Shown here: in pieces, positions 1-47,916 of the stretch
Layout of the letters: each line of letters begins with the position of its first letter
How positions within the stretch are numbered: the stretch's first letter is position 1
DNA from: Candidatus Rokuibacteriota bacterium
GTDB taxonomy: Bacteria; Methylomirabilota; Methylomirabilia; Rokubacteriales; CSP1-6
NCBI GenBank assembly: GCA_003220435.1
Contig: QHSL01000060.1
Location: 1-47,916, forward strand
Direction of reading: 5' to 3'
DNA: 47,916 nucleotides
Notes under the pieces: model-generated
The model's database searches: none
Seen by the model: the letters and a program-made list of their open reading frames with translations, nothing else
Told to the model about the DNA's origin: nothing
Translations under genes and position numbers: made by a program

Positions 1-120
1 GGCCTGCTCGGCCACACGCGGATCGAGACGACGCAGCTCTACGCGCAGATCCGGCCGGCCGCGCTCAAACACGCCGTGGAGTTCTACGAGACGAAGGCGC
101 TCGACGTCTTGAGCCGTTAG
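1..120 (+). CDS. Tyrosine recombinase/integrase, C-terminal fragment (5' end outside window)
   Basis: The first 39 codons are open from the window edge and end at a TAG. They read as the C-terminal end of a tyrosine recombinase: LLGH (the late catalytic His) followed by TTQLYAQI, where the Tyr is the DNA-cleaving nucleophile, then a short helical tail. Family knowledge: these enzymes (XerC/D or element integrases) cut and rejoin DNA through a 3'-phosphotyrosine. The gene stops 92 bp before two tRNA genes whose 3' ends face it, the usual arrangement of an integrative element next to its tRNA attachment site. Whether this is a mobile-element integrase or a chromosomal Xer protein cannot be told from the fragment. 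Confidence 0.8.
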   Translation, partial: GLLGHTRIETTQLYAQIRPAALKHAVEFYETKALDVLSR

Positions 121-212
121 CGAGGAGAAAACGAGGACAGCGGCTTCGTGTTTTGAGTCCGGTCGGCGACGCGACTCGAACATGCAGCCATCAAACATCA
201 ACAAAAACAATT

Positions 213-288
213 TGGTGGCCCCAACGGGATTCGAACCCGTGTTTCAGCCTTGAGAGGGCCGTGTCCTGGGCCTCTAGACGATGGGGCC
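213..288 (-). tRNA. tRNA-Glu (CUC anticodon)
   Basis: Read on the minus strand, a cloverleaf is visible. The 7-bp acceptor stem GGCCCCA/TGGGGCC is followed by discriminator A and an encoded CCA (positions 215-213). The T-arm contains GGTTCGAATCC, and the anticodon loop CTCTCAA is closed by GCC/GGC, giving anticodon CUC. The gene is 76 nt including CCA. Confidence 0.95.
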
Positions 289-324
289 GGCTGAACGCGC
301 TGCCCGACGCTACAGCAATTTTGT

Positions 325-398
325 TGGCTGGGGGAGGAGGATTCGAACCCCCGCTACGTGGTCCAGAGCCACGCGTCCTACCACTAGACGATCCCCCA
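325..398 (-). tRNA. tRNA-Gln (CUG anticodon)
   Basis: The minus strand shows acceptor stem TGGGGGA/TCCCCCA, discriminator G and an encoded CCA (327-325). The T-arm is GGGGG-TTCGAAT-CCTCC, and the anticodon loop CTCTGGA is closed by GTGG/CCAC, giving anticodon CUG. Length is 74 nt including CCA. It lies 36 bp upstream of tRNA-Glu on the same strand, so the two are probably co-transcribed. Confidence 0.95.
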
Positions 399-464
399 CC
401 AACGCCCCAACCTTACCACACCCGGACAACACCCAAGGCGTCGGGCCCGAAACTGAACCGCCAG

Positions 465-737
465 TCAGCGGATCGCCGCCTTGAGGCCACGGCTCGCGCG
501 GAAGCGAGGAACTTTAGCCGTGGGAATGTGGATTTGCTTGCCGGTGCGGGGGTCGCGGCCGTTGCGCGCGGCCCGGCGCGCCACCACGAACGTCCCAAAT
601 CCGGAAATTGTGACCCGACGGCCGCGGCGCAGGGACTCCACGATGCTCGCGACCATCGCGTTCATGGCGCGCTCTGCGGAGATTTTCGAGCCCCCCGCGT
701 TCTTGGCCATGATGGCCACGAGCTCGGCCTTGGTCAT
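465..737 (-). CDS. hup: HU-family nucleoid-associated DNA-binding protein
   Basis: A 90-aa protein of typical HU/IHF length. It begins MTKAELVAIMAK (alpha1), has the core VTISGFGTFVVARRAARNGR, and then the arm RDPRTGKQIHIPTAKVPRF. These are the GFGTF and RNPxTGxxI/IxxxxVPxF signatures of the DNA-bending beta-arms, and the intercalating Pro is expected in the arm tip. Homodimers bend and compact DNA. The start is the ATG at 737, preceded by a GAGGGCAGG ribosome-binding site. It sits 88 bp downstream of the sensor kinase on the same strand and upstream of the two tRNAs. One arm residue is Asp where Asn is usual (RDPRTG), a common variation. Confidence 0.93.
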   Translation of the reverse strand: MTKAELVAIMAKNAGGSKISAERAMNAMVASIVESLRRGRRVTISGFGTFVVARRAARNGRDPRTGKQIHIPTAKVPRFRASRGLKAAIR

Positions 738-825
738 CCTGCCCTCAGGCCCTCCCTCTCTAGCGCGGCGAGCAGGACGGTGTCAATGGCCAGAGATGGC
801 GACGAGGACGGAGGCGATCGGGAGA

Positions 826-3800
826 TCAGGAGGACGGTGACAGCGAGATCGTGACGCGACGAATCGCGTCGAGCAGGAACGAGGGCGCGAACGGTTTCTC
901 GACGATCGGCACGCCCGCGTCGGCGAGCAGCGTGTAGGCCTCGCGGTTCGCGGTGTCGCCGGTGATGAAAATGAATCGGTGCGTGAGCGCCGGATCCAGA
1001 GCGATCGCGTCGCGATAGAAGTCCTCGCCGCCGCCATCGGGCATGCGGATGTCGGACACGATCAGGTCGTAGCGCTGGCTGCGCACGCGCTCGAGACCTT
1101 CGCGGCCGCCCGTCGCGACTTCCACGCGCCAGCCGGTCTGGCTCAGGAGCGTCACGATCAGATCGAGCACGCTCGGCTCGTCCTCGACGATGAGCGCGGT
1201 CCGGCCGTCGCCCGTGACGACCTTGGGCGAGCCCGTCGCCGTCTCGCGCGGCATCGACGCGGGCATCACCACCGGAAGATCCAGCGTGAACACCGTACGA
1301 CCCGGGCGGCTCTCGACGCCGAGGCGGCCGCCGTGCTCCTCGACGATGCCGTAGGAGACCGAGAGCCCGAGGCCGGTGCCGGTCCCGACGGTCTTGGTCG
1401 TGAAGAACGGCTCGAAGACGTGCGGCAGCGCGTCGGGCGCGATGCCCGGGCCGTCGTCGATCACCTCGGCGTGCACCTCGCGGCCGTCGCGGGAGACGTT
1501 GGTCGTCACGAGGATGCGCCCACCGGTTTTGGCCTCGAGCATGGCTTGCTCGGCGTTCAATAAGAGATTCAAGATCACCTGCTCGAGTTGATGCGGGTCG
1601 CCGAGCACCGGCGGCAAGCCGCGAAAGAAGCGCTTCTCGACGGTGATGCCCGAGAGGGAAAACTGGTTGAGCCGAAGCGCCAGCGTCTGCTCCATGACCT
1701 CGTTGAGGTTCACCGTCGTGCGCTCGGCCGGGCGCTGGCGCGCGAACAGCAGGAGGTTGCGGACGATCTTCGCCATCCGGTCGGCCTGGCTCACCATCAG
1801 CTCGATCGGCCGCAGCACCGCCGGCGCCACGTCGCGCGCGAGCAGGAGCTGACCGTAGCCGACGATGACGCTGAGCGGGTTGTTCAGCTCGTGGGCGACG
1901 CCCGATACGAGCTGGCCGAGCGCCGACATCTTCGCGGCCTGCACGAGCTGGGCCTGCGTCTCGCGCAGGCGCACGAGGCTATCGCGGGCGCTCGCGTACA
2001 GGCGGGCGTTCTCGAAGGCGAGGGCGGCCTGGTCGGCGAGCGACTCGAGCGCCTGCACCTCTTCGCGCGAGAATGTGCTGCCGAGCTCGGCGCCGAGGCC
2101 GACGGCGCCGATCACCCGGTCGTGAGTGAGCAACGGGACACCGACGACGGCGCGGTAGCCGCTGACGCGGATCCGCTCACGCACCCACGCCGCCAGCCGG
2201 ATGGCCGGATCGCTCAGGATGTCGGACGTGATGACGATGCGGCGGTCCGCGACCGCGCGCCCCACCGCGCCCTCGCCCGGCTTGAAGACCAGCTCCTGCA
2301 TGATGTCGGCGTCGGCGCCGTGCGCGGCGAGCGCGCGCAGCGTGCCGTCCTCGGGCTCGAGCAGGTACACGCCGGCGGCGCGCGCGTTGACGAGCTCGGC
2401 GGCGCCCCGCGCGAACAGCTTGGCGATCGACTCGAGCTCCAGGGTGGCCGTCAGCTCGCGGGCGAGCCGGGCCAGCACCTCGGCCACGTCGCGCCGCCGC
2501 TGGGCCTCGCGATAGAGACGGGCGTTCTGGATGGCGATCGCGGCCTGGGCGAGGAACAGATCGATCAGGTCCTGGGTGCCGGCGCTGAAGCGCAGCGGCT
2601 CGGAGTTGGCCAGCGCCATGACGGCGAGCAACTCGTCGCCGACCAGCACCGGGTACCCGGCGAAGGCACGAAGCCCCCAGCGCTCTACCCACGCGCGGTT
2701 CACGAGCCGCTCGTCGGCCAGCACGTCGTCCAGGACGAGCGCCGTGCGGTGGGCGGCGACCCAGCCCACGGCGCCCTGGTCGTAGCTCAGGATCAGCGGC
2801 GAGTACTCCTGCACCATCTCGGCCACCGAGCCGCTGGTGAACGAGAGCTTGCGGCGCTTCTCGTCGGCCAGCCAGAACGACGCGAGCCGGGCGCCGGTCA
2901 GCTCGGCGGCCGACTCCGAGATGGTCCGGAGCAGCGCGTCGAGCTCAAGCGCGCTCGAGATGCGCCGGTTCACGTTCGTGAGCGCCCGGATGCGCGCGGC
3001 CTGCCCGTGCTCGGCCTCGTAGAGCGACGCGTTGCGGATCGCGATGGCGGCCTGCTCGGCCAGGAACTCGAGCGCCGCGATCTCCTCGGCGCCGAACGTG
3101 CGCTCGCGCCAGTAGTGGACGACCAGGGCGCCGAGGACCCGGCCTTTCGCGGCGAGCGGCGCCGCCGCGGCCGCCTTGAAGCCCTCGCGCTCGATGTCGG
3201 CGCGGCGGGCGGGGGCGAGCCACAGGCTCGGGTCGGTCAGGATGTTGCGCGTCGTCACTGTGCGCGCCTCTTGCACCGCACGGCTGATGGGGCCACCGCC
3301 GATCGGGATCGAGCCGGCCACCGCGTACTCGCGGCTCAGACGGCCCGCCGCACGCATCACGCGATACTCGCGCGACGTGGCGTCACCCAGCACGACCAGC
3401 GCGGACTCGGCGCCCATGACCTCGAGCGCCTTGCCGACGATGGTGTCGAGCACTTCGTTGAGGTCGAGCGAGGACGTGAGCGAGTGGCCGATGGCCTCCA
3501 TCGCGTGCAGGAGGAGCGCGCGGTGCTGCCGGTCGCTGATGTCGGTGAGGAAGATGACCGCGCCTGCGACCACGCCTCTGGCATCGCGCCAGGGGGCGCA
3601 CCGTGCCTCGAGCCACACGACGCGGTCGTGATCGCGCAGCGTGTGCGGCAGCTCGACCGAGCCCGGCGTCTCGCCGGCGAGCGCGCGGCGTATAAGCGGG
3701 GCGAGCGCCTGGTCGCGGAACAGCGGAAGCGTGGTCTCCGCGTTCCATCCGACGGCGTCGGTGCGCGAGACCCCGGTCAATCGCTGCATCGCGCCGTTCC

Positions 3801-3876
3801 ACTCGAGGATTTTCAGCGAGGGATCGAGGACGACGAGCGCTTCCGCGAGGCTATCGAGGAGGCCCTCAAACGCCAT
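826..3876 (-). CDS. PAS/multi-GAF hybrid sensor histidine kinase with C-terminal receiver
   Basis: A soluble sensor kinase of about 1,016 aa. Domain order: an N-terminal PAS domain (roughly residues 1-120, LEWNGAMQRLTGVSR), three GAF domains (about 140-290, 310-465 and 485-635, each with a FLAEQAAIAIRNASLY-type helix), then HisKA with H-box GVAHELNNPLSVIVGYG. The HATPase follows, with N-box NLLLNAEQAM, G1 DDGPGI and G2 GTGLGLS. The receiver domain is C-terminal, with phospho-acceptor Asp in LIVSDIRMPDG and the conserved Lys in VEKPFAP. There is no membrane segment, so it probably senses a cytoplasmic ligand or redox signal through PAS/GAF. The ATG at 3876 is preferred over the upstream ATG at 3951, which would overlap the divergent gene at 3915. 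No separate response regulator is adjacent; its target is unknown. Confidence 0.92.
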   Translation of the reverse strand: MAFEGLLDSLAEALVVLDPSLKILEWNGAMQRLTGVSRTDAVGWNAETTLPLFRDQALAPLIRRALAGETPGSVELPHTLRDHDRVVWLEARCAPWRDARGVVAGAVIFLTDISDRQHRALLLHAMEAIGHSLTSSLDLNEVLDTIVGKALEVMGAESALVVLGDATSREYRVMRAAGRLSREYAVAGSIPIGGGPISRAVQEARTVTTRNILTDPSLWLAPARRADIEREGFKAAAAAPLAAKGRVLGALVVHYWRERTFGAEEIAALEFLAEQAAIAIRNASLYEAEHGQAARIRALTNVNRRISSALELDALLRTISESAAELTGARLASFWLADEKRRKLSFTSGSVAEMVQEYSPLILSYDQGAVGWVAAHRTALVLDDVLADERLVNRAWVERWGLRAFAGYPVLVGDELLAVMALANSEPLRFSAGTQDLIDLFLAQAAIAIQNARLYREAQRRRDVAEVLARLARELTATLELESIAKLFARGAAELVNARAAGVYLLEPEDGTLRALAAHGADADIMQELVFKPGEGAVGRAVADRRIVITSDILSDPAIRLAAWVRERIRVSGYRAVVGVPLLTHDRVIGAVGLGAELGSTFSREEVQALESLADQAALAFENARLYASARDSLVRLRETQAQLVQAAKMSALGQLVSGVAHELNNPLSVIVGYGQLLLARDVAPAVLRPIELMVSQADRMAKIVRNLLLFARQRPAERTTVNLNEVMEQTLALRLNQFSLSGITVEKRFFRGLPPVLGDPHQLEQVILNLLLNAEQAMLEAKTGGRILVTTNVSRDGREVHAEVIDDGPGIAPDALPHVFEPFFTTKTVGTGTGLGLSVSYGIVEEHGGRLGVESRPGRTVFTLDLPVVMPASMPRETATGSPKVVTGDGRTALIVEDEPSVLDLIVTLLSQTGWRVEVATGGREGLERVRSQRYDLIVSDIRMPDGGGEDFYRDAIALDPALTHRFIFITGDTANREAYTLLADAGVPIVEKPFAPSFLLDAIRRVTISLSPSS

Positions 3877-3914
3877 CCTCCGAGTATGACCGGGCCCCCG
3901 CCTGCTATGCAATA

Positions 3915-4160
3915 ATGCAGCGCATGCGTTCGCCGCTTGACGCCTCGACACTGTTGCTCGCGGCGATCGCTCTCGTCATGGCCGCCGCCGCGTACCTGAA
4001 AGATCCCGGCCTGCCCGTGCTCGGCGCGAAGGCAGGCTTCTCCGTGCTCGCGCTCGTCCTACCACGGATGGTGGTGGCGCTGCTGCCGGCGGGCCCTATA
4101 CAGGGCCTCGCCGTTCCCGTGATCGCCGGCTGGCTCGTCTCGGTCTTCAACTCGGAGTGA
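3915..4160 (+). CDS. Small two-helix membrane protein ahead of the UbiD gene
   Basis: An 81-aa hydrophobic protein with two or three likely membrane segments (about residues 10-28, 38-58 and 60-76), joined by a short loop containing KDPGLP. I do not recognise a family. Its TGA overlaps the GTG of the UbiD-like gene (GTGA, 4157-4160), so it is translationally coupled to the quinone operon and may be a membrane anchor or partner for it; that is inference. It is divergent from the sensor kinase with only about 40 bp between. A second in-frame ATG at 3924 could be the true start. Confidence 0.6.
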   Translation: MQRMRSPLDASTLLLAAIALVMAAAAYLKDPGLPVLGAKAGFSVLALVLPRMVVALLPAGPIQGLAVPVIAGWLVSVFNSE

Positions 4161-5698
4161 GCTTCACCGACCTCCGCGAGTTCGTCGGCCATCTCGAGAG
4201 ACTCGGTCGGCTGCGCCGGGTGACGGCGCCCGTCTCGCGCGACCTCGAGATCACCGAGATCACCGACCGCGTGTCCAAGGGCGCGCCCGCCGCCAACGTG
4301 GCGCTGCTGTTCGAGCGCGTCGACGGGTTCGACATGCCGGTGCTGGTGAATGCGTTCGGCGCGCCCGACCGGATGGCCGCGGCGCTCGGCGTGAGCCAGC
4401 TCGACGAGCTCGGCGAGCGTGTCGCGAAGCTGCTCGACCTGAAGCTCCCCGGGACGTTCGCCGAGCGGTGGGCGAAGCTCGGCACGCTCTTCGACCTTGT
4501 GAAGGCCGGACCCAAGCGCGTCACCGGCGCGCCCTGCCAGGAAGTCGTCGAGACCGCGAGCCCGTCGCTGGCCGCGCTGCCGGCGCTGCGCTGCTGGCCG
4601 GCCGACGGGGGCCGCTACATCACGCTGCCGTGCGTCTTCACGCGCGATCCGCTCACCGGACGGCGCAACGTGGGAATGTATCGCCTGCAGATGTTCGACG
4701 ACCGGACGCTCGGCATGCACTGGCAGACCCACAAGGGCGGCGCCGAGCATCACCGCATCGCGGAGGAGATCGGGCGTGCGGAGCCACACCGCGCCTCTCT
4801 CAGGCCACCCTCAGTCCAAGCCGGCTACCAGGACCCCGGTACAAAAAACCCCGCTCCAACGTCCACGCGCATGCCCGTCGCGATCGCGCTGGGCGGCGAC
4901 CCGGCGATGATCTACGCCGCCTCCGCGCCGTTGCCGCCGGGCGTCGACGAGGTCGTCTTCGCCGGCTGGCTGCGCGGCCGCGGCGTCGAGCTGACCCGCT
5001 GCGTGACGAGCGACCTGGAGGTGCCGGCACGGGCCGAGATCGTGCTCGAGGGCTACGTCGATCCGCGCGAGCGGAGGCACGAGGGCCCCTTCGGCGACCA
5101 CACCGGCTACTACTCGTTGGCGCGCGACTATCCAGTGTTCCACCTGACCGCGGTGACACGACGGGCGCGGCCGATCTATCCCACGACGATCGTGGGCCGA
5201 CCGCCGCAGGAAGACTACTGGCTCGGCAAGGCCACCGAGCGGCTCTTCCTGCCGATCATCCGGCTGATGCTCCCGGAAGTCGTGGACATGAACATGCCGG
5301 CCGAGGGCGTCTTCCACAACCTCGTCATCGTCTCGATCAAGAAGCGCTACCCCGGCCACGCCCGCAAGGTCATGAGCGCGCTCTGGGGCATGGGGCTCCT
5401 CATGCTCGCCAAGACGATCGTGGTCGTCAGCGAGCACGTGAACGTCCACGATCTCTCCGAGGTCGCGTGGCGGGCCACCGGCAACATCGATCCCCGGCGC
5501 GATCTGATGATCGTCGAGGGGCCGATGGACGATCTCGACCACGCGGCGCTGCGTCACCGCTTCGGCGGCAAGCTCGGCGTGGACGCCACGGAGAAGAGCG
5601 CGCTCGACGACGTCGTCCAGCCCTGGCCCGACGAGATCGTCATGACCGACGAGATCCGCGCGCGCGTCACCCGCCGCTGGAAGGACTACGGGCTCTGA
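4157..5698 (+). CDS. ubiD: UbiD-family prenylated-FMN decarboxylase (quinone biosynthesis)
   Basis: A 513-aa UbiD/MqnL-like decarboxylase. Family function: non-oxidative decarboxylation of an aromatic prenyl-quinone precursor using prenyl-FMN made by UbiX. Visible signatures are RNVGMYRLQ, MHWQTHKGGAEHH, CVTSDLEVPARAEIVLEG (the region of the catalytic acidic residues), GPFGDHTGYYS and IVSIKKRYPGHARKV. The start is GTG at 4157, overlapping the preceding stop. It is followed directly by a UbiA-like prenyltransferase and then UbiE, so a ubiquinone- or menaquinone-type pathway (possibly the futalosine branch) is likely; no UbiX gene is in the window. Oddity: about 30 residues around 206-237 (DNA about 4775-4868) separate the HKGGAEHH motif from RMPVAIALGG, where family members have only a few residues. 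The segment is Pro-rich, with an A6 run in its DNA. Confidence 0.9.
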   Translation: MSFTDLREFVGHLERLGRLRRVTAPVSRDLEITEITDRVSKGAPAANVALLFERVDGFDMPVLVNAFGAPDRMAAALGVSQLDELGERVAKLLDLKLPGTFAERWAKLGTLFDLVKAGPKRVTGAPCQEVVETASPSLAALPALRCWPADGGRYITLPCVFTRDPLTGRRNVGMYRLQMFDDRTLGMHWQTHKGGAEHHRIAEEIGRAEPHRASLRPPSVQAGYQDPGTKNPAPTSTRMPVAIALGGDPAMIYAASAPLPPGVDEVVFAGWLRGRGVELTRCVTSDLEVPARAEIVLEGYVDPRERRHEGPFGDHTGYYSLARDYPVFHLTAVTRRARPIYPTTIVGRPPQEDYWLGKATERLFLPIIRLMLPEVVDMNMPAEGVFHNLVIVSIKKRYPGHARKVMSALWGMGLLMLAKTIVVVSEHVNVHDLSEVAWRATGNIDPRRDLMIVEGPMDDLDHAALRHRFGGKLGVDATEKSALDDVVQPWPDEIVMTDEIRARVTRRWKDYGL

Positions 5699-5712
5699 GC
5701 AAGCTCGCGTTC

Positions 5713-6552
5713 GTGCTCGACGCGATCAAGTTCGAGCACACGGTCTTCGCGCTCCCGTTCGCGTACATCGCGATGGTGCTCGCCGCCGGCGGCTGGCCCG
5801 GGTGGTGGACCGTGGGCTGGGTGACGGCCGCGATGGTCGGCGGCCGCACCTGCGCGATGGCGACGAACCGCGTCGTCGACCGCTACATCGACGCCCGCAA
5901 CCCGCGCACGGCCGGCCGGCATCTGCCGCGCCGGCTCCTGGGCGTGGGCGAGATGCGGCTGCTGGCGGCGGCGGGCGCAGTGCTCATGTTCGTGGCGGCG
6001 TGGATGCTGAACCCGCTCTGCTTCACGTTGGCGCCGCTGGCCCTCGTGTTCCTGGTGGGCTACGCCTACACCAAGCGCTTCACGTGGCTCTCGCACTGGG
6101 TCCTCGGTTTCACCGACGGCATCGCGGCGGCCGGTGGCTGGATCGCGGTGCGGGCCCAGTTCGATCCGCCCGCGTTGGTGCTGTGGTTCGCGCTCACGAC
6201 CTGGATCGGCGGCTTCGATCTCATCTACGCCTGCCAGGACGTGAAGGTCGACCGGAAGCAGGGGCTCCACTCGGTCGCCGCACGCTTCGGCGTCGCCGCC
6301 TCGCTCACGGCGGCGCGCGTGAACCACGCGCTGACCGCCGTCGCGCTGGCGGTGCTCGGCTGGCAGGTGGCGCTCGGGCCGATCTACTGGGTCGGCTGGC
6401 TCGCGGTCGTGGCGCTCTTCGCCTACGAGCACTCGCTGGTGAGCCCACGCGATCTGTCGCGGCTCGACGTCGCGTTCTTCAACGTCAACGGCTACATCGC
6501 GCTGATCGTCCTCGCCGCGGTGATGCTCGGCCTCTGGCGGCCGCAGTGGTAG
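5713..6552 (+). CDS. ubiA: UbiA-family 4-hydroxybenzoate/quinone-precursor prenyltransferase
   Basis: An integral-membrane UbiA-type prenyltransferase of about 279 aa. It attaches a polyprenyl chain to the quinone head-group precursor. Motifs: IKFEHTVFALPFAY near the N-terminus, the first Asp-rich motif NRVVDRYIDARNPRT, and the second Asp-rich motif DVKVDRKQGLHSVAARFG, with several hydrophobic helices between and after them. The first usable standard start is GTG 5713, giving MLDAIKFEHT. A CTG at 5695 overlaps the UbiD stop as CTGA and has AAGGA 9 nt upstream, so a non-standard start six codons earlier is possible. No ATG, GTG or TTG lies nearby upstream in frame. The TAG stop at 6550-6552 abuts the tandem repeat that leads into ubiE. 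Confidence 0.88.
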   Translation: MLDAIKFEHTVFALPFAYIAMVLAAGGWPGWWTVGWVTAAMVGGRTCAMATNRVVDRYIDARNPRTAGRHLPRRLLGVGEMRLLAAAGAVLMFVAAWMLNPLCFTLAPLALVFLVGYAYTKRFTWLSHWVLGFTDGIAAAGGWIAVRAQFDPPALVLWFALTTWIGGFDLIYACQDVKVDRKQGLHSVAARFGVAASLTAARVNHALTAVALAVLGWQVALGPIYWVGWLAVVALFAYEHSLVSPRDLSRLDVAFFNVNGYIALIVLAAVMLGLWRPQW

Positions 6553-6890
6553 TACGAGCCGCAGCCGAAGGCGAGGCGAGTCTATGAATCCTAAAATGAG
6601 GCGCGGTGAGCCTGCGACCTGGTCGTACGAGCCGCAGCCGAAGGCGAGGCGAGTCTATGAATCCTAAAAATAAGGCGCGGCGAGCCTGCGATCTGGTCGT
6701 ACGAGCCGCAGCCGCAGGCGAGGCGAGTCTATGATTTCTAAAATGAGGCGCGGCTTGCGACCTGGTCGTACGAGCCGCAGCCGAAGGCGAGGCGAGTCTA
6801 TGAATCCTAAAAATAAGGCGCGGCGAGCCTGCGATCTCGTAGTACGAGCCGCAGCCGAAGGCGAGGCGAGTCTATGAATTCCAAAATGAG
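6553..6890 (+). repeat. Five-copy tandem repeat carrying RBS and start codon of ubiE
   Basis: Five copies of a 69-74-nt unit begin at about 6553, 6626, 6700, 6769 and 6843. Each contains TACGAGCCGCAGCC, then GGCGAGGCGAGTCT, then an ATG (6584, 6657, 6731, 6800, 6874) followed by AAAATGAG or AAAATAAG. The last ATG is the ubiE start. Upstream copies open short reading frames of about 24-48 codons. The frames from 6657 and from 6731/6800 end at TGAs that overlap the next copy's ATG as ATGA. The array fills the whole gap between ubiA and ubiE. Confidence 0.9.
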
Positions 6891-7581
6891 ATCTAACGCG
6901 GACGCCGTGCGCGCGATGTTCACGCGCATTGCCGACCGCTACGACCTCATGAACTCGCTGATGACCGGCGGGCGCCACCACGCCTGGCGGCGCCGGGTCG
7001 CCGCGGCGGCCGCCGGCGTGCCCGCGGGCCCCGTGCTCGACCTGGCCACCGGCACGGCCGATCTCGCCATCGCCGTCCGGGCGCGCGAGCCGGCGCGCTT
7101 CGTCGCCGGCGCCGACTTCTCCGAGCGCATGCTCCGCGTCGGCGCCGCCAAGCTCGCCGCGCGGCGCGTGACGCGCGTGCGCCTGCTCGCGGCGGACGCG
7201 CTGGGCTTGCCGTTCCGCGACGGGGCCTTCGCCTGCGTGATGTCGGCGTTCCTGCTGAGGAACCTCGAGGACCTCGAGCGCGGGCTGCAGGAGATGCGCC
7301 GGGTGACCATGAAGGGCGGCCGCGTCGTCACGCTCGACATCGTGAGCCCCCAGGTTCCCGTCTGGGGGGCGCTCTTCGGCGCCTACTTCAATCGTGTGGT
7401 CCCCCTCATCGGGGCCTTCGTGGCGGGTGATCGGCAGGCGTACACGTACCTGCCGCAGTCGGTCGAGCGGTTTGTGACCCCGGCCGAGCTGGCTCAGATG
7501 ATGGAGAAGGCCGGGCTCCGCGAGGTCAGCTATCATCGCCTGGGCCTGGGCACGATCGCGGTCCACGCCGGAGTCGTCTAG
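6874..7581 (+). CDS. ubiE: UbiE/MenG-type quinone C-methyltransferase
   Basis: A 235-aa class I SAM-dependent methyltransferase of the UbiE/MenG family, which C-methylates demethylmenaquinone or a ubiquinone intermediate. Signatures: FTRIADRYDLMNSLMTGG (UbiE N-terminal motif), SAM-binding LDLATGTADLA, GADFSERML, LPFRDGAFACVMSAFLLRN, and the C-terminal YTYLPQSVERF. Its first six codons (MNSKMR) lie within the last copy of the upstream tandem repeat, so the repeat supplies both ribosome-binding site and start; a second in-frame ATG at 6886 is an alternative. It closes the operon that begins at 3915. Confidence 0.93.
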   Translation: MNSKMRSNADAVRAMFTRIADRYDLMNSLMTGGRHHAWRRRVAAAAAGVPAGPVLDLATGTADLAIAVRAREPARFVAGADFSERMLRVGAAKLAARRVTRVRLLAADALGLPFRDGAFACVMSAFLLRNLEDLERGLQEMRRVTMKGGRVVTLDIVSPQVPVWGALFGAYFNRVVPLIGAFVAGDRQAYTYLPQSVERFVTPAELAQMMEKAGLREVSYHRLGLGTIAVHAGVV

Positions 7582-7767
7582 AGAGCGCGCGACCGGGTGA
7601 TGTTCGCCGCCGGGTGCCTCGCGGTCGGCACCTACGAGTTCCGGCGCCACACCGGCCAGCGCGCCCACTGAGCTCGCGCCCGTCCGCGACGCAGCGCGCC
7701 GTTGCGCGGGAACGGCCGGAGGGCCTATGCTTGCGCCCCGTGAGAGCCCGATGATCGGGAGGTACCG

Positions 7768-8844
7768 ATGGCACGCGCAGTTGCGGACATGACGCCGACC
7801 GGCTCCCTCGAGCGCGTCGTAAGCCGCACCTTCACGGTCTCGAGCTTCAAGCTCGAGAGCGGCCAGGTGCTCGCCGAGCTCACGCTCGCCTACGAGAGCT
7901 ACGGGCGACTCGCGGCCGACGGCCGCAACGCGATCCTGATCACCCACGGCTTCACGAGCAATCACCACGCTGCGGGTACGTACACGGCCACCGACCTGCA
8001 GGCCGGCTGGTGGGACGGGCTCATCGGCCACGGCAAGACGATCGACACCAATCGCTACTTCGTCGTTTCGTCGAATATGCTCGGGTCGTCCTACGGCTCG
8101 ACGGCGCCGCGCAGCGTGAACCCGAGCACCGGCAAGCCCTACGGACCCAACTTCCCGGACATCACACTGCGCGACATCGTGGGCGCGCAGAAGCTGATGC
8201 TCGACGGCCTCGGCATCAGGCATCTGGTCGCCGTGGCGGGCCCGTCGTACGGTGGCTACCAGTCCTTCCAGTGGGCGGCGACGCACCCGACGTTCATGAG
8301 CGGCGTCGTCCCGGTCGTCACCGCGCCGAAGGGCTCCGGCGGCGACGCCGCGGTGAAAACGCTCGTCGACCGGTTCGCCACCGATCCGAACTGGAATGGC
8401 GGCTGGCACTACGAGCGCGGCGGCATTTTCCCCACCCTGCTCCAGCTGCGCATCGAGACGCTCGAGCGTTACGGCCAGAACGAGATCCTGGCTCGCACGA
8501 TCCCCGACGGAGGCGAGCGCGCGACGCGAATCCGGCAGCTCGCCGACACCTGGGCACGGCAGTTCGATCCCAACTCGATGGTCACGCTCCGCAAGGCGGC
8601 GGTGAAGTTCGACGCCGAGCGTGATTTCGGACGGGTGCGTGCGAAGGTGCTCTACGTGCTGTCGCGAACCGACAAGATCTTTCCGCCGTCCATCGCGCCG
8701 GCGGTCATGGACAAGCTCGCGCGCGCCGGCGTCGGCGCGAAGTACTTCGAGATCGACACCGAATTCGGGCATTCAGCGAGCGGGCCCGAGTGGGCGAAAT
8801 GGGCGCCGACCCTGAAGGACTTCCTCGCGAAGCTCGAGCAGTAG
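7768..8844 (+). CDS. MetX-like alpha/beta-hydrolase (homoserine acetyltransferase superfamily)
   Basis: A 358-aa cytoplasmic alpha/beta-hydrolase close to the homoserine O-acetyltransferase (MetX) family. Evidence: LAYESYGRL near residue 50, the oxyanion region AILITHGFTSNHHA, nucleophile elbow GPSYGGYQ (Ser), the acid in SRTDKIFPP (Asp), and catalytic His in EFGHSASGPEW. MetX enzymes usually have GGSMGGMQ at the elbow, so GPSYGGYQ suggests a divergent member, perhaps a hydrolase or acyltransferase with another substrate. The start ATG 7768 has GGGAGG seven nt upstream. The next gene starts 14 bp after its stop, so it may be co-transcribed with the formate dehydrogenase genes. The 187-bp gap before it holds only a 24-codon ORF. 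Confidence 0.85.
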   Translation: MARAVADMTPTGSLERVVSRTFTVSSFKLESGQVLAELTLAYESYGRLAADGRNAILITHGFTSNHHAAGTYTATDLQAGWWDGLIGHGKTIDTNRYFVVSSNMLGSSYGSTAPRSVNPSTGKPYGPNFPDITLRDIVGAQKLMLDGLGIRHLVAVAGPSYGGYQSFQWAATHPTFMSGVVPVVTAPKGSGGDAAVKTLVDRFATDPNWNGGWHYERGGIFPTLLQLRIETLERYGQNEILARTIPDGGERATRIRQLADTWARQFDPNSMVTLRKAAVKFDAERDFGRVRAKVLYVLSRTDKIFPPSIAPAVMDKLARAGVGAKYFEIDTEFGHSASGPEWAKWAPTLKDFLAKLEQ

Positions 8845-8858
8845 CCCGTCGCCCCGCG

Positions 8859-10895
8859 ATGACCGACCCCACGGACTCGCTCGCCGCGCTCCCGCGTGAG
8901 CGCACATGGCTCCTGCCGGCGCTCCGGGCGGCGCAGCACGGCGAGCGCTGGCTTTCTCCCGACACCCTCGACCGGATCGCCGCGCACCTGCGCGTACCGA
9001 AGAGCGAGGTCTGGGGCGTCGCGAGCCACTACCCCGAGCTGAGGCTCACCCGGCCGGGACGACGCATCGTCCGGGTGTGCACCGGCGTGAGCTGCCGGGT
9101 GCTGGGCGGCCGCGAGCTGCTCACCGCGTGCGAGCAGCGGCTCGGCGTTCGTGCCGGCCAGACCGCGGCCGACGGCGCGGTCACCCTCGAGGAGCTCGAT
9201 TGCGCGTTCGCGTGCTCGGTCGCGCCCGTCGTCGAGGTCGATCACGCAATCCGGGGCCGGGTGACGACTGGCGACCTCGCGTCGCTGCTCAGCGCGCCGG
9301 GTCACCACGAAGTCCCTCGGCCGATCGTGGCCGCGCTCGGCCCGGCCGTCTCGGGATCGCCCATGCAGCGGCTCGCCACCCTCGTGCGGGAGGCGAAGCG
9401 CCGGGGCACCGGGACGCGGCTCGCGGTGGGCGTGGGGTCTTGCTCGGTTGCCGTCGGCGCCGGCGACACGTTCACGGCGCTTCGTGAGGAGGTGGCTCGG
9501 CGGAAGCTCCCGCTCACCGTCATCGCCGCCGGTTGCAACGGGATGTGCTGGGCCGCGCCCGCCGTCACGGTCCTCCGCGAAGGCGCGGCACCCGTCGTCG
9601 TGGGGCCGGTGGCCGCGGCCGAAGTCCCGCGGCTGCTCGACGCGGTCTCGTCCGGCGCGGGCGACGGGCTCCGCGACGTCGGCCGAGACGCGATGGGACC
9701 GCAGCATCGCGTTCTGCTCGAGCGCTGCGGCGTGGTCGACGCCGACGACATCGCCGACGCGCTCCGCCACGGCGCCTACGCCGCACTGGCCCAAGCGCTC
9801 GACGGCGGCGCGCCCGAGCGCGTGATCGAAGAGGTCCGCACCGCGGGGCTCACGGGGCGCGGTGGCGCTTATTTCCAGACGGCGGTGAAGTGGGCCGGCT
9901 GCCGGGCGGCGGCGGGCGCGCCGAAGTACATCGTCATGAACGGCGAAGAGGGCGAGCCGGGCATCTTCAAGGACCGCCACCTGATGGAGGGCGACCCGCA
10001 CCGGCTGCTGGAGGCCGTGCTGCTCGCCGCCTACGCCGTCGGCGCTTCGCGCGGCGTCCTTTATATACACGGCGAGGCCGAGCTCTCGGCCGAGCGCGTG
10101 GCCGCCGCGCTCGCGCAGGCCCGTCGCAGTGGGTTGGTGGGCGAGCAGATCCTCGGCTCGGACTTCTCGCTCGAGGTCGAGATTCGGCGGGGCCTCGGCG
10201 GCTTCGTCCTCGGCGAGGAGACGGCGCTGCTCGAGTCGATCGAGGGGCGGCGGGCGATGCCGCGCACGCGCCCGCCGTTTCCGGTCGAGGCAGGACTCTG
10301 GGGCAAGCCCACCGTGATCAACAACGTCGAGACGCTCTTCGCCGTGCCGTCGATCGTCGCGCGCGGCGGCGCCTGGTTCGCCGGGCTGGGCGGCGGCCGC
10401 GGGACCAAGCTCTTCGGCCTCTCGGGACACGTCCGGCGTCCCGGCATCGTCGAGATGGAACTCGGCTGTACGCTCCGCACGCTGATCGACGCGGTCGGCG
10501 GCGGATCGTCGACCGGGCGGCCCATCTTCGCCATGGTGGTCGGGGGACCGTCGGGCAGCGTCGTGAATCCCCGTCACTTCGACGAGCCGCTGATCCCGCG
10601 CGGCCCCGTCAATCCTGGCACCGGCGGCGTCGTCGCGCTCGACGAGGGGGCGTCGGTGCGCGACGTCGTCGGCACGCTGCTCGCCTTCAACACCCGCGAG
10701 TCGTGCGGCAAGTGCACGCCGTGCCGCGAGGGGACTGCGCGGCTCCTGGCGATGCTCGAGGCGCCGGTCGATCAGGCGAGCGTGAGGCAGCTCAGCGAGG
10801 TCATCCAGCTCGCTTCGCTCTGCGGTCTCGGCCAGGCCGCGCCGTTCGCGGTCCTCTCCGGGCTCGCCGAGTTCCCGCGCGAGTTCGGCGTATGA
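8859..10895 (+). CDS. NuoE-NuoF fusion, NAD(H)-linked formate dehydrogenase beta subunit
   Basis: A 678-aa diaphorase-type electron-transfer subunit. Residues about 1-155 are a NuoE-like thioredoxin-fold [2Fe-2S] domain with four Cys (VCTGVSC... and CAFAC). A second thioredoxin-like domain follows (GSCSVAVGAG... GCNGMC), as in HoxF/HydB-type NuoF proteins. The NuoF core has the FMN/NADH site (GLTGRGGAYFQTAVKW, MNGEEGEPGIFKDRH) and the SLBB region. A C-terminal [4Fe-4S] site is SCGKCTPCREG with a distal Cys in LASLCGLGQ. It passes electrons between the molybdenum subunit and NAD. The start is the ATG at 8859 rather than an upstream in-frame ATG inside the preceding gene. Its TGA overlaps the next ATG (ATGA). 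Confidence 0.92.
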   Translation: MTDPTDSLAALPRERTWLLPALRAAQHGERWLSPDTLDRIAAHLRVPKSEVWGVASHYPELRLTRPGRRIVRVCTGVSCRVLGGRELLTACEQRLGVRAGQTAADGAVTLEELDCAFACSVAPVVEVDHAIRGRVTTGDLASLLSAPGHHEVPRPIVAALGPAVSGSPMQRLATLVREAKRRGTGTRLAVGVGSCSVAVGAGDTFTALREEVARRKLPLTVIAAGCNGMCWAAPAVTVLREGAAPVVVGPVAAAEVPRLLDAVSSGAGDGLRDVGRDAMGPQHRVLLERCGVVDADDIADALRHGAYAALAQALDGGAPERVIEEVRTAGLTGRGGAYFQTAVKWAGCRAAAGAPKYIVMNGEEGEPGIFKDRHLMEGDPHRLLEAVLLAAYAVGASRGVLYIHGEAELSAERVAAALAQARRSGLVGEQILGSDFSLEVEIRRGLGGFVLGEETALLESIEGRRAMPRTRPPFPVEAGLWGKPTVINNVETLFAVPSIVARGGAWFAGLGGGRGTKLFGLSGHVRRPGIVEMELGCTLRTLIDAVGGGSSTGRPIFAMVVGGPSGSVVNPRHFDEPLIPRGPVNPGTGGVVALDEGASVRDVVGTLLAFNTRESCGKCTPCREGTARLLAMLEAPVDQASVRQLSEVIQLASLCGLGQAAPFAVLSGLAEFPREFGV

Positions 10896-13666
10896 TACGT
10901 GCGATGAAGCTCGCCATCGACGGCCGGACCGTCGAGCTGCCCCAGGGCGCCACCGTCCTCGACGGCGTGAACCGCCTGGGGATCCCGCTGCCTCAGCTGT
11001 GCAAGGATCCCGACCAGCCTCCGCTCGGCGCGTGCCGGACCTGTCTCGTCCACGTCGAGGGCCAGCGCGGGCTGCCGGCCTCCTGCCACCTGCCCGCCCG
11101 CGACGGCATGGTCGTCTCGACGGAGCATCCCGACGCGATCCGCGTACGGAAAGCGGTGCTCGATCTCACGCGCTCGATGCTGACGGAATCGGACGGGCGG
11201 AACGGCTTCGGACAGCTCAGTCAGGCCGGAGCGCGGCACGGGCTGCTCGAGCCCGCGTGGGCGCCGCTCCACCAGTTCGAGGTCGACGCGACCAAATCGT
11301 TCTTCGTCCTCGATCGCGAGGCGTGCATCCTCTGCGGCCGCTGCGCGGTCGCGTGCGACGACGTGCAGCAGATCGGGGCGATCGCGCTCCTGGGGCGCGG
11401 CCACGCGACGAAGGTCGGCGTCTTCGGCGACGGCGCCATGGCCTCGTCGGCGTGCACCTCGTGCGGCCAGTGCGTGGCGACGTGCCCGACCGGCGCGCTG
11501 CGGCCCAAGGAATGGCCCGCCAAGATCGACCGCAACGTCGAGACGACGTGCCCGTACTGTGGCGTTGGCTGCGGCGTCTCGCTGAGCGTGTTCGCCGGGG
11601 AGTCGACAGGGGGGCGGAGCGCCCTTCTCCCAGAAAAGCTCGCCGTGATGGCCGACGACGTGCCGTCGAACCGCTCGAGCCTCGGCATGCTCTGCGTCAA
11701 GGGCCGCTTCGGGACCGGCTTCATCCACGCGCGAGATCGGATCACGTCCCCGCTGGTCCGCCGCGACGGGCGCTGGGTCGAGGTGAGCTGGGACGAGGCG
11801 CTCGACGTCGCCGCCGAAGGGCTCGCGCGCAACCGCGGCCGGTTCGGTGCGCTCGCCAGCGCCAAGGCCACCAACGAGGACGGCTACGTCATCCAGAAGT
11901 TCTGCCGCGTCGTGATGCAGACCAACGACGTGGACCACTGCACGCGCCTCTGCCACTCGCCCTCGGTCGAGGCGATGTTGGCCTCGATGGGCTCCGGCGC
12001 CACGTCGAACTCGTACCAGGACTACGAGGAGGCCGGCTGCCTGATGGTTGTTGGCGCCGACGCCTCGGCGAACCATCCGGTGATCGCGATTCGCTTCCGC
12101 CGCGCGGTGAGCCGCGGCGCGCGGTTGATCGTCATCAATCCCAAGCGCATCGAGCTGTGCGACCAGGCCGACCTCTGGATCCAGCAGCGCCCGGGCACGG
12201 ACGTGGCGCTGTTCAACGCGATGTCCCGGGTGATCCTCGACGAGGGGCTCGCCGCCCACGCGTTCATCGGTGCGCGCACCGAGGGCTTCGAGGCGTGGCG
12301 CGAGTCGCTGGCCCCATTCACGCTCGAGTACGCGTCCCGCGTCACCGGCGTGCCGGCCGAGGACATCGCGCAGGCCGCGCGCTGGTACGCGCGACCAGCG
12401 GGTTCGCAGGGGGGTCGAGAGGGGCGCGGAGCCCCCTTCTCCCAAAGAAATGGCTCGTGTCTGATCTGGGGCATGGGGATCACCCAGCACGTCAACGGGA
12501 TCCACAACGCGCACGCGCTCCTGAATCTCTCGCTGGTCGCCGGCCAGATGGGCTTCGCGGGCAGCGGCATCTCGCCGCTGCGCGGCCAGAACAACGTCCA
12601 GGGCTGCGGCGACGCCGGCTGCATCCCGACGAACCTGCCGGGCTATCAGCAGTACGTCCCGGAGACGCTCGCGAAGTTCGAGTCCGCGTGGGGGACGAGG
12701 CCGCCGGGCCGGCCCGGCCGCGTCGTGACCGAGATGGTCGAGGGATGCCTCTCCGGCGAGACGCGCGCGATGTACGTCGTCGGCGAGAACCCCCTGCTCT
12801 CGGAGCCCGACCTCCACCACGCCGAGAAGGCGATCGGCCAACTCGACTTCCTGGTGGTCCAGGACCTCTTCATGCACGAGACCGCCGAGCGGGCGCACGT
12901 GTTCCTGCCCGCGGCCGCGTTCGCCGAGAAGGAAGGTACCTTCACCAACTCCGAGCGACGCGTGCAGCGCGTCCGCCGGGCTCTGTCGCCCCCCGGCGGC
13001 GCGCAGCCCGACTGGTGGATCGCGTCCGAGCTGGCGAAGCGCGTCGCGGCGAGGCTGGGCGTGGACGTCGGGCGCCAGTTCGATTACGACGGCTCGGCGG
13101 CGATCTTCGACGAGATGGCCCGCCTCACGCCCTTCCTCGGCGGTCTCTCGCACGCGCGCCTCGACCGCGAGGGCGGGTTGCAGTGGCCGTGCCCGACGTT
13201 CGAGCACCCGGGCACGCGCTATCTCTACGCAGAGTCCTTCCCACTCGGCCGGGCGCGGTTCATCGCCGCGCGGGAGACGGTGGAAGCCGCCGAGCTTCCC
13301 GACGCCGAGTTCCCATTCGTCCTCAACACCGGCCGGCTCCTCTATCACTGGCACGGCGGCACGCTGACCCGGCGCGTCCAGGGGCTGCTCGAGCTGGCGC
13401 CGCGCCTCGAGGTCGCCGTGCATCCGAGCGACGCCCGCCGGCTCGGTGTCGACGCCGGCTCGCGCATCCGCGTGGTCTCGCGCCGCGGCGAGCTCGACGC
13501 CCACGTGCACGTCACCGAGGCGGTGCGGGCCGGCGCGGTCTTCGTGCCGTTCGTGAAGCTCGCCGAGTCCGCCGCGAATTTCCTGACGAACTCCGCGTGC
13601 GATCCCGCGTCCAAGATCCCCGAGTACAAGGTCTGCGCCGTCCGTCTCGAGCGCCCGGCCGAGTAG
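10892..13666 (+). CDS. fdhA: Molybdenum formate dehydrogenase alpha subunit with NuoG-like N-terminus
   Basis: A 924-aa formate dehydrogenase catalytic subunit that oxidises formate to CO2 (or the reverse). N-terminal [2Fe-2S] ferredoxin domain: Cys 37, 48, 51 and 65. Two [4Fe-4S] clusters: CILCGRCAVAC (145-155) and CTSCGQCVATC (188-198). The Mo-domain cluster uses Cys 220, 223, 227 and 268. The Mo ligand is Cys 354 in TRLCHSPSV, so no selenocysteine is used. The C-terminal dinucleotide-binding domain (NTGRLLYHWHGGTLTRR) is complete. It is coupled to the NuoEF fusion by ATGA, making a compact two-gene NAD-type enzyme. Two stretches, about residues 237-249 and 504-520, are extra loops encoded by a shared nucleotide repeat (see repeat entries). 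No accessory fdhD or mob gene is nearby. Confidence 0.94.
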   Translation: MIRAMKLAIDGRTVELPQGATVLDGVNRLGIPLPQLCKDPDQPPLGACRTCLVHVEGQRGLPASCHLPARDGMVVSTEHPDAIRVRKAVLDLTRSMLTESDGRNGFGQLSQAGARHGLLEPAWAPLHQFEVDATKSFFVLDREACILCGRCAVACDDVQQIGAIALLGRGHATKVGVFGDGAMASSACTSCGQCVATCPTGALRPKEWPAKIDRNVETTCPYCGVGCGVSLSVFAGESTGGRSALLPEKLAVMADDVPSNRSSLGMLCVKGRFGTGFIHARDRITSPLVRRDGRWVEVSWDEALDVAAEGLARNRGRFGALASAKATNEDGYVIQKFCRVVMQTNDVDHCTRLCHSPSVEAMLASMGSGATSNSYQDYEEAGCLMVVGADASANHPVIAIRFRRAVSRGARLIVINPKRIELCDQADLWIQQRPGTDVALFNAMSRVILDEGLAAHAFIGARTEGFEAWRESLAPFTLEYASRVTGVPAEDIAQAARWYARPAGSQGGREGRGAPFSQRNGSCLIWGMGITQHVNGIHNAHALLNLSLVAGQMGFAGSGISPLRGQNNVQGCGDAGCIPTNLPGYQQYVPETLAKFESAWGTRPPGRPGRVVTEMVEGCLSGETRAMYVVGENPLLSEPDLHHAEKAIGQLDFLVVQDLFMHETAERAHVFLPAAAFAEKEGTFTNSERRVQRVRRALSPPGGAQPDWWIASELAKRVAARLGVDVGRQFDYDGSAAIFDEMARLTPFLGGLSHARLDREGGLQWPCPTFEHPGTRYLYAESFPLGRARFIAARETVEAAELPDAEFPFVLNTGRLLYHWHGGTLTRRVQGLLELAPRLEVAVHPSDARRLGVDAGSRIRVVSRRGELDAHVHVTEAVRAGAVFVPFVKLAESAANFLTNSACDPASKIPEYKVCAVRLERPAE
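11591..11637 (+). repeat. In-gene dispersed repeat, copy A
   Basis: This 47-nt stretch aligns without gaps to 12403-12449 with 40 identities. Its G-rich and C-rich halves can form a small hairpin (GGGCG-GAG-CGCCC). It lies inside the formate dehydrogenase gene and encodes roughly residues 234-249, between the CPYCGVGCGVSLSV motif and MADDVPSNRSS. In this copy the codon boundary falls after the G of the shared GTCGA, unlike copy B, so the two copies give unrelated peptides. Confidence 0.85.
12403..12449 (+). repeat. In-gene dispersed repeat, copy B
   Basis: Partner of the repeat at 11591-11637, 812 bp downstream and therefore in a different reading frame. It contains GGGGC-GCGGA-GCCCC, another small hairpin, followed by the shared CTTCTCCCA block. 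It encodes a Gly/Arg-rich loop at about residues 504-519, between ARWYARP and SCLIWGMGITQH, two segments that are nearly adjacent in usual family members. Confidence 0.85.
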
Positions 13667-13669
13667 ACG

Positions 13670-14788
13670 ATGAAGATCACCGAGATCGAGACGATCCCGC
13701 TCCGCGTGCCCTTCGCGCACACCTTCACGATCTCGCAGGGAGCGGGGCGCGAGTTCATCGAGACACTGATCGTCCGGGTCCACACCGATCAGGGCCTCGT
13801 CGGGATCGGCGAGACCCAGGCGTGGCGGAGGCAGGGCAGCGCCGAGACGATCTGGAACCTGGTCCGCACCATCAAGGACTACTTCGAGCCCGCGATCGTG
13901 GGCCGCTCGCCGTTCGACGTCGCCGGGATCTTGCGAACGCTCGACGCGACGCTCTACAACACGCTCTACCCGCAGGCCGCCGTGGCCGACGCGCTCTACG
14001 ACATCGCCGGCAAGGCGGTGGGGTTACCGGTCCACACGCTGCTCGGTGGCGAGTGCCGCGAACAGGTGCGCGTCGGCGGCCTCCTATCGCTGAAGCCCAC
14101 CGTCGAGGAGCTGCTGGACGACGCGCAGAGATTCCACGAGCGCGGGTTTCGCCATTTCGGGCTGAAGATCGGCGTCGACCCGCGGCAGGACCTGGCCAAC
14201 GTCGTCGCGCTTCGCGATCGCTTCGGCGACGGGGTCGTGATCCGCGTGGACGCGAACGGCGCGCTCTCGTACGACGCGGCGCTGAGCCTGCTCAAGAAGC
14301 TCGAGCCCTACGACATCGACTGCGCCGAGCAGCCGCTCGCGATCTGGGACCTCGACGGGCTGGCGGCGCTCGCGCGCGCGACGTCCATCCCGATCATGGC
14401 GGACGAGTCGGTCTCGACCGACCACACCCTGCTCGAGGTGATTCGCCGGCGCGCCGCGACGGTGGTCCAGACCAAGATCGCCAAGAACGGCGGGATGTAC
14501 CGGATCTGGCGGCTCTGGGCGTTGGCCAGCGCCGCGGGGATGCGGATCTACCCGGGCAACCATCCGAGCACGAGCGTCGCGACCGCGGCCGTCGCCCACC
14601 TGTGCGCGGCCTGGCCCGAGCCGCTCATGGAGGGCGTGTTCGCGGTCGGCGTCAGCGGCGTCCTGGCCGCCGACATCGTCACCAATCCGCTCGCCCCCGA
14701 GAACGGTGAGATCCGCGTGCCGACGGGACCCGGGCTGGGCATCGAGCTCGACGACGAGAAGATCGCCCGCCTCCGCATCGACCGCTAG
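13670..14788 (+). CDS. Enolase-superfamily (mandelate racemase/muconate-lactonizing) enzyme
   Basis: A 372-aa member of the mandelate racemase/muconate cycloisomerase branch of the enolase superfamily. These enzymes abstract a proton alpha to a carboxylate with Mg2+ assistance. The capping domain occupies about residues 1-125. In the barrel, HFGLKIGVD carries the catalytic Lys; the first Lys of the usual KxK pair is Gly here. RVDANGAL and CAEQPL supply metal ligands, MADESV the third, and VQTKIAKNGGM the opposite-face Lys. The substrate cannot be read from sequence. It starts 3 bp after the formate dehydrogenase stop, so it is probably in the same transcript, although a metabolic link is not obvious. 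Confidence 0.88.
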   Translation: MKITEIETIPLRVPFAHTFTISQGAGREFIETLIVRVHTDQGLVGIGETQAWRRQGSAETIWNLVRTIKDYFEPAIVGRSPFDVAGILRTLDATLYNTLYPQAAVADALYDIAGKAVGLPVHTLLGGECREQVRVGGLLSLKPTVEELLDDAQRFHERGFRHFGLKIGVDPRQDLANVVALRDRFGDGVVIRVDANGALSYDAALSLLKKLEPYDIDCAEQPLAIWDLDGLAALARATSIPIMADESVSTDHTLLEVIRRRAATVVQTKIAKNGGMYRIWRLWALASAAGMRIYPGNHPSTSVATAAVAHLCAAWPEPLMEGVFAVGVSGVLAADIVTNPLAPENGEIRVPTGPGLGIELDDEKIARLRIDR

Positions 14789-14815
14789 CTGCCGGCCACC
14801 GCCGACCCGGACCGG

Positions 14816-15301
14816 CTAGCGCCCGAGCGGCTCCAGGCGCATCTGCTTCGCCGACCGGTCCAGCGTCACCCGGTATCGATTGAGGAAATCGCCGCCGAGT
14901 AGGCCCTCGAGGATCGGCGCGTCCGGATGGATCTCGTACACACCGATCTCCTGGTCGATCATCGTCGCGCCCCCGATCTTGATCCTCGCGATTTTCACGA
15001 ACGGCACGTCGAGGGTCTGGCCGCCGACGACGCGCACCTTGTGTTTCGGGGCGTCGGCCGGCACGGCGATGCCGAGCCGGGCGAGCAAGCGCGGCGTGAG
15101 CATCGTCGAGGTCGCGCCGGTGTCGACGACGAGCAGCGCGCTGGGACCGCCGTTGACCGACGCGGCCACCAGCACCATGTTCTCGACGACCTGGATCGGC
15201 ACTTCGACGGCGGCCGGCGGCGAGGCGGGCGGCGGCGACGCGCACGCCAGCAGGACACACGCGGATAGCAGAACGGGAAGGCGGAGGCAGGGCCGGCGCA
15301 T
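14816..15301 (-). CDS. Retropepsin-like aspartic protease lipoprotein
   Basis: A 161-aa protein whose N-terminus (MRRPCLRLPVLLSACVLLAC) is a lipoprotein signal ending in an LLAC lipobox, followed by a Pro/Ala-rich spacer. The domain from about residue 38 has VDTGATSTML (the catalytic Asp triplet DTG), a flap region, and LLGGDFLNRYRVTLD. This is the fold of bacterial retroviral-type aspartyl proteases (single-domain, dimer-forming). It is probably attached to a membrane facing the periplasm. The ATG at 15301 is chosen over 15340 because the signal peptide then starts at the N-terminus and lies 2 nt after the stop of a 33-codon ORF, suggesting coupling. Confidence 0.85.
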   Translation of the reverse strand: MRRPCLRLPVLLSACVLLACASPPPASPPAAVEVPIQVVENMVLVAASVNGGPSALLVVDTGATSTMLTPRLLARLGIAVPADAPKHKVRVVGGQTLDVPFVKIARIKIGGATMIDQEIGVYEIHPDAPILEGLLGGDFLNRYRVTLDRSAKQMRLEPLGR

Positions 15302-15303
15302 GC

Positions 15304-15405
15304 TCAGCTGGAGCGGTACCCGAACTTCTCCTGGAGACATCGCTGCATGATGCCGACGTCGCCCTCGCGCGCGGTGTAGTCGAGCACGGCGGTCGGGAAC
15401 CTCAC
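15304..15405 (-). CDS. 33-aa mini-ORF upstream of the protease lipoprotein
   Basis: A GTG-started ORF encoding a 33-aa peptide that begins MRFPTAVLDYTAREG and ends QEKFGYRSS. A clear GAGGGGG ribosome-binding site lies about 6 nt before the GTG, and the TGA falls 2 nt before the lipoprotein ATG, which suggests translational coupling. No family is recognised. It could be a leader peptide, a genuine small protein, or the tail of a decayed gene. Confidence 0.4.
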   Translation of the reverse strand: MRFPTAVLDYTAREGDVGIMQRCLQEKFGYRSS

Positions 15406-15426
15406 GATCGCCCCCTCAGCGCCGAT

Positions 15427-16287
15427 TCACCCCCTCGCGACCAGGGTGCGCGCAAGGAAGGCATCGAGAGTGTGAACGAACGCGGTCGGGTTGTCGAGCA
15501 CCAGATGGTGGTAGCTCGCCGGGATCTCCGCCAGCGTCGCGTCGGGAATGGCCGCCCGTAGCTTCTCGGCCATATCGCGCGGGAGCACCGGGCTCAGCTC
15601 GCCCCGCGCGATCAGCGTCGGCGCGGTGATCCGCTTCAGCAGCGGCCAGGCATCGACCGGCGCCCGCGCGCTGTTGCTCGCCGGATCGAAGCGGTAGACC
15701 CAGTGGCCGTTCTTCTCGACGACGCCGGCGCGGCCGAGGTGCGCGAAGAAGGCCGGGTCGGCGTTCGTCTCGCGTGGCAGCAAGCGGAACGACTGGGCCG
15801 CGGCCTCGGCGCTGGGATACGGCCGCAGCGTGCGTTCGCCGCGTCGGCGCAGCCGGTCGAGCCGGTCGGCCGGAATCACGGGTCGCGAGTCGACGATCGC
15901 GAGCGCGCTCACCCGCGTGGGGTGCCACGCCGAGAACGACATCGCGTTGTGGCCGCCCATCGAGTGGCCGATCAGCGTCACCGTGCGCCAACCGAGCGCG
16001 TCGATGACGCCCAGCAGATCGGCTGCGAAGTTCTCGGTCGCGTAGGCAGGCGGCGTCACCCAGTCGCTCTCGCCGTGGCCGCGCTGATCGAGCGCGATGG
16101 CGTGGAAGCGATGGACGAACGCGGGCGCCACCAGGTCGAACCAGTGCGCGTGGGCGGAGCCGCCGTGGAGAAAGCACAGCGCCGGACGGCCGGCGATTCC
16201 CCACTCGAGAAAACTCAGGCGGAGCCCGCCGATCTCCACGGTGCGCTTGCGCGCGATCTCGCATCCGAAGCGAAGTGTCGACGACAC
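15427..16287 (-). CDS. Alpha/beta-hydrolase
   Basis: A canonical alpha/beta-hydrolase of about 286 aa. Motifs: LCFLHGGSAHAHWFD (oxyanion HGG), ALDQRGHGESDW, nucleophile elbow LIGHSMGGHNAM (Ser), and catalytic His in ASYHHLVLDNP; the acid is likely in ARGELSPVLP, where Glu replaces Asp. Substrate unknown. The reading frame extends to an ATG at 16359, but that ATG shares its CATG with the divergent start at 16358 and the intervening 70 bp look like a promoter region. GTG 16287 (VSSTLRFG) is therefore the more likely start. It ends 22 bp before the mini-ORF on the same strand. Confidence 0.85.
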   Translation of the reverse strand: MSSTLRFGCEIARKRTVEIGGLRLSFLEWGIAGRPALCFLHGGSAHAHWFDLVAPAFVHRFHAIALDQRGHGESDWVTPPAYATENFAADLLGVIDALGWRTVTLIGHSMGGHNAMSFSAWHPTRVSALAIVDSRPVIPADRLDRLRRRGERTLRPYPSAEAAAQSFRLLPRETNADPAFFAHLGRAGVVEKNGHWVYRFDPASNSARAPVDAWPLLKRITAPTLIARGELSPVLPRDMAEKLRAAIPDATLAEIPASYHHLVLDNPTAFVHTLDAFLARTLVARG

Positions 16288-16357
16288 CGCACGAATTGTA
16301 TCCGCAAAAACTTTTCCTTGGAGCGTGTTCCTGCGCGCAGTATTGTCGAAAGTATCC

Positions 16358-17806
16358 ATGAATGCAGCGCCAGTGTCGTCGCGTCGTCGAAATATCCTGG
16401 ACGGCAGCTACACGCTCGGGCTTCTCATCGTTGCGATTCTGATCGGGTACGGCCTGCTCTCCCCCTCCGGCCTCGCCCGTGCAACGACACTGGCCCGACC
16501 TTATCCAGCACCGCGTCCGGACGCGCTCTACGAGCTGACCGGGCGTCCCACCGAGCGCGCCAGGCCGGAGCCGCCGCGGCCCACCTGGCCAAAGATGGTC
16601 AGTGGTCAAATCCTTGACGCGAATCGCGCGCCCATCGAAGGCGCGTCGGTCGTCGCCGGCGGCGTCGAGCACGTGACGGACGCCGAGGGAAAATTTACTC
16701 TCGAGGGTCTGCCGTCCGACGCGCCGCTGCTGGTCAAGCGGCCGGGATTCGCGAAGGTCACGGTGCCGCCGACGCGGGACGCGCTGGAGATCGTCCTCAA
16801 GCCGCAGACCGTGCGGGCCGCGTACCTCACGTATTACGGGGTCGGCGACAAGGGAATCCGCACGCGCGTGCTCGACCTCGCGGCGCGCACCGAGCTCAAC
16901 GCGGTCGTCATCGACGTGAAGGGCGATCGCGGCTGGATCCTCTATCGCACCGAGATTCCCCAGGCGCTGGCGGTGGGCGCCCAGGGACCTAGCACCCTGA
17001 AGGACTTCGACGCCCTCATGGCCGATCTGAAGGCGCGGGGGATCTACACGATTGCGCGCGTCGTGACCTTCAAGGACAACATCCTCGCCAACGCCCGGCC
17101 CGACCTCGCGATCATCGACACGCGCACCGGCAAGCCATGGATCGACAACGAGAAGCTCGCCTGGGTCGATCCGTTCCGCGAAGAGGTCTGGAGTTACAAC
17201 ATCGCCATCGCCCGGGAGGCGGTGGCCCGGGGCTTTGACGAGGTCCAGTTCGACTACGTCCGCTTCCCCACCGACGGCCGGCTCTCGGCCGCCAAGTACT
17301 CGGGGCCCAACAACAAGGACACGCGTTTGCCGGCGATCGCCGGCTTCCTCGGTCGCGCGCGCCGCGAGCTGGGCCCGCTGGGCGTCTTCGTGGCCGCCGA
17401 TATCTTCGGCTACACCGCGTTCAACGAGAACGATACCGACATCGGCCAGCGCATCGAGGAGCTCGCCCCCCATCTGGATTACTTCTGCCCGATGGTCTAC
17501 CCGTCCGGCTACCACATGGGCGTCCCGGGTTTCCGGAATCCCGTGCAGCACCCATACGAGGTCGTCCACGAGAGCGTGCGGCTCATCCGCCAGCGCTCCG
17601 CGAGCACGCGGGTGCGGGTGCGGCCGTGGCTGCAGGACTTCAAGGACTACGCGTTCGACCGGCGGATCTTCGGCGTGACCGAGATCCGCGCCCAGATCAA
17701 AGGAGCCGACGACGCCGGGGCGGTCGGCTGGATGCTGTGGAATCCCCGGAACGACTACACCGCCGCAGCACTAAGGCAGAAAGAGGCCCTCGCGGCCACC
17801 AAGTGA
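16358..17806 (+). CDS. Putative glycoside hydrolase (DUF4015-type) with N-terminal regulatory-like domain
   Basis: A 482-aa secreted or membrane-anchored protein. Residues about 13-40 form a hydrophobic signal anchor (YTLGLLIVAILIGYGLLSP). Residues about 88-150 (GQILDANRAPIEGASVVAGG) are a carboxypeptidase-regulatory-like beta-sandwich. From about residue 155 comes the TIM-barrel DUF4015 glycosidase-like domain: YLTYYGVGDKGIRTRVLDL, AVVIDVKGDRGW, FDEVQFDYVRFPTDGR, YFCPMVYPSGYHMGV, and a C-terminal AVGWMLWNPRNDYT. The family is predicted to cleave extracellular glycans; the substrate is unknown. Its TGA overlaps the GTG of the deacetylase gene (GTGA), and an N-acetylmuramidase-type fusion lies just beyond. 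Confidence 0.88.
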   Translation: MNAAPVSSRRRNILDGSYTLGLLIVAILIGYGLLSPSGLARATTLARPYPAPRPDALYELTGRPTERARPEPPRPTWPKMVSGQILDANRAPIEGASVVAGGVEHVTDAEGKFTLEGLPSDAPLLVKRPGFAKVTVPPTRDALEIVLKPQTVRAAYLTYYGVGDKGIRTRVLDLAARTELNAVVIDVKGDRGWILYRTEIPQALAVGAQGPSTLKDFDALMADLKARGIYTIARVVTFKDNILANARPDLAIIDTRTGKPWIDNEKLAWVDPFREEVWSYNIAIAREAVARGFDEVQFDYVRFPTDGRLSAAKYSGPNNKDTRLPAIAGFLGRARRELGPLGVFVAADIFGYTAFNENDTDIGQRIEELAPHLDYFCPMVYPSGYHMGVPGFRNPVQHPYEVVHESVRLIRQRSASTRVRVRPWLQDFKDYAFDRRIFGVTEIRAQIKGADDAGAVGWMLWNPRNDYTAAALRQKEALAATK

Positions 17807-18762
17807 AACTCCTGCTGGTTCTCTCACTAATCCTGACCGCCGCTCTGCTGCTCGTCTCGTTCGTCGGCGCCGGCAACCTCGCCCCCAACGAGCTGGGGCG
17901 CATCATGATTCTCGAGTACCACAAGATCGACTACCCCGAAGAGCGCTGGACGCGGACCCCCGAGAACTTCCGGCGCGATCTCGAGACGCTCTACGCCAAG
18001 GGCTACCGGCTGATCAGCCTGGGCGACCTGCTCGACCGGCGGATCAAGCTCCCGGCCGGGACGACACCCGTCGTTCTCACGTTCGACGACTCCTCGCCGG
18101 GCCAGTTCCGCTACATCGAGGCGAACGGCGCCGCGCAGATCGATCCCAAGTCCGGGCTCGGGATCCTCGAGGCGTTCATCGCCGAGAAGCCCGACTTCGG
18201 CCGGGCTGCCACGTTCTACGTGCTGCCGGGCGCATCCAAGCCCAACCGGCTCTTCAACCAGCCCGAGTACGAGGGGCGCAAGCTCCAGTACCTGGTCAGC
18301 CGGGGCTACGAGATCGGCAACCACACGCTCTGGCACGCGAACCTCGCCAAGTATCCCGAGGCGACCGTCCGCGCTCAGGTGGCCGAGGCCCAGGTGTGGA
18401 TCCAGCGCCACGTCCCCGACTACCGAACGCGCACGATCGCGCTCCCGCACGGCGCCTATCCGTCCGACGTGAACTGGGTGCTCAATGGATCGGCCAAGGG
18501 CACGACCTACAGCCACGACGCGGTGCTGATGGTCGCGGGCGGCGCCGCGCCGTCGCCGTTCTCGCGGGCGTTCGATCCCCTGCACTTGCCACGCATCCAG
18601 GCCGTCGGGCGGGAGCTCGCCTACTGGATCGACTACTTCGACAAGAACCCCGGCGAGCGCTTCGTCAGCGACGGCGACCCGAGCGCCGTCACCGTCCCCG
18701 CCGCCCGCCGCGACCGCCTCCGGACCGAACTCGAGCCAGCCCTGCGAGTCGTCGAACGCTGA
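17803..18762 (+). CDS. Polysaccharide deacetylase (NodB homology domain)
   Basis: A 319-aa exported protein with an N-terminal hydrophobic segment (KLLLVLSLILTAALLLVSF) and a carbohydrate esterase 4 fold. The catalytic and metal Asp pair is in VVLTFDDSS, the metal-binding His pair in EIGNHTLWH, and a late motif is TIALPHGAYPSD. Family function: removal of N- or O-acetyl groups from cell-wall or exopolysaccharide sugars. The YHKIDYPEERWTRTPENF segment near residue 45 is typical of the DUF4015-linked subgroup. Translation is coupled to the preceding glycosidase by GTGA, so the two probably process the same glycan. Transcription likely ends in the inverted repeat downstream. Confidence 0.9.
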   Translation: MKLLLVLSLILTAALLLVSFVGAGNLAPNELGRIMILEYHKIDYPEERWTRTPENFRRDLETLYAKGYRLISLGDLLDRRIKLPAGTTPVVLTFDDSSPGQFRYIEANGAAQIDPKSGLGILEAFIAEKPDFGRAATFYVLPGASKPNRLFNQPEYEGRKLQYLVSRGYEIGNHTLWHANLAKYPEATVRAQVAEAQVWIQRHVPDYRTRTIALPHGAYPSDVNWVLNGSAKGTTYSHDAVLMVAGGAAPSPFSRAFDPLHLPRIQAVGRELAYWIDYFDKNPGERFVSDGDPSAVTVPAARRDRLRTELEPALRVVER

Positions 18763-18776
18763 ACTGAGGGAGCGCA

Positions 18777-18952
18777 GGGGGCGAGGCGGGCGAGCGGGCG
18801 CGGTGGGGGAGGGGTCCACCGGACCCGTTCCCTACAAAGTGTCGTCGGAAGTCACGCGCCTGGATGGAGCCCAGCCGAGCCGGAGCAGCGCACGCGTACC
18901 GCGTGGTCCGGGGACCCCTCCCCCACCGCGCCCGTCCGCCCGCCTCGCTCCC
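18777..18952. repeat. Long GC-rich inverted repeat between convergent genes
   Basis: Positions 18783-18817 pair with 18912-18946: 35 nt with two mismatches. The pairing continues outward for about six further bases and inward through GGTCC/GGACC with a single extra base. The arms enclose about 90 nt. The element occupies nearly all the space between the deacetylase (ends 18762) and the oppositely oriented beta-lactamase-NamZ gene (ends 18969). It may be a bidirectional terminator, a MITE-like element, or both. There is no T-run. Confidence 0.85.
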
Positions 18953-18968
18953 GGGAGATGGCGCTCCG

Positions 18969-21338
18969 CTAGCGGTAAATGAGATACGACGCGCGGCGAT
19001 TCAAGAAGCTGCTGCGATCGGTCTCGGCCCAGGCGGCGAGCCGGTCAAGAGTTTCGCCGCGGAGAAAAGCCCACATCGTCGACCGGTTCACCAGGAGGTT
19101 CTGGATGTTCTCGGGCCTGAACTGGTCACGGTGACGCGCCCGTAGCGTTCGCGCGAGCGCGAGGCCGACCGTCACCGGGCGAATCGCCTCGCGGTCGGTG
19201 ACGACGATGCGCAAGCCCCCGCAGAGCACGTTCGCGTACACGTCCGCCGTCGGCGTGAACCAGATGGGCTGGAAGGTCACCCCGCGCAGCCCCTGCTGGT
19301 TGAGCGCTGCCGCCAGGCCCTGAGGCTCGATCCACGGCGCGCCCACCAGCTCGAACGGCGAGTCGGTGCCGCGCCCGACCGAGATATTCGTGGCTTCCAG
19401 GAGCCCGATGCCCGAGTAGAGGAGCGCCTGGGTCACCGACCTGATGTTCGGCGACGGGTTCACCCAGGGCAGTCCGGTCTCGTCGAACCAGCGCCCGCGG
19501 TCCCACCCGACGAGCGGCACCACGGTGAGCGCGACGGGGATCTTTCGCTCGGCCGCGGCGAGCCGGGCGAACTCGCCGATGGTCAGCCCGGTCCGCACCG
19601 GGATCGGGTGAGGCGCCGTGAACGATAGGAGATCAGGATCCATCAGCGGCCCCTCGACTACGCGGCCGGTGATGGGATTGGGCCGGTCCAGCACAAGCAC
19701 CGGGATGCGCTGCTTGGCGGCCTCCTCCATCACGTAGACGAGGGTCGTCAGGTAGGTGTAGTAGCGAACCCCGACGTCCTGGATGTCGAAGACCACGAGC
19801 GTGACGTCCTTGAGCAGCGCGGGCGTCGGCCGCCGGGTGGGGCCGTAGAGACTCCAGATCGGGCGGCCGGTGACGATGTCGCGCCCGTTCGGCACGTCGG
19901 TGTCCGCGTCGCCGGTGAGACCGTGCTCCGGGGAGAAGATCGCCTGCAGGCGCACGCCCGGCGCTCCGGCGATCAGGTCGATCGTGCGCCGGCCGCGGGA
20001 GTCGATGCCCGTCTGGTTGGTGACGAGCCCGACCGAGTGTCCCCCGAGCATCACGAACTTTTGCTCGACCAGCAGGTCGAGCCCGGTCAAGATACGCTCG
20101 GACGGCAGCACCAATTGAGCCGGCGGATTCTCGGGCGCGGGCGCGTCGGCCGCGGGACCGCTCGCGGGCGGCGAATCGCTGGCGACCGTTGGCTGGAAGA
20201 GCTGGGCGCCGGCTGCCGCGGTCAGCCGCTGCCGCAGCTCGCGGATCTTCGCGACGCCGCCTCCGTAGGGGTGGACCCGATTCGTCAGGATGATGATGTA
20301 GGTCCGGGTCGCTGGGTCGATCCATATCGACGTGCCGGTGAACCCCGTGTGGCCGACGGAGCCTTCCGGAAAGAAGAGCGCCATCGGCCGCGAGTAGGGC
20401 GAGGAGAGGTCCCAACCGAGAGTCCGCACGCCACGGCCCTCGGGCGCGGCCTCCCACATCATGCGCACGGTTGCGGCGTCCAGGACGCGGTGGCCGTCGA
20501 GGGTGCCCCCGTTCAGCAGCATCCGGCAGATCCGCGCGAGGTCGGCGGCCGTCGAGAACATCCCGGCGTGGCCGGCAACGCCGCCGAGCAGCCGGGCGCG
20601 CGGATCGTGCACCTCGCCGTTCAGAAGACGGCCGTTGAGGAACTCGGTCGGCGCCACCCGCCCCATCAGGCTCGGCTTCGGATGAAAGCTCGTGTCCTGC
20701 AAGTCGAGCGGCCGGAAGAGGATCCGCTCGAGGTACCGGTCGAGGCGGGCGCCGCTGACGCGGCGGACTACCTCGCCGAGCAGGATGAAGCCGGTGTCGC
20801 TGTACTGGAACGCCGAGCCCGGAGGATACTCCAGAGGGATCCGCGCGATCTCGGCGACCGCGGACGGAAATCCGGCGGCGACGGCGCTGTTCGGCGGGTA
20901 CGCGATCAGGCCGGCGCTGTGCGTCAGGAGCCGCCTGATCGTGATCTCGTCGAACTGCTTTCCGCGGAACTCCTTCAGATACTGGCCGACAGGGGCATCG
21001 AGCTTGATCGCGCCCCGCTCGACGAGCGTCATCACGGCGATCGTCGTTCCAACAGGCTTGGTGAGGGACGCGATGTCGAAGATCGTATCGACGGTCATGG
21101 GCGAGGACTTCGGGAGGAATCGGCGCGACCCGTACGCGCCCTGGAACAGAATGTCATCGCCGCGACCCACGACCACCACGACGCCGGGGATCTCGCCGCT
21201 GGCGACGGCATCGGCGGCGCCCTCGTCGATTCCGGGAAAGTTGAGCATTCCGGAAAGGTAGGGCGGCGGAGCGAGAGCGGTGGCGGGGAGCGCGAGGAGC
21301 ACGAGGAGCGTGACGACGGCGGAACGAGCGACGACCAC
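18969..21338 (-). CDS. Serine beta-lactamase-like/NamZ (DUF1343) fusion, exported
   Basis: A 789-aa secreted two-domain protein. Residues 1-22 are a signal peptide (VVTLLVLLALPATALA). Residues about 35-365 form a class C beta-lactamase/esterase-like domain with SLTK (SxxK nucleophile), YSD in place of YxN, and VGHTGFTG. After an Ala/Pro linker, residues about 405-789 are a DUF1343 domain: VGLVTNQTGID, FSPEHGLTGDAD, VVFDIQDVGVRYYTY, LDRPNPITG, ATNISVGRGTDSPFE. DUF1343 proteins include NamZ exo-beta-N-acetylmuramidases that trim peptidoglycan fragments. The fusion suggests combined peptide or ester and muramyl hydrolysis in wall recycling. It is convergent with the glycosidase/deacetylase pair across the inverted repeat. 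Confidence 0.92.
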   Translation of the reverse strand: MVVARSAVVTLLVLLALPATALAPPPYLSGMLNFPGIDEGAADAVASGEIPGVVVVVGRGDDILFQGAYGSRRFLPKSSPMTVDTIFDIASLTKPVGTTIAVMTLVERGAIKLDAPVGQYLKEFRGKQFDEITIRRLLTHSAGLIAYPPNSAVAAGFPSAVAEIARIPLEYPPGSAFQYSDTGFILLGEVVRRVSGARLDRYLERILFRPLDLQDTSFHPKPSLMGRVAPTEFLNGRLLNGEVHDPRARLLGGVAGHAGMFSTAADLARICRMLLNGGTLDGHRVLDAATVRMMWEAAPEGRGVRTLGWDLSSPYSRPMALFFPEGSVGHTGFTGTSIWIDPATRTYIIILTNRVHPYGGGVAKIRELRQRLTAAAGAQLFQPTVASDSPPASGPAADAPAPENPPAQLVLPSERILTGLDLLVEQKFVMLGGHSVGLVTNQTGIDSRGRRTIDLIAGAPGVRLQAIFSPEHGLTGDADTDVPNGRDIVTGRPIWSLYGPTRRPTPALLKDVTLVVFDIQDVGVRYYTYLTTLVYVMEEAAKQRIPVLVLDRPNPITGRVVEGPLMDPDLLSFTAPHPIPVRTGLTIGEFARLAAAERKIPVALTVVPLVGWDRGRWFDETGLPWVNPSPNIRSVTQALLYSGIGLLEATNISVGRGTDSPFELVGAPWIEPQGLAAALNQQGLRGVTFQPIWFTPTADVYANVLCGGLRIVVTDREAIRPVTVGLALARTLRARHRDQFRPENIQNLLVNRSTMWAFLRGETLDRLAAWAETDRSSFLNRRASYLIYR

Positions 21339-21369
21339 GTTACGATCTTAGCATTGCGAGAGTGAGATC

Positions 21370-21840
21370 ATGACACACGACCCGCACTTCGGCACCTCGC
21401 TGCGCCGCGACCCGAGCCAGCCCGGGGATCTCTCGGCGCGCATCGACGCGCAGCTGCGCGAGCGTCTCGAGGAGGCCGTGGACTTCGTGTGCCTCGACGC
21501 CCTGGTGCAGCGACGACGAGCACTCTCCCTGCCGCCCCCGAGCGCCGACAACCCGCGCGACCGAGAGGAGTTCACCCGGGGCGTCCGGACGTTCCTGGAG
21601 CGCACGAAGGCCGGGCTCTTGCCCGACCTGGGCGCGGAGTCGCGGGCCAAAGTGGCAGCCGCGGAAGGCGCGCCTGGCGATGAAGACGCACGGCTGATCG
21701 GTGTGCACGTCGTGCTGGCACGCGAGCTTCCGGACTACTGGCAGCGCTTCGAGGCGGCTCGCACCGCCTACACCGCCGAGCAGGTTGCGTCAGGCGGCGA
21801 GCGCCGCGGAGTGCTCGGCCGGCTCTTCGGCCGCGGCTGA
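21370..21840 (+). CDS. Hypothetical helical protein
   Basis: A 156-aa acidic, mostly helical protein without signal peptide or membrane segment. I recognise no family. Features are an Arg/Glu-rich helix (ARIDAQLRERLEEAVDFV), a middle section FTRGVRTFLERTKAGLLPD, and a Gly/Arg tail (RGVLGRLFGRG). The ATG at 21370 is preceded by GCGAGAGTGAG. It is divergent from the NamZ fusion, with 31 bp between, and its last 51 bp overlap the 3' end of the opposite-strand gene 21790-22080. Confidence 0.6.
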   Translation: MTHDPHFGTSLRRDPSQPGDLSARIDAQLRERLEEAVDFVCLDALVQRRRALSLPPPSADNPRDREEFTRGVRTFLERTKAGLLPDLGAESRAKVAAAEGAPGDEDARLIGVHVVLARELPDYWQRFEAARTAYTAEQVASGGERRGVLGRLFGRG

Positions 21841-22080
21841 CCGCCAGGCCCCCAGCGCCCAAAGATTTTCCAGATCCTCGAGCGCCCGGCGCCACCGGCC
21901 GTAGTCATCGAGCAAGGTCGCGCGCAGAGCCGCCAGCTTCGCGTCGGCGTCGTCCAGTCGCGTTCTCAAGTTGGGGTTCGCGGCTCGTATCGCCTCGATC
22001 GCGCCGTCGGGCACCGAGGTCGCGAGGCGATCGAGCAGGCCGATCAACTCCTGGTGCAGCGCACGCTCTACCGGGTTCAT
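21790..22080 (-). CDS. Small hypothetical protein with a strong promoter
   Basis: A 96-aa helical protein beginning MNPVERALHQELIGLLDRLA, with no membrane segment or recognised domain. The start is well supported: ATG 22080 has GGGGGAGG 8 nt upstream and a near-consensus sigma-70 promoter (22108-22136) about 20 nt before that. The C-terminal tail is Ala/Glu-rich and overlaps the neighbouring convergent gene by 51 bp. Coding bias agrees with a real gene, but the function is unknown. Confidence 0.6.
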   Translation of the reverse strand: MNPVERALHQELIGLLDRLATSVPDGAIEAIRAANPNLRTRLDDADAKLAALRATLLDDYGRWRRALEDLENLWALGAWRSAAAEEPAEHSAALAA

Positions 22081-22107
22081 CGGAGATACCTCCCCCTTCG
22101 TCCTGGA

Positions 22108-22136
22108 ATACTATACAGATGTTGATATTATGTCAA
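22108..22136 (-). promoter_or_regulatory. Sigma-70-type promoter for gene 22080
   Basis: On the minus strand a perfect TTGACA (22136-22131) is followed by TATAGT (15-nt spacer) or TAGTAT (17-nt spacer) in an AT-rich island within GC-rich sequence. The predicted transcript start is a few bases before the GGGGGAGG ribosome-binding site of the 96-aa gene. Confidence 0.7.
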
Positions 22137-22498
22137 GGGCGTCTGGAGGGCGGGGCTCGGCCTGAGCGCCGCCGGCATCGGGATCGCCGTCACGCTCACG
22201 CCTGTCGCCAGCTCTGTGCTGACGTGGCGGTCCGGCGCCCGGCCGAGCGCTGGCGCGGTCGGCGCGTGCTGCTGGCGCTGGCCGCCCTCTCCGGGCTCGC
22301 GGCCCTGCTTTTGCCCGCGTCGCGCGATCCGCGACCGCCGTCGCGGTCGCGTGTCTGTTCCTGCGCCAGCCGCTCTCGCAGATGGACGTGCCGACCCGGC
22401 AGGCGTGGGTGATGGCGATCGTCGAGGATCACGAGCGCGAGGCCGCGGCGGCGACGACGAACCTGACGCGAACGGTCGCGGGGTCTACGACCTCTTGA
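22135..22498 (+). pseudogene. Decayed MFS transporter fragment
   Basis: Three consecutive pieces in three frames read as parts of one MFS carrier. The first is WRAGLGLSAAGIGIAVTLTP (frame 1). The second is RRVLLALAALSGLAALLLPA (frame 3). The third is LRQPLSQMDVPTRQAWVMAI followed by VEDHEREAAAATTNLTRTVAG (frame 2), ending at TGA 22496-22498. The QMDVPTRQxxVMAxV segment is a familiar loop of MFS drug and metabolite exporters. At least two frameshifts and loss of most of the roughly 400-aa protein make it a pseudogene. This accounts for the otherwise gene-free stretch 22081-22620. Confidence 0.7.
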
Positions 22499-22620
22499 TG
22501 CGGACCATGTTCCGGCACGTGAAGCTCACCGACTCCGGCGGAGACGCGCGCGCGTCTTGTCTTCCGGGGCCGGCGAGCGCACTATCTCCGCCACCAGGAA
22601 ATTCCGACGGGAGGCGAGCG

Positions 22621-23013
22621 ATGACACCGACTACGGCGATCGACGCGGAGCGCGCGCGTCGGGCGGACGCGCTGATCGCAAGGATGAAGGAAGCCCGCGG
22701 CTACATCTATCCGGAATGGGAGCTGGCGGCGCGGCAGGATCCAGAATTCGTGGAAGCGTACAACCGGATCTACGAGCTGGGCCTCGGCGAGGGGCGGCAC
22801 GTGTCGGCCAAGGTGCGGGAGTTCGTCGCGATCGCGTTGCTCGCGTTCCGCGGATCGGACAAGGCCGGCCTCGTCGCGCACATGAAGCGCGCGATGCGCC
22901 TGGGCGCGACGCGCGAGGAGCTGTTCGAGGTGCTCGAGACCTGCCTGGTCCCGGGCGGCGCGCCGACGTTCCACCGGGGGCTGAGCGCGCTCCTCGACAT
23001 CGGCGATAAGTAA
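22621..23013 (+). CDS. Carboxymuconolactone decarboxylase/AhpD-like protein
   Basis: A 130-aa all-helical CMD-family protein. It opens with ALIARMKEARGYIYPEWELAA and has the core SAKVREFVAIALLAFRGSDKAGLVAHMKRAMRLGATREELFEVLE. It lacks the CxxC redox pair of AhpD peroxidase partners, so it is nearer the decarboxylase or binding-type members. The ATG 22621 has GGGAGGCGAGCG just upstream. It begins a same-strand run with the alcohol dehydrogenase (11 bp downstream) and the luciferase-like enzyme, suggesting a joint catabolic role. Confidence 0.88.
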   Translation: MTPTTAIDAERARRADALIARMKEARGYIYPEWELAARQDPEFVEAYNRIYELGLGEGRHVSAKVREFVAIALLAFRGSDKAGLVAHMKRAMRLGATREELFEVLETCLVPGGAPTFHRGLSALLDIGDK

Positions 23014-23024
23014 AGACGACGACG

Positions 23025-24155
23025 ATGGCCTCGACCGTGCGCGCGAGAGTGCTCGTCAAGCCGCAGACGCTGGAGGCGCGCGAGTTCGCGCGACCGGTGA
23101 TCGGCCCCGACGACGGACTGCTCCGCATCGAGGCGTGCGGTATCTGCGGCAGCGACTACGAGCAATACGAAGGCGCCCAGCCGCCGCACGAGGACTACAC
23201 GCCGTACCCGGTGATCCCGGGGCACGAGCCGCTGGGGGTGATCGAGGAGATCGGGGCCCGCGCCCGTCGGCGCTGGGGCGTCACGGAGGGCGATCGGGTC
23301 GCGGTCCGCTCGGGCTACGGCTGCGGCAAGTGCGAGGCGTGCGCGCGCGGGGCGCCGATCGCCTGTCCCAAGCGCGGCGGCACCTACGGCTACACCGACG
23401 TCGGCAAGCCGCCCCATCTCTGGGGCGGGTACGCCGAGCACATGTACCTCTCGCCCCACACGGTGCTCAAGAAGATGGACCCGACGATCCCGGCCGGCGT
23501 CGCGGTGATGTTCAACCCGCTCGCCGCCGGGCTCTCGTGGGCGGCCGCGGTGCCCCGCACGGGCCCCGGCGACCGCGTGGTCATCCTGGGCGCGGGCCAG
23601 CGTGGGCTCTGCGCGGTGATCGGCGCGCGCGCGGCCGGCGCGCGACAGGTCGTGATCACCGGGCTCGGCCGCGACGTCGCGAAGCTCGCGCTGGCCCGCG
23701 AGCTCGGCGCCGACGCGACCGTGAACGCCGAGGCCGGCGACGTGGTCGCCCAGGTCCGCGAGGCGACCGGCGGCGGCGCCGAGGTGGTCGTCGACACCAC
23801 GCCCTACGCGCCGCAGTCGCTCAATCACGCCATCGCCATCGCGGTCCGCAAGGGTCGCATCGTCGTGGCCGGCCTCAAGGGCCTGAAGCCCGCGAAGGAG
23901 CTGCCGGTCGACGACGTCATCTACAAGGAGCTGACGATCCGCGGCGTGCTCAGCATGCCGGTCGACGTGACGTTCCAGGCCGTCGACCTCATCGAGGCCG
24001 GTCGCTATCCGTTCGCGAAGATGCACACCTACTCGCTCCCGCTCGAGCAGGCCGAGGACGCCATCCACATGTTGGCCGGCAAGATCCCCGGCGTGAACCC
24101 GATCCATCTGGCGATCGTGCCCGGAGCGCCGCGAGTCGACTGGAGGAACGCGTGA
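23025..24155 (+). CDS. Zinc-dependent medium-chain alcohol dehydrogenase
   Basis: A 376-aa medium-chain dehydrogenase/reductase. The catalytic zinc site is in ACGICGSDYEQYEG (Cys) with GHEPLGVIEEIG (His-Glu). The structural zinc lobe is GCGKCEACARGAPIACPK (four Cys). The Rossmann NAD(P) motif is VVILGAGQRGLCAVIGARAAGA. It oxidises an alcohol or polyol, as in the threonine/sorbitol dehydrogenase branch; the substrate is unknown. Its TGA overlaps the next GTG (GTGA), coupling it to the luciferase-like monooxygenase, and it lies 11 bp after the CMD gene. Confidence 0.92.
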   Translation: MASTVRARVLVKPQTLEAREFARPVIGPDDGLLRIEACGICGSDYEQYEGAQPPHEDYTPYPVIPGHEPLGVIEEIGARARRRWGVTEGDRVAVRSGYGCGKCEACARGAPIACPKRGGTYGYTDVGKPPHLWGGYAEHMYLSPHTVLKKMDPTIPAGVAVMFNPLAAGLSWAAAVPRTGPGDRVVILGAGQRGLCAVIGARAAGARQVVITGLGRDVAKLALARELGADATVNAEAGDVVAQVREATGGGAEVVVDTTPYAPQSLNHAIAIAVRKGRIVVAGLKGLKPAKELPVDDVIYKELTIRGVLSMPVDVTFQAVDLIEAGRYPFAKMHTYSLPLEQAEDAIHMLAGKIPGVNPIHLAIVPGAPRVDWRNA

Positions 24156-25315
24156 GACTGAGTCTCGCCTTCGAGATGCAGCGCCCGGTGGTCGACGACC
24201 ACGCGGTGATCGAGGAGACGATCCAGCAGTGCGTGCTGGCCGACCAGGTGGGCTTCGACGCGATCTGGTTCGTGGAGCATCACTTCTTGACGAGCTTCTC
24301 GATGTCGCCGTGCCCGGAGGTGATCTTCGGCGCGCTGAGCCAGCTGACCAAGCGCATCCGGCTGGGCTTCGGCGTCGTGATCCTCCCCTATCACCATCCG
24401 GTGCGGGTGGCCGAGCGCGTCGCGATGGTCGACCACATGTCGGGCGGACGCGTCGAGTTCGGCACCGGACGCTCGGCGCCGTACGAGCAGATCGGGATGG
24501 GGATCGATCCGCGCAACACGCGCGCCATGTGGGAAGAGTCGCTCCGGATGATCCCGCGCATCTGGGAGGACGGGCCGTTCTCGCACGAGGGCCAGTTCTG
24601 GAAGGTCCCGCCGCGCGACGTCCGTCCCAAGCCCCTGCAGAAGCCGCATCCGCGCATCTGGGTGGCGGCGCTCCAGCCGGCGACGTATGAGCTGGCCGCC
24701 GAGGTGGGCATCGGCGTGATGGCGCTCAGCGTGGCGGCGCCGTCGTACCTGGCGCCCCACATCAAGGCGTACAAGGAGCGCGTGCGGCACGCCAATCCGG
24801 TCGGCAAGTTCATCAACGACCAGTGGCTCAGCGCGACCATGGCCGTCTGCGACTGGGACAACAAGGGCGCGCGCGAGCTCGCCGCGAAGTCGCTCCGCAC
24901 CTTCTTCGGCCCCGACCGTCCGTATCTGAAGGACCAGACGCACCTCTACGAGCAGCTCGTCTCGTCGTGGGGCGGTGTGCCCGAGCACCTGAAGGCGAAC
25001 TTCGCGCGCTACCTGAAAGACGAGAAGGGCGCGGCCGGAGCGCCCGAAGTCGATCTCTCAGGCGGGTCGGGGCAGATCGCCTCCGCGCTGTGGAATCAGA
25101 TCGACGCCGACACGCTGGTCGACCGCGGCGTGCTGGTGGCTGGCGATCCGGAGAGCTGCCTCAAGGCTATCGCGATCCACGAGGAGGCGGGCGTCGACGA
25201 GCTACAGTTCCTCATGGCGACCGAGACGGTGCCGCACGAGAGGGTCATGTCATCGATCGAGATGTTCGGTAAGCACGTCATCCCCGAGCTGAAGCGAAAA
25301 CGGGCGACCGTCTAG
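24152..25315 (+). CDS. Luciferase-like (LLM) flavin monooxygenase
   Basis: A 387-aa bacterial-luciferase-family TIM-barrel enzyme using reduced FMN or F420. Signatures: FDAIWFVEHHFLTSFS, RIRLGFGVVILPYHHPVRVAERVAMVDHMSGGR, FGTGRSAPYEQIG, and the late GDPESCLKAIAIHEEAGVDE. The start is GTG 24152 with CTGGAGGA about 5 nt upstream, overlapping the dehydrogenase stop. Substrate unknown; the neighbouring CMD, dehydrogenase, CoA-transferase and Rieske genes suggest breakdown of a xenobiotic or plant-derived compound. Its last 66 bp overlap the convergent HAD gene. Confidence 0.9.
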   Translation: MRLSLAFEMQRPVVDDHAVIEETIQQCVLADQVGFDAIWFVEHHFLTSFSMSPCPEVIFGALSQLTKRIRLGFGVVILPYHHPVRVAERVAMVDHMSGGRVEFGTGRSAPYEQIGMGIDPRNTRAMWEESLRMIPRIWEDGPFSHEGQFWKVPPRDVRPKPLQKPHPRIWVAALQPATYELAAEVGIGVMALSVAAPSYLAPHIKAYKERVRHANPVGKFINDQWLSATMAVCDWDNKGARELAAKSLRTFFGPDRPYLKDQTHLYEQLVSSWGGVPEHLKANFARYLKDEKGAAGAPEVDLSGGSGQIASALWNQIDADTLVDRGVLVAGDPESCLKAIAIHEEAGVDELQFLMATETVPHERVMSSIEMFGKHVIPELKRKRATV

Positions 25316-25642
25316 CCGCGGGCCGTCGGCTCGAAGGAAGCTGAAGCCCGCCTCGATCGCGTAGAAGGCGTCGACGTCGGTGTCGCCGACGTGGAAGTAC
25401 GCAGCCGCGACGAAGCTGGCCCTGACGTCGGCGAGCCTGTGCTTCAGCACCGTGAAGTCCGCGGCGATCTCCAGCCGCCGCCACAGCTCCTGCTGGTAGG
25501 CGACCGGCCGATCCGAGCAGCTTCCCACCAGATAGCCCCGGCGCTTGGCCTGCCGGACGAGCGCGATGGGGACGAGACCGGGTGGATCGCCCACCTCGAG
25601 CGTGCCGTCGATGTCGAAGCTGACGAGCTTCACGCCTGGCAT
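25250..25642 (-). CDS. HAD-superfamily phosphatase-like protein
   Basis: A 130-aa small HAD protein without a cap domain. Motif I is LVSFDIDGTLEVG (nucleophile Asp), motif II the Ser in VGSCSDRP, motif III the Lys in TVLKHRLADV, and motif IV HVGDTDVDAFYAIEAGF. The ATG 25642 places motif I at residues 9-13, as expected; the longer upstream frame is unlikely. The 3' end is convergent with and overlaps the luciferase-like gene by 66 bp, so the C-terminus may be run-on past an older stop. Substrate unknown. Confidence 0.78.
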   Translation of the reverse strand: MPGVKLVSFDIDGTLEVGDPPGLVPIALVRQAKRRGYLVGSCSDRPVAYQQELWRRLEIAADFTVLKHRLADVRASFVAAAYFHVGDTDVDAFYAIEAGFSFLRADGPRLDGRPFSLQLGDDVLTEHLDR

Positions 25643-25771
25643 TCGGACAAGTCTAGCCGTGGCGGATCGCCGGTCAAGCAGCGATTTGATCGCCACCCGG
25701 CCAATAGAGCGCCCATTGACGCGGGAATGGTCGTTTACTGGGTCACGCCCGCCTCCTACACTGGCTCCTCG

Positions 25772-27034
25772 ATGAATCGAGCGGCAACGTCGCCGCACCA
25801 TGTCGCGAGCCGTGGCAAGCTGATGGCCACGCTGTTCACCGCGCAGGTCTGCGGAAGCACCGGGCATTCGATCGGGATGGCGGTCGGCAGCATCATGGCG
25901 GCCGGCATCACCGGGACGAATACCTGGTCCGGCCTACCGGTGGCCGTCGGCGCGCTCGGCACCGCGCTCGCGAGCTGGCCGCTGGCCCGTCTCATGGACC
26001 GTTCGGGCCGTCGTCCCGGACTCGTGCTCGGCTACGCGCTCTCGGTGGGCGGCGCCGCGCTCGGCATCGTCGGCATGATGACGCGGAGCTTCCCGCTGCT
26101 GCTCGTCGGGATGGCGCTCTTCGGGATCGCGCAGACGTCGAACTTGCTGGCCCGCTACGCGGCCGCCGACGTGAGCCCCGGCCCGCAGCGTGGGCGCGCG
26201 ATGGGACTGATCGTGTGGGGCTCGGCCGTGGGCTCGCTCGTGGGTCCCAATCTCATGGAGCCGGCGGTCCGCGCCGGCGCGCACCTCGATCTCTCACCGG
26301 CCGCGAGCGCGTTCCTGATCAGCCTCGCCGGCTACGGGCTGGCGGCGATCCTGGTCGAGATCTTCCTGCGGCCGGATCCGCTCGCGATCGCGCGTCGTCA
26401 GGAGAACGTGGGCGGCCGCGGGCCCGCCGAGCGTGCGCGGTCGCTCGGCGGGATCCTGGGAGATCTGCGCGTACAGCTCGCGTTGGCGACGCTCACGATC
26501 AGCCAGTTCGTCATGATCAGCACGACGTCGACGTCGCCCGTGTACTTGCACGACCACGGATACTCCGTCGGAGCGATCGGGATCGCCGTCTCGCTTCACC
26601 TCGGTGGGATGTACGTGACCTCGCCGCTCTCGGGCTGGCTCAGCGATCGCGCCGGGCGCCTGCCGACGATCGGTGCCGGCGCGCTGGTCCTGATCGGTGC
26701 GGTGACGCTGGCCGGATTCGCGCCCGGCACCGACCGCGTGCTGGTCATCGGGGCGCTGTTCCTGAACGGTGTCGGCTGGAACCTCGCCTTCGTGTCCGGC
26801 AGCGCCTTGTTGACCGACGCGCTCTCGCCGGCCGAGCGGGCGTCGACGCAGGGCCTCGCCGATCTCTTCATGGGCATGATGGGCGCGTTCGGCTCCGCCG
26901 CGGGCGGCATGATCCTGGGCGTGTGGGGCTTCGCGATCCTCAACACGCTCGGCGCCGCGCTCGTGCTCGGCCCGCTCGCTCTGAGCCTGCTGCGGTGGCC
27001 GACGATCACCGCGCTGTCCACCGGGGAGGGCTAG
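25772..27034 (+). CDS. MFS transporter
   Basis: A 420-aa major facilitator with about 12 membrane segments. The cytoplasmic loop 2-3 motif is LARLMDRSGRRPG, and the matching second-half loop is LSGWLSDRAGRLP. TM1 begins MATLFTAQVCGSTGHSIGMA, and a charged central loop (PDPLAIARRQENVGGRGPAERAR) separates the halves. It probably imports or exports a small organic molecule linked to the neighbouring catabolic genes. The start is uncertain: 25772 (MNRAATSPHH), 25727 and 25823 are all in frame and none has a strong ribosome-binding site. Intact here, in contrast to the unrelated MFS remnant at 22135. Confidence 0.88.
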   Translation: MNRAATSPHHVASRGKLMATLFTAQVCGSTGHSIGMAVGSIMAAGITGTNTWSGLPVAVGALGTALASWPLARLMDRSGRRPGLVLGYALSVGGAALGIVGMMTRSFPLLLVGMALFGIAQTSNLLARYAAADVSPGPQRGRAMGLIVWGSAVGSLVGPNLMEPAVRAGAHLDLSPAASAFLISLAGYGLAAILVEIFLRPDPLAIARRQENVGGRGPAERARSLGGILGDLRVQLALATLTISQFVMISTTSTSPVYLHDHGYSVGAIGIAVSLHLGGMYVTSPLSGWLSDRAGRLPTIGAGALVLIGAVTLAGFAPGTDRVLVIGALFLNGVGWNLAFVSGSALLTDALSPAERASTQGLADLFMGMMGAFGSAAGGMILGVWGFAILNTLGAALVLGPLALSLLRWPTITALSTGEG

Positions 27035-27065
27035 ACTGGCGAGGTGCTGGCCGACGGGGCTGGAG

Positions 27066-28262
27066 CTAGACGACGCGCTCGGCGCGAAGGGATGCGATCT
27101 CGTCGGCGTTGAGGCCCAGCACACCCGAGAGGACTTCATCCGTGTGGCGGCCGAGCGCCGCGCCGGCGTGAGTGACGCGGCCGGGCGTCAGCGAGAGCTT
27201 GGGCACGACGCCGGGCTGCGGTAACGCGCCGAACCCCTCGGCCGGAACGTCGATGAGCATCTGCCGCGCACGGTAGTGCGGGTCGGTGAAGATGTCGGCC
27301 ATGCTCATGATTGGCGAGTGCGGGATGTCGGATGCCTCGAGCTCGGCCATCGCCTTGTCGAACGGCCTGGCCGCGAACCACTCGGTCATGAGATCCAGGA
27401 TGGAGCCGATGTTCTTCGGCCGCTCCGCGGCGCCGGCGAAGCGCGGATCGCGCGGCAGATCGGGCTGCCCGATCATCGCGCACAGCCGTTCGAAGAGGTG
27501 CTGCGCCGGCGCCGTGAAGACGATCCACTTGTGGTCCTGGGTCTCGAAAGCGCCGCCGGGCCAGCCCGCGTGCTGGAGGCCGCCGCGCTCGCGCACGACC
27601 CGCTGCCGGCCGTACAGCGTCGTCGTGTACTCCATCACGCGGAACGCCGACTCGTAGAGCGCGGCGTCGATCCACTGGCCTTCGCCGGTCAGGTCGCGGT
27701 GACGGAGCGCGGCCATGACGCCGAACGCCGTGAACAGCCCGGTCATGTAGTCGGGGTACACCGGTGTCGGGCGCGCCGGCGGCCGATCGGCGGAGCCGTT
27801 GACGTACCAGGTGCCGCCGAACGCCGAGCCGATCGCGGCGTAGCCGGGCCCCTCGTTGAGCGGTCCGGTCTGGCCGAAGGCGGTGATGCGCGCCATGACC
27901 AGCCGCGGGTTGATCGCGTGGAGCGCCTCCCAGCCGAGCCCCCAGCGCTCCAGCACGCCCGGCCGGAAATTCTCGAGGACGACGTCGCACTTGGCGACCA
28001 GCCTTCGGACGATGTCTTGGCCTTTCGCGACGTGGAGGTCGAGGGTCATGAGCTTCTTGTTCCGGTTATCGACGGCGAACCAGTAAGAGCAGCCGTCTTC
28101 GGAGGGCCCGAGACGCCGGAGGTCGTCGCCCCGCCCCGGCATCTCGGTCTTGATCACCTCGGCGCCGAACTCCGCCATGAGCGTGCCGCAGAAGGGGCCG
28201 GCGACGACCTGGGCGAGCTCGAGGACCCGGATTCCGTGTAAAGGCAGGCGGGACTCGGCCAT
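27066..28262 (-). CDS. CaiB/BaiF-family (class III) CoA-transferase
   Basis: A 398-aa class III CoA-transferase with typical landmarks. GIRVLELAQVVAGPFCGTLMAEFGAEVIKTEMPGRGDD is the N-terminal CoA-binding region. NRNKKLMTLDL and NFRPGVLERWGLGWEAL follow. EGQWIDAALYES holds the catalytic Asp that forms the aspartyl-CoA anhydride. The C-terminal section carries GAALGRHTDEVL. It moves CoA onto a carboxylic acid, activating it for degradation. It is divergent from the Rieske oxygenase gene and convergent with the MFS carrier. Confidence 0.93.
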   Translation of the reverse strand: MAESRLPLHGIRVLELAQVVAGPFCGTLMAEFGAEVIKTEMPGRGDDLRRLGPSEDGCSYWFAVDNRNKKLMTLDLHVAKGQDIVRRLVAKCDVVLENFRPGVLERWGLGWEALHAINPRLVMARITAFGQTGPLNEGPGYAAIGSAFGGTWYVNGSADRPPARPTPVYPDYMTGLFTAFGVMAALRHRDLTGEGQWIDAALYESAFRVMEYTTTLYGRQRVVRERGGLQHAGWPGGAFETQDHKWIVFTAPAQHLFERLCAMIGQPDLPRDPRFAGAAERPKNIGSILDLMTEWFAARPFDKAMAELEASDIPHSPIMSMADIFTDPHYRARQMLIDVPAEGFGALPQPGVVPKLSLTPGRVTHAGAALGRHTDEVLSGVLGLNADEIASLRAERVV

Positions 28263-28351
28263 GGAGTCCCGAGTCTATCATCGTGCGGGGCGGGGGCTCA
28301 CGAGTCCCGCGCGCGGTGCTCGCGAATCTGCGGATCTTGGCCTACCATGAC

Positions 28352-28396
28352 GGGGGCTCATCGAGGTCGCGCGGATGGAGAACTACAAGGGGACGA
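28352..28396 (+). repeat. 45-bp direct repeat, upstream copy (supplies RBS)
   Basis: Identical over 45 bp to 28808-28852 inside the downstream gene, 456 bp (152 codons) away. This copy contains ATGGAGAACTACAAGGGGAC and ends 2 nt before the ATG at 28399, so its AAGGGGA is placed as the Shine-Dalgarno sequence of the Rieske gene. Confidence 0.92.
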
Positions 28397-28398
28397 GC

Positions 28399-29751
28399 AT
28401 GCCCACCACGGAACCCGGGGATCTCAAGGGGCTGGTCGACGTCGAGCGCGGGATCATCAGCCGCGAGATCTTCGTCAGCGAGGAAATCTACCGGCAGGAG
28501 CTCGAGCGGATCTTCGCGCGCGCGTGGCTCTTCATCGGCCACGAGAGCCAGATACCCAACCCGGGCGATTTCCTCACGTCGAGCATGGGCGAGGAGTCGG
28601 TCATCATGTGCCGCGACCGCGCCAGGCGCGTCCGCGTCTTCCTGAACTCGTGCCGCCACCGCGGCATGAAAGTGTGCCGGTACGACGAGGGCAACACCGT
28701 CGAGTTCATGTGCCCGTACCACGGCTGGAGCTACGGAACCGACGGGGCGCTGGTCGGCGTGCCGTTCGCCAAGGACGCGTACGGTGCGCAGCTCGACCGG
28801 AGCCAGTGGGGGCTCATCGAGGTCGCGCGGATGGAGAACTACAAGGGGACGATCTGGGCCACCTGGGACCGCTCGGCGCCCACGTTCCTCGAATACATCG
28901 GCGGCTACAAGCTCTATCTCGACCTGCTGCTCGACACGTGGGATGGGCGCGAGGGCGGCACCGAGGTCATCGGTGGAATCCACAAGTGGCTCATCCCCTG
29001 CAACTGGAAGTTCCCCGCCGAGAACTTCTCGGGCGACCGCTACCATGGTGTGAGCCACCGCTCGGTGGACATGGTCGGCATCGGCCCGAGCGGCAAGGGC
29101 CGGCGCGACGTCCAGGAGCGGAACGAGGCGCGATCGCTCGACGTCTCGTTCCCCGAGTTGGGTCACTCGATGATCGCGTTCCTCCGCAAGCACGACTCGC
29201 CGCTGGCTCCGGCCTATCAGGACACGCCGATCGTCGCCGAGTACTTCCGTCACTGCGAGGAGGAGCGCAAGCGCCGTCGTGGCGAATACTGGCGGCTCTT
29301 CGGCGGCCCCGGCACGATGTTCCCCAACGCCTCGCCGCTGGCGCGCCAGCCACGCACGCTCGCGGTATGGCACCCGCGCGGGCCGCACCAGACCGAAGTG
29401 TGGCGCTGGTACCTGGTCGACGCCGACGCGCCCGCCGAGGTGAAGGACGTCCTGCGCCACTACTACATCCGCTACTCCGGTCCGGCGGGGCTCACCGAGC
29501 AGGACGACATGGAGAACTGGAACTACGCCCACAAGGCGAGCCGTGGCACCATCGCCCGCCAGTATCCCTACAGCTACGAGATGGGGCTCGGCCGCGCCAC
29601 GCGCGCGTTCGAGGACCATGGGCTCAAGCTCCCGGGCACCATCTGCGACGTGACGGAGGCCAACGCCAGCGAGAGCAACCAGCGCGGCTTCTACGGGCGC
29701 TGGCGCCAGTTCATGGGTGCCGAGAGCTGGGCGGACCTGAACGCGCCGTGA
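28399..29751 (+). CDS. Rieske non-heme iron oxygenase, alpha subunit
   Basis: A 450-aa ring-hydroxylating-type oxygenase large subunit. The Rieske [2Fe-2S] motif is CRHRGMKVCRYDEGNTVEF... then CPYHGWSYG (Cys-X-His, Cys-X2-His). The mononuclear iron site is NWKFPAENFSGDRYHGVSH (two His). It oxygenates an aromatic or similar substrate using an external reductase; no reductase or beta subunit is adjacent. A longer frame starting at ATG 28375 would add eight residues, but that ATG lies in a duplicated 45-bp copy of internal coding DNA. ATG 28399 with AAGGGGA 7 nt upstream is the better start. Confidence 0.92.
   Translation: MPTTEPGDLKGLVDVERGIISREIFVSEEIYRQELERIFARAWLFIGHESQIPNPGDFLTSSMGEESVIMCRDRARRVRVFLNSCRHRGMKVCRYDEGNTVEFMCPYHGWSYGTDGALVGVPFAKDAYGAQLDRSQWGLIEVARMENYKGTIWATWDRSAPTFLEYIGGYKLYLDLLLDTWDGREGGTEVIGGIHKWLIPCNWKFPAENFSGDRYHGVSHRSVDMVGIGPSGKGRRDVQERNEARSLDVSFPELGHSMIAFLRKHDSPLAPAYQDTPIVAEYFRHCEEERKRRRGEYWRLFGGPGTMFPNASPLARQPRTLAVWHPRGPHQTEVWRWYLVDADAPAEVKDVLRHYYIRYSGPAGLTEQDDMENWNYAHKASRGTIARQYPYSYEMGLGRATRAFEDHGLKLPGTICDVTEANASESNQRGFYGRWRQFMGAESWADLNAP
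28808..28852 (+). repeat. 45-bp direct repeat, internal copy
   Basis: The probable source copy of the 45-bp repeat at 28352. Here it encodes GLIEVARMENYKGT, which fits the Rieske oxygenase domain and continues into IWATWD. In the upstream copy the same bases precede the start codon. Confidence 0.92.
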
Positions 29752-29893
29752 GCGACGATTCCACCGCCCCTCGCGCGCTCCTGCTCGCTCAGAAACTGAC
29801 CCTTTCTATCTAGAATTCTTCAGGGCTCACGCTCGCGATCTGCGGCCCGGACCAGCGGCACTTGCCTGCTGCTGACGCAGCTCACGTGCGAGC

Positions 29894-30658
29894 CTACCGC
29901 CGAGCACGAAGTTGCCCATCCGCGAAGTCGATGAAGCGCGCGATATGCGCAAGGTCGATGCCAACGACTCGTTTTCCGACATCGGCCTCGAGTGCTTGGC
30001 CGATGACGTCGTGCCATTCGTCCGGTAGGGTGCGGAGCGCCCAGCCGGCAGCCTGCGGCTTCGAGACGACGGTGCCATGCGTATGTGAGTAGAGAATCCG
30101 GCACAGTGTAAGCACTGCGTAGGCGCGATACCTCTGGACATCGCGCCACTCGCTGTTCGGCTTCTCGACGATCTCAGCACGCAAATAGCCAGCCTCGCGG
30201 GCGAGTGCCGCAAAGAGCATCTCCCGCGTGATCGGCGGGAGGAACGACTCGGCTGGTGGGCCGTGTAACACGATTCCGCTCGCCAACACGTTCAACCAGA
30301 TGATCGGATTGCCATCGGATCCGACGCGGGCGAGTCGGCCGAATTGATAGAGGCAATTGCCTTTGGGAGTGTTTGTCAGAACTTCATCCCGGATCAGAAA
30401 TGATATTTGCAGGCGCACGACCCAACGGCTCTCGGCACTGGCGCGGGCGAGCCAGGCATCAAGCTGAGTGAACTCGAGGTCGGTCAGCTCGTGCTGCGTC
30501 ACGACGATGCAGTCGACGTCACTGCTTTCAGGGTTGAACGCGCCTTGAGTGAGCGAGCCGTAGAGGTAGATTCCAACCAGGTTCTCTCCCAGGACAGTTG
30601 GGAGCGCCGCGGTCAAATCCTGGAGCAGCGTCGAGATCTCAGTCGGGACACGGACCAT
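29894..30658 (-). CDS. Aminoglycoside-adenylyltransferase-like nucleotidyltransferase
   Basis: A 254-aa protein with the ANT(3'')/AadA-type architecture. The nucleotidyltransferase motif is GIYLYGSLTQGAFNPESSDVDCIVV (GSxxxG...DxD metal site) in the first 60 residues. A helical C-terminal domain follows, with WRDVQRYRAYAVLTLCRILYSH and KPQAAGWALRTLP, as in DUF4111 proteins. Members transfer AMP to aminoglycosides such as spectinomycin or streptomycin, but many have other substrates, so a resistance role is only possible. Base composition is visibly less GC-rich than the flanks (for example 30340-30410), which suggests recent acquisition. The ATG 30658 is 12 bp from the next gene's stop. Confidence 0.85.
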   Translation of the reverse strand: MVRVPTEISTLLQDLTAALPTVLGENLVGIYLYGSLTQGAFNPESSDVDCIVVTQHELTDLEFTQLDAWLARASAESRWVVRLQISFLIRDEVLTNTPKGNCLYQFGRLARVGSDGNPIIWLNVLASGIVLHGPPAESFLPPITREMLFAALAREAGYLRAEIVEKPNSEWRDVQRYRAYAVLTLCRILYSHTHGTVVSKPQAAGWALRTLPDEWHDVIGQALEADVGKRVVGIDLAHIARFIDFADGQLRARR

Positions 30659-30670
30659 GACCGAAGCATC

Positions 30671-31213
30671 TCAGAACGGGGCGGGCGTGCCCTCCGCCAG
30701 CGGCGTGTCGAAGGCGAAGAGTACGCCGGCGATCATCCGGTATGACCCGGCCAGCGTCACGAGCTCCAGGAGCCCGGTGACGCCGAGCTCGCCCTGCACC
30801 TGATCTTGTAGCGCCTGCGGAATCGTCTGGTAGCCGAGCACGTGCTGGACGACCTTCGCCGGCCCGGCGTAGCGCGCCGGCAGCGATGCGAGGTCGCCCT
30901 TGGTCCGCACGCGCTCGATGACGTCGTCGGGAAGCTTCTCGGTCTTCGCGACGCGCGCGTGGGCGACCCACTCGTAGGCCTGGTTGACCGAGCGGGCGGT
31001 GATCAGGATCGCGAGCTCGCGGACGTCGCCCGGCAGCGTGCCGCCGAAGCGGAGAAATTCACCGAGGTCGCCGACCTTCTCGGCGAGCGCCGGGTGGTGC
31101 ATGAGCGAGGCAAACGGGCCGCCGCGCATCGGGCCGCGCTTGGCGGTGATCTTGTCGTAGACGCTCTTGGCTTCGGGCGTCAGCGTCTTGAGCGGATCGG
31201 GTAGCTGGGCCAT
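30671..31213 (-). CDS. Carboxymuconolactone decarboxylase-family protein
   Basis: A 180-aa helical protein. The N-terminal region PLKTLTPEAKSVYDKITAKRG is followed by MHHPALAEKVGDLGEFLRFGG, LAILITARSVNQAYEWVAHARVA and LLELVTLAGSYRMIAGVL. The YEWVAHxxxA core is the usual CMD-like site without the AhpD CxxC. It probably acts on a lactone or as a detoxifying partner in aromatic breakdown. It is the second member of this family in the window and not a close copy of the one at 22621. The ATG 31213 is preceded by AGGAGAAGCTC on its strand. Confidence 0.9.
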   Translation of the reverse strand: MAQLPDPLKTLTPEAKSVYDKITAKRGPMRGGPFASLMHHPALAEKVGDLGEFLRFGGTLPGDVRELAILITARSVNQAYEWVAHARVAKTEKLPDDVIERVRTKGDLASLPARYAGPAKVVQHVLGYQTIPQALQDQVQGELGVTGLLELVTLAGSYRMIAGVLFAFDTPLAEGTPAPF

Positions 31214-31293
31214 GAGCTTCTCCTATCGAGTGAGTTTCCCGGAAGGGACGCGCGGACGCGCCCGTTCACGCGGCCGGCAGCGGCCAGCCGAGC

Positions 31294-31485
31294 CTACGCG
31301 TCAGGCGTCTGACCGCGAAGCCTCTTCAGTCGCTGCTTCAGATCCGTCATGCGGTCGTTCATCTGCTCCGAGAGGCGCGTTGGCTTGCCGCGCTTCTTCG
31401 GCGCCCGGCCCGTCTCTGGCGTCGGCTTCACGTGGCCATGGCAGTAGACGCACCCGGTCTTCATGCCGTGCTTGCATTCGCTCAC
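31294..31485 (-). CDS. Small zinc-ribbon-like basic protein
   Basis: A 63-aa protein starting at GTG 31485 (VSECKHGMKTGCVYCHGH). The spacing CxHx5-6CxxCxH suggests a zinc-binding knuckle, followed by a basic, helical tail (RLSEQMNDRMTDLKQRLKRLRG). GAGGAGA lies about 11 nt before the GTG. It lies 25 bp after the S1-domain gene on the same strand and may share its transcript, hinting at RNA or DNA binding. The family is not recognised. Confidence 0.6.
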   Translation of the reverse strand: MSECKHGMKTGCVYCHGHVKPTPETGRAPKKRGKPTRLSEQMNDRMTDLKQRLKRLRGQTPDA

Positions 31486-31510
31486 GATGCGGGTCTCCTC
31501 GCTTTCGGTG

Positions 31511-32932
31511 TTACTTGCGCTTCGGGTTCCGCGTGATGCGCTCGCCGAGCGTGAGCCCGAAGCCGTCGCCACGCTTCGTGTCCTGCCCGAGATACGCCTG
31601 AGTCTCGGCGCGCTCTTCGCGCGCCAGCGCCTGGGTGTGCGAGAGCCGAATGCGCCGCCCACCCTCCTCGATGGCGACCACCACCACCTTGAGCTCGCTC
31701 CCCACAGGGAACGCGCGGCGCAGATCGGTGCCGCGAGCCGTGGCCAGCTCGGAAACTGGCACGAGCCCAGTCTGTCCGGGACCGAGCCGCACGAAGACGC
31801 CGAAGTTCTCGAGCCGCTCGACGGTGCCGGTCAGCAGCGCGCCGACCTCGACGCTTGACTCCACTTGCTCGCCCGGCGCCGCGCCCTCGGGCGCCAGGGC
31901 GAGCGCGACGCGGCGCTTCTCCGTGTCGATGCTCACGATCAGCACGATCACCTCGGCGCCGCCGGTCGCGGCCTCGCGCAGCGCGCCCTGACGGTGGCGC
32001 GGGATCTCCGTGATATGCAGCAGACCGTCGACGCCCGGCAGGAGCTCCACGAAGATCCCGAACTCGGTGGCGCGGGCCGCTCGTCCGCGGATCACCTGGC
32101 GCTCACGTAGCCGGCCTGGCACCGCGGCCCACGGGTCGCCCTCGAGCGCCTTGAGGCTGAGCGAGATCCGGTCTTTCTCGGTGTCGACCCTCAGCACCTT
32201 GACCGTCACCGCCTCGCCCACGCTCAGCCGATCGGCCGGGCGACTGACGCGCGAGTGCGAGATCTCGGACACGGGCACGAGCCCCTGGAGACCGCCGAGG
32301 TCGACGAACGCGCCGAAGTCGGCCAGCGACGCGACCGTCCCGCTCAGCACGGCCCCGGGAATGATTCTCTTGCGCGTCTCCTCGGCGGCCTCGGCGGCGC
32401 GCTCCTCGAGCAGCCGGCGGCGGGAGAGCACGAGGTTTCGCCCGTTGTCGCTGAACGTCGTGATCCGGAACTCGAGAACGCGGCCCACGTACTCTCCGGC
32501 GGCGGCGGCATCCACGCGACGAATGTCCATCTGAGACAGCGGGCAGAAGGCGCGCAGGCCACCGACCGTCACTTCGTAGCCGCCCTTGATCACGGCCGCC
32601 ACCTTGCCCTCGACCGGAATTCCCGTCTGCGCGGCGACCGCGAGGGCCTGCCGGGCCTGAGCACCCTGCCGCAGCTTGTGGGAGAGACGTATCTCGTCGC
32701 CGGTCGCCACGACAGTCGCCTCGATCTCGTCACCGACGCCGACGCGCAGCTTGCCCTCCGGGTCCAGCAGCTCCGCGCGCTCGATCCAGGCCTCGCCCTT
32801 GCCGCCAACGTCGACGAAGACGTTCTCGGCATCGATGTGGATGACGCGCCCCTTCACGACCTGCCCCACTTCCAGCGTCGGCCGCGCCGACTCGCGCGCG
32901 AACATCGCGGCGAAATCTTCCGGGTCGCTCAT
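31511..32932 (-). CDS. rpsA: Multi-S1-domain RNA-binding protein (ribosomal protein S1-like)
   Basis: A 473-aa protein built of five consecutive S1 OB-fold repeats, at about residues 20-88, 103-172, 188-260, 275-345 and 362-433. Each shows the pattern G..V.G.V......G.FV.......G.....S, for example GAVLSGTVASLADFGAFVDLG and GALLTGTVERLENFGVFVRLG. Ribosomal S1 binds mRNA upstream of start codons and helps initiation; six repeats are usual in Proteobacteria, so five repeats fit a shorter S1 or an S1-like regulator. ATG 32932 has GGAGGAGG upstream. It leads an apparent operon with the zinc-ribbon protein. Confidence 0.9.
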   Translation of the reverse strand: MSDPEDFAAMFARESARPTLEVGQVVKGRVIHIDAENVFVDVGGKGEAWIERAELLDPEGKLRVGVGDEIEATVVATGDEIRLSHKLRQGAQARQALAVAAQTGIPVEGKVAAVIKGGYEVTVGGLRAFCPLSQMDIRRVDAAAAGEYVGRVLEFRITTFSDNGRNLVLSRRRLLEERAAEAAEETRKRIIPGAVLSGTVASLADFGAFVDLGGLQGLVPVSEISHSRVSRPADRLSVGEAVTVKVLRVDTEKDRISLSLKALEGDPWAAVPGRLRERQVIRGRAARATEFGIFVELLPGVDGLLHITEIPRHRQGALREAATGGAEVIVLIVSIDTEKRRVALALAPEGAAPGEQVESSVEVGALLTGTVERLENFGVFVRLGPGQTGLVPVSELATARGTDLRRAFPVGSELKVVVVAIEEGGRRIRLSHTQALAREERAETQAYLGQDTKRGDGFGLTLGERITRNPKRK

Positions 32933-33025
32933 GTCATCCGATCCTCCTCCTTCAGACGCCTAGTTCACTGTATCGCATCGGCCGATCGCTGGACACGTTC
33001 AAGAGCGGAGGATAGAGTGCGGGCC

Positions 33026-33790
33026 ATGCTCGGCGATCGCCTGACCCTCCTGACCTATTCCGTCCTGTTGCTGATCACGGTGGCGGCGTGGGCCCGGCTC
33101 CTGTCGTCGGGCATGCAAGCCGACGACATGGCGGGCATGAGCATGCCGCTGGCCCCGACGGTCGCCGAGGGCGCCCTGTACGTGGCGGCGTGGACCGTCA
33201 TGATGGCGGCGATGATGCTGCCGAGCGCCGCGCCGACGATCGCGCTCTACGCCGCGACCCAGCGGAACGCCGCGAGCGCGGTTGAGCGGATCGTGCCGGT
33301 CGTGCTGTTCACGCTCACCTATCTCGCGCTCTGGGCGGTGACGGGGGTGCCGACGTATCTCGCGAGCGTCGTGCTCGGCGCCATCACCTCGCAGGCCCTG
33401 GCGTACATCGTCGCCGGCCTGCTCCTGGCGGCGGGGCTCTTCCAGCTCTCGCCGCTCAAGCAACTGTGCCTGCGGGCCTGCCGCAGTCCTGTCGGGTTCC
33501 TTCTGGGTCACTGGCGCGCAGGTTGGCGGGGCAGCCTTTCGATGGGGTGGGCCCATGCGGTCTACTGCATGGGGTGCTGCTGGGCGCTCATGGCGGTGCT
33601 GGTCGTGGCCGGCGCGATGGGCCTGGCGTGGGGCCTGCTCATCGCGGTGGCCGTCGCCGCGGAGAAGCTTCTGCCTGGCGGCGAGTGGATCGCGCGGGCG
33701 ATCGGCGTCGCGCTCGTGCTCCTCGGCGCCGCGGTGGTCATCAGGCCCGAGCTCGTCGTGGCGCTGCGTGGCGGCGGCTCCCCGATGTAG
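33026..33790 (+). CDS. DUF2182 metal-binding integral membrane protein
   Basis: A 254-aa polytopic membrane protein of the DUF2182 family, with about six or seven helices. Conserved family features are a Met-rich stretch (SGMQADDMAGMSMPL), WTVMMAAMMLPSAAP, LKQLCLRACRSP and YCMGCCWALMAV; the Met and Cys residues are good soft-metal (for example copper) ligands. The ATG 33026 follows GAGGATAGAG. DUF1326 follows 27 bp later, a pairing common in bacteria, so the two likely act together. Function is not experimentally known to me. Confidence 0.88.
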   Translation: MLGDRLTLLTYSVLLLITVAAWARLLSSGMQADDMAGMSMPLAPTVAEGALYVAAWTVMMAAMMLPSAAPTIALYAATQRNAASAVERIVPVVLFTLTYLALWAVTGVPTYLASVVLGAITSQALAYIVAGLLLAAGLFQLSPLKQLCLRACRSPVGFLLGHWRAGWRGSLSMGWAHAVYCMGCCWALMAVLVVAGAMGLAWGLLIAVAVAAEKLLPGGEWIARAIGVALVLLGAAVVIRPELVVALRGGGSPM

Positions 33791-33817
33791 CATGCTTCCC
33801 TGATCGAGGAGGACGAC

Positions 33818-34438
33818 ATGGCAAATGCGCAGTGGAAGATCAACGGCCAGTACTTCGAGGCCTGCAGCTGTGACTTCGTGTGCCCATGCCCGACGTCGGC
33901 GATGACGGCGCCGCCGACCAAGGGCTACTGCGCCGCGGGACTCGTCTTCACCGTCGAGCGCGGCGAGTACGCGGGAACCAGGCTCGACGGGCTGAGCTTC
34001 GCCGTCCTGCTGCGTACGCCCGGCCCGATGGCCAAGGGCGACTGGACGGTGGGCGTGATCCTGGACGAGCGCGCCACGACCGTCCAACGCGAGGCGCTCA
34101 CCGCGATCGCGAGCGGCCAGGGCGGCGGGCCGATGGCCGCGCTCGGTCCCCTGGTGGGCCGCTTCGGTGGCGCCGAGGCGAAGCCGATCAAGATCGAGAA
34201 GAACGGGCTGCGCCGCTCGGTCTCGATCCCGGGGGTGCTGGACATCGCCGTCGAAGGCGTCTCCGGCGCGAAGACGGGGGAGCCGATCTACCTCGACAAC
34301 GTCGGTCATCCGGCCGCGACTCGGCTCGCGCTGGCCAAAGCCGCGCGCGGCCACCTGCACGCGTTCGGCATCGACTGGGACGACACGTCGGGCCGGAACA
34401 ACGGCCACTTCGCGCCGTTCGCCTGGAGCTCCCACTAA
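33818..34438 (+). CDS. DUF1326 cysteine-rich cytoplasmic protein
   Basis: A 206-aa soluble protein beginning MANAQWKINGQYFEACSCD and continuing FVCPCPTSA, followed by a distant Cys in KGYC. The CSCDFVCPCP motif is the DUF1326 signature and a likely metal site. The rest is a beta-rich domain (GLVFTVERGEYAGTRLDGLSF, WTVGVILDERA). ATG 33818 has GAGGAGGAC upstream. Its partner is the DUF2182 membrane protein immediately before it; a role in metal handling or in maturation of a membrane component is inference. Confidence 0.9.
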   Translation: MANAQWKINGQYFEACSCDFVCPCPTSAMTAPPTKGYCAAGLVFTVERGEYAGTRLDGLSFAVLLRTPGPMAKGDWTVGVILDERATTVQREALTAIASGQGGGPMAALGPLVGRFGGAEAKPIKIEKNGLRRSVSIPGVLDIAVEGVSGAKTGEPIYLDNVGHPAATRLALAKAARGHLHAFGIDWDDTSGRNNGHFAPFAWSSH

Positions 34439-34440
34439 GC

Positions 34441-35418
34441 ATGATCCACACACCGGTCTGTGACCTGCTCCAGATCCGGCATCCCGTCATGCTGGGCGGC
34501 ATGGCGGGCAACACTTCCGTTCCCCTGGTAGCGGCGGTCAGCAACGCCGGCGGGCTGGGCACGCTCGGCATCGCGCGCACACCGGCCGAGCAGATCCCGA
34601 AGGACATCGGCGCCATCCGCGAGGCGACCAAGCACCCCTTCGGCGTCAACTTCCTGCTGTTCCTGGGGGGCCGCGGGCCCGCCATCGACGCCGCCCTCAC
34701 GGCGCGCCCGCCCGTGTTCTCCGCCGCCTGGGCGCGCACGGATCAGGATCTGAAATCGCTCTTCGGCCGCGCGCACGACGCGGGCAGCAAGGTGATGTAC
34801 ATGGTCGGGACCGTGCCGGAGGCGCTGCGCGCGAAGGCGGCGGGGGCGGACGTGATCGTGGCGCAGGGCACCGAGGGCGGCGGTCACGTGGGCTGGATGG
34901 CGAGCATGACCGTGCTGCCGATGATCGTCGACGCGGTCGGCTCGACGCCGGTCGTCGCCGCCGGGGGCATCGCCGACGGCCGCGGGCTCGCCGCCGCGCT
35001 GGCGCTCGGCGCGCAGGGCGCCCTGCTCGGCACACGGTTCCTGGCCACGAGGGAATCGCCGCTGCATCCCAACTTCAAGCAGGCGGTGCTCGACAGCGAC
35101 GGGCACGACACGGTGCTGACGGAGATCCCCGACGTCGCCCGCGACAACGTGTGGCCCGGGGCGATGGCGCGCGCCTTGCGCAACGAGTTCATCGAACGCT
35201 GGGCCGGCCGCGAGTGGGAGCTGCGCGCCCGGCAGCCCGAGGCCGCCGCCGCGCTTCAGAAGGCCCAGGAAAGCGGCGACGCGAAGAACGCCTCGCTGCT
35301 CATCGGACAGGACGCCGGCCTGATCCGCGACATCCCGCCGGCCGGCGAGCTGGTCGAGCGCATCGTGGCGGAGGCCGAAGCGGTGCTGAAGGGGCGCCTG
35401 CCGAAGCTGCTGCGGTGA
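34441..35418 (+). CDS. Nitronate monooxygenase (2-nitropropane dioxygenase) family
   Basis: A 325-aa FMN-dependent TIM-barrel enzyme. Signatures: IRHPVMLGGMAGNTSVPLVAAVSNAGGLGTLG, PFGVNFLLF, ADVIVAQGTEGGGHVGW (the GxxGGH flavin-phosphate motif), PVVAAGGIADGRGLAAALALGAQG and GTRFLATRES. It oxidises nitronates or acts as an enoyl-reductase-like flavoenzyme. The ATG starts 2 bp after the DUF1326 stop, so it is probably co-transcribed, although no functional tie is evident. Convergent with the zinc-ribbon gene at 35606. Confidence 0.92.
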   Translation: MIHTPVCDLLQIRHPVMLGGMAGNTSVPLVAAVSNAGGLGTLGIARTPAEQIPKDIGAIREATKHPFGVNFLLFLGGRGPAIDAALTARPPVFSAAWARTDQDLKSLFGRAHDAGSKVMYMVGTVPEALRAKAAGADVIVAQGTEGGGHVGWMASMTVLPMIVDAVGSTPVVAAGGIADGRGLAAALALGAQGALLGTRFLATRESPLHPNFKQAVLDSDGHDTVLTEIPDVARDNVWPGAMARALRNEFIERWAGREWELRARQPEAAAALQKAQESGDAKNASLLIGQDAGLIRDIPPAGELVERIVAEAEAVLKGRLPKLLR

Positions 35419-35453
35419 GCTGAGGGGTCGGGCGTCCGGGAACGCGTTACACG

Positions 35454-35606
35454 TCAATGGCCGCGGCGGCGGCGCCTTCGTGCGGCGGTTCTTCCCGGTG
35501 ATCGCCGCGTGCCCTGCCCCGGCTTGCCGTAGCCACGGTTGCACTCGTTGCAGAATTTCTGCGTTTCATCCTTGAGCTCTCGCTTGCAGGTGGGGCACTT
35601 GACCAT
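35454..35606 (-). CDS. Small zinc-ribbon protein
   Basis: A 50-aa protein with CPTCKRELKDETQKFCNEC near the N-terminus, two CxxC pairs 12 residues apart that form a rubredoxin or zinc-ribbon knuckle. An Arg-rich tail (TRRSPGRTAARRRRRRGH) probably contacts nucleic acid. ATG 35606 is preceded by GGAGGA. It follows the desaturase by 23 bp on the same strand. Confidence 0.7.
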   Translation of the reverse strand: MVKCPTCKRELKDETQKFCNECNRGYGKPGQGTRRSPGRTAARRRRRRGH

Positions 35607-35629
35607 GACCGTCCTCCGCTCTTCCTCGT

Positions 35630-36379
35630 TCAGCGGGTGGCTCGATCGCCTGCGGACCGGTGAACAGGCGAGCCGACGACCACCACGAGCCTGACCGCCG
35701 CCAGCGCGCGAATCACCAGCCACGACGGATCGAACTCGGCTCGTCGCACGCTGAACTTCGGCGCGCGCGGGGCGGCATGGTGGTTGTTGTGCAGGCTCTC
35801 GCCGCCCGTCACCCAGGCCAGCACCGTCGAGTTGTACGCCGTGTTCGCGAAGTTTTGGGCGCCTCGCCAGTGCCCGACGCCGTTGATGAGCGGCGCCAGG
35901 ACCCCGACGTAGAGGACGGCATGCGCCAGCGCCGTGATCAGCCCCGGACCGACGCCGAGCAGGAGACACAGGAACCCCGCGCCGAGTGTGGGGCCGAGCG
36001 CGCCCATGGAATACACCGCACGATCCAGCCTGTCCTCGGGGACGTCCGGGGCGAACGTCCGGATCGTGTTCGGGTTGCGCGCTTCTCGCTGGTAGTAGTA
36101 GGCGTTCAGGAGTTGGACCCGCCACAGGCCGAGCAGCCGCGGGCTGTGCGGATCGCCTTCCCGGTCGGTGAAGGCGTGATGCTTACGGTGAACGGCGACC
36201 CAGGCCTGCCGGCGCTGTCCGGTCGTGAGCCAGAGCACTGTCCGGAACACCACGTCCGCGATCGGGTGCACGGCCAGCGCTCGATGGGCCAGCGTGCGGT
36301 GAAGGTACACCGACGTCGCGAGGACCGCCGCCTGCGTCAGCGCGATCGCGATCAACGGGACGAGCCAGAGATCAGTCAC
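35630..36379 (-). CDS. Acyl-CoA/acyl-lipid desaturase (SCD type)
   Basis: A membrane di-iron desaturase of about 249 aa. The three His boxes are YLHRTLAHR, HRKHHAFTD and HNNHHAAP, in the order and spacing of stearoyl-CoA delta-9 desaturases, with hydrophobic helices between. It introduces a double bond into fatty acyl chains, adjusting membrane fluidity. The GTG at 36385 touches its own GGGAGG, so the GTG at 36379 with 6-nt spacing is the better start. It follows the RHH-like gene (31 bp) and shares its strong promoter, so it may be regulated by that protein. Confidence 0.9.
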   Translation of the reverse strand: MTDLWLVPLIAIALTQAAVLATSVYLHRTLAHRALAVHPIADVVFRTVLWLTTGQRRQAWVAVHRKHHAFTDREGDPHSPRLLGLWRVQLLNAYYYQREARNPNTIRTFAPDVPEDRLDRAVYSMGALGPTLGAGFLCLLLGVGPGLITALAHAVLYVGVLAPLINGVGHWRGAQNFANTAYNSTVLAWVTGGESLHNNHHAAPRAPKFSVRRAEFDPSWLVIRALAAVRLVVVVGSPVHRSAGDRATR

Positions 36380-36409
36380 CGACACCTCCCACCGTTCTCG
36401 CGCCGGCCC

Positions 36410-36703
36410 TCACGCTCGACGCCTCCGCGAGTTTCCCGGCCGTGGATTGGCTCGCGTGCCCAGCGCCCTCGTCCGGCGTGCCATGATGCGCGTGTCGCGA
36501 ACCGCCTGGGCCTGGCTCCCGATCCTGGCGAGGAAGGCCGGGTGACCGTCGCGCTTCAGTCCTTCCTCGAGGAGGGCCCGGAGCACGATCTGAAGGCTCA
36601 CCGGGAGCTTGAGGGCGATCGTCGCCTTTCCCGCGAGCACCCGCGCCTGATCCAGGAGGTTGCGGGACAGAATGAGGAGAACCCTGGTGCGGTCTTCGTT
36701 CAT
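36410..36703 (-). CDS. Ribbon-helix-helix-like small regulator
   Basis: A 97-aa protein. The segment ATIALKLPVSLQIVLRALLEEG resembles a ribbon-helix-helix DNA-binding core (short strand, then two helices). The basic C-terminus (RIMARRTRALGTRANPRPG) could aid DNA contact. The start is ATG 36703 with GCGGGAGGTG just upstream; the GTG at 36709 is too close to that site. It is first in a three-gene operon with the desaturase and a zinc-ribbon protein, under the consensus promoter at 36736-36764. Repression of its own operon is plausible but inferred. Confidence 0.6.
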   Translation of the reverse strand: MNEDRTRVLLILSRNLLDQARVLAGKATIALKLPVSLQIVLRALLEEGLKRDGHPAFLARIGSQAQAVRDTRIMARRTRALGTRANPRPGNSRRRRA

Positions 36704-36735
36704 CGACACCTCCCGCGGCCAACCATGCTTTATTT

Positions 36736-36764
36736 TTTATATAAGTTATATGTTATCATGTCAA
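36736..36764 (-). promoter_or_regulatory. Consensus sigma-70 promoter for RHH-desaturase operon
   Basis: On the minus strand, TTGACA (36764-36759) is separated by exactly 17 nt from TATAAA (36741-36736). The spacer is AT-rich (TGATAACATATAACTTA) in a GC-rich genome. The -35 neighbourhood CTTGACAT matches the promoter at 22108-22136. Confidence 0.85.
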
Positions 36765-36848
36765 GACTTGAAGTCGGCCGGGCGCCCCGGAGATTCCTTG
36801 CCGGGGCCGCCGATTCGGAGACATACGAGCCAGGCGAGCACGCGAACG

Positions 36849-37136
36849 ATGGCACAGGGCGTCATTTCGCTGGGAGCCGTTTCGGCGCGCGAGTCCTTCA
36901 CTCGGGCCGGAGAGGCCGGTGACGCGCAACGCGCGCACGCGGAGTGCCGGCGCTACGTTGCCCTCCTGAGGGACGCGATCGGTCCCGAGCCCCGAGGCGC
37001 TCAGCTCCGGATCCGGCGCTCCGAGCCCGAGCGCGGCTCGTACCTCGAAGTCGTCGTCGAGTATGACGACGAGAACAACGTGGCGCGGGCCTACGCGATC
37101 CGCTGTGATCGCGAGGCGCCGACGACTTGGGAGTAG
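36849..37136 (+). CDS. Hypothetical 95-aa protein
   Basis: A 95-aa soluble protein with a helical first half (AGEAGDAQRAHAECRRYVALLRDAIG) and a beta-rich second half (LEVVVEYDDENNVARAYAIRCD). No family recognised. ATG 36849 lies on the plus strand just beyond the strong minus-strand promoter. The next small gene begins 32 bp downstream, so this is the head of a string of short plus-strand genes. Confidence 0.55.
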   Translation: MAQGVISLGAVSARESFTRAGEAGDAQRAHAECRRYVALLRDAIGPEPRGAQLRIRRSEPERGSYLEVVVEYDDENNVARAYAIRCDREAPTTWE

Positions 37137-37168
37137 GCGCCGGGCAACCCGGCAGGACGGAGCCGATC

Positions 37169-37336
37169 ATGACGCTACATCTCGTCGAGATCCGCGGGCG
37201 CTCGATGTGGTGGACGTGGATAATCCGCGACAGCGCGGGCGTTCTCGTCGAGGAATCGCGGACGCAGTTTCGCTCGGCGGAAGCCGCCGAGCTCGAGGGC
37301 CGCACCAGAATGACGGAATTGAAGACCCGGGGATGA
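37169..37336 (+). CDS. Hypothetical 55-aa protein
   Basis: A 55-aa protein, HLVEIRGRSMWWTWIIRDSA followed by a helix SAEAAELEGRTRMTELK. It has a beta-beta-alpha look without a recognised family. The ATG at 37169 has GGACGGAG about 6 nt upstream; an upstream in-frame ATG at 37127 has no such site. It lies between two other small genes in the same direction. Confidence 0.5.
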   Translation: MTLHLVEIRGRSMWWTWIIRDSAGVLVEESRTQFRSAEAAELEGRTRMTELKTRG

Positions 37337-37358
37337 CGGTGTCCGCCGGAGCCCGCGG

Positions 37359-37679
37359 GTGAGGACCCTCACCCTGATTGTTCTCGTCTCGATCGCCGCG
37401 GCGGGGACCGCCCACGGCCAGGTCCCGACCGCCGCGGACTTCGACGCCTGCAACGACGAAGCGCCCGCGGTGGCCAGGGCCGGCGGGGCTTCACCGACCA
37501 CGGGCGACCACGCCCGAGCCAAGGGCGCGCGCGCCGGCACGACGACGGGCCCCGGGGCCTTCACGGTTCCGCTCGTCGAGTCGTCGGATCCGCAAATTCG
37601 CGGGATGAACGCCGAGGGTGCGAAGGACCCCGCCTATCAAGCCGCCTATCGCAGCTGCATGCGACGCAAGGGGTTCTAG
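37359..37679 (+). CDS. Small exported protein
   Basis: A 106-aa protein with a clear signal peptide (RTLTLIVLVSIAAAGTAHGQ, cleavage likely after AHG). The mature part is polar, with two Cys (one near the new N-terminus and one in YRSCMRRKGF), possibly forming a disulphide. No family recognised. The start is GTG 37359. Its TAG overlaps the TAG of the opposite-strand gene in a shared CTAG at 37676-37679. Confidence 0.6.
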   Translation: MRTLTLIVLVSIAAAGTAHGQVPTAADFDACNDEAPAVARAGGASPTTGDHARAKGARAGTTTGPGAFTVPLVESSDPQIRGMNAEGAKDPAYQAAYRSCMRRKGF

Positions 37680-38266
37680 GGCGCGCGTCTCTCCCCGTCG
37701 GGACCCCGCCGTGAGCGACGCCGGGTCCCCCTACGTTCCGGAGGTGGCGCCTCCGTCATCGCCACCAGCACGCAGCGGCAACCGGGATGAATCGGTGGCA
37801 TGGGAGCGCCTCCGGGCGTCACCTCGTGCCCGTTGAACGACTCGCACGCCGGGCAGCGCCCTCCCCCGCCTTGCCGGACCATCCGCGCGCGCATCCCCTG
37901 CCTCCGGTAGTGGCCGAAGGCCGCGGCGCCGTGCGCGAGCGTATCGAGCCATTCGAAGAGGAGATCCAGTTTGCGCAGCCGGTAGATCGCGCGCGCCGCC
38001 GGCGGAGTCTGGGGCTCGGGCGCCGCTTGCAACCCGTCCCAGCGGGCGGGAAACATGCCGCGGGCGCTGAAGAAGGCCTGCCAGCGATCGAACTCGGGCC
38101 AGGTGAAGGCGCGATCAACGGGCATGCTCGAGGTCGTCGCCGAGCCGGCGCGGGGAGCGGCCGCGCGGCCGAGCTTCAGACGGTCGACGACGGCCTCGCG
38201 CTCCGTCGCTGACAAGCCCTGAATCCCGCTCAGAACCTGCGCCGCCGCCTGGAATCTGGGGGTCAT
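37676..38266 (-). CDS. Protein with phage Mu gpF-like C-terminal zinc motif
   Basis: A 196-aa protein. The last third holds CPACESFNGHEVTPGG followed by PPIHPGCRCVLVAM. This CxxC...HPxCRC arrangement is typical of the C-terminus of phage minor head/morphogenesis proteins (Mu gpF/SPP1 gp7 family) and of their domesticated relatives. The rest is helical, with ATEREAVVDRLKLG and WPEFDRWQAFFSARG. No other phage gene is visible nearby, so it may be a prophage remnant or a repurposed domain. Its ATG sits below the AT-rich region at 38277-38313. Confidence 0.6.
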   Translation of the reverse strand: MTPRFQAAAQVLSGIQGLSATEREAVVDRLKLGRAAAPRAGSATTSSMPVDRAFTWPEFDRWQAFFSARGMFPARWDGLQAAPEPQTPPAARAIYRLRKLDLLFEWLDTLAHGAAAFGHYRRQGMRARMVRQGGGGRCPACESFNGHEVTPGGAPMPPIHPGCRCVLVAMTEAPPPERRGTRRRSRRGPDGERRAP

Positions 38267-38276
38267 GCTCCGCTCG

Positions 38277-38313
38277 ACTATATAGCATTTATCTCATATA
38301 TAATTTGTGCTAT
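38277..38313. promoter_or_regulatory. AT-rich divergent promoter with inverted repeat
   Basis: Between the minus-strand gene starting 38266 and the plus-strand RRM gene. A plus-strand TATAAT lies at 38299-38304 and a minus-strand TATAGT at 38282-38277. An inverted repeat ATAGCA/TGCTAT (38282-38287 and 38308-38313, 20 nt apart) brackets the TATAAT, as an operator would. No good -35 box is seen for either direction. The RRM mRNA would then have a leader of about 135 nt. Confidence 0.5.
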
Positions 38314-38445
38314 CGTACCGGCGCCTGATCCGGTGTGTGTTCACGGGAACTCCTGCAGGGCATCGGGCCACGACTCCAGCGGCCGTCCGCGTTTCTCTGG
38401 AGCGCGCATGAACTCACAGCGTGGAAGCAGCGAAGGAGGCGCCCC

Positions 38446-38763
38446 ATGGCGCAGAAACTCTTCATCGGCGGTCTGGCGTTCAGCACCTCGACCGAGCGGC
38501 TCCGGGAAGTGTTCGCCGCGGCCGGCCAGGTGGAATCGAGCGCCGTCGTGACCGATCGCGACACCGGGCGCTCGCGAGGCTTCGGTTTCGTGGAGATGGC
38601 CACCGCGGAGGAAGCCGAGAAGGCGATCGCACAGTTCAACGGCAAGGATCTCGACGGGCGTCAGATCCGCGTGGAGAAGGCGTCGGCCAGCGGCGGTACC
38701 CGTGGTAGCGGTGGGGGAAACTCGCGCGGCTTCGGCGGATCCTCACGCGGCGGACGCTGGTAG
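38446..38763 (+). CDS. RNA-recognition-motif (RRM) protein
   Basis: A 105-aa single-RRM protein of the bacterial RNA-binding type. RNP2 is KLFIGGLAF (residues 4-12) and RNP1 is RGFGFVEMA, with the second-helix region EEAEKAIAQFNGKDLDGRQIRVEKA. The tail is a Gly/Arg/Ser-rich RGG-like segment. Relatives are induced by cold or stress and bind RNA. The start is decided by GAAGGAGGC 6 nt before ATG 38446; the longer frame from 38335 is not needed. The leader from the AT-rich promoter is long. Confidence 0.92.
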   Translation: MAQKLFIGGLAFSTSTERLREVFAAAGQVESSAVVTDRDTGRSRGFGFVEMATAEEAEKAIAQFNGKDLDGRQIRVEKASASGGTRGSGGGNSRGFGGSSRGGRW

Positions 38764-38811
38764 TCGCAACTTCGTGGAAACCACCTTTCGATCAGGAGCA
38801 GGAGGTGCCTC

Positions 38812-39168
38812 ATGACAGTGCAAGCCCCTTGGATCAAACCGGCGGTGTGGGGTGCGATCGGCGGCGGCGTCGCCACCGTGATCATCGGCTTTTCATGGAT
38901 GGGCTGGATCCTCGGCAGCACCGCCGAGCGGATCGCGACGGAGCGCGTCGATTCGGCCATCATCGTCGCTCTCACTCCCGCCTGCGTCGCGGGCTTCATG
39001 CAGCAGCCCAACGTGGCGGCGAAGCTGACCGAGTTCCGGAAGATCGAGTCGTGGAAGCAGCGGCAGTTCGTCGAAGAGGGCGGCTGGGCCACGCCGCGCG
39101 GCGGTAAAACGCCCAATTCGGGCTTGGCGAGCGCCTGCGCCGAGGAGCTCGCGAAGGCCAAGAGCTAG
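38812..39168 (+). CDS. Small membrane protein of unknown family
   Basis: A 118-aa protein with one N-terminal membrane helix (AVWGAIGGGVATVIIGFSW), so the remainder probably lies outside the cytoplasm. The soluble part has CVAGFMQQPNVAAKLTEFRKI and a second Cys at SACAEELAKAKS. ATG 38812 has CAGGAGGTGCC upstream. It follows the RRM gene by 48 bp on the same strand. I recognise similar short proteins in other bacteria but no named family. Confidence 0.65.
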   Translation: MTVQAPWIKPAVWGAIGGGVATVIIGFSWMGWILGSTAERIATERVDSAIIVALTPACVAGFMQQPNVAAKLTEFRKIESWKQRQFVEEGGWATPRGGKTPNSGLASACAEELAKAKS

Positions 39169-39180
39169 GCGGCGACTCGC

Positions 39181-40524
39181 TCAGTTCAGCTCGGCGTCCA
39201 GCTCGTCGATGGAGGCCGTGACGACGTCGACGAGCTGGTCGATCTCCTGGCGGTTGATGCAGAGCGGCGGCGCCAGCCGCACGACCTGGCCGCGCGCGTA
39301 GACGATCGCGCCGCGGTCCCATGCCTTGCGGTCGAGCGAGGCCACGCGCTCCTTGTCGAGCGGGCGGCCGGAGCCGTCGGGCTCCACGAGCTCGACGCAC
39401 ACCATGAGCCCGCGGCCGCGTACCTCGCCCACGATGCGCTTCTTGCCCACCGCCTGCTGGAGGCCGTCGAGGAGCCGGGCGCCCATCGCCGCGGCGTTCG
39501 CCACCAGGTTGTCCTGCTCGAAGATCTTGATGTTGGCGAGCGCGGCTGCGCACGCGACGGGGTGCGCCGCGTAGGTGCCGGGATGCACGTTCTCCTGCTT
39601 GGCGTCGTCGGCGAACGCGTCGGCGAGCCGTCGTCGCGCAATGGCGGCCGAGAGCGGCACGTACCCCGACGTGATGCCCTTGGCGACCGTCATGAGGTCG
39701 GGGACGACGCCATCGTGCTCGCAGGCGAACCAGCGGCCGGTCCGGCCGAAGCCCGTGATGACCTCGTCGGCGATCATCAGCACGTCGAGCTCGTCGCAGA
39801 TCGCGCGGACGGCGCGCAGCCAGCCGATGGGCGGCATGATGAAGCCGCCCGACGAGATCACCGGCTCCATGATCACCGCCGACACGGTGTCCGGCCCTTC
39901 CTTGAGGATCGCGGCCCGTAGCTCGCCGGCGCGGCGCTGAACGAGCTGCTCGTCGGTGCCGGTGCCCCGGTCGCGATACGGGTACGGCGGCGTGATCTTG
40001 GTGAACCCCGGCACGTGCAGCGCCGCGTAGGGCTCGACCATGTGCGGCAGCCCGCAGACCGCGAACGTGCCCGTCGTCCCTCCGTGGTAGCCGCCCTGGA
40101 GCGAGAGCACCTTGTGCTTGCCGGGCTTGCCCGAGGCGAGCCAGTAGTGGCGAGCGATCTGCATCGCGCGCTCGTTGGCCTCGGCGCCGCTGACCGCGAA
40201 CATCGAGTAGTCGAGGTCGCCGGGGGCGAGCGTCGCGAGCTTGGCGGCCAGCTCGGCGGCCGGCCGGTTCGAGAACTGCCGCGTCGTCGGATAGTAGGCA
40301 AGGCGCACGGTCTGCTCGGCGATGGCCTCGGCGATCTCGCGCCGTCCGTGGCCGGCGTTCACCACCGCCAGACCGGCGAAGCCGTCGAGCAGCTTCTTGC
40401 CGCGCTCGGTCCACACCCACACGCCCTCGGCGCGCTCGATCACGAGCTCCTCGTCGGGGAGCCACGGATGGTCCTGGGTCTTGTGGGTCCACAGGTGCCT
40501 GATCGCCTCGCCGCTCGTGGTCAT
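39181..40524 (-). CDS. Class III aminotransferase (omega-transaminase type)
   Basis: A 447-aa PLP-dependent aminotransferase. Hallmarks: GKKLLDGFAGLAVVNAGHG, FAVSGAEANERAMQIA (PLP phosphate), SLQGGYHGGTTGTFA, LMIADEVITGFGRTG (Asp binding the PLP pyridine nitrogen) and VAKGITSGYVPLSA (Schiff-base Lys). It moves an amino group between an omega-amino compound and a keto acid. The ATG 40524 is chosen because GGGAGG lies 8 nt upstream; ATG 40548 would be inside that leader. It is divergent from hyuA and convergent with the membrane protein ending 39168. Confidence 0.93.
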   Translation of the reverse strand: MTTSGEAIRHLWTHKTQDHPWLPDEELVIERAEGVWVWTERGKKLLDGFAGLAVVNAGHGRREIAEAIAEQTVRLAYYPTTRQFSNRPAAELAAKLATLAPGDLDYSMFAVSGAEANERAMQIARHYWLASGKPGKHKVLSLQGGYHGGTTGTFAVCGLPHMVEPYAALHVPGFTKITPPYPYRDRGTGTDEQLVQRRAGELRAAILKEGPDTVSAVIMEPVISSGGFIMPPIGWLRAVRAICDELDVLMIADEVITGFGRTGRWFACEHDGVVPDLMTVAKGITSGYVPLSAAIARRRLADAFADDAKQENVHPGTYAAHPVACAAALANIKIFEQDNLVANAAAMGARLLDGLQQAVGKKRIVGEVRGRGLMVCVELVEPDGSGRPLDKERVASLDRKAWDRGAIVYARGQVVRLAPPLCINRQEIDQLVDVVTASIDELDAELN

Positions 40525-40565
40525 GGGTGCGCCTCCCGTCTTGTCCATGATGCTATCATCCGCGC

Positions 40566-42614
40566 ATGTTCATCGCCGGGATCGATGTCGGCGGCACCTT
40601 CACCGACCTCACCGCGGTGGACGAAGCGACGGGCCGCGTCGTCGTCACCAAGGTCCCGTCGCAGCCGCTCAACGAGGGCGCGGCGCTTCTGTCCGGGCTC
40701 CAAGCGTTGGGCATCGCGGGCCGTGACGTCAGGCGGCTCGTCCACGGGACGACCGTCGGCACCAACGCGGTCCTCGAGCGCCGCGGCGCGCGCGTGGCGA
40801 TCCTCACCACCGCGGGCTTCCGCGACCTGATCGAGATCGGCCGCACGAAGCGCAACATCCCCGCGCTCTTCGTGCCCACGTTCGTCCGTCCCAAGCCCGT
40901 GGTCGAGCGCCGGCATCGCTTCGAGGTCGTCGAGCGTCTCGGCGCTGACGGCAGCGTGCTGATCCCGCTCGATCCGGCCAGCGTCGAGGTGGCGCTCGAC
41001 GCTGCGGCGGCGGCCGGCGCCGAGGCGCTCGCGGTGTGCTTGCTCCACGCATACCTGAACCCTCGCCACGAGCACGCCGTCGCCGACCTCGCGAAGGGCC
41101 GCTGCCCCGGGCTCCCGTTGTCGTGCTCGGCCGACGTCGTCGCCGAGTACCGCGAGTTCGAGCGCTTCTCGACGACCGTGCTCAACGCCTACCTGCAACC
41201 GCTCATGGACGGCTACCTCGCCGGGCTCGAGGCGCGGCTGCGCGCGACGGGCTACGGCCACGGCGTGCTCACGGTCGCCTCGAGCGGCGGCATGATGACG
41301 ACCGAGACCGCTCGCCGCTTGCCGATCAAGACGATCTTTTCGGGGCCGGCTGGCGGCGTCAGCCAGGCGTGCTTGGTCGGCGCGGCCACCGGCGTCCGCA
41401 ATCTCATCACCTACGACATGGGCGGGACCTCGACCGACGTGTGCCTCGTGCGCGACCTGACGCCGCTGGCGACCTCGGACGCGATGATCGGGGCGTTTCC
41501 CGTCAAGGTTCCGCAGCTCGACATGCACAGCGTCGGCGCCGGCGGCGGCTCGATCGCGTGGCTCGACGTGGACGGAAGCCTTCAAGTCGGGCCGCGCAGC
41601 GCCGGCGCCATGCCGGGCCCCGCCGCCTACGGCCAGGGCGGCACCGAGCCGACCGTCACCGATGCCAACGTCGTGCTGGGGCGAATCGGGACGAGCCGGC
41701 GCCTCGGCGGCGCCATCGCCCTCGACGCCGAGCGGGCGCGCCGGGCCATCGCCGACCTGGACGCCCGGCTCGGCCATTCGCTCGGCGTCGAGGCGCTCGC
41801 CGACGGCATCGTGCGGATCGCGATCGCGCGAATGACGTCGGCGATCCGCGAGGTCTCGATCCAGCGAGGCCACGACCCGCGCGACTTCACGCTGGTGGCC
41901 TTCGGCGGCGCCGGGCCGATGCACGCGCTCGCGCTGGCCGAGGAGATCGGTATCCCGCGCGTGCTGGTGCCGCTCCACCCCGGCAACTTCTCCGCGCTCG
42001 GCCTGCTCGCCTCCGACGTCAAGCACGACGACGTCCGGACCCGCGTCGGCCCGCTGCGCGAGCGCCTGGTGGTCGTGCGCGAGCTCTTCGCGGAGATGGA
42101 GCGCGCCGCGCGCATTCAGCTCGAGCTCGAGGGCTTTGCGCCGTCCGCCCAGCGGCTGGTGCGCTCGCTGGACCTTCGCTATCGCGGCCAGGCCTTCGAG
42201 CTGAACGTCGCCGCCGCCGAGGCGAGCGCGGGCGGCCTGGACCTCGCGGCGATCGAGACCGCGTTCCATCGCCAGCATCTGGCGGCGTACGGCCACGCGA
42301 ACCCCGAGGCGACGATCGAGCTCGTGAACGCCAGGCTCGCCGCCTACGGGACGGTGCCCAAGCCCTCCGCCGCGCGCCACGCGAGCGCGGCCGCCTCGCT
42401 GGAGGCGGCGCTCGCGGAGCGGCGGCCCGTCTGGTTCGACGGTGTCAGGCACGAGTGTCCGGTGTGGGACCGCGAGCGCCTGCCCGAGCGGGCCGAGCTG
42501 CGCGGCCCGGCCGTCGTGGAAGAGTTCGGGGCGACCACCGTCGTGCCGCCGGGCTGGGCGGGCGTCGTGGACGAGCGCGGCGACCTGAGATTCGAGCGCG
42601 CGGGCACGTCGTGA
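40566..42614 (+). CDS. hyuA: Hydantoinase/oxoprolinase A-type subunit
   Basis: A 682-aa HyuA-family ATP-dependent subunit with an ASKHA (actin-like) fold. The N-terminal GIDVGGTFTDLTAVD is the phosphate loop; VHGTTVGTNAVLERRGARVAI and TAGFRDLIEIGR follow. MGGTSTDVCLV is the second phosphate motif and FGGAGPMHALALAEEIG the adenosine motif. With HyuB it opens cyclic amides (N-methylhydantoin, 5-oxoproline) or carboxylates ketones such as acetone or acetophenone in related enzymes; the substrate here is unknown. Its TGA overlaps the GTG of hyuB (GTGA). Confidence 0.93.
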   Translation: MFIAGIDVGGTFTDLTAVDEATGRVVVTKVPSQPLNEGAALLSGLQALGIAGRDVRRLVHGTTVGTNAVLERRGARVAILTTAGFRDLIEIGRTKRNIPALFVPTFVRPKPVVERRHRFEVVERLGADGSVLIPLDPASVEVALDAAAAAGAEALAVCLLHAYLNPRHEHAVADLAKGRCPGLPLSCSADVVAEYREFERFSTTVLNAYLQPLMDGYLAGLEARLRATGYGHGVLTVASSGGMMTTETARRLPIKTIFSGPAGGVSQACLVGAATGVRNLITYDMGGTSTDVCLVRDLTPLATSDAMIGAFPVKVPQLDMHSVGAGGGSIAWLDVDGSLQVGPRSAGAMPGPAAYGQGGTEPTVTDANVVLGRIGTSRRLGGAIALDAERARRAIADLDARLGHSLGVEALADGIVRIAIARMTSAIREVSIQRGHDPRDFTLVAFGGAGPMHALALAEEIGIPRVLVPLHPGNFSALGLLASDVKHDDVRTRVGPLRERLVVVRELFAEMERAARIQLELEGFAPSAQRLVRSLDLRYRGQAFELNVAAAEASAGGLDLAAIETAFHRQHLAAYGHANPEATIELVNARLAAYGTVPKPSAARHASAAASLEAALAERRPVWFDGVRHECPVWDRERLPERAELRGPAVVEEFGATTVVPPGWAGVVDERGDLRFERAGTS

Positions 42615-44638
42615 TCGACCCGATCACCCTCGAGGTGGTCCGCGAGGCGTTCGTCTCGATCGTGCGCGAGATGCGCGTGACGCTCGTGCGCACCGCCTAT
42701 TCGTCGATCCTCTACGAGGGCGAAGACTTCTCGTGCGTTCTCATGGACGGCGGGGCACAGATCGTGGCGATGTCGCGGGGGCAGGATCATCCCCTGCACA
42801 TCGTGCCAATCGGCTGGTCGATGAAGGCGGTGCGGGAGAAGTTCGGCGACGACATCCATCCCGGCGACGTCTTCCTGCACAACGAGCCCTACACCGGCGG
42901 CACGCACCTCAACGACGTCGCGATGATCTATCCGCTGTTCGCTGACGGCGAATTGTTCGTCTCCCCGGTCGTGCGCGCTCACTGGGGCGACGTCGGCGGG
43001 ATGAGCCCCGGGAGCCTCTCCGGCCGCGCGACGGAGATCTTCCAGGAGGGCGTGCGCATCCCGCCGATCAGGGTCGTGGAGAAGGGACGACCCAACCAGG
43101 CCGTGCTCGATCTGATCTTCGCCAACATGCGGGGGACGCGCGAGCGCGTCGGCGACTTCCGGGCGATGCTCGGCACGTGCCGCAAGGCCGCCGAGCGGGT
43201 CGAGGCGCTGAGCGCGCGGTACGGCGCTCCGACCATCCGAGAGGCCGTCGCCGACCTGATGGATCGCGCCGAGGCGCGGATGCGCCGGGCGATTCGCGCG
43301 CTGCGCCCGGGCGAATACGTGTACGAGGCGCACCTCGAGGCAGGCCGCGAGCGCCTCGAGCCGCTCACGGTGCGCGCTCGGGTCACCGTCGCCGGCGACA
43401 CGATCGACGTCGACCTCACGGGCACGTCGCCGCAGACGGCCGGGCCCACCAACGTCGGCCCCGCGATGGCGCCGACCGGTGCCTTCACGATCATCAAATC
43501 GTTCCTCGATCCCGGCTCCGAGGTGAACTCGGGCGCCTTCCGTCCGCTGACGGTCATCACACCGCCGGGCACGATTGTCAACGCCGACCCGCCCGCGCCG
43601 TGCGGCGGCATGGTCGAGGTGAAGTACTGCGTGGAATCGGCCGTGATGGGTGCGCTCGCCCAGGCGCTCGACGGCAAGGTGGCCGGCGATCTCAAGGGCG
43701 GCGGCAACCACTGTTACGTCGGCGGTCCGCACCCGAGCACCGGCGAGACGTTCATCTTCTACGAGTACCCGGCCGGCGGCACCGGCGGCTTCGAGGGCGG
43801 CGACGGCAGCAACACCGTGCGCGCGTGGACCGAGAGCGACATGACCACGCTCCAGCCCATCGAGGCGGTCGAGCAGCTCTACCCAGTCCGCATCGAGCGC
43901 ACGGCGCTACGCGAGGACTCGGGCGGCCCCGGGCGCTGGCGGGGCGGCCTCGGCCTCACGCGCACGGTGCGCATCCAGGCGCGGGGAGCTCAGCTCTCCG
44001 TGCTCGCCGAGAAGTCCGTGCTGCCGCCCTTCGGCGTCTGCGGCGGCGGCGCCGGCGCCACCAATCGCTTCTGGGTGCGTCGCGACGGTCGGCGCGTCGA
44101 GACGTCACCGCTGCCTGGCAAGGTCAGCGGATTCCTGCTCGAGCCGGGCGACGTCCTGCTCATGGAGTCGAGCGGCGGCGGCGGCTTCGGCGACGCGCTC
44201 GACCGCGATCCGGCGAGCGTGGCCGCCGACGTGCGCGAGGGCTACGTCAGCGCTGCCGCCGCGGAGGCGACGTACGGCGTGGTCCTCCGCGACAGCGTGC
44301 CGGACGCCGTCGCCACCGCGGCGAGCCGCGAGACGTTGCGCGCCGCCCGGCTCCGGGTCCGCGTCGTCGCCGGCGCCGGGCTCGAGAGCGCGCGAGGGCG
44401 CGAGATCCGCCTCGGCGCCGACGTCGCCGCGCGGCTCGGCGTGGCGCCCGGCGCGGTCGTCGAGCTGGTGAACCCGCGTGGAGCGCCGCTGCGCGCCTGG
44501 GTCGCGAGCCTCATGGCGGCAAGCCCTGCCGACGCGGTGCCGTTCGCCGAGCTCGCGCCGATCGCGCTGCGCATGCTTGCCGCCGCCGAGGGGGCAGAGG
44601 TTGAGGTGCGGGCCGTTCACTCTGGGGTGCTGGGCTGA
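42611..44638 (+). CDS. hyuB: Hydantoinase B-type subunit
   Basis: A 675-aa HyuB-family subunit, coupled to hyuA. Signatures: LEVVREAFVSIVREMRVTLVRTAYSSILYEGEDFSC, HLNDVAMIYPLF, MVEVKYCVESAVMGALAQAL, and GGPGRWRGGLGLTRTV with SSGGGGFGDALDRD. It forms the catalytic hetero-oligomer with HyuA. Residues after about 560 (NPRGAPLRAWVASLMA, LRMLAAAEGAEVEV) form a C-terminal extension beyond the usual end at the GGGGFGDP motif. The tail resembles a small separate domain and could define substrate range. Confidence 0.92.
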   Translation: MIDPITLEVVREAFVSIVREMRVTLVRTAYSSILYEGEDFSCVLMDGGAQIVAMSRGQDHPLHIVPIGWSMKAVREKFGDDIHPGDVFLHNEPYTGGTHLNDVAMIYPLFADGELFVSPVVRAHWGDVGGMSPGSLSGRATEIFQEGVRIPPIRVVEKGRPNQAVLDLIFANMRGTRERVGDFRAMLGTCRKAAERVEALSARYGAPTIREAVADLMDRAEARMRRAIRALRPGEYVYEAHLEAGRERLEPLTVRARVTVAGDTIDVDLTGTSPQTAGPTNVGPAMAPTGAFTIIKSFLDPGSEVNSGAFRPLTVITPPGTIVNADPPAPCGGMVEVKYCVESAVMGALAQALDGKVAGDLKGGGNHCYVGGPHPSTGETFIFYEYPAGGTGGFEGGDGSNTVRAWTESDMTTLQPIEAVEQLYPVRIERTALREDSGGPGRWRGGLGLTRTVRIQARGAQLSVLAEKSVLPPFGVCGGGAGATNRFWVRRDGRRVETSPLPGKVSGFLLEPGDVLLMESSGGGGFGDALDRDPASVAADVREGYVSAAAAEATYGVVLRDSVPDAVATAASRETLRAARLRVRVVAGAGLESARGREIRLGADVAARLGVAPGAVVELVNPRGAPLRAWVASLMAASPADAVPFAELAPIALRMLAAAEGAEVEVRAVHSGVLG

Positions 44639-44737
44639 CCGAGTGGCTTCCAGTCGCTTTCGCTGATGCGCACGCCTCGATGGGCGCCCTTGCGGCGCTT
44701 GACTCGCGCGCCGGGCTCGGCCTAGTCTCTTGAGGCC

Positions 44738-45625
44738 ATGGCCCTGTCCTTCCGGAAGCTCCATCGGCACTTCGTCGCCGAGTCGAGCCCGATCGAGCTC
44801 CGCAACGTCCGCGACCCGGAAACGCTGACCGAAATCCGCAGGGGTATGGACGAGCACGCCGTCCTCGTCTTTCGCGCTCAGCCGTTCACCGACGCCGAGC
44901 AGCTCGCGTTCGCGCAGCGACTCGACGGCCGGCTGCACCAGAGCGGCGGAAGCCGGGTGATCGCAAAGAACCGCCTCGGCAACGAGGCGCTCTCCGACAT
45001 CTCCAACCTGGATCAGGACGGCGAGATCATGCAGGCGGACGATCGCCGGCGCCAGTACGGCCTCGGCAATCGCCTCTGGCACACGGACGCCTCGTTCCGG
45101 GATCCGGCTGGCCGGTACTCGATGCTTCACGCGCGGGTCGTTCCGTCCGTCCCGGCCGACACCGAGTTCGCCGACATGCGCGCCGCGTACGACGCCCTGC
45201 CCGCGGAGACGAAGACCCAGCTCGAGGGGCTGCGCGCCCACCACTCGATCGCGCACTCGCGTCAGCTCCTCGGCTTCGAGTTCAGCCAGGGCGAGCAGGA
45301 CCAGCTGACGGGCGCGATCCACCCGGTCGTCCGCACCATCCCGTGCTCGCTGCGGCGATCGCTCTACCTCGCGTCGCACCAGTCGCGGATCGTCGACTGG
45401 CCCCTCGCGGAGGGGCGGCTGCTGCTGCGCGACCTGACGGAGCACGCGACCCAGCGCGAGTTCGTCTACCGTCACGCCTGGCGGATGGGCGACCTCGTGA
45501 TCTGGGACAACCGCGCCACCATGCACCGCGGACGGCCGTTTGACGACTCGAAGTATCGCCGAGAGCTTCGCCGCGTGACGACCCTCGACATCGAGCAGCC
45601 CGCGTTCGTCGCGAGCGGCTCCTAG
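44738..45625 (+). CDS. TauD/TfdA-family 2-oxoglutarate Fe(II) dioxygenase
   Basis: A 295-aa non-heme iron dioxygenase. The iron facial triad is HTD in RLWHTDASF, with the distal His in TMHRGRPFDDS; VIWDNRATMHRG and YRRELRRVT (2-oxoglutarate-binding Arg) complete the signature. The N-terminus (GMDEHAVLVFRAQPFTDAEQLAFAQRL) is typical of TfdA-like enzymes that hydroxylate phenoxyacetates, taurine or similar acids. The ATG 44738 lies 100 bp after hyuB; that gap holds nothing distinctive. It is followed closely by the flavoenzyme gene. Confidence 0.92.
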   Translation: MALSFRKLHRHFVAESSPIELRNVRDPETLTEIRRGMDEHAVLVFRAQPFTDAEQLAFAQRLDGRLHQSGGSRVIAKNRLGNEALSDISNLDQDGEIMQADDRRRQYGLGNRLWHTDASFRDPAGRYSMLHARVVPSVPADTEFADMRAAYDALPAETKTQLEGLRAHHSIAHSRQLLGFEFSQGEQDQLTGAIHPVVRTIPCSLRRSLYLASHQSRIVDWPLAEGRLLLRDLTEHATQREFVYRHAWRMGDLVIWDNRATMHRGRPFDDSKYRRELRRVTTLDIEQPAFVASGS

Positions 45626-45642
45626 CCCCGCGAGCTCCCGCC

Positions 45643-46803
45643 CTGGACACCGACGGCCGCTCGCCGCTCGACGCCGCCCGGAAGCTCGTTCCCCAGATTC
45701 GGTCCGCCGCCGACGAGATCGACAGGCAGCGGGAGCTGCCGCGGCCCCTCTTCGAGGCGATGGCCGACGCCGGGCTCTTCCACATGGCGGTCCCTCGCGC
45801 CATAGGCGGCGGCGAGGTCGACCTGCCAACCTACGTCCAGGTGATCGAAGAAATCGGCAAGGCCGATGCGAGCACCGGTTGGTGCCTCAACCAGGGCGCG
45901 ATCTTCGGGACGTACGCCGCGCGGATGCCCCGTGAGGTCGCGCGTAAGATCTGGATCGACGTGCCGCGCGCCGTGGTGGCGAATACGCCAGCGCCCACTG
46001 CAAAGGCGATCGTGGTGCCGAGCGGCTACCGGGTCACCGGCCGCCAGGGGTTCAGCACGGGCTGCCGCCACGCCGCCTGGGTCGCGGCCCATGCCCAGAT
46101 CACCGAGAACGGCCAGGTCCGCCTCGATGCCGGGCAGCCGGAGCAGCGCTACTTCTTCGTGCCGGTCGCCGAGGCCGAGCTGCTCGACACCTGGCACACG
46201 CGCGGGATGCGCGGCACCGGTACGCACCACTTCGCGGTGAACGACGTCTTCGTGCCGACCGCGCGCACGGTGCTCTCGCAGACGGCGCCGCTGATCGAGA
46301 ACGCGCCGCTCTACCGGGTTCCGCGCACGCTGTTGTTCGCCTCGGGCGACGCCGCGGTCGCGCTCGGGATGGCTCGCACGTGCCTGGAGACGTTCGGCGA
46401 GCTGGCCGGCGCCAAGACCCCGCGCGCCATGCCGGCGCTGCTCCGCGATCAGCCGATGGTGCAGATGACGGTCGGCCAGGCCGAGGCCGCCCTGCGCTCG
46501 GGCCGGGCGTTTCTCCTCGAGGCGGTACGCGAGATCTGGGCGGCGAGCGTGAACGGCGCGATCGCTCTGGACCATCGCGCGAATCTGCGTCTGGCTGCCA
46601 CGCACGGGATCCGCCTCGCGGCCCAGATCATCGACAGCGTCTACAACGCCTCGGGCGCCACCGCCGCCTACGACGATCACCTGCTGCAACGGCACTTCCA
46701 GGACATCCACGTGATCACGCAGCATCTGCAGGGACGTCTCGCCCACTACGAGCTGATCGGCCGGTACTGGCTCGGCCTCAAGATCGACGAGGCCAGGCTG
46801 TAG
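45643..46803 (+). CDS. Acyl-CoA-dehydrogenase-like flavin monooxygenase (HpaH/DszC type)
   Basis: A flavoenzyme of about 386 aa with an acyl-CoA dehydrogenase fold, closest in layout to HpaH/DszC two-component monooxygenases. The N-terminal helices are KLVPQIRSAADEIDRQRELP and FEAMADAGLFHMAVPRAIGG. The middle beta domain has RGMRGTGTHHFAVNDVFVP, and the C-terminal helices contain IIDSVYNASGATAAYDDHLLQRHFQDIHV. Conserved sequence begins well upstream of the first ATG (45760), but no ATG, GTG or TTG lies in frame before it. CTG 45643, 18 bp after the TauD stop, is the likely start; otherwise the N-terminus is lost. A reductase partner is not nearby. Confidence 0.85.
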   Translation: MDTDGRSPLDAARKLVPQIRSAADEIDRQRELPRPLFEAMADAGLFHMAVPRAIGGGEVDLPTYVQVIEEIGKADASTGWCLNQGAIFGTYAARMPREVARKIWIDVPRAVVANTPAPTAKAIVVPSGYRVTGRQGFSTGCRHAAWVAAHAQITENGQVRLDAGQPEQRYFFVPVAEAELLDTWHTRGMRGTGTHHFAVNDVFVPTARTVLSQTAPLIENAPLYRVPRTLLFASGDAAVALGMARTCLETFGELAGAKTPRAMPALLRDQPMVQMTVGQAEAALRSGRAFLLEAVREIWAASVNGAIALDHRANLRLAATHGIRLAAQIIDSVYNASGATAAYDDHLLQRHFQDIHVITQHLQGRLAHYELIGRYWLGLKIDEARL

Positions 46804-46816
46804 GGATCGATTAGGT

Positions 46817-46838
46817 GGGGGGCCTCGAAGGGCCCCCC
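46817..46838 (+). terminator. Strong GC hairpin after flavoenzyme gene
   Basis: GGGGGGCC-TCGAAG-GGCCCCCC: an 8-bp perfect stem with a 6-nt loop, 13 bp after the stop at 46803. There is no T-run, so termination would have to be Rho-assisted or structure-only. Confidence 0.5.
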
Positions 46839-46899
46839 AAGCCCCCCGCGCTCGCACGCCCCCGGCCCAGCCGTGGCGCGCCTCGACATGGCGTGGCGT

Positions 46900-46923
46900 C
46901 CTGGGGGCCGCGAAGAGCCCCCG
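46900..46923 (-). terminator. GC hairpin after convergent Rieske gene
   Basis: GGGGGC-CGCGAAGA-GCCCCC lies directly against the stop of the minus-strand Rieske gene (46925-46927). It pairs six G-C bases, with flanking CC/GG. Together with the hairpin at 46817 it brackets the convergent intergenic space. Confidence 0.45.
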
Positions 46924-46924
46924 G

Positions 46925-47916
46925 CTAGTCTCTGCCGTTCGTGATCACGCTGCGGCCGGTCGCTCGCAGGAGCCGACGGTCGGCCTCCGGGCTCGCCGCC
47001 GGCGGCACGCGCAACACGAGGTCTTGCGTGAACGTGCGGATGATCTTGCCCGCGGGCCACTGCGTGCCGCGCGGATCGCGGCCGCGCGCGACGGCGCGAA
47101 TCCCGTCGCGCACGATGCGCCGGAGCATGATCACGCCGTGGTCGGTCGACGCCAGGTGCTCGAGCGCGTGGACCGCGATCGTCCGCTGGCTCGACTGGGC
47201 GTCGAAGTCCGCCGGCTGGCGCTGCCGATCGGTGTACGACCGCTCGTCGGCTTGGCCGAAGCCCGGCTGGGCCACCTGCTCGTCCGTCAGGCCCCACGCG
47301 GGATCGACCTGGGCGAGCTCGAAGTTGGTCGTGCACGTGTCGTCGTTGGGCACGGCCCAGCGGATGACGACGGGGCGGCTCGCCGGCTTGGGCTCGCTCG
47401 CCTCCTCGATCTCGCGGGTGAACTGGTGGACGTTCGGCGGCATGAAGTCGCACACGCGGACCCACACCAGATCGCCCACGCGGCGGGTCGCCACGTAGAC
47501 CATGCCGGCCTCGGTCGCCAGCCAGTCGAGCTCGGGGACGACGCCGAACGCCTCGGTGAACTGATAGCCGCTGCTCAGCGCGTGCAGAAAGGCGGTGTGC
47601 ACCGGATCCATGCTGTTGTCCTTCACCTGGAGCCAGTTGCACGGAAGCACGAACTTCGCGGCGGGCTTCAACTGAAAGCCGGGCAGGTCGTAGCTGTCGT
47701 AGCGCGGGAACGCGGGGCGGCGGTCCGGCGGCCCGAGGTAGGCGAACACCAGCCCCGCGAACTCGTGAGTCGGATAGGCGCCTTGCCGGACTCGCTCCTT
47801 GAGCCGGCTGCCATTCGGCTCGCCCGGGGTCTCGAGGCACCGCCCGTCGACGTCGTACGCCCAGCCGTGATAGCAGCAACGGATCCCGCGCTCGAGCGGG
47901 ATCCCGAACTCGAGCG
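46925..47916 (-). CDS. Rieske oxygenase alpha subunit, N-terminus outside window
   Basis: 330 codons run off the right edge on the minus strand. The visible start LERGIRCCYHGWAYDVDG is the second half of a Rieske [2Fe-2S] motif (CYHGW). After it come KFVLPCNWLQVKDNSMDPVHTAFLH (mononuclear iron site: Asp and two His) and a C-terminal domain with AGKIIRTFTQDLVLRVPPA. The first CxH of the Rieske pair is beyond the window. This VanA/phthalate-type oxygenase demethylates or hydroxylates aromatics. It is distinct from the Rieske protein at 28399. Confidence 0.9.
   Translation of the reverse strand, partial: LEFGIPLERGIRCCYHGWAYDVDGRCLETPGEPNGSRLKERVRQGAYPTHEFAGLVFAYLGPPDRRPAFPRYDSYDLPGFQLKPAAKFVLPCNWLQVKDNSMDPVHTAFLHALSSGYQFTEAFGVVPELDWLATEAGMVYVATRRVGDLVWVRVCDFMPPNVHQFTREIEEASEPKPASRPVVIRWAVPNDDTCTTNFELAQVDPAWGLTDEQVAQPGFGQADERSYTDRQRQPADFDAQSSQRTIAVHALEHLASTDHGVIMLRRIVRDGIRAVARGRDPRGTQWPAGKIIRTFTQDLVLRVPPAASPEADRRLLRATGRSVITNGRD

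Follow-up and report, generated by a model that had tools for sequence, protein, structure and literature searches.

Palindromic elements of Rickettsia (RPEs), about 100-150 bp long, lie inside genes without loss of the reading frame (PMC3767692), and among RPEs and their Wolbachia relatives orthologous sites have been found filled, empty or occupied by different classes (PMC3767692, PMC2229807). REPs with GTAG or CGTC tags also occur within genes, even two to a gene as in uvrA and uvrB, and those of the CGTC type lack a dedicated transposase (PMC3733652). MITEs are small non-autonomous repeats of about 100-200 bp that are sometimes translated in fusion with their host gene (PMC2229807). A search of the open literature, with subscription journals lying outside it, turned up no publication describing repeats of this kind from Rokubacteria. 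Here we analyze a stretch of 47,916 nucleotides from Candidatus Rokuibacteriota bacterium (hereafter the window), in which the initial annotation had noticed one repeat inserted twice in a formate dehydrogenase gene. The two copies are very probably members of a family of small palindromic repeats that spreads as DNA, the loops that it adds to proteins being passengers.

The initial annotation had likened the repeat in principle to RPEs, and the likeness is apt: the Rokubacterial repeat lies between and inside conserved genes, is inserted in frame in the latter, and its sites are empty in relatives. Unlike RPEs it is only about 50 or about 70 nt long, GC-rich and from another phylum, and it occurs in both orientations at one codon and as in-frame tandem copies; homology to the RPE classes is unlikely in view of GC content and phylum. 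With tagged REPs it shares short hairpins kept by pairing (in its long and two-hairpin forms) and a mostly intergenic location, often between unidirectional genes and occasionally within genes. However, its short-form (A2) consensus, inspected by eye, contains neither GTAG nor CGTC on either strand, its copies abut the downstream start whereas described REPs lie near the upstream stop (PMC3733652), and the short form reaches 0 to 22 matches per genome of the genus (about 2 to 22 where present) compared with more than 100 for tagged REPs, a number that a two-hairpin relative does pass in some genomes. Like the REP/RAYT (TnpA-REP) systems it is a hairpin-type repeat without target duplication, but a search for the Y1 (RAYT-type) transposase PF01797, whose positive control worked, found none in any of the nine genomes of the genus (g1) or in those four genomes where the two-hairpin relative is most abundant. 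Like bacterial MITEs (Correia, ERIC, RUP, YPAL) it is small, non-autonomous and translated in genes, but it shows no target duplication and is about half their usual size. The family thus works like RPEs and intragenic REPs, yet is new, with its own structure, no GTAG/CGTC tag and no RAYT.

Table 1. Features of the window around the two copies. Names rest on the evidence in the last column; the NuoE/NuoF-like name is one that we take from sequence motifs as generally known.
Feature	Coordinates	Strand	Basis
NuoE/NuoF-like gene, adjoining fdhA on the upstream side	8790..10895	+	ORF translation
fdhA, formate dehydrogenase alpha subunit, host of both copies	10904..13666	+	TIGR01591, Pfam, reading frame
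fdhA site 0, empty in the window	11180..11203	+	alignment of TLSML... region
Element copy 1 (fdhA site 1)	11584..11637	+	model R1, 70.5 bits, E 3.7e-17 (window search; model input includes this copy)
Element copy 2 (fdhA site 2)	12396..12450	+	model R1, 72.2 bits, E 1.3e-17 (window search; model input includes this copy)

The host protein scores 677 bits against TIGR01591 (cut-off 666) and matches PF00384, PF01568, PF04879 and PF13510, with N-terminal 2Fe-2S and 4Fe-4S domains followed by molybdopterin domains. The gapless match of 40 of 47 bases originally reported between 11591-11637 and 12403-12449 was confirmed; the best 47-base window at the 812 offset has 41 matches, and the similarity reaches 53 nt (11585-11637 versus 12397-12449, 85%). 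Shuffled versions of the gene (20 dinucleotide and 20 codon shuffles) gave at most 32 of 47 matches, ruling out chance likeness. Because the spacing of 812 bp is not a multiple of 3, the copies are read in different frames and yield, as had been stated, unrelated peptides: FAGESTGGRSALLPE, flanked by CGVGCGVSLSV and KLAVMADD, in copy 1, and AGSQGGREGRGAPFSQRN, flanked by ARWYARP and GSCLIWGMG, in copy 2. The insertion points likewise lie where they had been placed, after CPYCGVGCGVSLSV and after ARWYARP. A covariance model made from 20 family copies, both window copies among them, matched the window at these two places in fdhA and nowhere else (Table 1).

The short form, of about 50 nt and with the consensus CCGCGTGTTCGCnGGGGAGTCGAGAGGGGGGCGGAGCCCCCTTCTCCCAA, begins with a weak hairpin, GCGTGTTCGC, and continues with GGGGGAG, a hairpin, TCGAGAGGGGGGCGGAGCCCCCTTCTC, and CCAA. 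The long form (A3), of about 70 nt, carries an additional nested hairpin placed between two CGGAG repeats, and the short form could have arisen from it by deletion between these direct repeats. In the two-hairpin relative, conserved in other genera, the hairpins are linked by GGGGGGAGG. The initial annotation had described the element as hairpin-forming, which holds for the long form, strongly structured relative to shuffles (z about -5), but less so for the short form, which as DNA is moderate (z -1.9) and as RNA is not unusually stable (z 0.4 and -0.9). Its claim that the element is open in more than one frame divides along the same line: all six frames being open is unusual for the long form (0.7% of shuffles), but is ordinary for the GC-rich short form (57% of shuffles), for which we rejected it as a special trait. 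Pairing is 97.5% in the long form, with 14 double-changed cells compared with 5.4 +/- 1.6 in shuffled and 0 to 4 in slid versions, and 98.2% in the two-hairpin form, with 7 compared with 2.2 +/- 1.0 in shuffled versions; both structures (that of the two-hairpin form from RNAalifold) were predicted from the alignments that also supplied these covariation counts, which in the two-hairpin form favors the structure somewhat. The compensatory base-pair changes in the long and two-hairpin forms argue that the hairpin itself is maintained; covariation was looked for in the short form as well and none was seen. Rfam had no described RNA family at four loci, one unrelated match falling below threshold.

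A search for further copies of the unit, as the initial annotation had proposed, gave 14 model matches in 9 places in the window's genome (G000) and 76 in total in eight of the nine genomes of its genus. The two-hairpin relative reached at least 126 matches in each of four genomes (G020, G022, G036 and G037) and had no match in 13 genomes from other families of the class. As far as searched, the family is restricted to Rokubacteriales. The closest named FdhA records come from Rokuibacteriota bins from soil and groundwater; the genomes compared are all metagenome bins, several of them from one soil project.

Comparison of FdhA homologues showed that the loops are not conserved: close relatives differ in which sites are filled and which are empty. 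At site 0, which has no insert in the window, G008 carries a forward copy, G007 a reverse copy and G025 a forward variant. Inserts at site 1 occur in G000, G003, G008, G032 and G029 (L036, where the G029 gene runs off its contig) but not in G001, G004, G007, G011 and others. Site 2 is occupied in G000, G007 and G008 and empty in G001, in G004 and in the sister genome G003, which reads PPFAGSC there; two genomes of other genera, G013 and G025, carry relatives of the element at the same codon in reverse orientation. The solved homologue 7vw6 lacks the loops at both sites 1 and 2. Mapped on the FdhA tree, site 0 requires at least 4 changes of state, site 1 at least 4 and site 2 at least 5. An unrelated-looking insert of 14 amino acids occupies site 2 in G017 (L073), and FdhA paralogues of relatives (e.g., G005:C41, G010:C203 and G052:C388) contain one in-frame TGA, probably encoding selenocysteine.

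The claim that a DNA-level element is also present in other genes was borne out. When 62 copies from the genus were classified by coding signal at both flanks, 15 were cleanly intragenic, in four conserved genes whose identities were confirmed with Pfam and NCBIfam: fdhA (8, at three sites), a molybdenum hydroxylase of the xanthine dehydrogenase/4-hydroxybenzoyl-CoA reductase type (3), pyrF (2) and comEC (2). Copies at orthologous places are not independent, so these counts overstate the number of events. Intragenic copies use three sense frames and both orientations, giving GSREGGGAPFSQ at fdhA site 2 and in the hydroxylase, GVERGAEP in pyrF, AGESRGGRSPLLP at fdhA site 1 and in comEC, and the antisense reading GAPPPSRFPGESS at fdhA site 0 of G007. 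Since one sequence occurs in different genes, in three sense frames, in both orientations and between genes, the element acts as DNA.

One fdhA gene in G008 has three copies, and a cytochrome bd-type oxidase gene has a C-terminal end made up of further copies. The hydroxylase loop varies in content, being short, long, tandem, two-hairpin, reduced to 3' relics or without any copy; in G019 (L225) the same loop contains an unrelated-looking tandem variant of 46 amino acids. In pyrF, which encodes orotidine 5'-phosphate decarboxylase, a loop flanked by TPGIRP and DDQ has a single copy in G021 and a copy in G007, is reduced to relics in G005 and G001 and lacks the element in G004, G017, G035 and G036, while the G008 gene (L193) has three tandem long-form copies in frame, with a 66-nt period, adjoining the conserved PGIR...DDQ.

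Most copies are intergenic and lie between co-directional genes just ahead of a ribosome-binding site, the element usually filling the gap from the stop codon to that site; copies also occur at convergent and divergent junctions. Of 17 distinct places where the flanking genes are co-directional, 15 have the element in sense orientation (sign test by hand, about 0.002); the next start codon is at most 17 nt away in 28 of 30 copies, and 21 of the 30 have a Shine-Dalgarno-like motif. The rplR-rpsE spacer illustrates the variation: it is empty in G004 and G006, has one unit in G001 and in G007, two in G002, three in G000 and five in G003, holds a reversed two-hairpin relative in G005, and reads N in G008. 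The empty allele runs TAG then GAGAATCGAG, the filled allele TAG, element, GAGAATCCGAG; comparison of G006 with G002 at this spacer revealed no target duplication, the insertion falling between the stop codon and the Shine-Dalgarno motif. At the fdhA sites small replacements are found at the insertion points. Intergenic arrays (L019:3835-3958, L020:3774-3988 and L264, the G003 rpsE spacer) consist of 45-nt units, each a 10-nt GCGTGTTCGC linker plus a truncated core, with one complete unit last, and unit number varies by species. The 3' TTCTCCC of intergenic copies (e.g., L019:3950-3980) is complementary to the next ribosome-binding site, GGGAGAA, and their pairing might possibly serve as a translation switch.

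No enzyme accounting for a movement of the element came to light. We rejected the RAYT route, there being no Y1 gene in the nine genomes of the genus and no such repeat near the 13 Y1 loci of other genomes, and also the reverse-transcriptase route, since RVT_1 is absent from seven of the nine genus genomes, the window's included, and present in two. These results, together with the comparison of genomes, suggest that the element spreads as DNA, probably via a single-stranded hairpin, and that it would be moved by a host activity or one supplied in trans, not by a resident RAYT. Copies inside genes would persist where a flexible loop takes roughly 11 to 22 additional in-frame residues and where no harm comes from a GC-rich sequence free of stops; selection would leave only in-frame insertions in tolerant loops, and these may later degenerate, become shorter or be amplified in tandem. 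Most likely the extra loops are neutral passengers and not selected parts of the enzymes. An AlphaFold model of FdhA was too poor for use (mean pLDDT 51), so the presumed exposure of the loops at the protein surface rests on the position of the sites in variable loops. A more specific possibility, to which we give a low probability, is that host replication or repair copies the hairpins into operon junctions and a few gene loops, independently of a transposase, repeatedly and in either orientation.

A different history is that every site received a single insertion in some Rokubacterial ancestor and that the copies were since lost, shortened, inverted in place or gene-converted, the element being immobile now. 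We think this distinctly less probable than spread as DNA, but it has substance: several genera have inserts in the same loops (fdhA site 1 in g1, g4 and g22; the hydroxylase in g1, g12 and g13; pyrF in g1 and g14), the hydroxylase and pyrF sites hold graded relics, and each of the three genomes with a forward copy at fdhA site 2 shows a net gain of +45 nt. It is harder to reconcile with site 2 of G003, perfect and ancestral-looking next to its filled sister G000, where a clean loss must have restored PPFAGSC, or with the opposite orientations at one codon, or with site 0, where the copy is forward in G008 and reverse in G007. A shared recombined allele at site 2 was considered and rejected, as windows up to and across the site gave no local similarity signal and no sign of a transferred allele, G000 being nearest to G003 there. 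Vertical inheritance is a serious alternative for the hydroxylase and pyrF sites, and less so for fdhA sites 0 and 2. The low copy number of the short form, its lack of covariation and its small excess of folding also count against spread as DNA, as does the origin of all the genomes from metagenome bins. The sense bias, in turn, points to a role or constraint at the RNA level, which would not be expected if the element were purely selfish DNA. The hairpin might regulate how stable the mRNA is or how well it is translated at operon junctions, e.g., through its 3' TTCTCC competing with the next ribosome-binding site, with in-gene copies as strays. The proximity to start codons, the Shine-Dalgarno-like motifs and the compensatory changes in the long and two-hairpin forms are consistent with such a role; we nevertheless regard it as unlikely, because orthologous rpsE junctions work without the element or with a reversed relative, and because copies also reside in coding loops and at convergent and divergent junctions.

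Two further explanations carry very little weight. Every insert falls in a variable loop of a conserved protein, as would be expected of Gly/Arg-rich repeats generated by slippage or by selection on surface loops with the DNA likeness as a by-product, but this is contradicted by the frame and intergenic evidence, one DNA sequence giving unrelated peptides at the two fdhA copies and recurring between genes and in antisense, and we consider it extremely improbable. Equally improbable is an error of metagenome assembly that put a repeat wrongly within genes: all the genomes are bins and repeats are known to cause such errors, but the same insertions appear in different genomes from soil and groundwater, on contigs of up to 160 kb (the window's contig), in frame and with site-specific differences between copies.

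Spread of the repeat as DNA, the reading we prefer, adds a widespread and uncultured phylum of soil bacteria to the groups with palindromic elements inside genes and cautions that loops of Rokubacterial enzymes, even of pyrF and fdhA, may be repeat DNA and not function. Should the transposase-independent copying proposed above be true, the family would provide a major phylum of soil bacteria with a natural and continuing supply of in-frame insertions in proteins. Because filled and empty alleles occur at the same sites in close relatives, sometimes in opposite orientations, these genomes make a good system for studying REP-like movement without a transposase, and they also suit the question of whether the added peptides are tolerated or used. 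Elsewhere in the window lies a different large palindrome, an inverted repeat of 41 nt (18777-18817 and 18912-18952, 93% complementary, 94 nt apart), situated between a polysaccharide-deacetylase-like ORF and a long minus-strand ORF.
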